A stretch of DNA of 33,779 nucleotides from positions 1-33,779 of the forward strand of contig JASHPY010000010.1 of assembly GCA_030037855.1 (NCBI GenBank), in the 5' to 3' direction. Both the position numbers and the translations under genes were made by a program. The number at the start of each line of letters is the position of its first letter. Within the stretch, counting starts at the first letter, position 1. Positions 1 to 33,779 of this stretch are shown piece after piece. The notes under the pieces are model-generated. The model ran no database searches and was not told the origin of the DNA. It was given only the letters and a program-made list of their open reading frames with translations. This DNA is from Thermoplasmata archaeon. Lineage in GTDB: Archaea > Thermoplasmatota > Thermoplasmata > Lutacidiplasmatales > UBA184.

Positions 1-204
1 GCGGTCTGGGAGACGATCGCCGAGAAGAAGTTCGTCACCTACGACCTCGCGCTGCCGGGCTACACGCTGACGCCGGTGCCGCCGTCGACCTGCTCCGCCA
101 TGGCGGCCGAGATCGCCCGCAAGGTGCCGCTCGTCGACCTCGATACTCCGCTTCCGAAGCCCCGACCGGCGGGCGTCGGTACCGACCCCCACCTCGAGAA
201 CTGA
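1..204 (+). CDS. C-terminal fragment, isocitrate/isopropylmalate dehydrogenase-like
   Basis: An open frame runs from base 1 to a TGA at 202-204, giving about 67 residues of a protein whose N-terminus lies outside the window. The segment AVWETIAEKKFVTYDLA resembles the C-terminal helix region of the NAD(P)-dependent isocitrate/isopropylmalate dehydrogenase family, where a 'T-Y-D-L' motif precedes the last helices. If this is right, the enzyme oxidises isocitrate to 2-oxoglutarate. An aconitase, the preceding TCA step, sits 22 kb away in this window. The tail is proline-rich. The catalytic residues are outside the window, so the family call rests on a short match and other oxidoreductases cannot be excluded. 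Confidence 0.5.
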   Translation, partial: AVWETIAEKKFVTYDLALPGYTLTPVPPSTCSAMAAEIARKVPLVDLDTPLPKPRPAGVGTDPHLEN

Positions 205-266
205 CCGGCGTCCACGAGCGCACCTTTAAGCCACTCGGGACGCCCTTCTCTCCCGAGGGAGCCGGG

Positions 267-830
267 TTGTCGACTCCGAGAGCGATCCGCATCCCTCGGG
301 CGGGTTCCTCTCCCGCTACCGGCCCCGGGCCGACCGCCGAGGGCACGGAGCGTCCGGCCGCGGCCGCTTCGACGCCCAAGGTCGACCGACGCTACAACCA
401 GGCGGCGCTCGAACGCGCCCGCCGGCTGCTGGTCATCTATCTCGGGACCCTGATCGCGCTGTACGTCGCGTTCCTGGTGCTCGACCGCTCGGCCCCGGGC
501 GGAACGAGCGCGACGGCGGGCACGGGCCTACTCTACTTCAGCGGGATCGCCGCCGTCCTCGGTGTCGGCGGCATCTGGATCGCGCTCTCCCCCGCGCCCC
601 GCGCGATCGAGGTGAGCTCGACCTCCGTGGTCGTCGTGAGCGCGTGGGGCCGTCGGCACAAGTTTCCCCCGCTCGACGAGATCCGGGCGATCGTCGTCCG
701 GCGATTCCCGCGGAGCATCCTCGCGAGCCGAACGGTCGAGGTCGTCGAGGTCACCGATTCCGAGGGACGTCGCCGCACCTACCAGGTCGAGGAAGGGCTG
801 TTGCCGACCGACCGCCCACGGGGCCGATAG
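267..830 (+). CDS. Small two-TM membrane protein with PH-like C-terminal domain
   Basis: The 187-aa protein starts at a TTG just after a purine-rich GAGGGAG stretch. A TTTAAG box lies about 40 nt upstream. Residues ~1-50 are a proline/alanine-rich, probably cytoplasmic tail. Two hydrophobic segments follow (around LLVIYLGTLIALYVAFLVL and GLLYFSGIAAVLGVGGIWIAL). The rest is a beta-rich soluble region of about 80 residues (AIEVSSTSVVVVSAWGRRHK...). The arrangement of two TM helices followed by a beta-rich domain recalls the bacterial/archaeal membrane-anchored PH (DUF304-like) proteins, but I cannot assign a function. It faces the following minus-strand gene tail to tail with 7 bp between stops. 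Confidence 0.6.
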   Translation: MSTPRAIRIPRAGSSPATGPGPTAEGTERPAAAASTPKVDRRYNQAALERARRLLVIYLGTLIALYVAFLVLDRSAPGGTSATAGTGLLYFSGIAAVLGVGGIWIALSPAPRAIEVSSTSVVVVSAWGRRHKFPPLDEIRAIVVRRFPRSILASRTVEVVEVTDSEGRRRTYQVEEGLLPTDRPRGR

Positions 831-837
831 CAAGGAG

Positions 838-1203
838 TCACTCGAGCAGGTCTTCGAGCTCGCTCGCGACCAGCGTGAGGAGCTGATCGAGCGCGCGGTT
901 TTTGAGCTCGGTGATCTGGCCGGCGTCCGTCTCCATCCGTGCGAGGAACTCATCCCCGTCGCGCACGAACGAGAGCGAGAGGACGTGGACGCGACCGTCC
1001 GCTCGGCGGACGACCGGCGTCGGGACCGAGGCCCCGGCCGTCGACGCGGCCCCCGCTTTTGCCGTCTTGGGCGGCTTCGCGGCCGGGCGCGAGGGCGCCT
1101 TCGGGGCGGGCCGGGCGGGCGGTTTCGCCGGAGGTTTCCGCGCGGGCGCGGACCGTCGAGCCGCCGGTTTCGCCTTCGGCTTCTGACGGCGACTGGAAGG
1201 CAT
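838..1203 (-). CDS. Small basic-tailed protein, unknown function
   Basis: This 121-aa protein has an N-terminal tail of about 60 residues made almost entirely of lysine, arginine, proline and alanine (repeats such as KPPAKPPARPAPK). A compact domain of about 55 residues follows (RVHVLSLSFVRDGDEFLARMETDAGQITELKNRALDQLLTLVASELEDLLE) and ends in acidic helices. The tail looks like a nucleic-acid-binding or histone-H1-like tail. The C-terminal domain matches nothing I recognise. The ATG at 1203 is supported by a CATAAATAGG promoter about 40 nt upstream on the same strand. Its opposite-strand shadow frames are long because of the GC content, but only this frame has a promoter and a sensible domain structure. 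Confidence 0.6.
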   Translation of the reverse strand: MPSSRRQKPKAKPAARRSAPARKPPAKPPARPAPKAPSRPAAKPPKTAKAGAASTAGASVPTPVVRRADGRVHVLSLSFVRDGDEFLARMETDAGQITELKNRALDQLLTLVASELEDLLE

Positions 1204-1238
1204 TCGACGGCGCCTCGAAGCGGCCGCACCAAGCCCCC

Positions 1239-1248
1239 CTATTTATGG
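1239..1248 (-). promoter_or_regulatory. TATA-like promoter of the basic-tailed protein
   Basis: On the minus strand the sequence reads CCCATAAATA, an archaeal TATA box in otherwise GC-rich DNA. It is centred about 40 nt before the ATG at 1203, so a 5' leader of about 15 nt is expected. Confidence 0.55.
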
Positions 1249-1300
1249 GTTCGGTCGCCGAAATCGCGCGATCGGCGGTGACCGCCGCTCGGGGCCAACA

Positions 1301-1308
1301 CCTATAGG
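1301..1308 (+). promoter_or_regulatory. TATA-like promoter of the GT-C membrane protein
   Basis: CCTATAGG is centred about 29 nt before the ATG at 1334, the spacing expected for a leaderless archaeal transcript. It is divergent from the promoter at 1239-1248. Confidence 0.55.
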
Positions 1309-1333
1309 CAGACCCCCGGTTCTCGAGACTCCG

Positions 1334-3169
1334 ATGAGCTCGGCGACGCCGGCGGGCGACCGTCGGCCGGCGAACGCGGTTCCGCTCGGCTCCGTCCGAC
1401 CCGAGACCGTCCTGTTTCTCGTCGGTCTCGCGCTCCTCCTCGTCTTCGTCGCGCTCGAGCCTTATCTCTCCTACGCGGTCTTCGGCTCGGACTCCGGCGA
1501 GTACTACGCGCTCACCTCGAGCCTTCTCACCACCGGGCACGTCCCGCTCGGCGCGGCGTACGGTGGCTGGGGCACCGCCTATCCCGACTTTCCGGGGATC
1601 TTCCTGCTCGCGGGGGCCGGCGCGGGAGCGCTCGGTCTCAACGCGTTCACCGCGCTCACGGTGATCATCCCGGTCGTTGCCGTGCTCTCGGTGTTCCCGC
1701 TCTTCCTCCTCTTCCGCCGCCTCTACCCGAACGACTCGGTCGCGCTCCTCGGAGCGGCGATCGCGTCCCTCGCGATGCCCCGGCTGTTCTCGATCGCGCA
1801 CCCGGCGCCGCTCGCGCTCGGCGACTTCCTCGGGGTCGCCGCGCTCTGGATGTTCCTCGAGAGCCGACGGGACGCCCGCTGGTTCCTCCCGCTGACGCTC
1901 ACCTCGGGGGCGCTGATCGTCACGCACCACCTTTCGACCTACTTCTTCGCGGTCGGGGCCCTCGGCAGCCTGCTGTTCCTCGAACTCTGGCGTCCCGGTC
2001 TCTGGAGCCGGCGATTTCCGGCGCGCGAGCTCGGCTTCCTCGGTGCGTTCGTCGTGGGCACGCTGCTCTTCTGGTTCGTCGGCACCACCTCGTTCGTCTC
2101 GAAGGTGATCCTCGCCGCGCTGCCCGCCGCGCTCGCGACCGCCCCGGTCGCGTTCGCGCTCCTCGCGGTGCTCGGGCTCGGCGCGGTCGGGCTCTCGACC
2201 CTCCTCATTTTCTGGCGCCGGCGGCTCGGCCCCCCGCGGCGCGCCTGGGTCCGGCTCCCGTCGGACCGGAGCGTGCTCCGCGACTTCGTGCTCATCCTCG
2301 TCGGCGTGTTCGGTGGCATCGCGCTGCTCCTCGTGGTCGCGCTGCCCGGCACGACGCAGAAGACCAGCGCGAGCGCGATCCTCTGGTTCGCCCCGGTGCT
2401 CGTGCTCGTGCTGTTCGCGAGCGGGAGTCGGCGTGCGCTCACGACCGCGCGACTCGGTCCGTTCGGCGTCACGTGGCTCGGCGCGCTCTCGCTCACGGCC
2501 GTGATCGCGCTCGGCGCGGGCGTCCTGCCGAGCTCGCCCCTCAGCGGGTACGCGGCGGCGATCCCGGCCTCCCGCTTCGCGGAGTACCTGTTCATCCCCC
2601 TCGGACTCCTGATCGCGGTCGGCCTCGCGCGCCTCGTCACGCGGGTCGGCGACCGATCGGGCCATCGCGCGTTCCTCGCCGCGAGCCTCGGGGTCGTCGT
2701 GCTGCTGGCCGCGAACGCGGCGATCGTGTATCCGCCGCAGGCCGACCTCGGGGGGTTCGAGGAGGGCCTCACGCACGGGGACGCCGGCATCTGGCTCTGG
2801 ATCGGCCTCGCCGAGCCCCGGTCCGCGGTCGTCGCGAGCGACCATCGACTGAGCTCGATGATCTTCGGCTTTGACGGGAACCCCGCCACGTGGGACCAGA
2901 CCCCGGCGCTGTTCACCGGCTCGAACTGGACGAGCGCGGCCGCCGAGTTACGCGCCTCCGACGCGCCGCTCGCACCCGCCCGACCGGTCGACCTCGTGGC
3001 CGTCGACTCCGTGATGTACGGCGGGGTCGCGCTGAACCCGTCCGCCGCCGCGATCCCGCTGAGCGAGGAAGCGATCGGCTGGTTCGGCGGCCTGCCGTTC
3101 GTCCTGCTCTACGAGAACGGATTGAACGTCGTCTACCTCGTCGACGCGACGTACCTTCCGCCGGGATAG
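1334..3169 (+). CDS. Polytopic membrane glycosyltransferase-like protein (GT-C type)
   Basis: The 611-aa protein has about a dozen hydrophobic segments between residues ~28 and ~460 and an extracytoplasmic C-terminal region of about 150 residues. After the first TM helix there is an acidic loop, FGSDSGEYYALT, in the place where GT-C enzymes (STT3, PMT, ArnT) carry their catalytic acidic motif. Later features typical of archaeal members are the THHLST segment and the C-terminal VVASDHRLSSMIFGFDG...TWDQ region. Such proteins use lipid-linked sugars to glycosylate proteins or lipids at the outer face. The acceptor cannot be read from sequence. The start is fixed by the TATA box 29 nt upstream. 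The 3' end overlaps the convergent mptE gene by 37 bp. Confidence 0.65.
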   Translation: MSSATPAGDRRPANAVPLGSVRPETVLFLVGLALLLVFVALEPYLSYAVFGSDSGEYYALTSSLLTTGHVPLGAAYGGWGTAYPDFPGIFLLAGAGAGALGLNAFTALTVIIPVVAVLSVFPLFLLFRRLYPNDSVALLGAAIASLAMPRLFSIAHPAPLALGDFLGVAALWMFLESRRDARWFLPLTLTSGALIVTHHLSTYFFAVGALGSLLFLELWRPGLWSRRFPARELGFLGAFVVGTLLFWFVGTTSFVSKVILAALPAALATAPVAFALLAVLGLGAVGLSTLLIFWRRRLGPPRRAWVRLPSDRSVLRDFVLILVGVFGGIALLLVVALPGTTQKTSASAILWFAPVLVLVLFASGSRRALTTARLGPFGVTWLGALSLTAVIALGAGVLPSSPLSGYAAAIPASRFAEYLFIPLGLLIAVGLARLVTRVGDRSGHRAFLAASLGVVVLLAANAAIVYPPQADLGGFEEGLTHGDAGIWLWIGLAEPRSAVVASDHRLSSMIFGFDGNPATWDQTPALFTGSNWTSAAAELRASDAPLAPARPVDLVAVDSVMYGGVALNPSAAAIPLSEEAIGWFGGLPFVLLYENGLNVVYLVDATYLPPG

Positions 3170-3876
3170 GGCGCGACGGAACCGTCGCGTCGCCACAGCT
3201 CGATCGGGCACCGTCCGACGGCGGCGAGTTCGCCGATCAGCCGTTCCGCCCAGGCGAGCTTCGCGAGCTTGCGCTGGCGGGCGACGGGGTCGGCGTCCTC
3301 GGCCGCGCGGAAGTCGAACCCCCACAGCCGGATCCGCCGGGCTCCGACGTGCTCGGCTAAGAAGACGGCCCGGTCGCCGTCCGTGAATCCCCCGACGTCG
3401 ACGAGCGCCCCGCGCGGGGGCCCGGCCCACGACCCCGCGAGCTCGGAAGGGAACTGGGGGACCCACTCCTCGATCGCCGATAGGTTGTCGCCGTGCGCGT
3501 GGACGACCACGAGAGCTCCGCGACGGTTCGCGCCGACCTCGGTCGCGAGCGGACCGTCGAGGTCGGTCGTGACGACCGCCGGTACGATCCCCGCATCGAG
3601 GCACGTCGCCGCGGCCCCGTCCGCGGCGACCACCGCGGGGGCCGGCCGCTCCGCCGAGAGCCGCCAGAGGGGGGGAGGTCCGGCGCCGGGGGCGAGCCCG
3701 ACCACCACGACGTCCCGCCCCGAGAGCCGCCGGCCGACCCGGTCGAGCGGGGCGACGCGCGCGGCGGGGGAGAGGAGCTCCTCCAGGCGAGCCGCCGACC
3801 GCACTTCCCGTTCGAAGGGAAAGCCGAAGTCGCGGGCGATCGCCTCGTACCGTGGAGCCCACGTCGGGTACTCCAT
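3133..3876 (-). CDS. mptE: 6-hydroxymethyl-7,8-dihydropterin pyrophosphokinase (MptE)
   Basis: This 247-aa protein belongs to the archaeal MptE family (COG1634, DUF115-like). The enzyme transfers pyrophosphate from ATP to 6-hydroxymethyl-7,8-dihydropterin on the way to tetrahydromethanopterin or folate. Characteristic segments are the VVAADGAAATCL stretch, VVTTDLDGP, VVVHAHGDN and GGFTDGDRAVFLAEH followed by RIRLWGFDF, in the expected order. Length is normal for the family (about 220-250 aa). It starts at an ATG 29 nt after a TTATAA element shared with the divergent ftsZ. No other pterin genes are visible nearby. The 3' end overlaps the convergent membrane protein gene. Confidence 0.9.
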   Translation of the reverse strand: MEYPTWAPRYEAIARDFGFPFEREVRSAARLEELLSPAARVAPLDRVGRRLSGRDVVVVGLAPGAGPPPLWRLSAERPAPAVVAADGAAATCLDAGIVPAVVTTDLDGPLATEVGANRRGALVVVHAHGDNLSAIEEWVPQFPSELAGSWAGPPRGALVDVGGFTDGDRAVFLAEHVGARRIRLWGFDFRAAEDADPVARQRKLAKLAWAERLIGELAAVGRCPIELWRRDGSVAPYPGGRYVASTR

Positions 3877-3901
3877 TTCGGGCCGAGAACTCGACCGACG
3901 C

Positions 3902-3909
3902 CTTATAAT
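3902..3909. promoter_or_regulatory. Shared palindromic TATA element between mptE and ftsZ
   Basis: CTTATAAT contains the self-complementary hexamer TTATAA. It lies 29 nt before the mptE ATG on the minus strand (leaderless spacing) and about 40 nt before ftsZ on the plus strand, so one box may serve both genes or position two divergent initiation complexes. Confidence 0.5.
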
Positions 3910-3947
3910 CTGGACGCTGCTCTTCCGCCGATAGGGTTACCGCCGTG

Positions 3948-5072
3948 ATGCGACCGTTGGCTCAAGAGATCCTCTCCCACCTGCCGGGCGATTCGAAGCG
4001 TGGCTCCGAAGCGGCGCCGCCTCCCCAGAACGACGACGCGGAGCTCGAGGCGGTCCTCGCGTCCCTCAAGACGAACATCAAGGTCGTCGGGTGCGGGGGC
4101 GGCGGGTGCAACACGATCAACCGTCTCGCGGAGGAGGGGCTCGGCGGGGCCGACATGGTCGCCTGCAACACCGACGCGCAGCACCTGCTCGCGATCCACT
4201 CCCCGAAGAAGATCCTGCTCGGACGACGGCTGACCCGCGGGCTCGGCGCCGGCGCGCTTCCGCAGGTCGGCGAGCAGGCCGCGAAGGAGGCCGAGGACGA
4301 GATCAAGAAGTCGCTCGCGAACTCCGACATGGTGTTCATCACGCTCGGCCTGGGCGGTGGGACCGGGACCGGGTCCGCTCCCGTGGTCGCGCAGTGCGCG
4401 AAGGACGCGAACGGGGGCAACCCGCTCACGATCGCGGTGTGCACGTTGCCGTTCGCCTCCGAGGGACTCGTACGGGCCGAGAACGCGATGTGGGGCCTCG
4501 AGCGCCTCCGGGCCTCGATCGACACGGTCATCACGATCCCGAACGACCGATTGCTCGAGCTCGTCCCTCGCCTCCCGATCCAGACCGCGTTCAAGGTCGC
4601 GGATTCCGTGCTCGCGCGGGCGATCCGCGGGATCACCGAGATCATCACGCGGCCGGGCCTCGTGAACCTCGACTTCAACGACCTCCGCACGATCATGAAG
4701 GGCGGGGGCGTCGCGCTGATCGGGATCGGCGAGTCCGAAAGCGAGAACCGCGCCGAGGACGCGGTGCTCGAGGCGATCAACTCCCCGCTGCTCCGGGTCG
4801 ACATCGCGGGGGCGTCCGGCGCGCTCATCAACGTCACCGGCGGGCCGGACATGACCGTGAGCGAGGCGCAGAAGGCGGCGGAGGTCGTCCAGAAGGCGAT
4901 CAGCCCGACCGCGCGCATCATCTGGGGCGCGGCGGTCGACCCGACGATGCAGAGCACGATCCGCGTGATGCTGGTGGTGACCGGAGTTAAATCCCCCCAG
5001 ATTTTCGGTGGGGCGCCGACGGGGTCAGGTCCCGGCAAGAGGTCGGGACCGGACCTTGACGTCGTGCACTAG
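3948..5072 (+). CDS. ftsZ: Cell division protein FtsZ
   Basis: This 374-aa tubulin-family GTPase polymerises at mid-cell to form the division ring. Visible motifs are the nucleotide-binding loop [15 protein letters not shown] (residues ~47-61), the tubulin signature [12 protein letters not shown], the PNDRLL segment and the T7 loop [15 protein letters not shown] that completes the neighbouring subunit's GTPase site. The C-terminal linker is short and glycine-rich and ends DLDVVH, like the small conserved tail of archaeal FtsZ1. Start: GTG at 3945 is immediately followed by ATG at 3948, and I prefer the ATG. The roughly 40-residue N-terminal extension before the GTPase domain is normal for archaeal FtsZ. 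It lies directly upstream of secE (8 bp apart), an arrangement common in euryarchaea. Confidence 0.96.
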
Positions 5073-5080
5073 GGTCCCCG

Positions 5081-5323
5081 ATGGCATTCCTCGACCGCGC
5101 ACGACGCGCCCAGGACAACTTCGACGGACGTCTCCGGACGTTCGGCCACGGCAAGTACGGCCGGATCCTCCGAATGGCGCGGCGGCCGACCCAGGAGGAG
5201 TACGTCAAGGTCCTCGAGGTGACCGCGCTCGGCGCGGTGCTGATCGGCCTCACGGGGTTCGGGATCTACATCTTCTTCACTCAGGCGGGACCGTGGCTGT
5301 GGACCAGCCTCTCGGGCCTCTAG
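5081..5323 (+). CDS. secE: Preprotein translocase subunit SecE (Sec61 gamma)
   Basis: This 80-aa protein has an amphipathic N-terminal helix, the RRPTQEEYVKVLEVTALGAVLIGLTGFGIYIFF segment typical of archaeal SecE/Sec61-gamma, and a single C-terminal TM helix. It clamps the SecY channel in the membrane. It lies between ftsZ and spt5, the classic euryarchaeal order, and is probably co-transcribed with both: 8 bp follows the ftsZ stop and 31 bp precedes spt5. Confidence 0.92.
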   Translation: MAFLDRARRAQDNFDGRLRTFGHGKYGRILRMARRPTQEEYVKVLEVTALGAVLIGLTGFGIYIFFTQAGPWLWTSLSGL

Positions 5324-5354
5324 GCCGTCCGCGGGCGCGAGGGGAAGGGGAGCC

Positions 5355-6350
5355 ATGACCGCGAACGAGGACGAAGGCATCGGTCTCCTCTCCGGCACGC
5401 CGCCCGTGGTCGCGGAGAAGAAGGGCGAGCCCGCCCCGGTTCCGGCCGTCGCCGCGCCGGCCCCCGTGGTCGCTCCGCCCGCCCCGAAGCCCCAGGTCTC
5501 GACGATGCTCACCCTCAAGGCGGTCGAGGAGGCGCCCCGCGAGGTCACGGCCGGCACCGTCACGACCCTCTCCGCGGTGCTGACGAACAAGTCGGCGGAG
5601 TCGCTCACGGTCCCGGTCGGGATCGAGGTCGCGTACACCTCCACCTACCCCGGTGAGGGCGCGGAATGGCCGGCCCGATGGACGCCCCCCGGGAAGCGGA
5701 CGTCGACCGAGCTGTTCGCGCGCAAGATCACGGTCCCGATCACGATCCTTCCCGGCGCCGGCGTGCCGCTCTCGTTCGAGATCACGGCACCGGTCGGGGT
5801 CCGTTACGGCGACCGGGTCGAGGTCCGGCTCTCGGTCTCGGACCCGGACGGGAGCCCGGTGCTCCGGCTCACGCTCGCGTCGGTCGCGCGTCAGGCGGTC
5901 CTCGCGATCAAGACGTCGCGCGGCTACGAGCGCGAGGTCGCGGACACGCTGCTCGCCCGCGCGGACGAGAAGGCGGATGTCGTCTTCGCGCTCCTCGTGC
6001 CGTCCTCGCTCCGCGGCTACGTGTTCGCGGAGGGGATGAGCTTCGAGGGCGTCCGCGAGATGCTGAAGGGGATCCGGAAGGCCCGCGGCCTCGTGGACGG
6101 CGAGACGACCTTGAAGGAGGTCGAGCCGCTCCTCGTCCCGAAGATCACGGTCGAAGGGTTCGTCGAGGGCGCCATCGTCGAGCTTATCTCGGGACCGTTC
6201 AAGGGCGAGAAGGCCCGCGTGAAGAAGATCGACCAGGCGAAGGAGGAGATCACGGTGGAGCTCATCGAGGCCGTCGTTCCGATCCCGGTCACGGTGCGGG
6301 GCGACCACGTCCGCATGCTCGAGAAGGGAGGCGGCAAGAGTGGCGGATGA
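5355..6350 (+). CDS. spt5: Transcription elongation factor Spt5 with large N-terminal extension
   Basis: Residues ~180-265 form an NGN domain (AVLAIKTSRGYEREVADTLLARADE...FALLVPSSLRGYVFAEG). Residues ~270-325 form a KOW domain (GAIVELISGPFKGEKARVKKID...VTVRGDHVRML). With Spt4 (not in this window) this factor binds the RNA polymerase clamp and increases processivity. At 331 aa it is about twice the usual ~150-aa archaeal Spt5. The extra ~175 residues are a Pro/Ala-rich linker followed by a beta-sandwich-like region (EVTAGTVTTLSAVLTNKSAESLTVPVGIEVAY...GVPLSFEITAPVGVRYGDRVEVRLSVSDPDG). Start ATG 5355 follows a GGGGAAGGGGAG ribosome-binding stretch. The gene overlaps rpl11 by 11 bp. Confidence 0.9.
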   Translation: MTANEDEGIGLLSGTPPVVAEKKGEPAPVPAVAAPAPVVAPPAPKPQVSTMLTLKAVEEAPREVTAGTVTTLSAVLTNKSAESLTVPVGIEVAYTSTYPGEGAEWPARWTPPGKRTSTELFARKITVPITILPGAGVPLSFEITAPVGVRYGDRVEVRLSVSDPDGSPVLRLTLASVARQAVLAIKTSRGYEREVADTLLARADEKADVVFALLVPSSLRGYVFAEGMSFEGVREMLKGIRKARGLVDGETTLKEVEPLLVPKITVEGFVEGAIVELISGPFKGEKARVKKIDQAKEEITVELIEAVVPIPVTVRGDHVRMLEKGGGKSGG

Positions 6351-6807
6351 GGTGAGCGTCCTCGTCGAGGGCGGGAAGGCCGCGGCGGGGGCCACGCTCG
6401 GCTCGGCGCTCGGCCCGCTCGGCGTCAACGTCGGTCAGGTCGTCGCTCAGATCAACGCGGAGACCAAGCAGTTCGCGGGGATGCGCGTCCCCGTCGTCAT
6501 CAAGGTCAACCCGTCGAACCGGACGTTCACGCTCGTCGTCGGCCGGCCTCCGGTCGCCGCGCTCCTGTTGAAGGAGGCGGGGAAGGAGAAGGGGTCGGGG
6601 AAGCCGAACTCGGAGGTGATCGGGGACGTCTCGCTCGACGCCGTCCGCCGGATCGCGACCGCGAAGGGCGAGGACCTGGAGGGCCGGTCGGTGGAGGAGC
6701 AGATGAACCAGGTGATCGGCACTTGCGTGTCGCTCGGTCTCACGGTCGGCGGGGAGGACCCGCGGGCGGTGCTGAAGGCCCGGGTCGCCGCCCGGGGCGC
6801 GCGATGA
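6340..6807 (+). CDS. rpl11: Large ribosomal subunit protein uL11
   Basis: This 155-aa protein has the uL11 N-domain (ATLGSALGPLGVNVGQVVAQINAETKQFAGMRVPVVIKV) and the RNA-binding C-domain (VIGDVSLDAVRRIATAKGEDLEGRSVEEQMNQVIGTCVSLGLTV), which binds the GTPase-associated centre of 23S rRNA. The start is a GTG at 6340 inside the end of spt5, preceded by GGGAGG, so translational coupling is likely. Its stop overlaps the next gene's ATG (ATGA). In most euryarchaea rpl1 follows. Here it does not. Confidence 0.95.
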   Translation: MADEVSVLVEGGKAAAGATLGSALGPLGVNVGQVVAQINAETKQFAGMRVPVVIKVNPSNRTFTLVVGRPPVAALLLKEAGKEKGSGKPNSEVIGDVSLDAVRRIATAKGEDLEGRSVEEQMNQVIGTCVSLGLTVGGEDPRAVLKARVAARGAR

Positions 6808-7097
6808 TCGGGCCCGGGGGGACGCCGCCGGACCTCGCGAACGCGGAGATCGTCGACTACGAGCCGGTCGGCGGCGACGGGAAGGTCCGTCTCAAGCTGA
6901 AGGACGGGTCGATCGTCGAGATCCGACTCGAGATCATGAACATCCTTCGGGCCGGCAACGACCCGAACACCGGGCTTCCGTCGTACGTCGTCCAGTCGGC
7001 GCCGCTCGTGCGCCTGGTCGAGTGCCCGAAGGAGCTGCGGAAGCCGCCGCTCCGCCCGAGCGCGAAGGACTCGAAGGCCGCGACCGGTTTCGGTTAG
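6804..7097 (+). CDS. Conserved-looking small protein in the spt5-rpl11 operon
   Basis: I chose the ATG at 6804, overlapping the rpl11 stop (ATGA), rather than the longer upstream frame, which lies entirely within rpl11. The 97-aa product begins MIGPGGTPPDLANAEIVDYEPVGGDG. It has a beta-rich core (KVRLKLKDGSIVEIRLEIMNILRAGNDPNTGLPSYVVQSAPLVRLVECPKEL) and a basic tail. I do not recognise it. The alternating charged/hydrophobic strands suggest a small beta-barrel or SH3-like fold. The overlap with rpl11 implies co-translation and possibly a role in transcription or translation (inference). Confidence 0.7.
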   Translation: MIGPGGTPPDLANAEIVDYEPVGGDGKVRLKLKDGSIVEIRLEIMNILRAGNDPNTGLPSYVVQSAPLVRLVECPKELRKPPLRPSAKDSKAATGFG

Positions 7098-7153
7098 CGC
7101 GGTCGACGCGCCGACCCGTTGCTTCTTGAGCTCGCCGGGGGTGGCCCCGCCCG

Positions 7154-8626
7154 ATGGCAAAGTCTCCCTCGGACCCCGAGCAACTCACGCGTCGCTGGAT
7201 GCGCCGGTTCAAGGTGCCGGGCGCGGTCGTGGGGATCGTCGAGCGGGGACGCCGCCCGATCCTGCGCGGCTACGGGTACCGGAACCGGGAGGCCCGATTG
7301 CCGGCGACGCCGCGCACGATGTTCGGCCTCGCCTCGGTCACGAAGTCGTTCACCGCGATGGCGATCCTCCGCCTCGCCGAGGACGGCCGGCTCTCGGTGC
7401 GTGACCCGATCGTCCGCCACCTGCCGGAGTTCGCCACACCCGAGCGACGGGCCTCCCGCCGGATCACGATCCACCATTTCCTCACCCACACCTCGGGCCT
7501 CCCGCCGCTCCCCTCGATCTACTACACCACGATCCGGAGCACCCGCGACGACCCGCCCTACGACCCGGCGGTCGCCCGGAAGGTCGGAATCGACCCGGAG
7601 CACGTTCCGATCGACACCTACGAACAGATCCTCGACTACCTGCGGACGACGCGCTACCGACTGCTCGGCGCGCCGGGTCGGTTCTTCAGCTACTCGAACG
7701 AGGGATTCGGGCTGCTCGGGGCGGTGATCGAGCGGGTCACCGGCCGCTCGTACGAGAGCTACGTCGAGGAGGCCGTGCTGCGCCCCGCGGGGATGCGTTC
7801 CACGAGCTTCGACCCCGGGATCCTGTTCCGGCAGCCCGAGGTGACGATCCTGTACTCCCCCCGTCGGGCCGGTCGGCGGCACGGCCTCGTCCCGTCCGAG
7901 ACCTGGTGGGGCGAGACGTGCCTGCGGGCGGCGGGTGGGCTCCGCTCGAACGTCGACGACCTGAGCCGATACCTCGAGATCTACCTCCACGCGGGGAAGG
8001 TCGATGGCGAGCGAGTCCTCCGGCCGAGCTCCGTCGCGCAGATGATGCGACCGTACGCCGGGCTCGAGGGCGGCGTCTCGTACGGGTACGGGGTCGAAGT
8101 CCGTCCGGACTATCACGGGACCCCGCTCGTCTTCCATAGCGGCGGCCTGCCCGGGGTTTCCTCGCTGTTCGCGGTCGCGCCGAAGCGCGGCGTCGCGGCG
8201 GTGATCCTCACGAACGTCGAAGGAGGGTCGGTTGCGGTTCCGCTGCTCGCGGCCCTCAACGGTCGTCTCGGGCTTCCGCTGCGGAGCTCGCTATTCGAGC
8301 CACCGGAAGAGACGACGCCCCCGAAGTCGCTCGCGGAGTACGACGGCTGGTTCTGTTCGGGGGAGGGGATCTGGGTCCGTTCGACCGACCGGGGCGATCA
8401 CCTTCGATTCGACTTCCGTGGCATCGAGCTCACGTTCCGGGACCTCCGGTTCCGACCGGCCGGTCGAGACCGGTTCGTCACCCGAATCGGGGGTCAGACC
8501 GGTCAGGTGCGCTTCGAGCGGGATGCCCGCGGCCGGGTCTGGGCGCTCTTCCTGGGCCACCGACTCCTCCGCCGCCGCTCCCCGGCCGACCTCCGCCGGG
8601 CGCGGCGCGGTCGGCTCGAGTGGTAG
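7154..8626 (+). CDS. Serine hydrolase of the beta-lactamase / class C penicillin-binding family
   Basis: The N-terminal ~370 residues of this 490-aa protein form a beta-lactamase-like serine hydrolase. The nucleophile motif SxxK is SVTK (in GLASVTKSFTAMAILRLAEDGRLSV), the YxN motif is YSN (FFSYSNEGFGLLG) and the third motif is HSGGLPG, corresponding to HxG/KTG. The last ~110 residues form a beta-rich C-terminal domain (YDGWFCSGEGIWVRSTDRGDHLRFDFRGIELTF) like those found in LACTB-like peptidases and esterases. The substrate is probably a D-amino-acid peptide or an ester. Archaea lack classical peptidoglycan, so the role is unknown. No signal peptide is visible, so it is probably cytoplasmic. 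Confidence 0.88.
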   Translation: MAKSPSDPEQLTRRWMRRFKVPGAVVGIVERGRRPILRGYGYRNREARLPATPRTMFGLASVTKSFTAMAILRLAEDGRLSVRDPIVRHLPEFATPERRASRRITIHHFLTHTSGLPPLPSIYYTTIRSTRDDPPYDPAVARKVGIDPEHVPIDTYEQILDYLRTTRYRLLGAPGRFFSYSNEGFGLLGAVIERVTGRSYESYVEEAVLRPAGMRSTSFDPGILFRQPEVTILYSPRRAGRRHGLVPSETWWGETCLRAAGGLRSNVDDLSRYLEIYLHAGKVDGERVLRPSSVAQMMRPYAGLEGGVSYGYGVEVRPDYHGTPLVFHSGGLPGVSSLFAVAPKRGVAAVILTNVEGGSVAVPLLAALNGRLGLPLRSSLFEPPEETTPPKSLAEYDGWFCSGEGIWVRSTDRGDHLRFDFRGIELTFRDLRFRPAGRDRFVTRIGGQTGQVRFERDARGRVWALFLGHRLLRRRSPADLRRARRGRLEW

Positions 8627-8647
8627 GTGCGCGGTTCTAGCGCAACG

Positions 8648-8655
8648 CCTATACT
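8648..8655 (+). promoter_or_regulatory. TATA-like promoter for the small membrane protein
   Basis: CCTATACT is centred 25 nt upstream of the GTG at 8677. This is leaderless spacing and decides that start codon. Confidence 0.6.
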
Positions 8656-8676
8656 CCCCCACTTCGTCGCACGCTC

Positions 8677-8994
8677 GTGGTCGATGTGCAGAACACACCG
8701 GCCGTCCCGCCCACGGACTACGGCGGGGACGAGCGAGCGGGCTACCTGTTCGCGGGGGGCACGATGATCCTGCTCGGCTGGGGGGTGGGCGTCGCGCTCA
8801 ACCTGGTCCTCCACCACATGGCCCCCGCCGGGGGCCTCACGGTCGCCGGCATCTGGTTCGGCCGCACGGTCGGTACCTACGCGTGGGCCGCGGCCGCCTT
8901 CGGGTTCGTCACGGGCGCGGTCGGGGTCGGCCTGCTCGCGGTCGGGCGAGCGACGCCGAAGGGCCGGCTCGTCCTGCCCGGCTCGGACTACTGA
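8677..8994 (+). CDS. Small multi-TM membrane protein, unknown function
   Basis: The 105-aa protein starts at GTG 8677, 25 nt after a TATA box. After about 25 polar residues it has hydrophobic stretches TMILLGWGVGVALNLVLHH and, further on, TYAWAAAAFGFVTGAVGVGLLAV, with a moderately hydrophobic stretch between (GGLTVAGIWFG). It therefore has two or three membrane spans. Two adjacent histidines (LHHMAP) lie at the end of the first helix. I recognise no family. It overlaps the convergent zinc-protein gene by 7 bp. Confidence 0.6.
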   Translation: MVDVQNTPAVPPTDYGGDERAGYLFAGGTMILLGWGVGVALNLVLHHMAPAGGLTVAGIWFGRTVGTYAWAAAAFGFVTGAVGVGLLAVGRATPKGRLVLPGSDY

Positions 8995-9209
8995 GCCCGG
9001 CCGAGACCCGGAGGACGCGGGCGGGCCGCCGCCCGTCGCGAGGGTGGGGTCCGCGCCGAGACGGGGCTCTTCGCGTTCTTCAGCGTCGCCGCGCAGTCGG
9101 AGCAGACCCGCTCGTCGGCGTCCAGGTCGTTGCGGCAGAACGTCCGCCCACAGACGGTACAACCCAACGACGCGGGAAGTCCGCATCGCGCGCACTGGCC
9201 GACGAGCAC
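8988..9209 (-). CDS. Small zinc-binding (B-box/zinc-ribbon-like) protein
   Basis: The 73-aa product has cysteine pairs at CARC, CTVC and CSDC plus a further single cysteine (FCRNDLDADERVC), a spacing like B-box or ZZ-type zinc modules binding two Zn ions. The ~30-residue C-terminal tail is basic and proline-rich (SRRAAARPRPPGLGRAQ), which would suit nucleic-acid or protein contact. It starts at GTG 9209, only 27 bp after the phosphoglycolate phosphatase gene on the same strand, so it may be the last gene of the gatD-gatE-pgp operon. A CCTATACG box on the minus strand near 9246-9253 could also drive it alone. The function is not known. Confidence 0.6.
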   Translation of the reverse strand: MLVGQCARCGLPASLGCTVCGRTFCRNDLDADERVCSDCAATLKNAKSPVSARTPPSRRAAARPRPPGLGRAQ

Positions 9210-9236
9210 CGGTAAGTTCCCTCCCGGAAAGGAACC

Positions 9237-9965
9237 TCACCTCACGTATAGGCCGCTGGCCTTAAGCCCTTCGACAAAGCCCGCGCCGAACGACCGCCGG
9301 GTGACGTAGCGCGCGGCCCGACGGGCCGCCGGACTCGCGGAGGCGAAGCTCACGCCGAAGCCGGACGCCCGGAGCATCTCCGCGTCGTTGTCCCCGTCGC
9401 CGAGGACGACGCAGTCGGCGGGCGTGAGGCCGAGCGGCTCGAGCGCGCGCCGGAGCGCGGGCAGCTTCCCGGCCCCCGCCTCCATCAGGTGGATCGCGTA
9501 GCCGGTCCCGATCGACGCGACGCGGACGCGCTGGCCGGCGAGCACCCGGCGGATCCGGGAGATCGGAACGTCCGGCACGAGCGCGACCTCGGTCTCCCGC
9601 CAACGGTCCGTGAACAGTCGGCGGACGGGGAGGCCCGCGGCTCGCAGGGCGCGGAACCCCTGGATGGCAACGCGGCGGTCCGCGAGCCGCTCGACCCGCT
9701 CCTCCCCGTCGACGTGCCAGTACACGAGCCCCCCGTTCTCGGCGACGATCGGGCCCGTCAGCCCGAGCGACCGGTGGAGGGCGAGCGCGATCGGCAGCAC
9801 GTTACCGGTCGCGAGGGCGACCGGGACGCCTCGGGACTCGAGCCGGCGCACGGCCCGGACCGCCCGCGGGTCGAGCCGCCGATCGGGGCCGGTCAACGTC
9901 CCGTCGACGTCCGTGACCACCGCGTGGAATCGGGCGCGCGATGCGCGGCCCGTACGCGACCTCAT
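9237..9965 (-). CDS. Phosphoglycolate phosphatase (archaeal HAD type)
   Basis: This 242-aa HAD-superfamily phosphatase carries motif I DVDGTLT, motif II in VALATGN, a conserved Lys in AGAGKLPALRRAL and motif III GDGDNDAEML. The cap domain is of the Cof/TA0175 type known from Thermoplasma acidophilum phosphoglycolate phosphatase. It would dephosphorylate 2-phosphoglycolate, a DNA-repair and oxidative by-product, or a related sugar phosphate. Its ATG overlaps the gatE stop by 4 nt (ATGA), showing translational coupling. HAD substrate specificity cannot be proven from sequence. Confidence 0.85.
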   Translation of the reverse strand: MRSRTGRASRARFHAVVTDVDGTLTGPDRRLDPRAVRAVRRLESRGVPVALATGNVLPIALALHRSLGLTGPIVAENGGLVYWHVDGEERVERLADRRVAIQGFRALRAAGLPVRRLFTDRWRETEVALVPDVPISRIRRVLAGQRVRVASIGTGYAIHLMEAGAGKLPALRRALEPLGLTPADCVVLGDGDNDAEMLRASGFGVSFASASPAARRAARYVTRRSFGAGFVEGLKASGLYVR

Positions 9966-11830
9966 GGCGCCGGGTCGGCCCGTCGCCGGGCGATCGCGCG
10001 TCGGAGCGCGGCCGCGACTTCCTGGCCGTCCCGGCGCCCGCGCACCTCGTGCATGACGTCGCCCATAAGGGGAGAGAACGCCGCGTCGCCCCGCTCCGCG
10101 ACCATCGCCCCGTTCTCGTCGACGACCCGGTCGATGAGACGTTCGAGCTCCTCGGGGGTGAGTCCGGAGAGACCCGCTTTCCCGGCCGCTGCGTCGACGG
10201 TGGCGGCGCCTCCCGCCAGTTCCCGAAGGACGGCGGGAATCCCTTCCTTCGCGAACGCGCCGGCCTCCTCGGCCGTCAGCACGGCATCGAGCCGAGCGAT
10301 CGGGAATTCGGGCTCCGGCTCGCCCTCCGCCCGCGGGACCGCCGGAACGTCTTGCACGAGGAGACGGGCGACGAGCCCCGGAGCGTGGCCGCGTCGGACG
10401 AGCTCCTCGAACGGGCCGATGTGGCCGCCCCCGACCAGCTGAAGGACGAGCTCGCGCGCCAGCCCCGTATCGCGGGCGACGCGCTCGCGCGTCACGGACG
10501 GGCGTTCGGGAAGTCGCGCCCCGAGGCGAGCCAAGTGCTCGGGCGTGATCGGGATCGGAGGCAGGTCGGTCTCGGGGTACATCCGCTCACGACCGGGAAG
10601 CGGCCGTGAGTATCGGGTCCGACCGTCCGGCAGCGGGTCCCGGGTCTCCCCGGGGACTCCCTCGATCGCGTCGGCCGCGCGGGCCGCGACCCGACGCAAC
10701 GCGAGCTCGGCCCGGGTCCGATCGGGGTGGGTCACCAGGACGAACGCGTCGTCCGGACCGAGCTCCAGCACCGCGCGGAGGTCCTTCACCTCTCGATCCT
10801 CGACACCGAACGCGGGGAGCTCGTCCGAGTGCAGCAGGCCCTTGGGTCCGACCGCTCGCGCCTGGTCGGCGAGCTCCCGACCCAGTCGTTCGTCGGACCC
10901 AGAAGGCGCGCGCAGGAGTCCGCCGAACCCCGGAAGTCGGAGCGCGAGCACCGAGCCCGCGTGACGACCGGAGCGCGCCAGCGGGCCGCTCGAGACGGAC
11001 GCGAGTCGGTCCGTGACGTCGACGGGTGTCTCCGCCGGCGCGACCGCGCCGCGCCGCTTCAGTTCGGCGCGTACCTCGAGGAGCACCTGCTGACGTCCGA
11101 CCTCCCGGTCGACGTATTCCTGAATCTTCCGCAGCTCCTGCACTCCCTTGATCTCGATCCGACGCCCGCCCTCCGTCGAGACGTTGACGTCCTCCCGGAT
11201 CGTGCCGATCCCCCGCCGGGCCTTTCCGGTCGCGCGCACGAGCGCGCCGATCTCCTCGGCGACCGCGCGCGCCTCGGCGCCGGACGTGATGTCGGGACCG
11301 GTCGCCACTTCGACCAGCGGAATCCCGAGCCGGTCGAGCCGGTACGTCACCTCGCCGTCCGCCTCGCGCACCTTCCGGGCCGCGTCCTCCTCGAGACAGA
11401 TCGAGTCGATAGCATACCGACGACCGTCGAGGTCGAGATGGCCGTCGACCGCGACGAGGGCCGTCCGCTGGAACCCCGAGGTGTTCGACCCGTCGACCAC
11501 GATCTTCCGCATGACCGCGATCTCGTCGACCGGTCGCGCGTCGAGCAGGAGCGCGAGCGTGAGCGCGACGTCGAGCGCGGCCGGGTTGATCGGGTGCGGC
11601 GGCTCCTCGTCGAGGTCAACGAGGCAGCTCGCGTCCGAGACCTCGTAACGGAAGAGGAGTCCGCGGGACGCCTGGAACTCGGTCGCGGGGTCGACCGACC
11701 GGTTCTCCCCGCTCGCCGACCGTAACCGCCGCGCGAACGAGCCTTCGACCGTCTCCGAGAGCTCGCTCGGACAGTCGCAGAACAGCTTCCCCGTCGCGAG
11801 CTGCTGGTGGACTTCGAGACCGGCCTTCAC
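9962..11830 (-). CDS. gatE: Glutamyl-tRNA(Gln) amidotransferase subunit GatE
   Basis: This 622-aa protein is the archaeal GatB-like subunit. It phosphorylates glutamate on misacylated Glu-tRNA(Gln) and accepts ammonia from GatD. The start MKAGLEVHQQLATGKLFCDCPSEL is the diagnostic GatE/GatB N-terminus, and VMRKIVVDGSNTSGFQRTALVA and GIGTIREDVNVST are also conserved. The GatE-specific inserted AspRS-like domain spans roughly residues 250-410 and is followed by the YPETDLPPI segment. A C-terminal YqeY/tail domain (TPEELERLIDRVVDENGAMVAERGDAAFSPLMGDVMHEVRG) binds tRNA. I chose GTG 11830, which overlaps the gatD stop (GTGA). The longer upstream frame in the ORF track is a gatD shadow. Confidence 0.95.
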   Translation of the reverse strand: MKAGLEVHQQLATGKLFCDCPSELSETVEGSFARRLRSASGENRSVDPATEFQASRGLLFRYEVSDASCLVDLDEEPPHPINPAALDVALTLALLLDARPVDEIAVMRKIVVDGSNTSGFQRTALVAVDGHLDLDGRRYAIDSICLEEDAARKVREADGEVTYRLDRLGIPLVEVATGPDITSGAEARAVAEEIGALVRATGKARRGIGTIREDVNVSTEGGRRIEIKGVQELRKIQEYVDREVGRQQVLLEVRAELKRRGAVAPAETPVDVTDRLASVSSGPLARSGRHAGSVLALRLPGFGGLLRAPSGSDERLGRELADQARAVGPKGLLHSDELPAFGVEDREVKDLRAVLELGPDDAFVLVTHPDRTRAELALRRVAARAADAIEGVPGETRDPLPDGRTRYSRPLPGRERMYPETDLPPIPITPEHLARLGARLPERPSVTRERVARDTGLARELVLQLVGGGHIGPFEELVRRGHAPGLVARLLVQDVPAVPRAEGEPEPEFPIARLDAVLTAEEAGAFAKEGIPAVLRELAGGAATVDAAAGKAGLSGLTPEELERLIDRVVDENGAMVAERGDAAFSPLMGDVMHEVRGRRDGQEVAAALRRAIARRRADPAP

Positions 11831-13146
11831 GCCTCGTCTCCCGCTACGTGACGCCACTGGAACTCGCCGGCGACGTCGGAGAGGAGCAGCGCCTCGACCG
11901 CCCTTGGGTCCGTGGCGTGCCCGAGCGCCCAGAGGAGCTTCGTGTAGGCGGCCTCGGGCAGCAGGTCGCCGAGGTAAAGCACGCCCGCGCGCTGGAGCTC
12001 GCGGCCGGTCGCGTAGACGAACGGGTCGACGTTCCCCTCGAGGCACTGCGTCGTCATCGCGACGACCTTGCCGGCCCCGATCGCCCGGCGGATCCACTCG
12101 AGGTGGGCGGCCCCCACATGGCCGAGGCCGGTGCCCGCGAGCACGAGACCGCGCAACTCGTCGGCGAACCGCTCTGCCTGCGTCGGCGTCAGTCCCGGAT
12201 AGAACCAGAGGAGGCCGCCGTGCGGGTCGAGGGGGCCGTCGGCTCGCGGAGGACCCGCCCCGGCCGGTCGGACCGGCTGCTCGAAGTGGATCCCGGTCGC
12301 GTCGACGAACCCGAGCGGGGGGCCGTTCCGGCTCCGGAACGCGTCCCGCCGGCTCGAGTGCATCTTCCGGACCCAGGTGCCGCGATGGATCGCGTACCGG
12401 CCGTCCGAGAGCGCGGCGTGCATGACGACCACGACCTCGCCGAGGAGTCCGCTCCGAGCGACCTCGACGCCCGCGGCGAGGTTCGAGGGACCGTCCGACG
12501 ACGGTCGGTCGGGAGAGCGTTGGGCGCCCACGAGGACGACCGGTCCGGGGAGGTCCTGCAGGAGGAAGCTCAGCGCGGACGCGGTGAACGCGAGCGTGTC
12601 GGTGCCGTGAGCCACGACGACGCCCTGTGCGCCCTCGCCGAAGACGCCGACCACCCGGGACGCGAGCGCCTCCCAGTCCGACGGAGTGATGTCCTCGCTG
12701 AGACGATCGAGGACCGGTACGATGCGTACGCGACCCCGCGTCCCGAGCTCCGGATAGAACTCGAGGATCTCCCGCTCCTCGCGGACGGGGCGGACTCCGC
12801 CGGTTTCGTAGTCCACCCGCGACGCGATCGTGCCACCGGTCGTGAGGAGCGCGACCCACGGGGCGTCATCGACCGGAGCCGGGGCCGCCGTCGGGCCCGG
12901 CGCGCGCTTCCGCTCCTCCCGTGGGTCGTCGCCGATCAGCCGGACCTGAAACGATGGATCCACGCGTACGCCGACATTGTAACCGGAGTCGAGCTTGAGC
13001 TGGACGATGCGCTCCCCCGACATCTCCTGGCGCGGGACGGTGGTCCCGGTCCACGTCGGTCCCCGCGGATCCGAGATCTCCACCCGGCGTCCGGTCGGGA
13101 GCGAGCGCACGACGTCCCACGGGTCGCCACCGTCCGTTCCGGTCAT
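11827..13146 (-). CDS. gatD: Glutamyl-tRNA(Gln) amidotransferase subunit GatD
   Basis: This 439-aa glutaminase subunit releases ammonia from glutamine for GatE. An N-terminal beta-barrel of about 90 residues (RRVEISDPRGPTWTGTTVPRQ...NVGVRVDPSFQVRLIG) precedes an L-asparaginase-like domain. That domain has the catalytic threonine motif TTGGTIAS and the second threonine in VVAHGTDTLAFTASAL, followed by VLVGAQRSPDRPSSDGPSNL. GatDE is used only by archaea, which fixes the domain of life. It is the first gene of the operon gatD-gatE-pgp. A GTTAAG box lies about 40 nt upstream on the minus strand. Confidence 0.95.
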   Translation of the reverse strand: MTGTDGGDPWDVVRSLPTGRRVEISDPRGPTWTGTTVPRQEMSGERIVQLKLDSGYNVGVRVDPSFQVRLIGDDPREERKRAPGPTAAPAPVDDAPWVALLTTGGTIASRVDYETGGVRPVREEREILEFYPELGTRGRVRIVPVLDRLSEDITPSDWEALASRVVGVFGEGAQGVVVAHGTDTLAFTASALSFLLQDLPGPVVLVGAQRSPDRPSSDGPSNLAAGVEVARSGLLGEVVVVMHAALSDGRYAIHRGTWVRKMHSSRRDAFRSRNGPPLGFVDATGIHFEQPVRPAGAGPPRADGPLDPHGGLLWFYPGLTPTQAERFADELRGLVLAGTGLGHVGAAHLEWIRRAIGAGKVVAMTTQCLEGNVDPFVYATGRELQRAGVLYLGDLLPEAAYTKLLWALGHATDPRAVEALLLSDVAGEFQWRHVAGDEA

Positions 13147-13227
13147 CGGACTCGACCGTCCCGGACGGGCGAGCAGTCATGCCGGCACTTAACGCTCTCA
13201 TCGAACCCTGCCGGTCGGCCCCGGTCT

Positions 13228-13236
13228 TTTATACGC
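13228..13236 (+). promoter_or_regulatory. TATA box of tRNA-Arg
   Basis: TTTTATACG stands out in GC-rich DNA about 45 nt before the mature 5' end of the tRNA, giving a short 5' leader. Confidence 0.65.
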
Positions 13237-13276
13237 GACCCCCCTCGGCGCGCCGGGAACGGAAGCGCTTCCGGAT

Positions 13277-13382
13277 GCCCGTGTGGGGTAGCTACGGTTC
13301 GGGACCCTGCCCGATCCGCTGCAGTGGATTATCCTAGAGGCCTGCGGAGCCTCAGACCTGGGTTCGAATCCCAGCACGGGCG
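13277..13382 (+). tRNA. tRNA-Arg (anticodon GCG), intron-containing
   Basis: The acceptor stem GCCCGTG/CACGGGC pairs perfectly and the discriminator is G. The anticodon arm GAGGC-CTGCGGA-GCCTC gives anticodon GCG, reading CGC. The T-arm is CTGGG-TTCGAAT-CCCAG and the variable loop is AGAC. The D-arm only becomes normal if about 30 nt are removed after GGGTAGCTA, leaving GGGTAGCTATGGATTATCCT and a 76-nt mature tRNA. CCA is not encoded. A TATA box lies upstream. The 3' end is duplicated twice downstream, so this gene is the probable attachment site of an integrated element. Confidence 0.9.
13295..13324 (+). other. Predicted tRNA intron in the D-loop
   Basis: This roughly 30-nt insert contains a strong internal hairpin (TCGGG-ACCCTG-CCCGA). 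It is flanked by GTAGC and GCTGC, which pair with one G-U, with three-nt bulges TAC and AGT next to the helix. That resembles a relaxed bulge-helix-bulge recognised by the archaeal tRNA splicing endonuclease. Cutting within the two bulges joins ...TAGCTA to TGGATT... and restores a normal D-loop with G18-G19. Boundaries may shift by one or two nt. Confidence 0.7.
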
Positions 13383-13421
13383 TCCCCCTTCTTGAGTTCG
13401 GATCTTTTGCTGGACGCGGAA
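13360..13421 (+). repeat. Attachment-type repeat A: tRNA-Arg 3' end plus flank
   Basis: The core CGAATCCCAGCACGGGCGT occurs again at repeats B and C with one or two mismatches. The match continues past the tRNA end into CCCC...TTCGGATCTTTTGC..GACGCGG, recognisable in B and C. This is the intact (tRNA-proximal) copy, as expected for the attachment site of a tRNA-targeting element. Confidence 0.7.
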
Positions 13422-13625
13422 GTTGCAGACCGGGCCCGCGCTGTCGCGTTGGGCCCTCGACCACCGAATCCTCCTGCACGATTCCTCGGTTCGGACCTGA
13501 CGCGAGGAGGAGTCTTTCCGATCAAGCCGAATAGCCGATGTGAACTTGTGTCGGTCGGGGGCTCCTTCTCCCGGGATATCGAGCTGACCTCCGCAACGGT
13601 TCTTGAAGAGGCCCGATGGAAACAA

Positions 13626-13631
13626 TTTATA
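13626..13631 (+). promoter_or_regulatory. TATA box of antitoxin 1
   Basis: TTTATA, within AACAATTTATACC, is centred 26 nt before the ATG at 13655, consistent with a leaderless transcript. It favours that ATG over the upstream in-frame ATGs at 13616 and 13643. Confidence 0.6.
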
Positions 13632-13654
13632 CCATCGAAACGATGAATGACTTG

Positions 13655-13897
13655 ATGGCGTCTAGCGATCGAGCGACTAGCATCCCGGTCCACGCGTCAA
13701 CGGTTCGCCTCCTCCAGCAGTTGAAAACGGGTGCCCAGAACTGGGACCAGTTTCTACTGGAGCTCGCCGAACGAGATCTCGACCGGCTCGAAGCGGACAT
13801 TGCGCGGGCTGACTTGGCCCTCTTCCGAGCAGGGAAGGGCGAGCTCGTCCCCTTGAGCGCCGTGAGGCGGGAGTTTCAGACGAAGGCTCGGAAGTAG
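13655..13897 (+). CDS. Antitoxin-like protein of cassette 1
   Basis: The 80-aa product starts MASSDRATSIPVHASTVRLLQQLKTGAQNWDQFLLELAERDL, resembling the short archaeal VapB-type antitoxins (a beta strand with 'TxIxV', then helices 'T...L..LK.G..(Y/W)d..l..L'). These form a ribbon-helix-helix-like dimer that binds its own promoter and the toxin. The C-terminal half is charged and would wrap the toxin. The start is set by the TATA box 26 nt upstream and by similarity to antitoxin 2 (MASTSIAVTQETRQLLESLKTG). The toxin-like gene follows after 3 bp. Confidence 0.65.
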   Translation: MASSDRATSIPVHASTVRLLQQLKTGAQNWDQFLLELAERDLDRLEADIARADLALFRAGKGELVPLSAVRREFQTKARK

Positions 13898-13900
13898 ATT

Positions 13901-14260
13901 GTGGAGACCATCTCCTTCTGGGGTCGATCGTACGCCCAGTTGAGATCGCTTCCCCGAGAGGTCCAACTTGCCTTTGAGTGGGCGATCCTCGAGTTGGAGC
14001 AAGCCCCCGACTCGCTCCCGGAACGGTCGCCTGGGCCGGTCACGATCTCAACCGAGATACTCGAAGGGCCGCTGGGCCTGAGGCGGATTCGAGTAAACCG
14101 CGCGCCGGGAGACTCTGGGTTCCGCGGCATCTACGTGGCGGATGGACGCGTCGTGGTCTTCCTTCGATTTGCTCGGCGCGACCATCAAACGTACCTCCGC
14201 ATCGATAGGGCGGCCAGAGCGGCGCTCCTCGAATTCGGCCTGAAGCCAAGTGACTCTTAG
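13901..14260 (+). CDS. RelE/ParE-like toxin of cassette 1
   Basis: The 119-aa product starts at GTG 13901, 3 bp after the antitoxin stop. It shows the RelE/ParE layout: an N-terminal helical pair (SYAQLRSLPREVQLAFEWAILELEQAP), then a beta-sheet with LRRIRVNRA...GFRGIYVADGRVVVFLRFARRDHQTYLRI. The basic residues and the terminal tyrosine (RRDHQTY) match the usual mRNA-cleaving site of RelE-type interferases. The target is ribosome-bound mRNA if it is RelE-like and gyrase if ParE-like, and sequence alone does not decide. It is probably active only when freed from the upstream antitoxin. Confidence 0.65.
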   Translation: METISFWGRSYAQLRSLPREVQLAFEWAILELEQAPDSLPERSPGPVTISTEILEGPLGLRRIRVNRAPGDSGFRGIYVADGRVVVFLRFARRDHQTYLRIDRAARAALLEFGLKPSDS

Positions 14261-14323
14261 TCTCCTCTCGACCCAAGATCACATCGCTCGCCGCCTCACG
14301 AAACTTCGGGCGTGATGCCCTGT

Positions 14324-14414
14324 GCAGAACGAATCTATTCGCCCTACAATGTGGGCGAATCCCAGCACGCGCGTGCCCCATCACCCGTACGTGGATTCTT
14401 TGCCGAACGCAGCG
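14324..14414 (+). repeat. Attachment-type repeat B, degenerate tRNA-Arg 3' copy
   Basis: CGAATCCCAGCACGCGCGTGCCCC matches the tRNA 3' end with two changes. The wider ~90 nt (GCAGAACGAATC...GCCCTACAAT...CCCCATC...CGTGGATTCTTTGCCGAACGCAGCG) aligns with repeat C on both sides of the core. A perfect 8-bp inverted repeat, ATTCGCCC-TACAATGT-GGGCGAAT (14337-14360), replaces the normal T-stem, so this is not a working tRNA. Confidence 0.7.
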
Positions 14415-14501
14415 TTCTACTTTGAGTGGCCGGGGGGTCGTCGACCCGCTTGGGCATGCGTTGATATGCGCCGCTCTCCATATCAGCTATGGGGGCGGGC
14501 T

Positions 14502-14717
14502 ATGGCGAGTACCAGCATCGCAGTGACCCAGGAGACGCGGCAGCTTTTGGAGTCCCTCAAGACAGGGGGCGAGACGTATGACGACGTCATCCGGTCCTTG
14601 ATCGTTTCCCATCCGGTGCGCTTGACCTGGTCGGAGATTGCGCGGCGCATTCGCAAAGAGGAACCAGAGGGTCCGATGGAAGACCTGATCCGGAAGAGCC
14701 GAAAGCAACCCTACTGA
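14502..14717 (+). CDS. Antitoxin-like protein of cassette 2
   Basis: This 71-aa product begins MASTSIAVTQETRQLLESLKTGGETYDDVIRSLIVSHPVRL, a clear archaeal VapB-type antitoxin N-terminus related to antitoxin 1. The rest (TWSEIARRIRKEEPEGPMEDLIRKSRKQPY) is helical and basic. I rejected the longer frame from 14322 because it crosses repeat B. ATG 14502 aligns with antitoxin 1 and has an A/T-rich CCATATC stretch about 20 nt upstream. Its stop overlaps the toxin ATG (TGATG). Confidence 0.65.
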   Translation: MASTSIAVTQETRQLLESLKTGGETYDDVIRSLIVSHPVRLTWSEIARRIRKEEPEGPMEDLIRKSRKQPY

Positions 14718-15073
14718 TGACCTTTCGAATTCGGCGGAAACTCCTCTCCGATCCCGAGTTTCTGGGACTCCCGCCGGATGTGCGGGAGACATTCATCTCC
14801 GTCTTCCGAGAGTTGGCGGTTGCCGAGACCCCAGTACAGAGAACCTCGGCCTGGTACATCGAGGAGCTACACCAACGAAAGAGGCTAGCTCCCGAGGGCA
14901 TCTTCTCGGTCCACGTCAAAGAGGTTGGCGGCAAGCGGTGGCCCTGGCGAGGAGTGTCCTTCCGCCGTGGAAACGATCTTGTGTTTTTCGGATTTGGTCC
15001 ACGTGTGCCGGACTTCTATGTGAAAATGGCACGGGCGCGGGACGCGTTGAGTCGCGAGGACGACGAGCGCTGA
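14717..15073 (+). CDS. RelE-like toxin of cassette 2
   Basis: This 118-aa product is directly coupled to the antitoxin. The layout parallels toxin 1: an N-terminal helical pair (FLGLPPDVRETFISVFRELAVAE), then a beta-sheet ending WRGVSFRRGNDLVFFGFGPRVPDFYVKMARARDAL, which aligns with FRGIYVADGRVVVFLRFARRDHQTYLRI of toxin 1. It keeps an arginine and a tyrosine near the C-terminal catalytic region. Sequence identity to standard RelE is weak, so the call rests on the gene pair, size and layout. It could be an inactive or retargeted relative. Confidence 0.55.
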   Translation: MTFRIRRKLLSDPEFLGLPPDVRETFISVFRELAVAETPVQRTSAWYIEELHQRKRLAPEGIFSVHVKEVGGKRWPWRGVSFRRGNDLVFFGFGPRVPDFYVKMARARDALSREDDER

Positions 15074-15330
15074 TCGGACGTCTCCCGTCGGCTAGCCAGC
15101 GACGGCCCTGAGAGGTCCCGCCCCCGCGCCGGTATCACCGGCAAATCGTGGGAGTCGCTCGGTCACAAACGGCCGTGACCCTACAAGCCGGATGGAGCAC
15201 TCGGACCGCCCGACCAACCTCGATGACGAGTCCGGTCGTGGCCTACCACAGCGCGTCGACTCCAGGTCGGGCCGCGATACTTCCGCCGTCCGCATCGAAA
15301 GGAAGGCAGGTAGCCATGGTGGCAGTAATA

Positions 15331-15339
15331 AGTGAGTGA
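15331..15339 (+). promoter_or_regulatory. Putative TetR operator upstream of tetR
   Basis: AGTGAGTGA lies directly after an A/T-rich AGTAATA promoter stretch, 25 nt before the TTG start of tetR. The same 9-mer occurs next to the SDR promoter at 15954, suggesting a shared operator and autoregulation. Confidence 0.45.
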
Positions 15340-15363
15340 CTTTCATCTAACTGAGGCGGCTCC

Positions 15364-15966
15364 TTGGCACGACCTAAGAGCGAGGCCAAGCGCAATGCCA
15401 TACTCGAGGCGAGCGTCCGGGTGTTCGCGAAGGAGGGCCTGCGGGCCCCCACCTCATCGATCTCCGGCGCTGCCGGAGTGGCCGAAGGGACCCTGTTCCG
15501 GTACTTCCCCACCAAGGACGCCTTGGTCAACGCGGTCTATCAGGACATCAAGGCTGACATCGCGGGGGCGGTCTTCTCTTCCTTTCCACGCAAGGCAGGC
15601 GTACGCACTCGGCTGCGGCACATCTGGAACCGCTACGTTGACTGGGGAGCCGCGCACCCGGCGGCACACCGAGTGGTCAGTGAGATCGAGCTGTGGGGGG
15701 GCCTGACCAGCGAGTCCCGAGCACTCGACGCCGGCAACCTTGCAGAGCTGCAAGCCCTGGCCCAATCCTTCCGCGAGCAGGGCTTAGCGGCGAAGGACCT
15801 CTCGGATGAATACATCGGCAGTGTCATCAACGCCCTTGAGGAGATGACCGTCTCGCTGGTGATCGACGACCCTGATGGCGCCGAACGGTACCGCGACCTG
15901 GGCTTCCAGGTCCTCTGGAACGGAATCACGGCGCGTCCCCGATTGCGAGACTTAGTGAGTGAGTAA
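15364..15966 (+). CDS. TetR/AcrR-family transcriptional regulator
   Basis: The 200-aa product starts at TTG 15364 (MARPKSEAKRNAILEASVRVFAKEGLRAPTSSISGAAGVAEGTLFRYFPTKDALVNAVYQDI). Residues ~8-55 are the TetR helix-turn-helix domain, with the recognition helix in GTLFRYFPTKDAL. The remaining ~140 residues are the helical ligand-binding and dimer domain. TetR proteins repress nearby genes until a small ligand binds. The SDR gene begins 33 bp downstream and has an inverted repeat abutting its TATA box, so it is the likely target. TetR is more common in bacteria, which fits acquisition with the island. Confidence 0.9.
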   Translation: MARPKSEAKRNAILEASVRVFAKEGLRAPTSSISGAAGVAEGTLFRYFPTKDALVNAVYQDIKADIAGAVFSSFPRKAGVRTRLRHIWNRYVDWGAAHPAAHRVVSEIELWGGLTSESRALDAGNLAELQALAQSFREQGLAAKDLSDEYIGSVINALEEMTVSLVIDDPDGAERYRDLGFQVLWNGITARPRLRDLVSE

Positions 15967-15978
15967 ACACTCATATAT
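15954..15978 (+). promoter_or_regulatory. Operator abutting the SDR promoter
   Basis: AGTGAGTGAGTAAACACTCATATAT holds the inverted repeat TGAGT-AAAC-ACTCA (15960-15973), whose last base is the first base of the ATATAT box (15973-15978). That box is centred about 25 nt before GTG 16000. A repressor bound here would block TBP/TFB. The left part repeats the 9-mer found upstream of tetR. Confidence 0.6.
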
Positions 15979-15999
15979 CTCTGCGCGCATGAACGCCTC

Positions 16000-16947
16000 G
16001 TGAGTGCGTGGAACGAGAGGGATATCCCCCTTCAAACGGGGCGACTGGCCATTGTTACCGGGGGTAACAGTGGAATCGGGCTGTTCACGGCACTGGGTCT
16101 CGCTCGTGCCGGAGCCGAGGTGATCATCGCCACGCGCTCGGAGGCGAAGGCGGTGGAGGCGATTCGACAGGTGCGGGCCAGCGTTCCCTCCGCGTCGCTG
16201 CGCTTCGAAGCCCTCGACCTCGCGAGTCTCAGATCGGTACGCGCCTTCGTCCAGCGGGTGGGGCGGCTACCTAAGATTGATTTGCTCGTCAACAACGCAG
16301 CCGTCATGTATATTCCGACGCGGGAGCTGACCGAAGACGGGTTTGAGCGACAGTTCGGCACGAACTATCTCGGTCCCTTCGCCCTGACGTTGGGCCTGCT
16401 ACCTACCCTCCTGCGGTCGCCCCACCCGCGCGTTACCACCGTCTCGAGCGGTGCCGCGAATATGGGATTGAAACGGATCAAGTTCGAGGATCTTGAGTGG
16501 GATCGCGGGTATCGCCATTATCCGGCCTACTGCCAGTCCAAACTCGCGGACCTCATGTTCGCCATCGAGCTAGGCCAGCGGTCCGCTCGTGTCGGAATTC
16601 CGTTGACGAGCAATGCGGCGCATCCGGGTGCGGCTCGCACCAATCTTCTATCGAGCGGGCGGGGCCGCCCGCCCAACCTGGGAGTCCGAATCCTGATTCG
16701 CATCATCGGCCAGTCTGCGGCAGGAGGTGCTCTCTCGGTGCTCCGAGCCTCGACGGACCCGTCCGCCACATCCGGTAGCTATTTCGGGCCATCACGACTC
16801 GGCGGATCGAGAGGTCCCCCCGCACCCGTTGGAGTGCCGGCTCCGGCCTTGGACGCGGGAGCCAGGTCACGTCTCTGGGAGATCTCCGAGCGGCTCACGG
16901 GGGCGCATTGGGATCCGACTCAGCCCCCCGTCCCGTTCGAGAACTGA
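16000..16947 (+). CDS. Short-chain dehydrogenase/reductase (retinol-dehydrogenase-like)
   Basis: This 315-aa Rossmann-fold oxidoreductase carries the nucleotide-binding motif TGGNSGIG (residues ~21-28), the DLAS segment, NNAAV, the catalytic serine in TTVSSGA and the catalytic YCQSK (YxxxK). After the active site there is an HPGAARTNL segment typical of the retinol-dehydrogenase/light-dependent protochlorophyllide-reductase-like SDR subgroup. The cofactor is likely NADP(H), because ATRSEAK after beta2 offers a basic residue. Its substrate may be an aldehyde, ketone or steroid-like xenobiotic and may be the ligand class sensed by the upstream TetR (inference). GTG 16000 is fixed by the TATA box 25 nt upstream. 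Confidence 0.88.
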   Translation: MSAWNERDIPLQTGRLAIVTGGNSGIGLFTALGLARAGAEVIIATRSEAKAVEAIRQVRASVPSASLRFEALDLASLRSVRAFVQRVGRLPKIDLLVNNAAVMYIPTRELTEDGFERQFGTNYLGPFALTLGLLPTLLRSPHPRVTTVSSGAANMGLKRIKFEDLEWDRGYRHYPAYCQSKLADLMFAIELGQRSARVGIPLTSNAAHPGAARTNLLSSGRGRPPNLGVRILIRIIGQSAAGGALSVLRASTDPSATSGSYFGPSRLGGSRGPPAPVGVPAPALDAGARSRLWEISERLTGAHWDPTQPPVPFEN

Positions 16948-17793
16948 CGAAGCCAAACGAGCCACGATCTGAAGGCGAGAGGTCCGACTCGGTGTACGAT
17001 TACCGTCGAGGCGGCCAGCCTCGGCGGGGAGTGCGCTCGTCGGGGCACGCCGGTAGGTACCCTCGACCTCATCGTCGCTGCAGCGGCCCGCCATCACCGA
17101 GCGATAGTTCTGAGCACGGGCACGGACTTCTCGAGGATTCCTCGAACGGTGGTCGAGACGTACTAACGACCTGCGACCGCTGGACCACTGGATAGACTTC
17201 GCAGACGAATCCTATGGCCCTAAAATTGGGACGAATTCCAGCACGGGCGTCCCCATCGTCGGTTCGTGGACTCGTGGCGGAGGGCAGCGTGGCATCTTGC
17301 CCGCCGCTTCTAGGAGGCGGACGCTCCGACTCGCGGAAGGGAACCCTCCGGGCTGCCCGGAGCGCCCCGGCGGCGCCCGACGGGTCTTACCGAGGGGTCG
17401 CAGGACGGACGCCGGGTCGCCGGTGCTCTTTCGGACCGCCGGGCGCGCTCGGCATTGGACCCGTGCGAACCGGTTTGTGTCGGGAGTCCCGGTCGGGCGT
17501 TCGTTCGAGAACGGGACCGATCCGCTGGATCACCCCTCCCGTGCGTTCCCCCGAACTTTCGACGTTCCGTGACTTCCCGGGGAGGCAGCACCGGCCGGCG
17601 TCGAACTTCTGACGGACGAGGGCCGGGGGCGACCCCGATTTCGTGCGCGTCCGTTCCCGGCGGTGACCAACGATTAGATACGCCTCGCGGGTCGGCCCCC
17701 CGTGGCCGTCGGCGGCCGTCACCTCTCCGCGGAGATGCCCACGGACCTCGTGGGATACACTTCGCTTACCCAACGGGACGAATCCGCCTTCCT
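16948..17793. other. Gene-poor stretch at the island's right end
   Basis: About 850 bp without a gene I can support. It contains repeat C (17201-17289). The listed frames here lack plausible starts, promoters or recognisable protein features. It looks like decayed island DNA followed by a junction to the chromosome. Confidence 0.5.
17201..17289 (+). repeat. Attachment-type repeat C, degenerate tRNA-Arg 3' copy
   Basis: CGAATTCCAGCACGGGCGTCCCC matches the tRNA-Arg 3' end with one change in the core. It aligns with repeat B on both sides (GCAGACGAATCCTATGGCCC... and CCCCATCG...TTCGTGGACTC...GGCAGCG). It marks the probable distal end of the island. Confidence 0.7.
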
Positions 17794-18240
17794 TCAGTGC
17801 GAAGGCTCCGTAGCGAGCCGTTTCCCGGAAGGTCCCCCCGCCAGGATCATCCCGATCGCGGCGAGAATGCCGACCGCGGCGAGCCCCTCCATCGCGTACA
17901 GCGCGCCGTTGCTCTGGCCCCCGAGCAGGAAGACCGCGCCCGAGATGGTCGCACCGAGTGCCGCGAGGGCAGCGAGACCCGCCGAGGCCCTCGGCCCGGG
18001 TCGGTAGTGGCGGCCCACGAACGAGGTGGAGTATCCTGCGATCCCGAGGGTGACGAGTGCGAGTCCGATGTGGCTCGCGAGGGTCAATGGCAGGTAGCTG
18101 CTCTCCATCGCCAGCGAGCTCCCGACCACCGACGTGAGCACGAACATCACGAGCGTCGCGATGCCCCAGGCACGAAGGGACCGTACCGGAGTGCCTCCCG
18201 GACTCGACGAGGGTGCCGTCGTCGACGATTCTGTCGCCAC
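17794..18240 (-). CDS. Four-TM membrane protein downstream of the AhpD-like gene
   Basis: The ~148-aa product, using GTG 18240 (MATESSTTAPSSSPGG...), has four hydrophobic segments around WGIATLVMFVLTSVVGSSL, ASHIGLALVTLGIAGYS, AGLAALAALGATISGAVFLL and AMEGLAAVGILAAIGMILA. The pattern resembles small integral membrane proteins of unknown function. The gene follows the AhpD-like gene by 26 bp on the same strand, so the two are probably one transcription unit, perhaps with a shared redox or stress role (inference). Confidence 0.6.
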   Translation of the reverse strand: MATESSTTAPSSSPGGTPVRSLRAWGIATLVMFVLTSVVGSSLAMESSYLPLTLASHIGLALVTLGIAGYSTSFVGRHYRPGPRASAGLAALAALGATISGAVFLLGGQSNGALYAMEGLAAVGILAAIGMILAGGPSGKRLATEPSH

Positions 18241-18266
18241 AGCTCGCCGACGCTCTTCGCGGCTGA

Positions 18267-18794
18267 CTATTTGGCCGCTTCGCCGCCCCACTTCTTGGCG
18301 GAGTCCGGGTCCACGTCGCCCCAGTCCGCCGCAACCTGTCGAGTCGTGACGTTGATCCGATTGTACAGGTTCTGGGTCGCGAACCCCAGAACCAGGAACG
18401 CCAGCTCGCGCTCCGAAAAGTGCCGAGCCGCTTCTTCCCAGACCGTGTCGGGCACGGGGTCCGGGCGGTCGCTGAGCCGTGTCATCGCTTCGGCGAGGGC
18501 GAGAGCCGCTCGCTCGGGAGCCGTGAATCGAGCCGACTCCCTCCACGCCGACACCGCGAAGAGCCGTTCCTCCGTTTCCCCGAACTTCCGCAGCAGCATG
18601 CAACTTCCGTCGAGGCAAAGCGCGCAGCCGTTCAGCTGGCTGGCGCGGAGCATGCCGATCGAGAGGGCGCGCGCCGGCGGTCCCTGCAGTTGACCGAGAA
18701 GTTGGCCCAGGGCCTGTAGCGGGGCCATCGCCTCGGGAACGATCGTCGCGGGGTTCTTCAGTCGGGTCTTCGGCGTCACCGTCGATATCGGCAT
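18267..18794 (-). CDS. AhpD/carboxymuconolactone-decarboxylase-like protein
   Basis: The 175-aa product uses ATG 18794 (MPISTVTPKTRLKNPATIVPEAM). It has the family core: RASQLNGCALCLDGSC, then FGETEERLFAVSAWRESARFTAPERAALALAEAMTRLSD and ELAFLVLGFATQNLYNRINVTTRQ. The CxxC pair is the thiol redox centre of AhpD-like alkylhydroperoxidases. The histidine usually found at CxxCxxxH ('CLDMH') is replaced by serine (CLDGS), so peroxidase-type chemistry may be changed or lost. The longer ORF start at 18917 lies upstream of the TATATA promoter and is unlikely. Confidence 0.85.
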   Translation of the reverse strand: MPISTVTPKTRLKNPATIVPEAMAPLQALGQLLGQLQGPPARALSIGMLRASQLNGCALCLDGSCMLLRKFGETEERLFAVSAWRESARFTAPERAALALAEAMTRLSDRPDPVPDTVWEEAARHFSERELAFLVLGFATQNLYNRINVTTRQVAADWGDVDPDSAKKWGGEAAK

Positions 18795-18808
18795 TGCACT
18801 TACTCCAA

Positions 18809-18826
18809 GGCGCGAGTGATCGCGCC
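18809..18826 (-). promoter_or_regulatory. Perfect inverted repeat at the AhpD-like gene start region
   Basis: GGCGCGA-GTGA-TCGCGCC is a perfect 7-bp inverted repeat. It covers the expected transcription start, downstream of the TATATA box and 15 nt before the ATG. It could be an operator or a 5'-UTR hairpin. CACTTAC occurs on both sides (18797 and 18829), 32 bp apart. Confidence 0.45.
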
Positions 18827-18848
18827 ACCACTTACATAACTTAGATGG

Positions 18849-18854
18849 TATATA
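18849..18854 (-). promoter_or_regulatory. TATA box of the AhpD-like operon
   Basis: TATATA on the minus strand, in an A/T-rich pocket, predicts a start near 18826 and a leader of about 30 nt before ATG 18794. Confidence 0.55.
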
Positions 18855-19030
18855 TTGTACGAGCGTCGAGCATCGCACTTCGCGCGCCGCTGGAGAGGGG
18901 GACAACCGGTGCCCCATGCCGACTCCGAGCCGGTCGCGAATGGTTGAGTCGAGAGTTATGCTATTGTCCCTCGGATACGCGTGGGGCGATCGCCGCTCCG
19001 AGGTTACCCCGGCGAAATCACTCTCGAAAT

Positions 19031-19041
19031 CGTATTATACG
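19031..19041 (+). promoter_or_regulatory. Palindrome over the marR TATA box
   Basis: CGTATTATACG is a perfect palindrome around a central T and contains the TATTATA promoter element, centred 31 nt before ATG 19067. MarR dimers bind such palindromes, so this is a likely autoregulatory operator for marR and the MFS gene. Confidence 0.55.
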
Positions 19042-19066
19042 GAATCGAATCATTTCTCGACCCACC

Positions 19067-19540
19067 ATGTCGGCGACGCTGCGCGTGGAGGCCCGCCCGC
19101 CCTCGGAGGGGAGCCTCGACCCGACCTGGCAGGTCCTCCGAGAGGCCAACATCCTTCTGCGGGAGCGTTGGAACCGACGGCTCGACCGCTACGGCCTGTC
19201 GTTCTCGGAGTACGTCGGCCTAGAACTCTCGGACCGACTGCCCTCGAAACCGTCCGACGTCGCTCGCTACATCGGTATCAGCGCGGCCGGGGCGACCGAC
19301 CTGCTCGACCGGCTGGAGACCCGAAAGCTCATCCGACGCGTACCCGACGCGCTCGACCGGCGGGCGGTGTTGATTCGGCTGACCGCGGCGGGCAAACGTC
19401 TGCTCGAGCAGTGCCACGCCGAGAAGGAGGCCGAGATCCAGTTTCTCGACGCGGCGATGACCTCACGGGAGCGCGAGGCGCTCGCCGAAGGCGTCCGGGC
19501 CCTCCGACGTGCGCTCCGTCCCACGCCGGGAGGTGACTAG
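19067..19540 (+). CDS. MarR-family transcriptional regulator
   Basis: This 157-aa protein is a winged-helix MarR regulator. The dimer helices come first (LDPTWQVLREANILLRERWNRRLDRYGLSFSEYVGLELS). Next is the HTH (KPSDVARYIGISAAGATDLLDRLETRKLIRRV), with the wing DALDRRAVLIRLTAAGKRLLEQ containing the conserved D-x-R-x(3)-V-x-L-T. A C-terminal helix completes it. ATG 19067 is chosen over the long upstream extension because the promoter lies in between. It stands immediately before a drug-exporter-like gene, the usual arrangement for a repressor released by the exported compound. Confidence 0.92.
   Translation: MSATLRVEARPPSEGSLDPTWQVLREANILLRERWNRRLDRYGLSFSEYVGLELSDRLPSKPSDVARYIGISAAGATDLLDRLETRKLIRRVPDALDRRAVLIRLTAAGKRLLEQCHAEKEAEIQFLDAAMTSREREALAEGVRALRRALRPTPGGD
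19528..19536 (+). promoter_or_regulatory. Strong Shine-Dalgarno for the MFS exporter
   Basis: GGGAGGTGA, nearly full complement of the 16S rRNA tail, lies 5 nt before ATG 19542. It sets that start rather than the ORF-track start at 19509 and shows internal translation initiation within the marR operon. Confidence 0.75.
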
Positions 19541-19541
19541 G

Positions 19542-21359
19542 ATGGAGTACAAGTGGACCGTCCTTTCGAACACCACGCTCGGAGGGCTCCTCGCCTCCCT
19601 GGACGGCACGATCGTGCTGATCTCGCTCCCGGTCATCTTCAACGGCATCGGGGTCAACCCGCTCCTCCCGGGGAGCTTCCCGCTCCTGATCTGGCTGCTG
19701 CTTGGTTACGGGGTCGTCACCGCGACGCTCCTCGTCACGTTCGGGCGCCTGTCCGACATGTGGGGGCGCGCCCGGATGTACAACCTCGGGTTCGCGATCT
19801 TCTCGACCGGTTCGATCCTCCTGTTCATCGAACCGTGGACCGGCGCGACCGGCGCCTGGGCGCTGGTCGGCTTCCGTCTGATCCAGGCCGTAGGCGCCGC
19901 GTTCCTGTTCGCGAACTCCGCTGCGCTCCTCACCGACGCGTTCCCGGCCAACGAACGCGGGAAGGCGATGGGCGTCAACCAGGTCGCGTTCATCGGCGGG
20001 TCGCTGGTCGGTCTCATCACGGGCGGGATCCTCGCGAGCATTCCGGACCTCCACATCGGTCCGTTCCTCCTGCCGACCTGGCGGCTGATCTTCCTCGTGA
20101 GCGTGCCGGTCGGCGTCGTCGGTACGATCTGGGCGTACGCGCGACTCCGGGAGATCTCGGTCCGGCGGACCGGCCAGAAGATCGACTTCCTCGGGAACGG
20201 GACGTTCGCGCTCGGTCTCACGCTGCTCCTGGTCTCGATCACCTACGGGCTCTTGCCGTACAACGGCCAGCCGATGGGATGGTCGAACCCCTGGGTCGTG
20301 AGCGGGCTCGCCGCCGGCGTCGGCGCGCTGTTCCTGTTCCTCTACATCGAGAGCCGCGTCGCGGACCCGATGTTCAAGCTCGGGCTCTTCCGGAACCGTT
20401 CGTTCGCCGCGGGGAACTCGTCGGCGTTCCTCGGTTCGATCGCGCGGGGCGGCATGATGCTCACGCTGGTCGTCTGGTTCCAGGGGATCTGGCTCCCCCT
20501 CCACGGCTACTCGTTCTCGGAGATCCCGCTGTGGGCGGGGATCTTCATGATGCCGATGATCTTCGGGTTCCTCACCGCGGGTCCGTTGAGCGGGTGGATC
20601 TCGGACCGAAAGGGTCCCCGGGTAATCGCGACGCTGGGGATCTCGATCGCCTCGGCGACGTTCTTCTTCCTCGCGTTCCTTCCGCTCAACTTCCAGTACT
20701 GGGAGATGGGCGTCCTCCTGTACGCCCAGGGGATCGGGATGGGGATGTTCGCCGCTCCGAACGCGGCGTCGGTGATGAGCTCGGTCCCGGCGGAGAATCG
20801 GGGCGCCGCGTCCGGGATGCTCGCGACCCTCCAGAACTCCGGTCAGCAGATCTCGATGGCGATCTTCTTCACGATCATCATCGTCGGCCTCGCCTCGGGT
20901 CTCCACGGATCGGTGAGCGGGGCCCTGGTCGCCGCGCACGTGGGCCAGCCCGACGCGGGGATCCTCTCCGGCGTGGTCGCGTCGAACCCGACCGGCGCCT
21001 TGTTCGGGGCGTTCCTCGGAGAGAACCCGATGCAGTCACTGCTCTACGCCGCCGCGACCGTGCCCGGATGGCAGCCGCTGCCGCCGAACGTCGAGCAGAC
21101 GCTGCTCGCCCCCCACTTCTTCGCGGGGGCGATCTCGACCGCGTTCGGGACCGCGCTCTCGGAGGCGTTCCTGTTCGCCGGCGTCGTGACCGCGGCGGCG
21201 GCCCTGATCTCGTGGATGCGGGGAGAGCGGTACATCTACGGCCAGACCCACGAGACGCCCCGGACGCCGGGAGCCCCGGCGGCCGCCCCCCCGCCGACGT
21301 CGGACCCGCCCGCGGGGGCCGCGGCGGTCGGTTCCCCGGGGATCCGTTCGCGGCCGTAG
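19542..21359 (+). CDS. MFS transporter, DHA2-type multidrug exporter
   Basis: This 605-aa polytopic protein has about 14 TM segments. The N-terminus (LSNTTLGGLLASLDGTIVLISLPVI) carries the DHA2 motif 'LD.TIV..ALP'. The inter-helix 2-3 motif is GRLSDMWGRARMYN and the motif C region is FIGGSLVGLITGGIL. A second GRLSD-like loop appears as GWISDRKGPRV. Such proteins expel hydrophobic or cationic compounds in exchange for protons. The last ~40 residues are a Pro/Ala-rich cytoplasmic tail. It is translated from its own strong Shine-Dalgarno 1 bp after marR and is presumably controlled by it. Confidence 0.92.
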   Translation: MEYKWTVLSNTTLGGLLASLDGTIVLISLPVIFNGIGVNPLLPGSFPLLIWLLLGYGVVTATLLVTFGRLSDMWGRARMYNLGFAIFSTGSILLFIEPWTGATGAWALVGFRLIQAVGAAFLFANSAALLTDAFPANERGKAMGVNQVAFIGGSLVGLITGGILASIPDLHIGPFLLPTWRLIFLVSVPVGVVGTIWAYARLREISVRRTGQKIDFLGNGTFALGLTLLLVSITYGLLPYNGQPMGWSNPWVVSGLAAGVGALFLFLYIESRVADPMFKLGLFRNRSFAAGNSSAFLGSIARGGMMLTLVVWFQGIWLPLHGYSFSEIPLWAGIFMMPMIFGFLTAGPLSGWISDRKGPRVIATLGISIASATFFFLAFLPLNFQYWEMGVLLYAQGIGMGMFAAPNAASVMSSVPAENRGAASGMLATLQNSGQQISMAIFFTIIIVGLASGLHGSVSGALVAAHVGQPDAGILSGVVASNPTGALFGAFLGENPMQSLLYAAATVPGWQPLPPNVEQTLLAPHFFAGAISTAFGTALSEAFLFAGVVTAAAALISWMRGERYIYGQTHETPRTPGAPAAAPPPTSDPPAGAAAVGSPGIRSRP

Positions 21360-21426
21360 CGTCGTCGACGACGGCGCGCCCGACCTCAGAGCGGAAATAG
21401 CTCGGCCGTCTCGGACCCACGCACCG

Positions 21427-22215
21427 ATGCCGACACGCGAGGTCGCGGCCCAGTTCGATGAGATATCGCAGGTCTACGACGCGACCCGGGACCCGCTCGA
21501 GCCGGCCACGGTCGACCGCCTCGCCGAGACCTTGCGGGCCGCCGGTGTCGCCTCGGTCCTCGAAATCGGCGTCGGGACCGGGCGCATCGCCCGCCCGCTC
21601 CTCGAGCGCGGATTCGTCGTCACGGGCCTCGACGCGTCGAGCGGGATGCTCGCGAAGGCCCGCGCGAAGGGCGTTCCCCGGCTCGTTCGCGGGAGCGGCT
21701 ACCACCTTCCGTTCCCGGACCGCGCGTTCGACGCGACGATGCTCGTCCACGTGCTCCACCTCCTCGACACCCCCCGCGAGGTGATCGCCGAAGGACGGCG
21801 CGTCAGCCGTCGCGGGACGTTCGCGATCGTCCGGCCCCGTGCCGGTCGCCCGCCCGAGGAGCGGCCGGCGTTCACCGCGCGCCGGATCGTCTACCGCATC
21901 CTGGCCGAAGAGGGCTATCCGGTGCCGGACCGGTCGCGCGGCCCGCCGCACGTTCGCGAGCGGGAGCTATTGACCGAGCTGCCGCCGGACGACCTCGTCA
22001 TCCTCACCGATCGCACGGTCACCGAGCCGATGACGCGGCCGCTCGAGATGCTCGCCCGGCGGGCGAGCCGCCACACGCTGAACGTGCCGCCCGAGGTGAT
22101 GGCCCGGGCGGTCGCGGCCGCCCGCGCCGAGGTCGGGGACCGGACGTTCACCTACCAGCGCGTCGAAGCGCTCGCCACCTGGCGGTCGCAGCCCCTTCCG
22201 GCGGCGGTCGCCTAG
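21427..22215 (+). CDS. Class I SAM-dependent methyltransferase
   Basis: The 262-aa product begins with FDEISQVYDATRDPLEP, typical of UbiE/type-11 methyltransferases. It has motif I VLEIGVGTGRIARPLLERG, the acidic post-I end VTGLDASSGML (Asp binds the SAM ribose) and motif II FPDRAFDATMLVHVLHLLDTP. The C-terminal ~90 residues are a variable substrate region. The substrate (small molecule, lipid or quinone-like compound) cannot be read. The ATG lies about 30 nt after a GAAATAG stretch. The stop overlaps the convergent aconitase stop by 4 bp. Confidence 0.88.
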   Translation: MPTREVAAQFDEISQVYDATRDPLEPATVDRLAETLRAAGVASVLEIGVGTGRIARPLLERGFVVTGLDASSGMLAKARAKGVPRLVRGSGYHLPFPDRAFDATMLVHVLHLLDTPREVIAEGRRVSRRGTFAIVRPRAGRPPEERPAFTARRIVYRILAEEGYPVPDRSRGPPHVRERELLTELPPDDLVILTDRTVTEPMTRPLEMLARRASRHTLNVPPEVMARAVAAARAEVGDRTFTYQRVEALATWRSQPLPAAVA

Positions 22216-24896
22216 CGAGCGAACCGGTGCTCCATCACATACGGAAGGACCCCGCCGGCCCGGTAGTACTCGAGCTCGGTCGCCGAGTGGAGCTCGGCGC
22301 GCGTGCGGAACCGGACGGTCGACCCGTCCGCTCGGGTCGCGAGGACCTCGACCACGGCGCGCGGCGCGAGCTCCCCGTTCGCGAGCCGGAGCTCGAACGA
22401 CTCCCGCCCGGTGAGGCCGAGCGACTTCCATCCGTGGCCGGGCTCGAACGTGAGCGGCAGCACCCCCATCTCGATCAGGTTCGAGCGGTGGATGCGTTCG
22501 AAGCTCTCCACGATCACGGCGCCGACCCCGAGGAGCCGGGGCCCCTTCGCGGCCCAGTCGCGCGAGCTCCCCTGGCCGTAGCTCTTGCCGCCGAGGACGA
22601 TCAGCGGGACGCCCTCGGCGAGGTAGCGCTCGGACGCCGCGAAGATCGTCGACGGCTCGCCGTCGGGGAGATGGACGGTGACCCCGCCCTCCTTCGGAGC
22701 GGCGAGCTCGTTCTTCAACCGGACGTTGGCGAACGTGCCACGGATCATGACCTCGTGATGGCCGCGGCGCGTGCCGTAGGTGTTGAAGTCGGCGACCGGC
22801 ACGCCGCGCGCGAGGAGCCACTGGCCGGCCGGCGTGCCCTCGGGGATCTCCCCGGCGGGAGAGATGTGGTCGGTCGAGACCCGGTCCCCGAGCACGACGA
22901 GCGCGCGCGCGCCGCGAGCGAGGACGCCCGAGCGCGGGAGCCACGGCGAGGGGAGCTTCAGGTACGGGGCCTCCGCGAGGTAGGTCGACGCGGGGTCCCA
23001 CGGATACTCGAGGCTCTTCGGCACGTCGAGCGCCTCCCAGTGCTCGTCCCCGACCTCGATGTCCCGGTACTTGTCGCGGAACATCCCGGGGTCGAGGCTC
23101 GCCTCGACGATCGAACGGACCTCCTGGGGGCTCGGCCAGAGGTCCTTCAGAAAGATCGGAGTGCCGTCCGCGCGCTTCCCGAGCGGCTGGCTCGAGAGGT
23201 CGAGGTCCATCCGGCCCGCGAGGGCGTAGGCGACCACGAGCATCGGGGACGCGAGGTAGGCGGCCCGGGTGTCGATGTTGATCCGGGCATCGAAGTTCCG
23301 GTTCCCGCTCAGCACCGCGGCGACGTAGAGGTCGTCGCCCCGCACCTGCTCGGAGACGGCGGGGATCAACGGTCCCGAGTTCCCGATGCACGTCGTGCAG
23401 CCGAAGCCGACGACCTCGAACCCGAGCTTCGCGAGCGGAGCGAGGAGCCCGGCCCGCTCGAGATACGAGGTCACGACCTTCGAGCCGGGGGCGAGCGACG
23501 TCTTGACGTGCGGCGGAACGGCGAGCCCGAGCTCGAGCGCCCGGCGCGCCATGATGCCGGCGCCGACCATGACGGACGGGTTCGACGTGTTCGTGCAGCT
23601 CGTGATCGCGGCGATGACGACCGAGCCGTCGGTCACGGGGGCCGGGGCGCCGGGGGCCCGCGGCGCGCGCGAGCGCGCGGGGTGCTCCTTGCGGTACGCC
23701 GCGAGCGCCCGTTGAAACGAGAGCGGGGCGTCGCCGAGCGACACGCTCTCGTCCGGATTGCGCGGGCCGGCGACCGACGGCACGACCGCGCCGAGGTCGA
23801 TCCGCAGGACGTCATCGTAATCGACGCTGCCCGGCGCCGGCGCGCCCCAGAGCCCGGTCGCGCGCGCGTACGCTTCGACGCGGGCGAGGAGCGCGGCGTC
23901 GCGACCCGTGCCCTGGAGGTAGGCGATCGTCGCCGCGTCGATCGGGAAGAGCGCGGCGGTCGCGCCGTACTCGGGGCACATGTTCGAGACCGTCGCGCGG
24001 TCGGCGACCGAGAGGTGCTCTACCCCGGGGCCGAAGAACTCGACGAACCGATCGACCACGCCCTTCTCCCGAAGCTTCCGGGTGACGGTGAGCACGAGGT
24101 CGGTCGCGGTCGCGCCCTGGGGGAGCGCGCCCGCGAGCTCGACCCCGACCACCACCGGGCGGGGGAGGAAGTACGGCTCCCCGAGCATGACCGCTTCCGC
24201 CTCGATCCCGCCGACGCCCCACGCGAGGACCGAGAGCCCGTTGACCATCGTCGTATGCGAGTCGGTCCCGATCGCGGTGTCGGGGAACGCGACCGCGCCC
24301 CCGGCGTCCCGGCGGGTCGACACGACGCTCGCTAGGTACTCGAGGTTGACCTGGTGGCAGATCCCGTTCCCGGACGGCACGACCCGGGTGTGGAGGTAGG
24401 CTCCCTTCGCCCAGCGCAGGAACCGGTAGCGCTCGTGGTTGCGTTCGTACTCCCGGTCGAGGTTGATGTGGAGCGAGCGCGGCGAACCGAAGCTATCGAC
24501 CTGGACCGAGTGGTCGACGATGAGGTCGACCGGCACGACGGGGTTCACCCGCTCGCTCGGGATCCCTCGAGCGACGGCGGCGGTCCGGAGGATCGAGAGG
24601 TCGACGATCACGGGCACGCCCGTGAAGTCCTGGAGGAGCACGCGCTCCGGGAAGAACGGGAACTCGGTCTCGTCGGAAACGGCCGCGCCGTTCGCGAGCG
24701 CGACGACCGCGTCGAGGTCGGTGCGGTCGGCGTGGTAGTGACGGACGATGTTCTCGAGCAGGATCCGCACGGTGCGCGGGCGCCGGGCGTAGCGGGCCGC
24801 GTCCACCCCGCGGAGGCGCTCGGGGTGGTAGACGAGGGCTCTCTCGGCTCCGAGTGGCGTCATCTCCGCGACGCCCAGCGGGTCGGACTCGCTCAT
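22212..24896 (-). CDS. acnA: Aconitate hydratase (AcnA/IRP type)
   Basis: This 894-aa enzyme interconverts citrate and isocitrate in the TCA cycle. The N-terminal region LLQDFTGVPVIVDLSILR and the segment GTDSHTTMVNGLSVLAWGVGGIEAEAVMLGEP are diagnostic. The [4Fe-4S] ligands are the cysteine of ITSCTNTSNPSVM and the pair in GFGCTTCIGNSGPL. The swivel domain carries STDHISPAGEIP, FNTYGTRRGHHEVMIRGTFAN and GGKSYGQGSSRDWAAKGPRLLGV. Length is full for AcnA. Its ATG is 7 bp after the thiamine-transporter ATPase stop on the same strand, so it may be read from the TPP-riboswitch operon. No separate promoter is evident in that gap. Confidence 0.96.
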   Translation of the reverse strand: MSESDPLGVAEMTPLGAERALVYHPERLRGVDAARYARRPRTVRILLENIVRHYHADRTDLDAVVALANGAAVSDETEFPFFPERVLLQDFTGVPVIVDLSILRTAAVARGIPSERVNPVVPVDLIVDHSVQVDSFGSPRSLHINLDREYERNHERYRFLRWAKGAYLHTRVVPSGNGICHQVNLEYLASVVSTRRDAGGAVAFPDTAIGTDSHTTMVNGLSVLAWGVGGIEAEAVMLGEPYFLPRPVVVGVELAGALPQGATATDLVLTVTRKLREKGVVDRFVEFFGPGVEHLSVADRATVSNMCPEYGATAALFPIDAATIAYLQGTGRDAALLARVEAYARATGLWGAPAPGSVDYDDVLRIDLGAVVPSVAGPRNPDESVSLGDAPLSFQRALAAYRKEHPARSRAPRAPGAPAPVTDGSVVIAAITSCTNTSNPSVMVGAGIMARRALELGLAVPPHVKTSLAPGSKVVTSYLERAGLLAPLAKLGFEVVGFGCTTCIGNSGPLIPAVSEQVRGDDLYVAAVLSGNRNFDARINIDTRAAYLASPMLVVAYALAGRMDLDLSSQPLGKRADGTPIFLKDLWPSPQEVRSIVEASLDPGMFRDKYRDIEVGDEHWEALDVPKSLEYPWDPASTYLAEAPYLKLPSPWLPRSGVLARGARALVVLGDRVSTDHISPAGEIPEGTPAGQWLLARGVPVADFNTYGTRRGHHEVMIRGTFANVRLKNELAAPKEGGVTVHLPDGEPSTIFAASERYLAEGVPLIVLGGKSYGQGSSRDWAAKGPRLLGVGAVIVESFERIHRSNLIEMGVLPLTFEPGHGWKSLGLTGRESFELRLANGELAPRAVVEVLATRADGSTVRFRTRAELHSATELEYYRAGGVLPYVMEHRFAR

Positions 24897-24903
24897 GCGC
24901 GTG

Positions 24904-25920
24904 CTAGAGACCGCGGGTTCTTGGGCTCTTTGGGGACGGGTCGCGGACCTCGGAGGTGGTGAGGGGGAGCGACCGTTCCCAGCTCGCGCTCACGCGTCGG
25001 CCGGGGAGCATCGCGGCCCCGGGCGCCGCGAGGCGCGCCTCGACCCGCTCCCCGTCGTCGGTCCGCAGGAGAACGACCGACTCTCGCCCGACCGTACCGG
25101 CCGCCTCGACCGTGAGCGACAGCGGCCCGCCTCCGTCCGGCCGGAGGGTCACGTCGGTCGGATGCACCGCGACCGCCCCGGACGGGTCCGAGAGAACGTT
25201 GTAACCCAGGAAGCGGGCGGCGAGCGCCGTGCGGGGACGGCCGAAGACCTCGTCCGGAGTCCCGACCGACTCGAGCGAGCCGGCGAACAGGAGCCCGAGT
25301 CGGTCGGCCAGGAACAGCCCTTCCTCCCGGTCGTGCGTGACGTGGATCGCGGCGATGCCGAGCGCGGTGAGCGCTCGACGGAAGTCGGTCCGCAGCTCCT
25401 GCTTCAACTCCGGGTCGATCGACGCGAACGGCTCATCGAGCAGCACGAACCGCGGCCGAGCCGCGAGGGTCCGGGCGAGCGCGACCCGGTGTCGCTCGCC
25501 GCCCGAGAGCTGGGCGGGCGTCCGGTCCTCGAACCCCCCGAGGTGCAGGAGCTCGACCATCTGCCCGACGACCGCCTCGACCTCGGGGCGTTCGCGTCGC
25601 TGGAGCAGCGGAGCGTAGGCGATGTTCTCGAAGACCGTGCGATGGGGGAAGAGCGCCGGTTCCTGAAACATGAGCCCGATCCCCCGCCGGTGAGGCGGGG
25701 TGTCGGTCACGTCCTGCCGGTCGAGCAGGACCCGTCCTTCGGTCGGCCGCTCGAGGCCGGCGATGCACCGGAGGAGGGTCGTCTTGCCGCTCCCGTTGGG
25801 TCCGAGGAGCACGAAGTATTCTCCGGGCGCGACCGCGAGCGATACCGACCGCAGCACGGGCGTCGCGCCCCACGCCGCGGAAAGCGACTCGACCGCGAGC
25901 CACGGCTCAGAGCTCGACAC
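24904..25920 (-). CDS. ABC transporter ATPase, probable thiamine importer (ThiQ-like)
   Basis: This 338-aa ATPase has Walker A GPNGSGKTT, Q-loop FQEPALFPHRT, signature LSGGERHRVALARTLA, Walker B FVLLDEPFASID and switch histidine in IHVTHDREE. The last ~100 residues form a TOBE-like regulatory domain (VAVHPTDVTLRPDGGGPLSLTVEAAGTVGRESVVLLRTDDGERVEARL), typical of the CUT1/Fbp-type group rather than the short ThiQ. It starts at GTG 25920, overlapping the permease end by 14 bp. The thiamine assignment comes from the operon's TPP riboswitch, while the sequence alone would also fit an Fe or spermidine importer. Confidence 0.88.
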   Translation of the reverse strand: MSSSEPWLAVESLSAAWGATPVLRSVSLAVAPGEYFVLLGPNGSGKTTLLRCIAGLERPTEGRVLLDRQDVTDTPPHRRGIGLMFQEPALFPHRTVFENIAYAPLLQRRERPEVEAVVGQMVELLHLGGFEDRTPAQLSGGERHRVALARTLAARPRFVLLDEPFASIDPELKQELRTDFRRALTALGIAAIHVTHDREEGLFLADRLGLLFAGSLESVGTPDEVFGRPRTALAARFLGYNVLSDPSGAVAVHPTDVTLRPDGGGPLSLTVEAAGTVGRESVVLLRTDDGERVEARLAAPGAAMLPGRRVSASWERSLPLTTSEVRDPSPKSPRTRGL

Positions 25921-27529
25921 GCCGACCCCCGAGGACCAACGCGAGGAAGACGGCGAGGCTGAGGATCAGCAGCAGGCCCGCGGCGGCGTCCGCGACCGCG
26001 AAGTACCGCGTGTTCGCGAGCGTGTAGAGGGCGACCGGGAGCGTCGCGAACGTCGGCGTCACGAGGAAGTACGTCGCGGTGAACTCCCCGAGCCCGAGCG
26101 CGAAGGCGAAGAGGCCAGCGGTCACGAGCCCGTCCCGGACCCGGGGGAGGTCCGCGTCGAGGAACGCGCCCCAGCCGGTCGCTCCGAGCGTCCGCGCCGC
26201 GTCCCGCTCCTCGGGTCCGAGCGCGGCGAGCGGGATCTCGAGGCTCTGCAGGGCGAACGGCAGCGCGAGCGTCGCCTGACTGAGGATCACGAGCGCCCAG
26301 ACGGTCGACTCGCCGCCCAGGAGCGGCCGCCAGAACTGGGCGAGCGAGAACGCGAGCACGACCGGGGAGAGCAGAAGCGGCACGAACAGGAGCAGTCCGA
26401 CCGCTCCCGCGCGACGGGGGCGCCGTGCGACCGCGAAGCCGCTCAGGATCCCGAGCACGACTGCGATCGCGGCGGCGATGCTCGCGAAGAACAGGGTGTT
26501 CCCGACCGCTCCCTCGATCGAGATCCCGAGGCGATCGGCGGTCGAGGAGGAGAACAGGGCGGCCCACGCGGAGCCGACGCCACCGCCGCCGACCGGCAGC
26601 ACCGTCCGGTAGAGCACCGCCCCGAGGAGCGCGACGACGCCCGCGAGCACCGCGACCGTCTCCGCCGCGAGGGCCCAGGCGAGCGGCGACCGTCCCAGCC
26701 GGGCGCGGCCGACCGGGTCGCTTCCTCCGCCGGAAGCGCGGATCCGTCCGAGGACCCCGAGGTACGCCGCGGTCGGGAGGAGGAACAGGAGGACGATCGC
26801 GACCGAGAGGACCCCGGCCGCCGTCGGCTCGAGCCCGAGCGTGTCCAGGAACCAGACCTGGGCTTCGACCGTGTAGCATCCCGGTCCGCAGAGCAGGAGC
26901 GGAGGGGCGAACGAGAGCGAGCTGAAGAGGAACGTGAGTAGCCCGCCCGCGCACGCGCCGACCCACGTCGGGGGCCCCCAGACGTCGAGGTAGACCCGCC
27001 CCGGGGACGCCCCGAGCGTCGCGGCCGACTCCTCGAGCGACCGCCCGCTCCCCCCGCCGCCGGCGGCGGTGAAGAGGATCACGATCGGGACGTTGAACAA
27101 TAGGTTCGCGACGACGATCGCGGGCAGTCCCGAACCGAGGAACGCGAGCGACGGCACGGCCGAGGAGAGGAGACCGGCCGGGCCGAACAGGTCGAGCACG
27201 CCGAAGACGACCACGAGGCTCGGGAGGAGGAACGGGACGAGCAGGAGCGACCGGACGACCGACCGGCCGGGCCAGTCGAATCGGCCGAGGAAGACGCCGG
27301 CGGGATAGCCGACGGCGACCGCGACCGCGGCCGAGACGCTTCCCTGGACGAGCGAGTTCTCGACGGCGCGCTGGTTCGCGCTCTGGGCGAGGATCGCCGC
27401 GGCTCCCCCGAGACCGCCGGCCGCCGCGAACGCCTGCGAAAAGAGGACGGCCGCCGGGATCAGCGCGAACAGCGCCACGAACGCAACGATCGGGACGAGG
27501 AACGCGGCGTCGCCGCCTCCCCGCCTCAT
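25907..27529 (-). CDS. Fused ABC permease, probable thiamine importer (ThiP-like)
   Basis: This 540-aa permease has two homologous halves of about six TM helices each, as in ThiP/FbpB. Each half carries an EAA-type coupling loop: LEESAATLGASPGRVYLDVWGP and GPEERDAARTLGATGWGAFLDADLPRVRDGL. I chose ATG 27529, which overlaps the binding-protein stop (ATGA). The upstream GTG at 27556 would lie inside the previous gene. It is the middle gene of the importer operon. Confidence 0.88.
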   Translation of the reverse strand: MRRGGGDAAFLVPIVAFVALFALIPAAVLFSQAFAAAGGLGGAAAILAQSANQRAVENSLVQGSVSAAVAVAVGYPAGVFLGRFDWPGRSVVRSLLLVPFLLPSLVVVFGVLDLFGPAGLLSSAVPSLAFLGSGLPAIVVANLLFNVPIVILFTAAGGGGSGRSLEESAATLGASPGRVYLDVWGPPTWVGACAGGLLTFLFSSLSFAPPLLLCGPGCYTVEAQVWFLDTLGLEPTAAGVLSVAIVLLFLLPTAAYLGVLGRIRASGGGSDPVGRARLGRSPLAWALAAETVAVLAGVVALLGAVLYRTVLPVGGGGVGSAWAALFSSSTADRLGISIEGAVGNTLFFASIAAAIAVVLGILSGFAVARRPRRAGAVGLLLFVPLLLSPVVLAFSLAQFWRPLLGGESTVWALVILSQATLALPFALQSLEIPLAALGPEERDAARTLGATGWGAFLDADLPRVRDGLVTAGLFAFALGLGEFTATYFLVTPTFATLPVALYTLANTRYFAVADAAAGLLLILSLAVFLALVLGGRRVEL

Positions 27530-28692
27530 GTCGACCCGGGGTCGATCTCGGTCCACGCGGACACCCAGCCCGGGAGCTCGTCCGCGAGCTCCGTCGGCGT
27601 GATGTCCGCGTTCAGGGGGACGATGGCCGTGGGGTCGATCGCCGCGCTAAAGACCGAGGGAAGCGGCACCGTCGTGTTGGCGGGGTACTCCCACTCGTTC
27701 TCGGGGATCTCGGACTGGACCGTGCCGCTCAGGAACCAGTTCTCGAACTCCTCGTCGAGCGTGAGGTGGGTCGAGCCGCGTACGATCCCGATCCCGTAGA
27801 TCGTGCGCCAGCCGTACTCCGTTCCGTTCCACCAGGAGACGGTCGAGTTGAACTGCCCGGCCTCCCCGTTCGCGGCCGCGTACGCGGGGTCGGTGGAGTA
27901 GCTGACCACCATCGGCGGCCCGCCGGGCGTCGAGAACTCGCCGAACGCGGTCCCCCAACTGGTGGCGGGCGGCGGCAGTCCCTCGGCCGAGAGGTCCTGC
28001 CAGAACGTCTCCCAGTTCTGGTGAAGCACGTCCTCGTAGTACAGGATCTGCCAGACGAGGAACTCCTCGCCGGTGATGTCGTACTCGGGAGACTCGGTCT
28101 CGAGACCCTTTGCCCAGGTCGCGTTCTGCGTGAAGTCGGGGAGCGTGGCCTCGGCGACCGCGCCGCCCGTCGAGGCGGCGAACGTCGAGTTAAAGTCGAT
28201 CGCGAGGTAGCCGTACTCGTACGGCACCGCCGCGTCGTCCGGGCTCAACTCCGAGGCGAGCTGGGGGGAGACGTTCGCGAGCGCCGGGGGCGCGTACGGG
28301 ACGAGCAGCTGGTCGGCCTCGGCGACCGGCGTCGTGATCTCGTCGAGCCCGAGGACGAGGTCGGCGCCGGCCGACCCCTTCTGCGAGACCAGGGTGCTGA
28401 GCAAGGTCCCGGCGGGGCACTCGAGCTCGATGCGGACGTGATGGGCCGCCTCGAACGTGCCGAACACTGTCGAGAAGACCGTCGGATTGCAGTCGACCCC
28501 GCCGAGGAGGCTGGGATAGGTGTAGATGACGAGCGTGGGCTCGCCCGCTGGGGCCAGGTTCGCCTCGTACTCGTAGACGCCGAACCCGGCGACGACGACC
28601 ACGACCGCGACCGTGAGCGCGACGATCGCGCGTCCGACCCGACCCGGACGACGGAGTCGCCGGGGCGCCGGTAACGTGGGAGACGAAGTCAA
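27526..28692 (-). CDS. ABC substrate-binding protein, probable thiamine-binding (TbpA-like)
   Basis: This 388-aa protein has a cytoplasmic Arg-rich start ([11 protein letters not shown]), one N-terminal TM anchor ([22 protein letters not shown]) and an extracellular type-II binding fold starting [14 protein letters not shown], as in TbpA ('LTVYTYDSF'). Aromatic-rich segments (SVQSE.../[23 protein letters not shown]) could stack on thiamine. Six N-glycosylation sequons are visible (for example FNSTF, QNATW, WNGTE, ANTTV), as expected for an exposed archaeal surface protein. The start is TTG 28692. The TPP riboswitch ends about 40 nt upstream and gives the substrate. Confidence 0.85.
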
Positions 28693-28732
28693 GTCCTCCG
28701 CAGGGTGGCGGAGAGTTCCCTCAGGTGCTGCA

Positions 28733-28822
28733 TCGCGTTCCCTTCGCGGGCATTATCCCGATCAGGTTCTTGGGGTCGACGAGGTCCCCCTCGTCCTCTC
28801 AGCCGGTACCCAGCTCCCCCTA
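28733..28822 (-). ncRNA. TPP riboswitch (THI element)
   Basis: On the minus strand the leader reads GGGGGAGCTGGGTACCGG, then CTGAGAGG, then AAGAACCTGATCGGGATAAT, then GCCCGCGAAGGGAACGC. These are the conserved THI-box blocks (CUGAGA, ACCUGAUC, GGAUAAUGCC-GCG-AGGGAA) in the right order, with a variable P3 hairpin (GACGAGGGGGACCTCGTC). It binds thiamine pyrophosphate and controls the importer operon. It starts at the predicted transcription start, and the about 40 nt after it to the TTG is the expression platform. No clear U-tract is seen, so control of translation is more likely than termination. Confidence 0.93.
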
Positions 28823-28847
28823 CCTGCTCGGGCAGGGCCCGGTCGGG

Positions 28848-28855
28848 AATAAGGT
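28848..28855 (-). promoter_or_regulatory. TATA box of the thiamine operon
   Basis: The minus strand reads CCTTATTC, about 26 nt before the first riboswitch base, so the transcript should begin almost exactly at the aptamer. Confidence 0.6.
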
Positions 28856-28884
28856 TTGTCGGAGGAGGTCCGTGCGTGCCGCAC

Positions 28885-28892
28885 CGTTTATG
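28885..28892 (+). promoter_or_regulatory. TATA box of pdxS
   Basis: CGTTTATG predicts initiation near 28915, just before GTG 28917 and 23 nt before ATG 28938. The ATG inside the box (28890) is therefore not a start. Confidence 0.55.
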
Positions 28893-28937
28893 CGGTCGAG
28901 CGGTCTAGCATCGGAAGTGACCGGCACATCGGACCCG

Positions 28938-29864
28938 ATGTCGAAGCTCCGCTTCGGCACGGAACTCGTCAAGCGCGGTTTCGCCCGCATGCAGCAGGGC
29001 GGGGTGATCATGGACGTCACGACCGCGGACCAGGCGGCGATCGCGGAGGAGGCCGGCGCGGTCGCGGTGATGGCCCTCGAGCGCGTGCCGGCCGATATCC
29101 GGGCCGCGGGCGGCGTCGCCCGAATGGCCGACCCGCTCAAGATCCGCGAGATCAAGGAGCGAGTCTCGATCCCGGTGATGGCGAAGTGCCGGATCGGCCA
29201 CACCGCCGAGGCGCGCGTGCTCGAGGCGCTCGCGGTCGACATGATCGACGAGTCGGAGGTGCTGACGCCCGCCGATCCGTTCCGTCACGTCGACAAGAAG
29301 GCGTTCCAGGTCCCGTTCGTCTGCGGTGCGCGAACGCTGGGTGAGGCGCTGCGTCGGATCGACGAGGGCGCCGCGATGATCCGTTCGAAGGGCGAGGCCG
29401 GCACCGGCAACGTCGTCGAGGCGGTCCGCCATATCCGACAGATCAACGACGAGGTCGCGCTCGTAGCGAAGCTCCCCGCGAAGGACGTCGGCGCGTGGGC
29501 CCGCAAAGAGCGGGTCTCGCTCGCCGTGGTGAACGAGGTCCGTAGCCTCGGCCGCCTGCCGGTCGTGAACTTCGCGGCGGGCGGGATCGCGACCCCCGCG
29601 GACGCGGCGCTCTGCCGCATGCTTGGCGTCGACGGGCTGTTCGTCGGGAGCGGGATATTCAAGTCGCAGCATCCGATGAAGGTCGCGCGAGCGATCGTCG
29701 AGGCGTCGACGCAGTACGACCGGCCGGAGGTCGTCGCGCGGGTCTCGGCCGGCCTCGGCGAGCCCATGCGCGGGATCGAGATCGGGTCCCTCGGGTCGGG
29801 CGACCTCCTGCAGTCGCGCGAGTCGACCCCCGCGACCGGCCGGCGGAGCCCCACGACCGCGTGA
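28938..29864 (+). CDS. pdxS: Pyridoxal 5'-phosphate synthase lyase subunit PdxS
   Basis: The 308-aa (beta/alpha)8 enzyme makes PLP from ribose 5-phosphate, glyceraldehyde 3-phosphate and ammonia. Visible motifs are [14 protein letters not shown] (catalytic Asp), [19 protein letters not shown] (Schiff-base Lys), [18 protein letters not shown] (second Lys) and the phosphate-binding [35 protein letters not shown] 28938 matches the family N-terminus. GTG 28917, leaderless from the TATA box, is the alternative and adds 7 residues. The glutaminase partner PdxT is not in the window. It is divergent from the thiamine operon. Confidence 0.95.
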
Positions 29865-29918
29865 ACCGGCCTCGGGCCCGGGCGATGCGGGTAAAGAGAC
29901 GGACGGTGTGAACCGGCC

Positions 29919-31052
29919 GTGCGCATCGTCCAGGTCAGCCCCTTCTTCCACCCCCATGCGGGGGGCGTGGAGTCGCACGTGCGGAGCCTGGCGCGCGCGT
30001 TCGTCCATCAGGGACACGACGTGACGGTCGTCACGTCACGGTACAGCTCCGCCCTCCCGCGCGAGGAACGCGTGGAGGGTTATCGCGTCGTTCGGACCCG
30101 CACGCTCGGGGTCGCGTTCAACACGCCGTTCGACTTCGGCACGGCGCGCGTGCTGCGCGACCTCCACGCGGATGTCATCCACCTCCACTATCCCCCGCCG
30201 GTCACGTCGTACTTCGCGACCCGCTCGCTCCATCGACGGAACATCCCGGTCTGCCTGACCTACCACTGCGACCTCTACCTCGCCGGCCTGCTGGGCCGAG
30301 CGCTCGCCGGACTCTACCAGCGGGTGTTCCTTCCCCCGACGCTGCGCGCGGTCGACCGGATCATCGTGCACACGCGCAGCTACGGCGGGACGTCGGCGAT
30401 GCTGCGCGGGCGCGAGCTCGCGGTCATCCCGTCCGTGGTGGACCTCGACTGGTTCCGGCCGGGTCTCGACTCGAGCGACCTCCGACGGGACCTCGGGCTC
30501 GAGGGCCAGCGGGTCCTCGGGTTCACCGGCCGACTCGTGCCGCACAAGGGCGTCGACGTGATCCTCCAGGCGCTCGCCCAGCTCCCCGACGACGTCGTGC
30601 TGCTCGTCGTCGGCGCGGGACCCCGTCTCCCGAGCCTGGTCGGCCTCGCCCGACGCCTTGGGGTCGAGAGCCGGGTCCGATTCTGCGCGTCGGTGACGGA
30701 CGACGACCTGCCCCGGTACCTCTCGCTCGCCGACGTGTTCGTCTTTCCGTCCCAGAGCCGCCTCGAAGGGTTCGGCCTCGCGGTCGCGGAGGCGATGGCG
30801 GTCGGGCTTCCCGTCGTCATCGCGGACATGCCGGGCGTGCGGGAGGTGATCGAGCCGGGGCGCGAGGGCCTCTTGGCGGAGCCGCTCCTGGCGGGCGATC
30901 TCGCGGCGAAGGTGCGGACGTTGCTCGACGACCCCGCGCTCGCGCGCCGCATGGGGGCCGCCGGCCGGCGACGGGCGGAGGAACGTTACGGCCTCGCGAC
31001 CGTCACGGCCCAGCTGATCAGCTTGTACGAAGGCTTGCGCGCAGCTGGTTGA
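29919..31052 (+). CDS. Glycosyltransferase family 4 (GT-B)
   Basis: This 377-aa protein is a two-Rossmann GT-B enzyme. The N-domain starts MRIVQVSPFFHPHAGGVESHVRSLARAF, where the GG loop contacts the acceptor. The C-domain has GFTGRLVPHKGVDVILQAL, then SLADVFVFPSQSRLEGFGLAVAEAMAVGLPVV, where ExFGLxxxE is the GT4 retaining-enzyme signature for nucleotide-sugar binding. It is probably cytoplasmic or membrane-associated and involved in surface glycan or glycolipid assembly. Sugar and acceptor are unknown. GTG 29919 lies about 28 nt after a GTAAAG box. The end overlaps convergent pyrF by 35 bp. Confidence 0.9.
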   Translation: MRIVQVSPFFHPHAGGVESHVRSLARAFVHQGHDVTVVTSRYSSALPREERVEGYRVVRTRTLGVAFNTPFDFGTARVLRDLHADVIHLHYPPPVTSYFATRSLHRRNIPVCLTYHCDLYLAGLLGRALAGLYQRVFLPPTLRAVDRIIVHTRSYGGTSAMLRGRELAVIPSVVDLDWFRPGLDSSDLRRDLGLEGQRVLGFTGRLVPHKGVDVILQALAQLPDDVVLLVVGAGPRLPSLVGLARRLGVESRVRFCASVTDDDLPRYLSLADVFVFPSQSRLEGFGLAVAEAMAVGLPVVIADMPGVREVIEPGREGLLAEPLLAGDLAAKVRTLLDDPALARRMGAAGRRRAEERYGLATVTAQLISLYEGLRAAG

Positions 31053-31860
31053 TCTGGACCTTCAGGCGACCCGCCTCGGCCCCCGCGGCGCGCTTCCAGT
31101 CGGCCCCGGCGGAAGCGTAGCAGATGCTGCGGGAGGCGTTCACGAGCAGCCCGCGCCCGTGGGCGTCGACCCCGTCCCGCACGGCGCTCGAAAGCGAGCC
31201 CCCTTGAGCGCCCACCCCGGGGACGAGGATCGGGATCCCGTTCCCGAGGAGCGACCGCGCCGCCCGGAACGCGTCCGAGAAGGTCGCCCCGAGCACCACC
31301 CCGACGTTGCCGTGCGCGTGCGAGAGCCGTCGCGCCTCCCCGACGACCGCGAGCCACAGCGGCCCGCGCGGCGTGGGAATCTCCTGGAAGTCGGGCGCGC
31401 CGGGATTCGACGAGTGGGCGACCACGAAGACCCCGCGCGTGGGCTCGTCGAGGAACGGCTGGAGCGAGTCCCAGCCGATCCAGGGGGTGACGGTCACCGC
31501 GTCGAACCCGAACGACTTGAACGCCCCGTCGCGGAGCAGGGCCATCGTGTTCGGGATGTCGTTCGCCTTGAGGTCGAGGATCCGCAGCCGCGTCGCGCCG
31601 ATCTTCCGCGCGACCCGCTCGAGGCTCGCGAACCCGTCCGCCCCGTAGCGGAAGTACGCCGCCATCTGCATCTTGTACGCGGCGGCGTGGGGGAGCGTCG
31701 CCTCGACGATCCCGTCGAGGAAGTGGTCGAGCTGACGGCCGGCCGGCAGGCGTCGGAGCGGCTGGGGCATCTGCTTCGGGTCCGGATCGAGCCCGACGCA
31801 GACGAGCGAATCCCGTGCCTTCAGGATCCGGTCGACCCGCTGGACGAACTTCTCGGCCAC
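31018..31860 (-). CDS. pyrF: Orotidine 5'-phosphate decarboxylase
   Basis: This 280-aa enzyme converts OMP to UMP, the last step of pyrimidine synthesis. It fits the longer 'subfamily 2' PyrF: VCVGLDPDPKQMP at the N-terminus, YKMQMAAYFRYGADG, the catalytic charge network in LDLKANDIPNT (DxKxxD), VTVTPWIGWDSLQPFL and the phosphate loop ILVPGVGAQGG...VNASRSI. I chose GTG 31860 because a CTATTTG promoter lies 29 nt upstream. The ORF-track extension to 32046 runs through the promoter region and has no family similarity. Confidence 0.93.
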   Translation of the reverse strand: MAEKFVQRVDRILKARDSLVCVGLDPDPKQMPQPLRRLPAGRQLDHFLDGIVEATLPHAAAYKMQMAAYFRYGADGFASLERVARKIGATRLRILDLKANDIPNTMALLRDGAFKSFGFDAVTVTPWIGWDSLQPFLDEPTRGVFVVAHSSNPGAPDFQEIPTPRGPLWLAVVGEARRLSHAHGNVGVVLGATFSDAFRAARSLLGNGIPILVPGVGAQGGSLSSAVRDGVDAHGRGLLVNASRSICYASAGADWKRAAGAEAGRLKVQINQLRASLRTS

Positions 31861-31885
31861 CGGTAGAAGTTCAGTGGGCCCGGAG

Positions 31886-31893
31886 CAAATAGA
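31886..31893 (-). promoter_or_regulatory. TATA box of pyrF
   Basis: The minus strand reads TCTATTTG, centred 29 nt before GTG 31860. This is leaderless spacing and decides that start. Confidence 0.55.
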
Positions 31894-31976
31894 TTGCCTA
31901 GGGGCTCCGTTCAGCGTTCGCGACCGTGTGCTGAGTTTTATCGGCCTCGACCGTTCCCCGCGGCCGGTACGCACCC

Positions 31977-33143
31977 ATGACCCCGACCGACCCGATCGAG
32001 GCCTCCTCCGAGACGCGTCTCCGCGACCTACGTCCCGGGGCGGCACCGGTCGAGATCGTCGCCCGGGTGGTCGCGGTCGAGCGTCGGGAGGTCACCCGCC
32101 GGTCGGACGGCGGGCGACGGCCCCTGCTCTCGGGGCTGCTGAACGACGGGACCGCGACCGTCCGGTTCACGTGGTGGGACCCCCCGCGAGACGGGATCGA
32201 GCGGGGCACCGTGCTGCGCGCCGCCGGGGTGGAGGTTCGCGAGTTCCGCGGCCGTCCCGAGATCACGTTCAGCTGGAAGTCGCACGTCGAGCCGGCGAGC
32301 CCGGTCGAGCTGCCGCGGGTCTCCGCCGAGGAGCTCCCCCCGAAGACCGTACGGGAGCTCGCGCCGGCATCGGAGGGTTTTCGACTGCGCGCCCGCGTCG
32401 TGCGGGTCCAACCGAAGTCCGTCACCGTAGGGACCGAACGACGGGTCGTCCACGAGGGTCTGCTCGCCGACCGGACCGGCTCGATCGCGTTCTCGTCGTG
32501 GACCGATTTCCAACTCTCGCCCGGTGAAGCGGTCCAGATCTCGGGCGGGTACCTGCGCAGCTTCCGGGGCCGCTCTCAGCTCGTGCTCGACGACCGGTCG
32601 ACGGTCTCGCGAGTCGACCCCGGCGACCTTCCCGAACCCGCCGAACTCCTCCTCAGCGGGCCCACGTCGATCGCCCGAGTGGAGGACGAGGGAGGAGGCG
32701 AGACGGTCGCCGTCGAAGGCATCGTCGTCGGCCTCCTCCCCCCGAGCGGCCTCGTCTACCGGTGCCCGACCTGCCGGCGGTCCGTGAAGAGCGGACTCTG
32801 CCGGATCCACGGTCAGGTCGACGGCCAGCCGGACCTCCGGGCGCGGATCGTGCTCGACGACGGGACCGGGGCCCTCACGGTGAACGCGGGCCGCCCCGAG
32901 ACCGAGCGGCTGTGGGGCATCACCCTCGCGGACGCGCGGGCCCGTCTCCGGGAGCAGCCGGACCCGTCGATCCTCGAGGAGCAGCTCCTCGAGGCGCTGC
33001 TCGGCCGGCGGCTCCGGGTCCGAGGGCAGGGGTCGAAGGACGACTTCGGCATCACGGTCCAGCCCGAGTCGATCGAGCGGGTCGAGGTAGACCTCGACGC
33101 CGCGGCGGGCGAGCTCTCCGCCCGCCTCCGCGGAGGGTCGTGA
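31977..33143 (+). CDS. Replication protein A-like ssDNA-binding protein
   Basis: This 388-aa protein contains tandem OB folds: about residues 18-110 (PVEIVARVVAVERREVTRR...LLNDGTATVRFTWWDP), about 125-215 (FRLRARVVRVQPKSVTV...LLADRTGSIAFSSWTDF) and a C-terminal OB fold with an inserted zinc finger YRCPTCRRSVKSGLCRIHG, followed by LRARIVLDDGTGALTVNAG. This matches the archaeal RPA with zinc finger that coats single-stranded DNA in replication and repair. The paired RPA-associated gene starts in the stop codon, the standard archaeal arrangement. A TTTTATC box lies about 38 nt upstream of the ATG. Confidence 0.92.
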   Translation: MTPTDPIEASSETRLRDLRPGAAPVEIVARVVAVERREVTRRSDGGRRPLLSGLLNDGTATVRFTWWDPPRDGIERGTVLRAAGVEVREFRGRPEITFSWKSHVEPASPVELPRVSAEELPPKTVRELAPASEGFRLRARVVRVQPKSVTVGTERRVVHEGLLADRTGSIAFSSWTDFQLSPGEAVQISGGYLRSFRGRSQLVLDDRSTVSRVDPGDLPEPAELLLSGPTSIARVEDEGGGETVAVEGIVVGLLPPSGLVYRCPTCRRSVKSGLCRIHGQVDGQPDLRARIVLDDGTGALTVNAGRPETERLWGITLADARARLREQPDPSILEEQLLEALLGRRLRVRGQGSKDDFGITVQPESIERVEVDLDAAAGELSARLRGGS

Positions 33144-33779
33144 TGGCACTCCGCGAGCCGGCCTGGAGGGTCACGGCCCGTGAGCTCGAGAGTTCGTTCG
33201 AAGAGGAGCGAGGCTCGGGCGAGCGCGCGGCGAGCTACCTGCTCTCCCCGTTCGGGGCCCGGATGAACCGGGTGCTCGTCGCCGGCGAGCTCTCGCCCGC
33301 CGAGCCGATCGGCCGGGACGAGGCCTCGACGTTCTGGCGGGCCCGGCTGGCCGACCCCTCGGGCGCGGTCGCGGTGACCGCGGGGAGCTTCCAGCCGAGG
33401 GCGATGGCCCAGCTCCGCTCGGCCCGGGACTCCCGACCCTGCCTCGCCGTGGGCAAGGTCCACCTCTACCGGGGACGCGACGGGGTCGCCTACGTTTCGG
33501 TGCGGGCGGAGGCGGTCCGTTCGATCTCGGAGAACGAGGAGCGGGCGCTGCTCGCGGACACGGTCCGGCAGACGCTCGACCGCCTCGACCTGCTCGAGCG
33601 ACTGGAAAAGACCCCGTCGACCACGGACGAGGAACTCGCGGCCGAAGGGATCCCGCTCGCCTGGGCGCGGGCGGCGCGCGAGTCGCTGCGCCGGTACCCG
33701 ACCGTCGACCGGGCCGCGTTCCGACGGGAGCTCGCACCGGCGGTTCGCCGGGTCGCCGGAGAGAGCGGGCCGGTCGTCT
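33143..33779 (+). CDS. RPA-associated protein (RPAP), cut by the window end
   Basis: The ATG at 33143 overlaps the RPA stop (TGATG), and 212 codons are visible before the window ends. It starts with WRVTARELESSFEEERGSGERAASYLLSPFGARMNRVLVAGELSP. An OB fold follows (FWRARLADPSGAVAVTAGSFQPRAMAQL...LAVGKVHLYRGRDGVAYVSVRAEAVRSISENE), the pattern of the COG3390 RPA-associated family, whose members form a complex with RPA. The C-terminal part seen so far is helical (NEERALLADTVRQTLDRLDLLERLE). Confidence 0.9.
   Translation, partial: MALREPAWRVTARELESSFEEERGSGERAASYLLSPFGARMNRVLVAGELSPAEPIGRDEASTFWRARLADPSGAVAVTAGSFQPRAMAQLRSARDSRPCLAVGKVHLYRGRDGVAYVSVRAEAVRSISENEERALLADTVRQTLDRLDLLERLEKTPSTTDEELAAEGIPLAWARAARESLRRYPTVDRAAFRRELAPAVRRVAGESGPVV

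Follow-up and report, generated by a model that had tools for sequence, protein, structure and literature searches.

How do two small toxin-antitoxin (TA) pairs come to lie end to end behind a single tRNA gene, each between copies of the 3' end of that tRNA? The question is raised by a 33,779-nt stretch of DNA from a Thermoplasmata archaeon (GenBank assembly GCA_030037855.1, contig JASHPY010000010.1), referred to here as the window. The source group has been described as Lutacidiplasmatales (PMC9287336), and its named relatives are MAGs, some of acid-soil origin, with UBA184 among them. An initial annotation had proposed that each repeat-bounded cassette carries its own related antitoxin and RelE-like toxin, and that the modules keep each element at the tRNA, giving cassettes that can be stacked. 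Both TA pairs were recovered at the positions it gave, and the three copies of the tRNA 3' end are real, both in the sequence and against a shuffled control: 34 tRNA 3'-end copies were observed against 0.0 expected, shuffled DNA yielding none. The features of the locus, in window positions, are as follows.

11827 to 13146, minus strand: gatD, the left flanking core gene, whose synteny with tRNA-Arg(GCG) is conserved
13276 to 13385, plus strand: tRNA-Arg(GCG) gene, the integration site (ARAGORN with introns allowed), with a 36-nt insertion 5' of the anticodon
13365 to 13391, plus strand: tRNA 3' end, copy 1, the left attachment-like repeat
13614 to 13637, no strand assigned: inverted repeat CGATGG-N12-CCATCG, enclosing a TATA box, AATTTATA, at 13624; kept in the relative G073
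13655 to 13897, plus strand: antitoxin 1, 80 aa, with a ribbon-helix-helix-type N-terminus (HMM family; ATG at 13655)
13901 to 14260, plus strand: toxin 1, RelE superfamily by predicted fold and profile, with a GTG start
14337 to 14360, no strand assigned: right-end inverted repeat ATTCGCCC-N8-GGGCGAAT, abutting the tRNA repeat; G073 and G052 have a similar motif
14356 to 14382, plus strand: tRNA-Arg 3'-end copy 2 (89%), the right end of cassette 1 and left end of cassette 2
14502 to 14717, plus strand: antitoxin 2, 71 aa, DUF7557/VAPB_antitox-like (Pfam E 2e-4 / 6e-4, below cut-offs; HMM family)
14717 to 15073, plus strand: toxin 2, RelE/HigB-like fold by predicted structure
15364 to 15966, plus strand: TetR regulator, cargo of cassette 2 (PF00440, E 2.9e-12)
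16000 to 16947, plus strand: short-chain dehydrogenase (SDR), cargo of cassette 2 (PF00106, E 4.8e-29)
17002 to 17166, plus strand: VapC (PIN) toxin remnant, C-terminal part, immediately ahead of repeat 3 (from the translation; PF01850, E 2.5e-4, below cut-off; profile positions 73-118 of 120)
17232 to 17258, plus strand: tRNA-Arg 3'-end copy 3 (85%), the right end of cassette 2
19067 to 24896, no strand assigned: MarR, MFS, methyltransferase and aconitase genes of the right flank, in relatives close to or directly behind the tRNA

Zero tRNAs were called in the window by ARAGORN at default settings. However, a window without a tRNA was rejected, as allowing introns returned tRNA-Arg(GCG), which in the genus follows gatD at 29 of the 30 loci compared. 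The 36-nt insertion is probably a non-canonical archaeal intron. Relatives carry 36-44 nt at the same position of this tRNA, with one (G049, L272) having no insertion, and standard tRNA calling skips the intron-containing gene or misnames it Gly, Ser or Pro. The three repeats delimit two segments. The first (~990 bp) contains antitoxin 1 and toxin 1 as its sole genes. The second (14382-17232, ~2.9 kb) contains antitoxin 2 and toxin 2 but also TetR, the short-chain dehydrogenase and the VapC remnant, and is thus not TA-only; the proposal of one module per cassette holds in that each has its pair, and needs amending for the additional genes of cassette 2. No integrase gene, nor any other gene for integration or transfer, was found in either segment among the open reading frames or by Pfam. 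That the locus consists of stacked, tRNA-bounded TA cassettes is, as a statement of structure, practically certain.

The two antitoxins are alike, as had been claimed (39% identity over 46 aa, pairwise E=2e-6), and have a common N-terminal strand-helix motif. The toxins align at their C-terminal sheet (28% over 87 aa, pairwise E=0.004), with the RG of RGIY and RGVS aligned and including an invariant arginine; two arginines are invariant in both toxin alignments. Moreover, iterated HMMs started with either toxin, or with either antitoxin, reach identical sets. The suggested RelE fold was recovered for both toxins by structure prediction: the AF2 models (pLDDT 89 for toxin 1 and 84 for toxin 2) have the RelE topology beta-alpha-alpha-beta4-alpha, and Foldseek gave a probability of 1.0 for toxin 1 to archaeal RelE (1wmi/3bpq) and for toxin 2 to 2khe, 1wmi and 7nbu. 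Only weak or chance matches were returned for the four window proteins by PADLOC, NCBIfam and Pfam, and the toxins taken singly fall short of Pfam and NCBIfam cut-offs. A profile of 34 family toxins, searched against the PDB, matched RelE of E. coli (E=4e-8), M. jannaschii (8e-7) and P. horikoshii (1e-4). The toxins are therefore placed, by sequence and predicted fold, in the RelE/ParE superfamily. The expected VapB membership of the antitoxins did not follow: antitoxin 2 scores 20.9 and 21.1 against curated cut-offs of 27.9 and 25 for VapB (PF02697) and DUF7557, and antitoxin 1 has no Pfam match to either.

All four TA genes are under purifying selection, with dN/dS of about 0.08-0.17. Values were 0.17 for antitoxin 1 against G073, 0.08 for toxin 1, and 0.12 for toxin 2 against L080 (against L079, dS for toxin 2 was saturated). 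The inverted repeat at 13614-13637 with its TATA box is a probable promoter/operator of pair 1, and the most likely start of antitoxin 1, at 13655, lies 31 nt past that TATA box. The toxin tree places the two window pairs in separate deep clades of one superfamily, both well supported. On this ground we rejected a tandem duplication of a single TA pair; the pairs were acquired separately. The predicted RelE toxins would be expected to arrest growth or be otherwise toxic, and the two pairs presumably do not cross-neutralise.

Among relatives, the gatD-tRNA-Arg site varies in its occupancy. Aconitase comes next after tRNA-Arg, at 115-430 bp, in G001, G002 and G046, and ~650 bp separate tRNA-Arg from MarR in G020. 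A different RelE pair, in reversed orientation, lies behind tRNA-Arg(GCG) in G042 and G052. One contig of the close relative G073 has gatD, tRNA-Arg and an integrase, in that order. Another contig of this genome starts near a TA1 cassette (80.6% identical to window 13614-14396), which is succeeded by one tRNA-Arg 3' copy, MarR, MFS and aconitase, without TA2, TetR or SDR. The varied occupancy points to tRNA-Arg(GCG) being a variable docking site, with cassette 2 of the window an extra layer relative to G073. In G073 the right-end motif also occurs twice, ~160 bp apart, the later copy near position 1237 of L286; the two bound a gene-free stretch that may be an empty micro-cassette or the product of repeat decay.

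A genus-wide profile search gave about 110 strong antitoxin loci, and the toxin partner was present in all but about ten. Because the antitoxin superfamily as a whole was too diverse to scan contigs with, a closer subset was used; it returned 22 loci, 21 with Thermoplasmata in the title and one whose title reads only 'bacterium'. Thirty three of the 110 antitoxin loci were less than 500 bp from a tRNA, and all 33 lay on its 3' side. Within 3 kb of a tRNA, 53 antitoxin loci were found on the 3' side versus 1 on the 5' side. By chance, ~2% of random positions would be expected less than 500 bp from a tRNA (an estimate based on ~32 tRNAs in the 1.75-Mb genome from which the window comes). At least eleven tRNA isoacceptors are involved in the linkage. 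For roughly half of the family's loci no tRNA context could be detected, in part owing to contig ends. An IMG/VR scan with the antitoxin 2 subfamily alone found nothing, leaving a viral origin unsupported. A single contig (L175, G048:C265) has five antitoxin-family genes in ~4.5 kb, four of them with no partner toxin detected; this stretch may be a dense TA graveyard or an array.

Whether the choice of loci by RelE had itself created the TA-tRNA link was tested on HepT, PIN and acetyltransferase loci picked without regard to tRNAs. Remnants of tRNA 3' ends were found within 1.5 kb in 16 of the 60 HepT and PIN loci, and in 0 of 30 acetyltransferase controls. HepT and PIN loci lay 3' of a tRNA in 13/60 cases and never 5' of one; the acetyltransferase loci lay 3' of a tRNA in 3/30. 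The Fisher test on remnants (16/60 vs 0/30) gave p of about 7e-4, a value that overstates independence because several loci are orthologues. The tRNA link thus recurs at the HepT and PIN loci and is not seen with the acetyltransferases.

Copies of tRNA 3' ends were then scanned for around the family loci (shuffled control: 4 false sites in 80 scans). Twenty eight TA units have tRNA-3' repeats on both sides, at Thr, Lys, Arg, Met, Gln and Cys tRNAs; they range from 650 to 2878 bp with a median of 775 bp, and 21 of them are 650-920 bp. Many units of ~0.7 kb have space for the TA pair alone, and the orientation of the pair relative to the tRNA is variable. Many of the units at any one tRNA are probably orthologues and not separate insertions. 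At least 25 changes of tRNA label were counted on the toxin tree. The clearest is between Lys-CTT and Arg-CCG, two tRNAs with the same 3' strand, CGGGCCCG, at which closely related toxins were found. The pattern anticipated for relatives, homologues with their partner gene, flanked by repeats at tRNA 3' ends, was thus recovered.

Several units of the genus-wide survey were stacked, in agreement with the original suggestion. At tRNA-Thr(GGT) the TA unit immediately follows the tRNA in L082, L083 and L090, and in L088 and L089 it is displaced ~2.2 kb outward, with a partial, 13-15-bp tRNA-3' copy at its left edge. The intervening DNA contains a predicted adenylate-cyclase gene, identified from translations and Pfam-tested only in L086. 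The same outward displacement, with 3.9 kb inserted, is seen at tRNA-Met in L096 and L097. Three consecutive TA cassettes, two RelE-type and one MNT/HepT, lie between tRNA-Gln repeats in L075, and at tRNA-Cys in L072 MazE/PIN, RelE, MNT/HepT and RelE alternate. Other repeat-bounded cassettes contain VapBC (L071, L098, L201) or, on a weak match to MqsA, an MqsA-like pair (L099). Some cassettes have non-TA cargo, namely adenylate cyclase, thioesterase or TetR/SDR. tRNA-bounded cassettes of ~2.2 kb with an adenylate/guanylate-cyclase-like protein are present at tRNA-Thr(GGT) in L087, L088 and L089, with a related gene in L086; found in several species, these cyclase-like cassettes are a second, non-TA cargo class. 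Two copies of tRNA-Arg(TCG) were also noted in the MAG of the window, on contigs with PIN toxins (L229, G000:C48; L227, G000:C93), possibly an element-carried tRNA duplicate or a mixture of strains.

Candidates for the recombinase are available at the same sites. One integrase family is divergent: it matches phrog_1 (E 4e-5) but nothing in Pfam at E<0.01. Its members are found directly 3' of Arg-GCG, Lys-CTT, Met-CAT, Arg-CCT, Phe, Ala and Glu tRNAs, at distances of 52-131 bp, the position that TA cassettes take at several of these tRNAs. The family includes L285:445-1854 in G073 and L416-L434, and relatives occur in 32 of 78 genus genomes. Integrases of the Pfam family adjoin TA pairs in L075, L077, L102 and L186, and one is found behind tRNA-Thr(GGT) in the genome of the window. 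Moreover, an inverted repeat abutting the tRNA repeat at element right ends, as in the window, G073 and G052, is expected of tyrosine-recombinase core sites. From the integrase positions, the right-end repeats and the switches between tRNAs, we infer integration in trans at the T-loop/acceptor region.

The copies of the 3' part of tRNA-Arg(GCG) would then serve as attachment sites for two stacked, integrase-less cassettes. Most likely, a tyrosine recombinase from another element docked at the same tRNA would work in trans, joining the cassette to the T-loop/acceptor region and restoring the tRNA. The old tRNA 3' end would be shifted outward, with earlier cassettes pushed away by later arrivals. 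The TA pair would make loss of the cassette costly and so help it to stay, which is how the modules may keep the elements at the tRNA, as first proposed. Under this mechanism the cassettes would be mobilised in trans, excised, and retained through addiction. No excised or circular form was seen in the assemblies. Overall, the best explanation, and one that we consider reasonably probable, is that of mobile, stacked, tRNA-anchored TA cassettes moved in trans.

A less likely history, though one to be taken seriously, is that full integrative elements (provirus, plasmid or island) with their own integrase decayed to att repeats and a TA pair whose loss was selected against, the units never having moved as TA-only. 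The same tRNAs do host integrase-bearing elements, an integrase C-terminal fragment adjoins the Gln array in L075, cassette 2 of the window retains a VapC remnant, and bacterial ICEs/IMEs are known to decay to CIMEs, followed by tandem accretion (PMC5704250). However, variable leftovers are expected of random deletion, whereas the sizes here are tight (three quarters at 650-920 bp, 21/28) and alike in TA subfamilies that are unrelated, and the flanks are short on either side. Related units of similar size at Lys-CTT and Arg-CCG would, moreover, need either movement of small units or repeated convergent decay. Recombinase-free homologous recombination between tRNA 3' ends, through natural uptake or gene conversion, could also move TA genes, and would suit the switching between tRNAs of common 3' sequence such as these two. 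It is nevertheless very improbable, given repeats of only about 15-27 bp, a conserved inverted-repeat motif adjoining the tRNA repeat as at recombinase core sites, and TA units on the 3' side of tRNAs only. That the pairs are resident chromosomal genes, old and vertically inherited neighbours of the tRNAs, with repeats that are unrelated decay products of other insertions, is scarcely credible: the toxin tree does largely track the tRNA site within some groups (Arg-CCT, Thr-GGT), but the tRNA-Arg locus exists empty, singly and doubly occupied, the empty sites largely contradicting residence, at least 25 site changes are found on the tree, and the pattern is common to unrelated TA families.

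In the literature consulted, these units have their closest counterparts in bacterial CIMEs and the dif modules of Acinetobacter. CIMEs (PMC5704250) are likewise att-bounded, without integration genes and in tandem at one site, newcomers entering the att that adjoins the target gene. However, CIMEs are defined as decayed ICEs/IMEs, whereas the units described here are ~0.8 kb, usually hold a TA operon only, belong to several TA families and recur in an archaeal genus at eight or more tRNA isoacceptors. The dif (pdif) modules, such as the 768-bp add dif TA module (PMC6449649), are similar in being integrase-less and of near-equal size, with one TA pair between recombination sites and a recombinase acting in trans, as inferred here. 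They differ in that the sites here are tRNA 3' ends and not dif/XerCD, on chromosomal tRNAs of an archaeal host and not on plasmids, and the recombinase is probably a tRNA-targeting integrase. Single TA cassettes are also arrayed by a tyrosine recombinase in chromosomal integrons, including archaeal integrons (PMC9668308), but the boundaries here are tRNA 3' ends, no attC sites were noticed, and the arrays lie at many tRNAs, versus one attI platform. In Thaumarchaeota, integrated elements, some of them cryptic, likewise have direct repeats at their target genes, use a tyrosine recombinase and can be integrated in tandem, but those described are multigene and not TA-only cassettes (PMC6563490). 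Archaeal RelBE systems (P. horikoshii 1wmi, M. jannaschii 3bpq) have the same toxin fold, conserved arginines and a small antitoxin upstream in the operon; identity is, however, about 10-22%, and the antitoxins here are weakly DUF7557/VAPB_antitox and not RelB. In the literature within reach of our search, outside which most subscription papers fell, no description of archaeal TA-only tRNA cassettes was found, and the words 'toxin' and 'integrase' are absent from the Lutacidiplasmatales genome paper.

TA units end to end behind many tRNAs, each with copies of the tRNA 3' end, make tRNA genes look like docking ports for addiction modules. We tentatively extend this to a broader proposal, plausible but held with less assurance, in which tRNA genes of Lutacidiplasmatales-type archaea form a distributed cassette platform. 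Several unrelated TA families (RelE, VapBC, HepT/MNT, MqsA-like) would be carried as ~0.8-kb integrase-less units, inserted or reinserted in trans by diversified tRNA-specific integrases, switching between tRNAs with common 3' sequence and piling up by arrival, as a counterpart of integron and dif-module TA arrays.

It has long been asked why chromosomes hold so many TA modules, and whether these are tools of the host or selfish passengers. In the present genus a nearly bare TA payload is found in discrete, countable tRNA cassettes, and sister species range from empty through single to stacked states. This offers a natural system in which TA gain, loss and stabilisation can be tested, together with a recombinase family identified for such tests. 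Taken together, these data add to the archaeal mobilome a tRNA-anchored, integrase-less cassette format.

Follow-up and report, generated by a model that had tools for sequence, protein, structure and literature searches.

The window (the whole stretch of DNA analysed, 33,779 nt from a soil Thermoplasmata archaeon) carries an importer operon on its minus strand. A thiB-like gene with a TTG start (27526-28692) encodes a thiamine-binding protein that scored 94.9 bits against TIGR01254 (cut-off 93.4) and whose best relative in the PDB is the thiamine-binding protein 2qry (E 2.6e-16); the thiB equivalog cut-off was not reached. Beside it on the same strand lie a thiP-like fused permease gene (25907-27556, start uncertain), with two BPD_transp_1 stretches and a weak full-length thiP match, and a gene for an ABC ATPase with a TOBE domain (24904-25920; PF00005, PF08402). 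These matches support the view that an aptamer at 28722-28831, described below, precedes a ThiB-PQ-like importer operon whose substrate-binding protein belongs to the thiamine subfamily. Upstream of the operon and divergent from it is pdxS, for PLP synthase. In its start region (28886-28940, plus strand) it has a TATA box about 26 nt before a GTG at 28917, which is in frame with a later ATG at 28938, so that pdxS may be leaderless from the GTG.

We scanned the whole window against Rfam with cmscan and obtained a single match above cut-off, to the TPP riboswitch RF00059 at 28831-28722 on the minus strand. The match covered model positions 1-105 of 105 and was significant, with 60.3 bits against a gathering cut-off of 54.3 and an E value of 1.3e-9, which bears out the TPP assignment made by the sequence-only reading. 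All of the conserved THI blocks which that reading had listed are present in the window (CTGAGA, GACCCCAAGAACCTGAT, ATAAT and GCGAAGGGA). The comparison covered about 180 relatives, with 95 unique leaders aligned, and the conserved core (CUGAGA, ACC..GAACCUGAU, UAAU, GCGnAGGGA) was found in the window and in these 95 leaders. The 5' strand of helix P2, GGGGGAGC (28813-28820, minus strand), is invariant except for its first base and is conserved in 92-95 of the 95 leaders, and the 3' core, GCGAAGGGA in the window (28739-28747, minus strand), reads GCG[A/C/T]AGGGA in 95 of 95. Within this 3' core, AGGG (28743-28740) is the putative Shine-Dalgarno sequence (SD) of a leader open reading frame, and in the RF00059 structure it is paired in P4 once the aptamer has folded. 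Membership of the TPP class is secure apart from the short P1 helix and the binding of TPP, which is predicted.

The promoter could be placed by comparison of the same leaders. A BRE/TATA-type element (AAACCTTATTCC) lies at 28846-28857 on the minus strand, at a box position conserved in the 95 leaders: counted from the first G of P2, an AT-rich box stands at -32 to -28 and A's occupy -36/-35. Between the box and the conserved block the sequence is nearly free, and conservation starts abruptly 3 nt before P2, with the centre of the TATA box 26-27 nt upstream of this edge. The usual distance from TATA to start in archaea is 26-27 nt. The fixed box, the abrupt edge and the usual spacing together lead us to infer that transcription starts at about 28823, at a base that is G in 83 of 95 leaders, 3 nt upstream of P2 and within the 5' strand of P1. 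The sequence-only reading had put the start at the first base of the aptamer. Promoter geometry in the 95 leaders does place it at the aptamer and not downstream, but a few bases inside the Rfam match, and not exactly at the first base.

The P1 helix of the RF00059 model contains mismatches in the window, and if transcription starts at 28823, only 2-3 bp of the helix remain, a consequence that the sequence-only reading had missed. It could be argued from this near loss of P1 that the aptamer is degenerate and has lost TPP binding. We regard this as extremely improbable, since the core blocks are invariant over 95 leaders and the element was found in 97 of 106 genomes of the window's order. The element shares with RF00059 (the THI element) in general the aptamer core, the thiamine transport gene downstream and the expected OFF logic. 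It differs in beginning about 3 nt before P2 with a P1 of 2-3 bp, and in having an archaeal promoter and a leader ORF in its expression platform.

The sequence-only reading had described a platform without a U-tract, and within 28500-28950 we likewise found neither a U-tract nor a terminator-like site. Bacterial TPP riboswitches are known to act by ligand-dependent termination, and transcriptional control of that kind might be envisaged here too. The lack of a terminator in this region suggests instead that the platform is translational, as do the conserved platform elements described below, and we consider transcriptional control very improbable. The earlier suggestion that the output mechanism could be examined at this locus held in that the platform can be read as translational, but it had missed both a hairpin beside the start of thiB and a leader ORF.

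The leader ORF (28689-28733, minus strand) has 14 codons, and its TGA stop overlaps the thiB start as TTGA. Its start codon occupies a fixed place, with AUG (84 leaders) or GUG (6 leaders) exactly 5 nt after the aptamer GGGA in 90 of 95 unique leaders. Changes from AUG to GUG were few, 2 on the tree. In all 90 of these leaders the ORF stops between -5 and +23 nt of the thiB start, where 73 would be expected from shuffled sequences, and in 67 of 90 the stop is in the NTGA register (52 expected from shuffles). The leader start and the thiB start are 38, 41 or 44 nt apart in 74 leaders, and the other 16 have a distance of 40 nt. Openness of the frame was rejected as proof of coding: internal stops occur in 2 of 90 leaders in frame 0 and likewise in 2 of 90 in frame 2, so that an open frame by itself is weak evidence. 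A count over the leader column table gave no clear GC3 coding signal in the leader ORF. In leader L002 (family f2) the main ATG lies 36 nt downstream of the AUG that follows the aptamer and shares its frame, so that this AUG may extend the N-terminus of the main protein and not open a leader ORF of its own.

The main caution on the leader-ORF reading concerns its ribosome binding site. Aptamer cores in the window's family read GCGAAGGGA or GCGCAGGGA, with one GCGTAGGGA, and never GCGGAGGGA, which makes for a weaker SD than in elements whose core directly drives a gene. The small number of AUG-to-GUG changes also counts against the leader-ORF reading, as does one genus, g2, that has the aptamer but no leader AUG.

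A hairpin, UCUCCGC..GCGGAGG, lies 2 nt before the thiB start (28695-28714, minus strand) and folds in nearly all leaders. When arms were swapped among 58 leaders of one length class, the native arms had a mean of -13.4 kcal/mol and the swapped arms -10.9 kcal/mol (z = -8.0, somewhat inflated by relatedness among the leaders). About 74% of the leaders have a GGAGG-like motif before thiB and about a quarter have no good one. The distance from motif to start is usually 0-3 nt (median 2 nt), and only 4% of leaders combine a canonical SD with canonical spacing. Among transporter genes that start directly after the aptamer, the median distance is 7 nt and 96% are canonical. With its spacing of 2 nt, against 7 nt at genes under direct control, the stem resembles an obstacle to new initiation more than a good SD kept hidden.

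These observations bear on a simpler account, in which the element is an ordinary translational riboswitch whose hairpin sequesters the SD or start of thiB, whose anti-sequester is the P2 5' strand (GGGGGAG) or other aptamer sequence, and whose leader ORF is incidental. The strong conservation of the hairpin and the GGAGG-like motif in some 74% of leaders fit this account. So does the pairing of the P2 strand with the 5' arm of the hairpin in the free ensemble of a number of leaders (L004-L007, L014, L023, L029, L045), as does genus g2 (L039, L077, L080), in which the aptamer is followed by such a platform although the leader AUG is absent. The motif, however, sits mostly too close to the start codon, at 0-3 nt, or in about a quarter of leaders is not good, and the fixed AUG/GUG, the NTGA overlap and a conserved stop in the +1 frame are left unaccounted for. 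We therefore think this simpler account somewhat unlikely.

We calculated the effect of aptamer folding on the hairpin in 90 leaders. Enforcing P2 and P4 had a median cost of 2.6 kcal/mol (range 0-10.8) and raised the expected number of hairpin pairs from 3.0 to 6.1, with an increase in 56 of 90 leaders and a decrease in 3 of 90. In the leader of the window the rise was from 0.3 to 6.7. Within the limits of such energies, both the sign and the magnitude of the predicted shift suit an OFF switch driven by its ligand. General pairing between the aptamer 5' strand and the bases that directly follow the aptamer was rejected as a conserved feature, native pairs being not clearly superior to swapped ones (-18.0 and -17.7, permutation sd 0.25); this anti-aptamer pairing is nonetheless clear in some leaders.

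Another conserved feature of the leaders is a +1-frame stop codon (frames being counted from the leader ORF), in the window a TGA at 28721-28723 (minus strand) just before the hairpin. Such a stop occurs within the first 18 nt in 89 of 90 leaders, where about 20 would be expected, mostly at position 10 and otherwise mostly at 13 or 16. Position 10 holds TGA in 31 leaders, TAG in 27 and TAA in 15, and never TGG. Mapped on a binding-protein tree, the type of stop changed at least 27 times while a stop was kept in 86 of 88. In nearly every leader the stop directly precedes the hairpin. The 5 leaders that have no leader AUG have no +1-frame stop either. This stop is strongly conserved and is not accounted for by the leader-ORF relay model.

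Candidate starts in the same frame lie within the aptamer. The AUG in loop L5 (28751-28753, minus strand), 20 nt before the leader AUG, is present in 78 of 90 leaders, and 11 of the 12 others have an NUG at -38. The +1-frame ORF could itself be regulatory if ribosomes started inside the aptamer, at the L5 AUG at 28753 or at the NUG 38 nt before the leader AUG, stopped before the hairpin and, by covering its 5' arm, freed thiB. The near-constant stop at 10, 13 or 16, with its 27 or more changes of type, and the near-complete set of in-frame starts would agree with this. A link between the -20 and -38 starts was suggestive in the counts but not significant on the tree; three leaders with the AUG at -20 and without the leader AUG have no stop; and the ORF has no good SD. 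An AUG in L5 is, moreover, common in TPP aptamers generally. On balance we consider a regulatory +1-frame ORF quite improbable. We propose instead, with low confidence, that the +1-frame stop guards against out-of-frame ribosomes. Most leaders also have a stop in or near L5 that closes frame 2. A tentative extension of the leader-ORF relay, possible though more doubtful than the relay itself, would combine an aptamer-gated leader ORF with a selected +1-frame stop that bars ribosomes starting inside the aptamer in that frame from the hairpin.

TPP elements elsewhere in the phylum are followed by platforms of several kinds. In other families the start codon after the aptamer is the transporter gene's own in at least 52 leaders, and among the samples tested the directly controlled genes were of the sodium-symporter, MFS or ThiB type. 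In leaders L101-L207 a transporter gene or an overlapping leader ORF mostly begins within about 4-9 nt of the core GCGGAGG, downstream of it, and some of these genomes bear two TPP elements. Short ORFs after the aptamer overlapped or abutted the transporter start in 19 of 25 leaders, against 4.3 expected by shuffling, some of the 19 being close relatives. In those families, elements with the core GCGAAGG usually have their start codon in another place, with its own SD. Family f6 (L117, L121, L159, L167, L195) has this core and no transporter start beside the aptamer; a distinct element, for example CTTTTCTGGCAGGAG, carries an SD at the usual distance from the gene. The positional homology across the phylum is stronger support for the leader ORF than the openness of its frame, and the relay seems to have arisen from, or alongside, direct control by the aptamer SD.

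Together these data suggest, with a probability that we put at roughly 0.6, that the element is a translational OFF switch on the thiamine import operon which acts through the leader ORF by termination-reinitiation. The mRNA would begin about 3 nt upstream of helix P2. Once TPP is bound, the aptamer would fold and bury its own AGGG in P4, so that the leader AUG would be poorly used, and the freed downstream sequence would form the hairpin touching the thiB start, turning the importer off. When TPP is scarce, a ribosome helped by the AGGG would start at the leader AUG, translate the 14-codon leader ORF, melt the hairpin on the way, stop at the UGA that overlaps the UUG of thiB and re-initiate there. 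The sequence features that point to this mechanism are the aptamer, the promoter geometry, the fixed AUG/GUG, the stop/start overlap, the covarying hairpin and the absence of a canonical thiB SD; from them we infer TPP binding, start-site use, leader translation and re-initiation, step by step.

Several known systems share parts of this arrangement. In direct translation attenuation, riboswitches use the purine-rich 3' end of their aptamer in place of a ribosome binding site (Barrick and Breaker 2007, PMC2258182). This is just the arrangement of many relatives in other parts of the phylum, and the window's family likewise has a start codon a few nt past the purine-rich 3' strand (+5, in 90 of 95 leaders). 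The controlled start in this family, however, opens a leader ORF that ends at the thiB start and not a transporter gene, and the aptamer offers the weaker AGGG in place of a strong SD (GGAGG). The B12 riboswitch of Mycobacterium tuberculosis ppe2 has an AUGA-overlapping uORF whose translation is essential (Kipkorir 2024, PMC11260477). Both systems join a riboswitch to a uORF with an NUGA overlap (TTGA in the window; this register in 67 of 90 relatives) and a downstream gene that lacks a proper SD (only 4% canonical in the window's family). They differ in ligand class and domain of life, and the system in the window further has a uORF that begins right next to the aptamer, a hairpin that protects the downstream start and the conserved +1-frame stop. 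Termination-reinitiation is itself proven in archaea (Huber 2019, PMC6728339), for gene pairs with an ATGA-type overlap and strict coupling like those proposed here; those pairs have no ligand-sensing RNA, and the upstream partner is a full gene.

As of 2021 the sole archaeal riboswitch shown experimentally was the fluoride riboswitch of Thermococcus kodakarensis (PMC8241225). We found no experimental mechanism for archaeal TPP switches in the literature, and a search of openly available papers returned none on TPP riboswitches in Thermoplasmatota or Poseidoniales. A leader-ORF layer on a TPP riboswitch is apparently unreported so far, though parts of the system may have been mentioned earlier.

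The near relatives of the binding protein are metagenome-assembled genomes titled 'Thermoplasmata archaeon', in keeping with the lineage that the sequence-only reading had drawn from the presence of the riboswitch. The source genome has a GC content near 71% and a size of about 1.75 Mb; Lutacidiplasmatales genomes are described as having about 69% GC and 2.1 Mb (PMC9287336). Among about a hundred genomes of the order, f3 was the one family in which ThiC and Thi4 turned up at full length. Its two genomes (G002, G003) have both enzymes and gave no match to the TPP riboswitch, opposite to what is seen in the window's family. In the latter we found one ThiC fragment, in one genome, and only short fragments of Thi4; these genomes are incomplete, yet the absence is consistent over about a hundred of them. 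Since ThiC and Thi4 are apparently missing, the family that bears the riboswitch seems to rely on thiamine import or salvage. Their apparent absence and the TIGR01254 score above cut-off support the earlier identification of thiamine as the importer substrate.

The evidence for the leader-ORF relay is comparative throughout, and the relay would give an archaeal TPP switch a concrete, testable output mechanism. One aptamer family appears to have been wired in several ways within a single phylum, by direct start, by leader-ORF relay and by a separate SD hairpin, and the window's family may provide an archaeal case of the little-studied riboswitches that act via leader ORFs.
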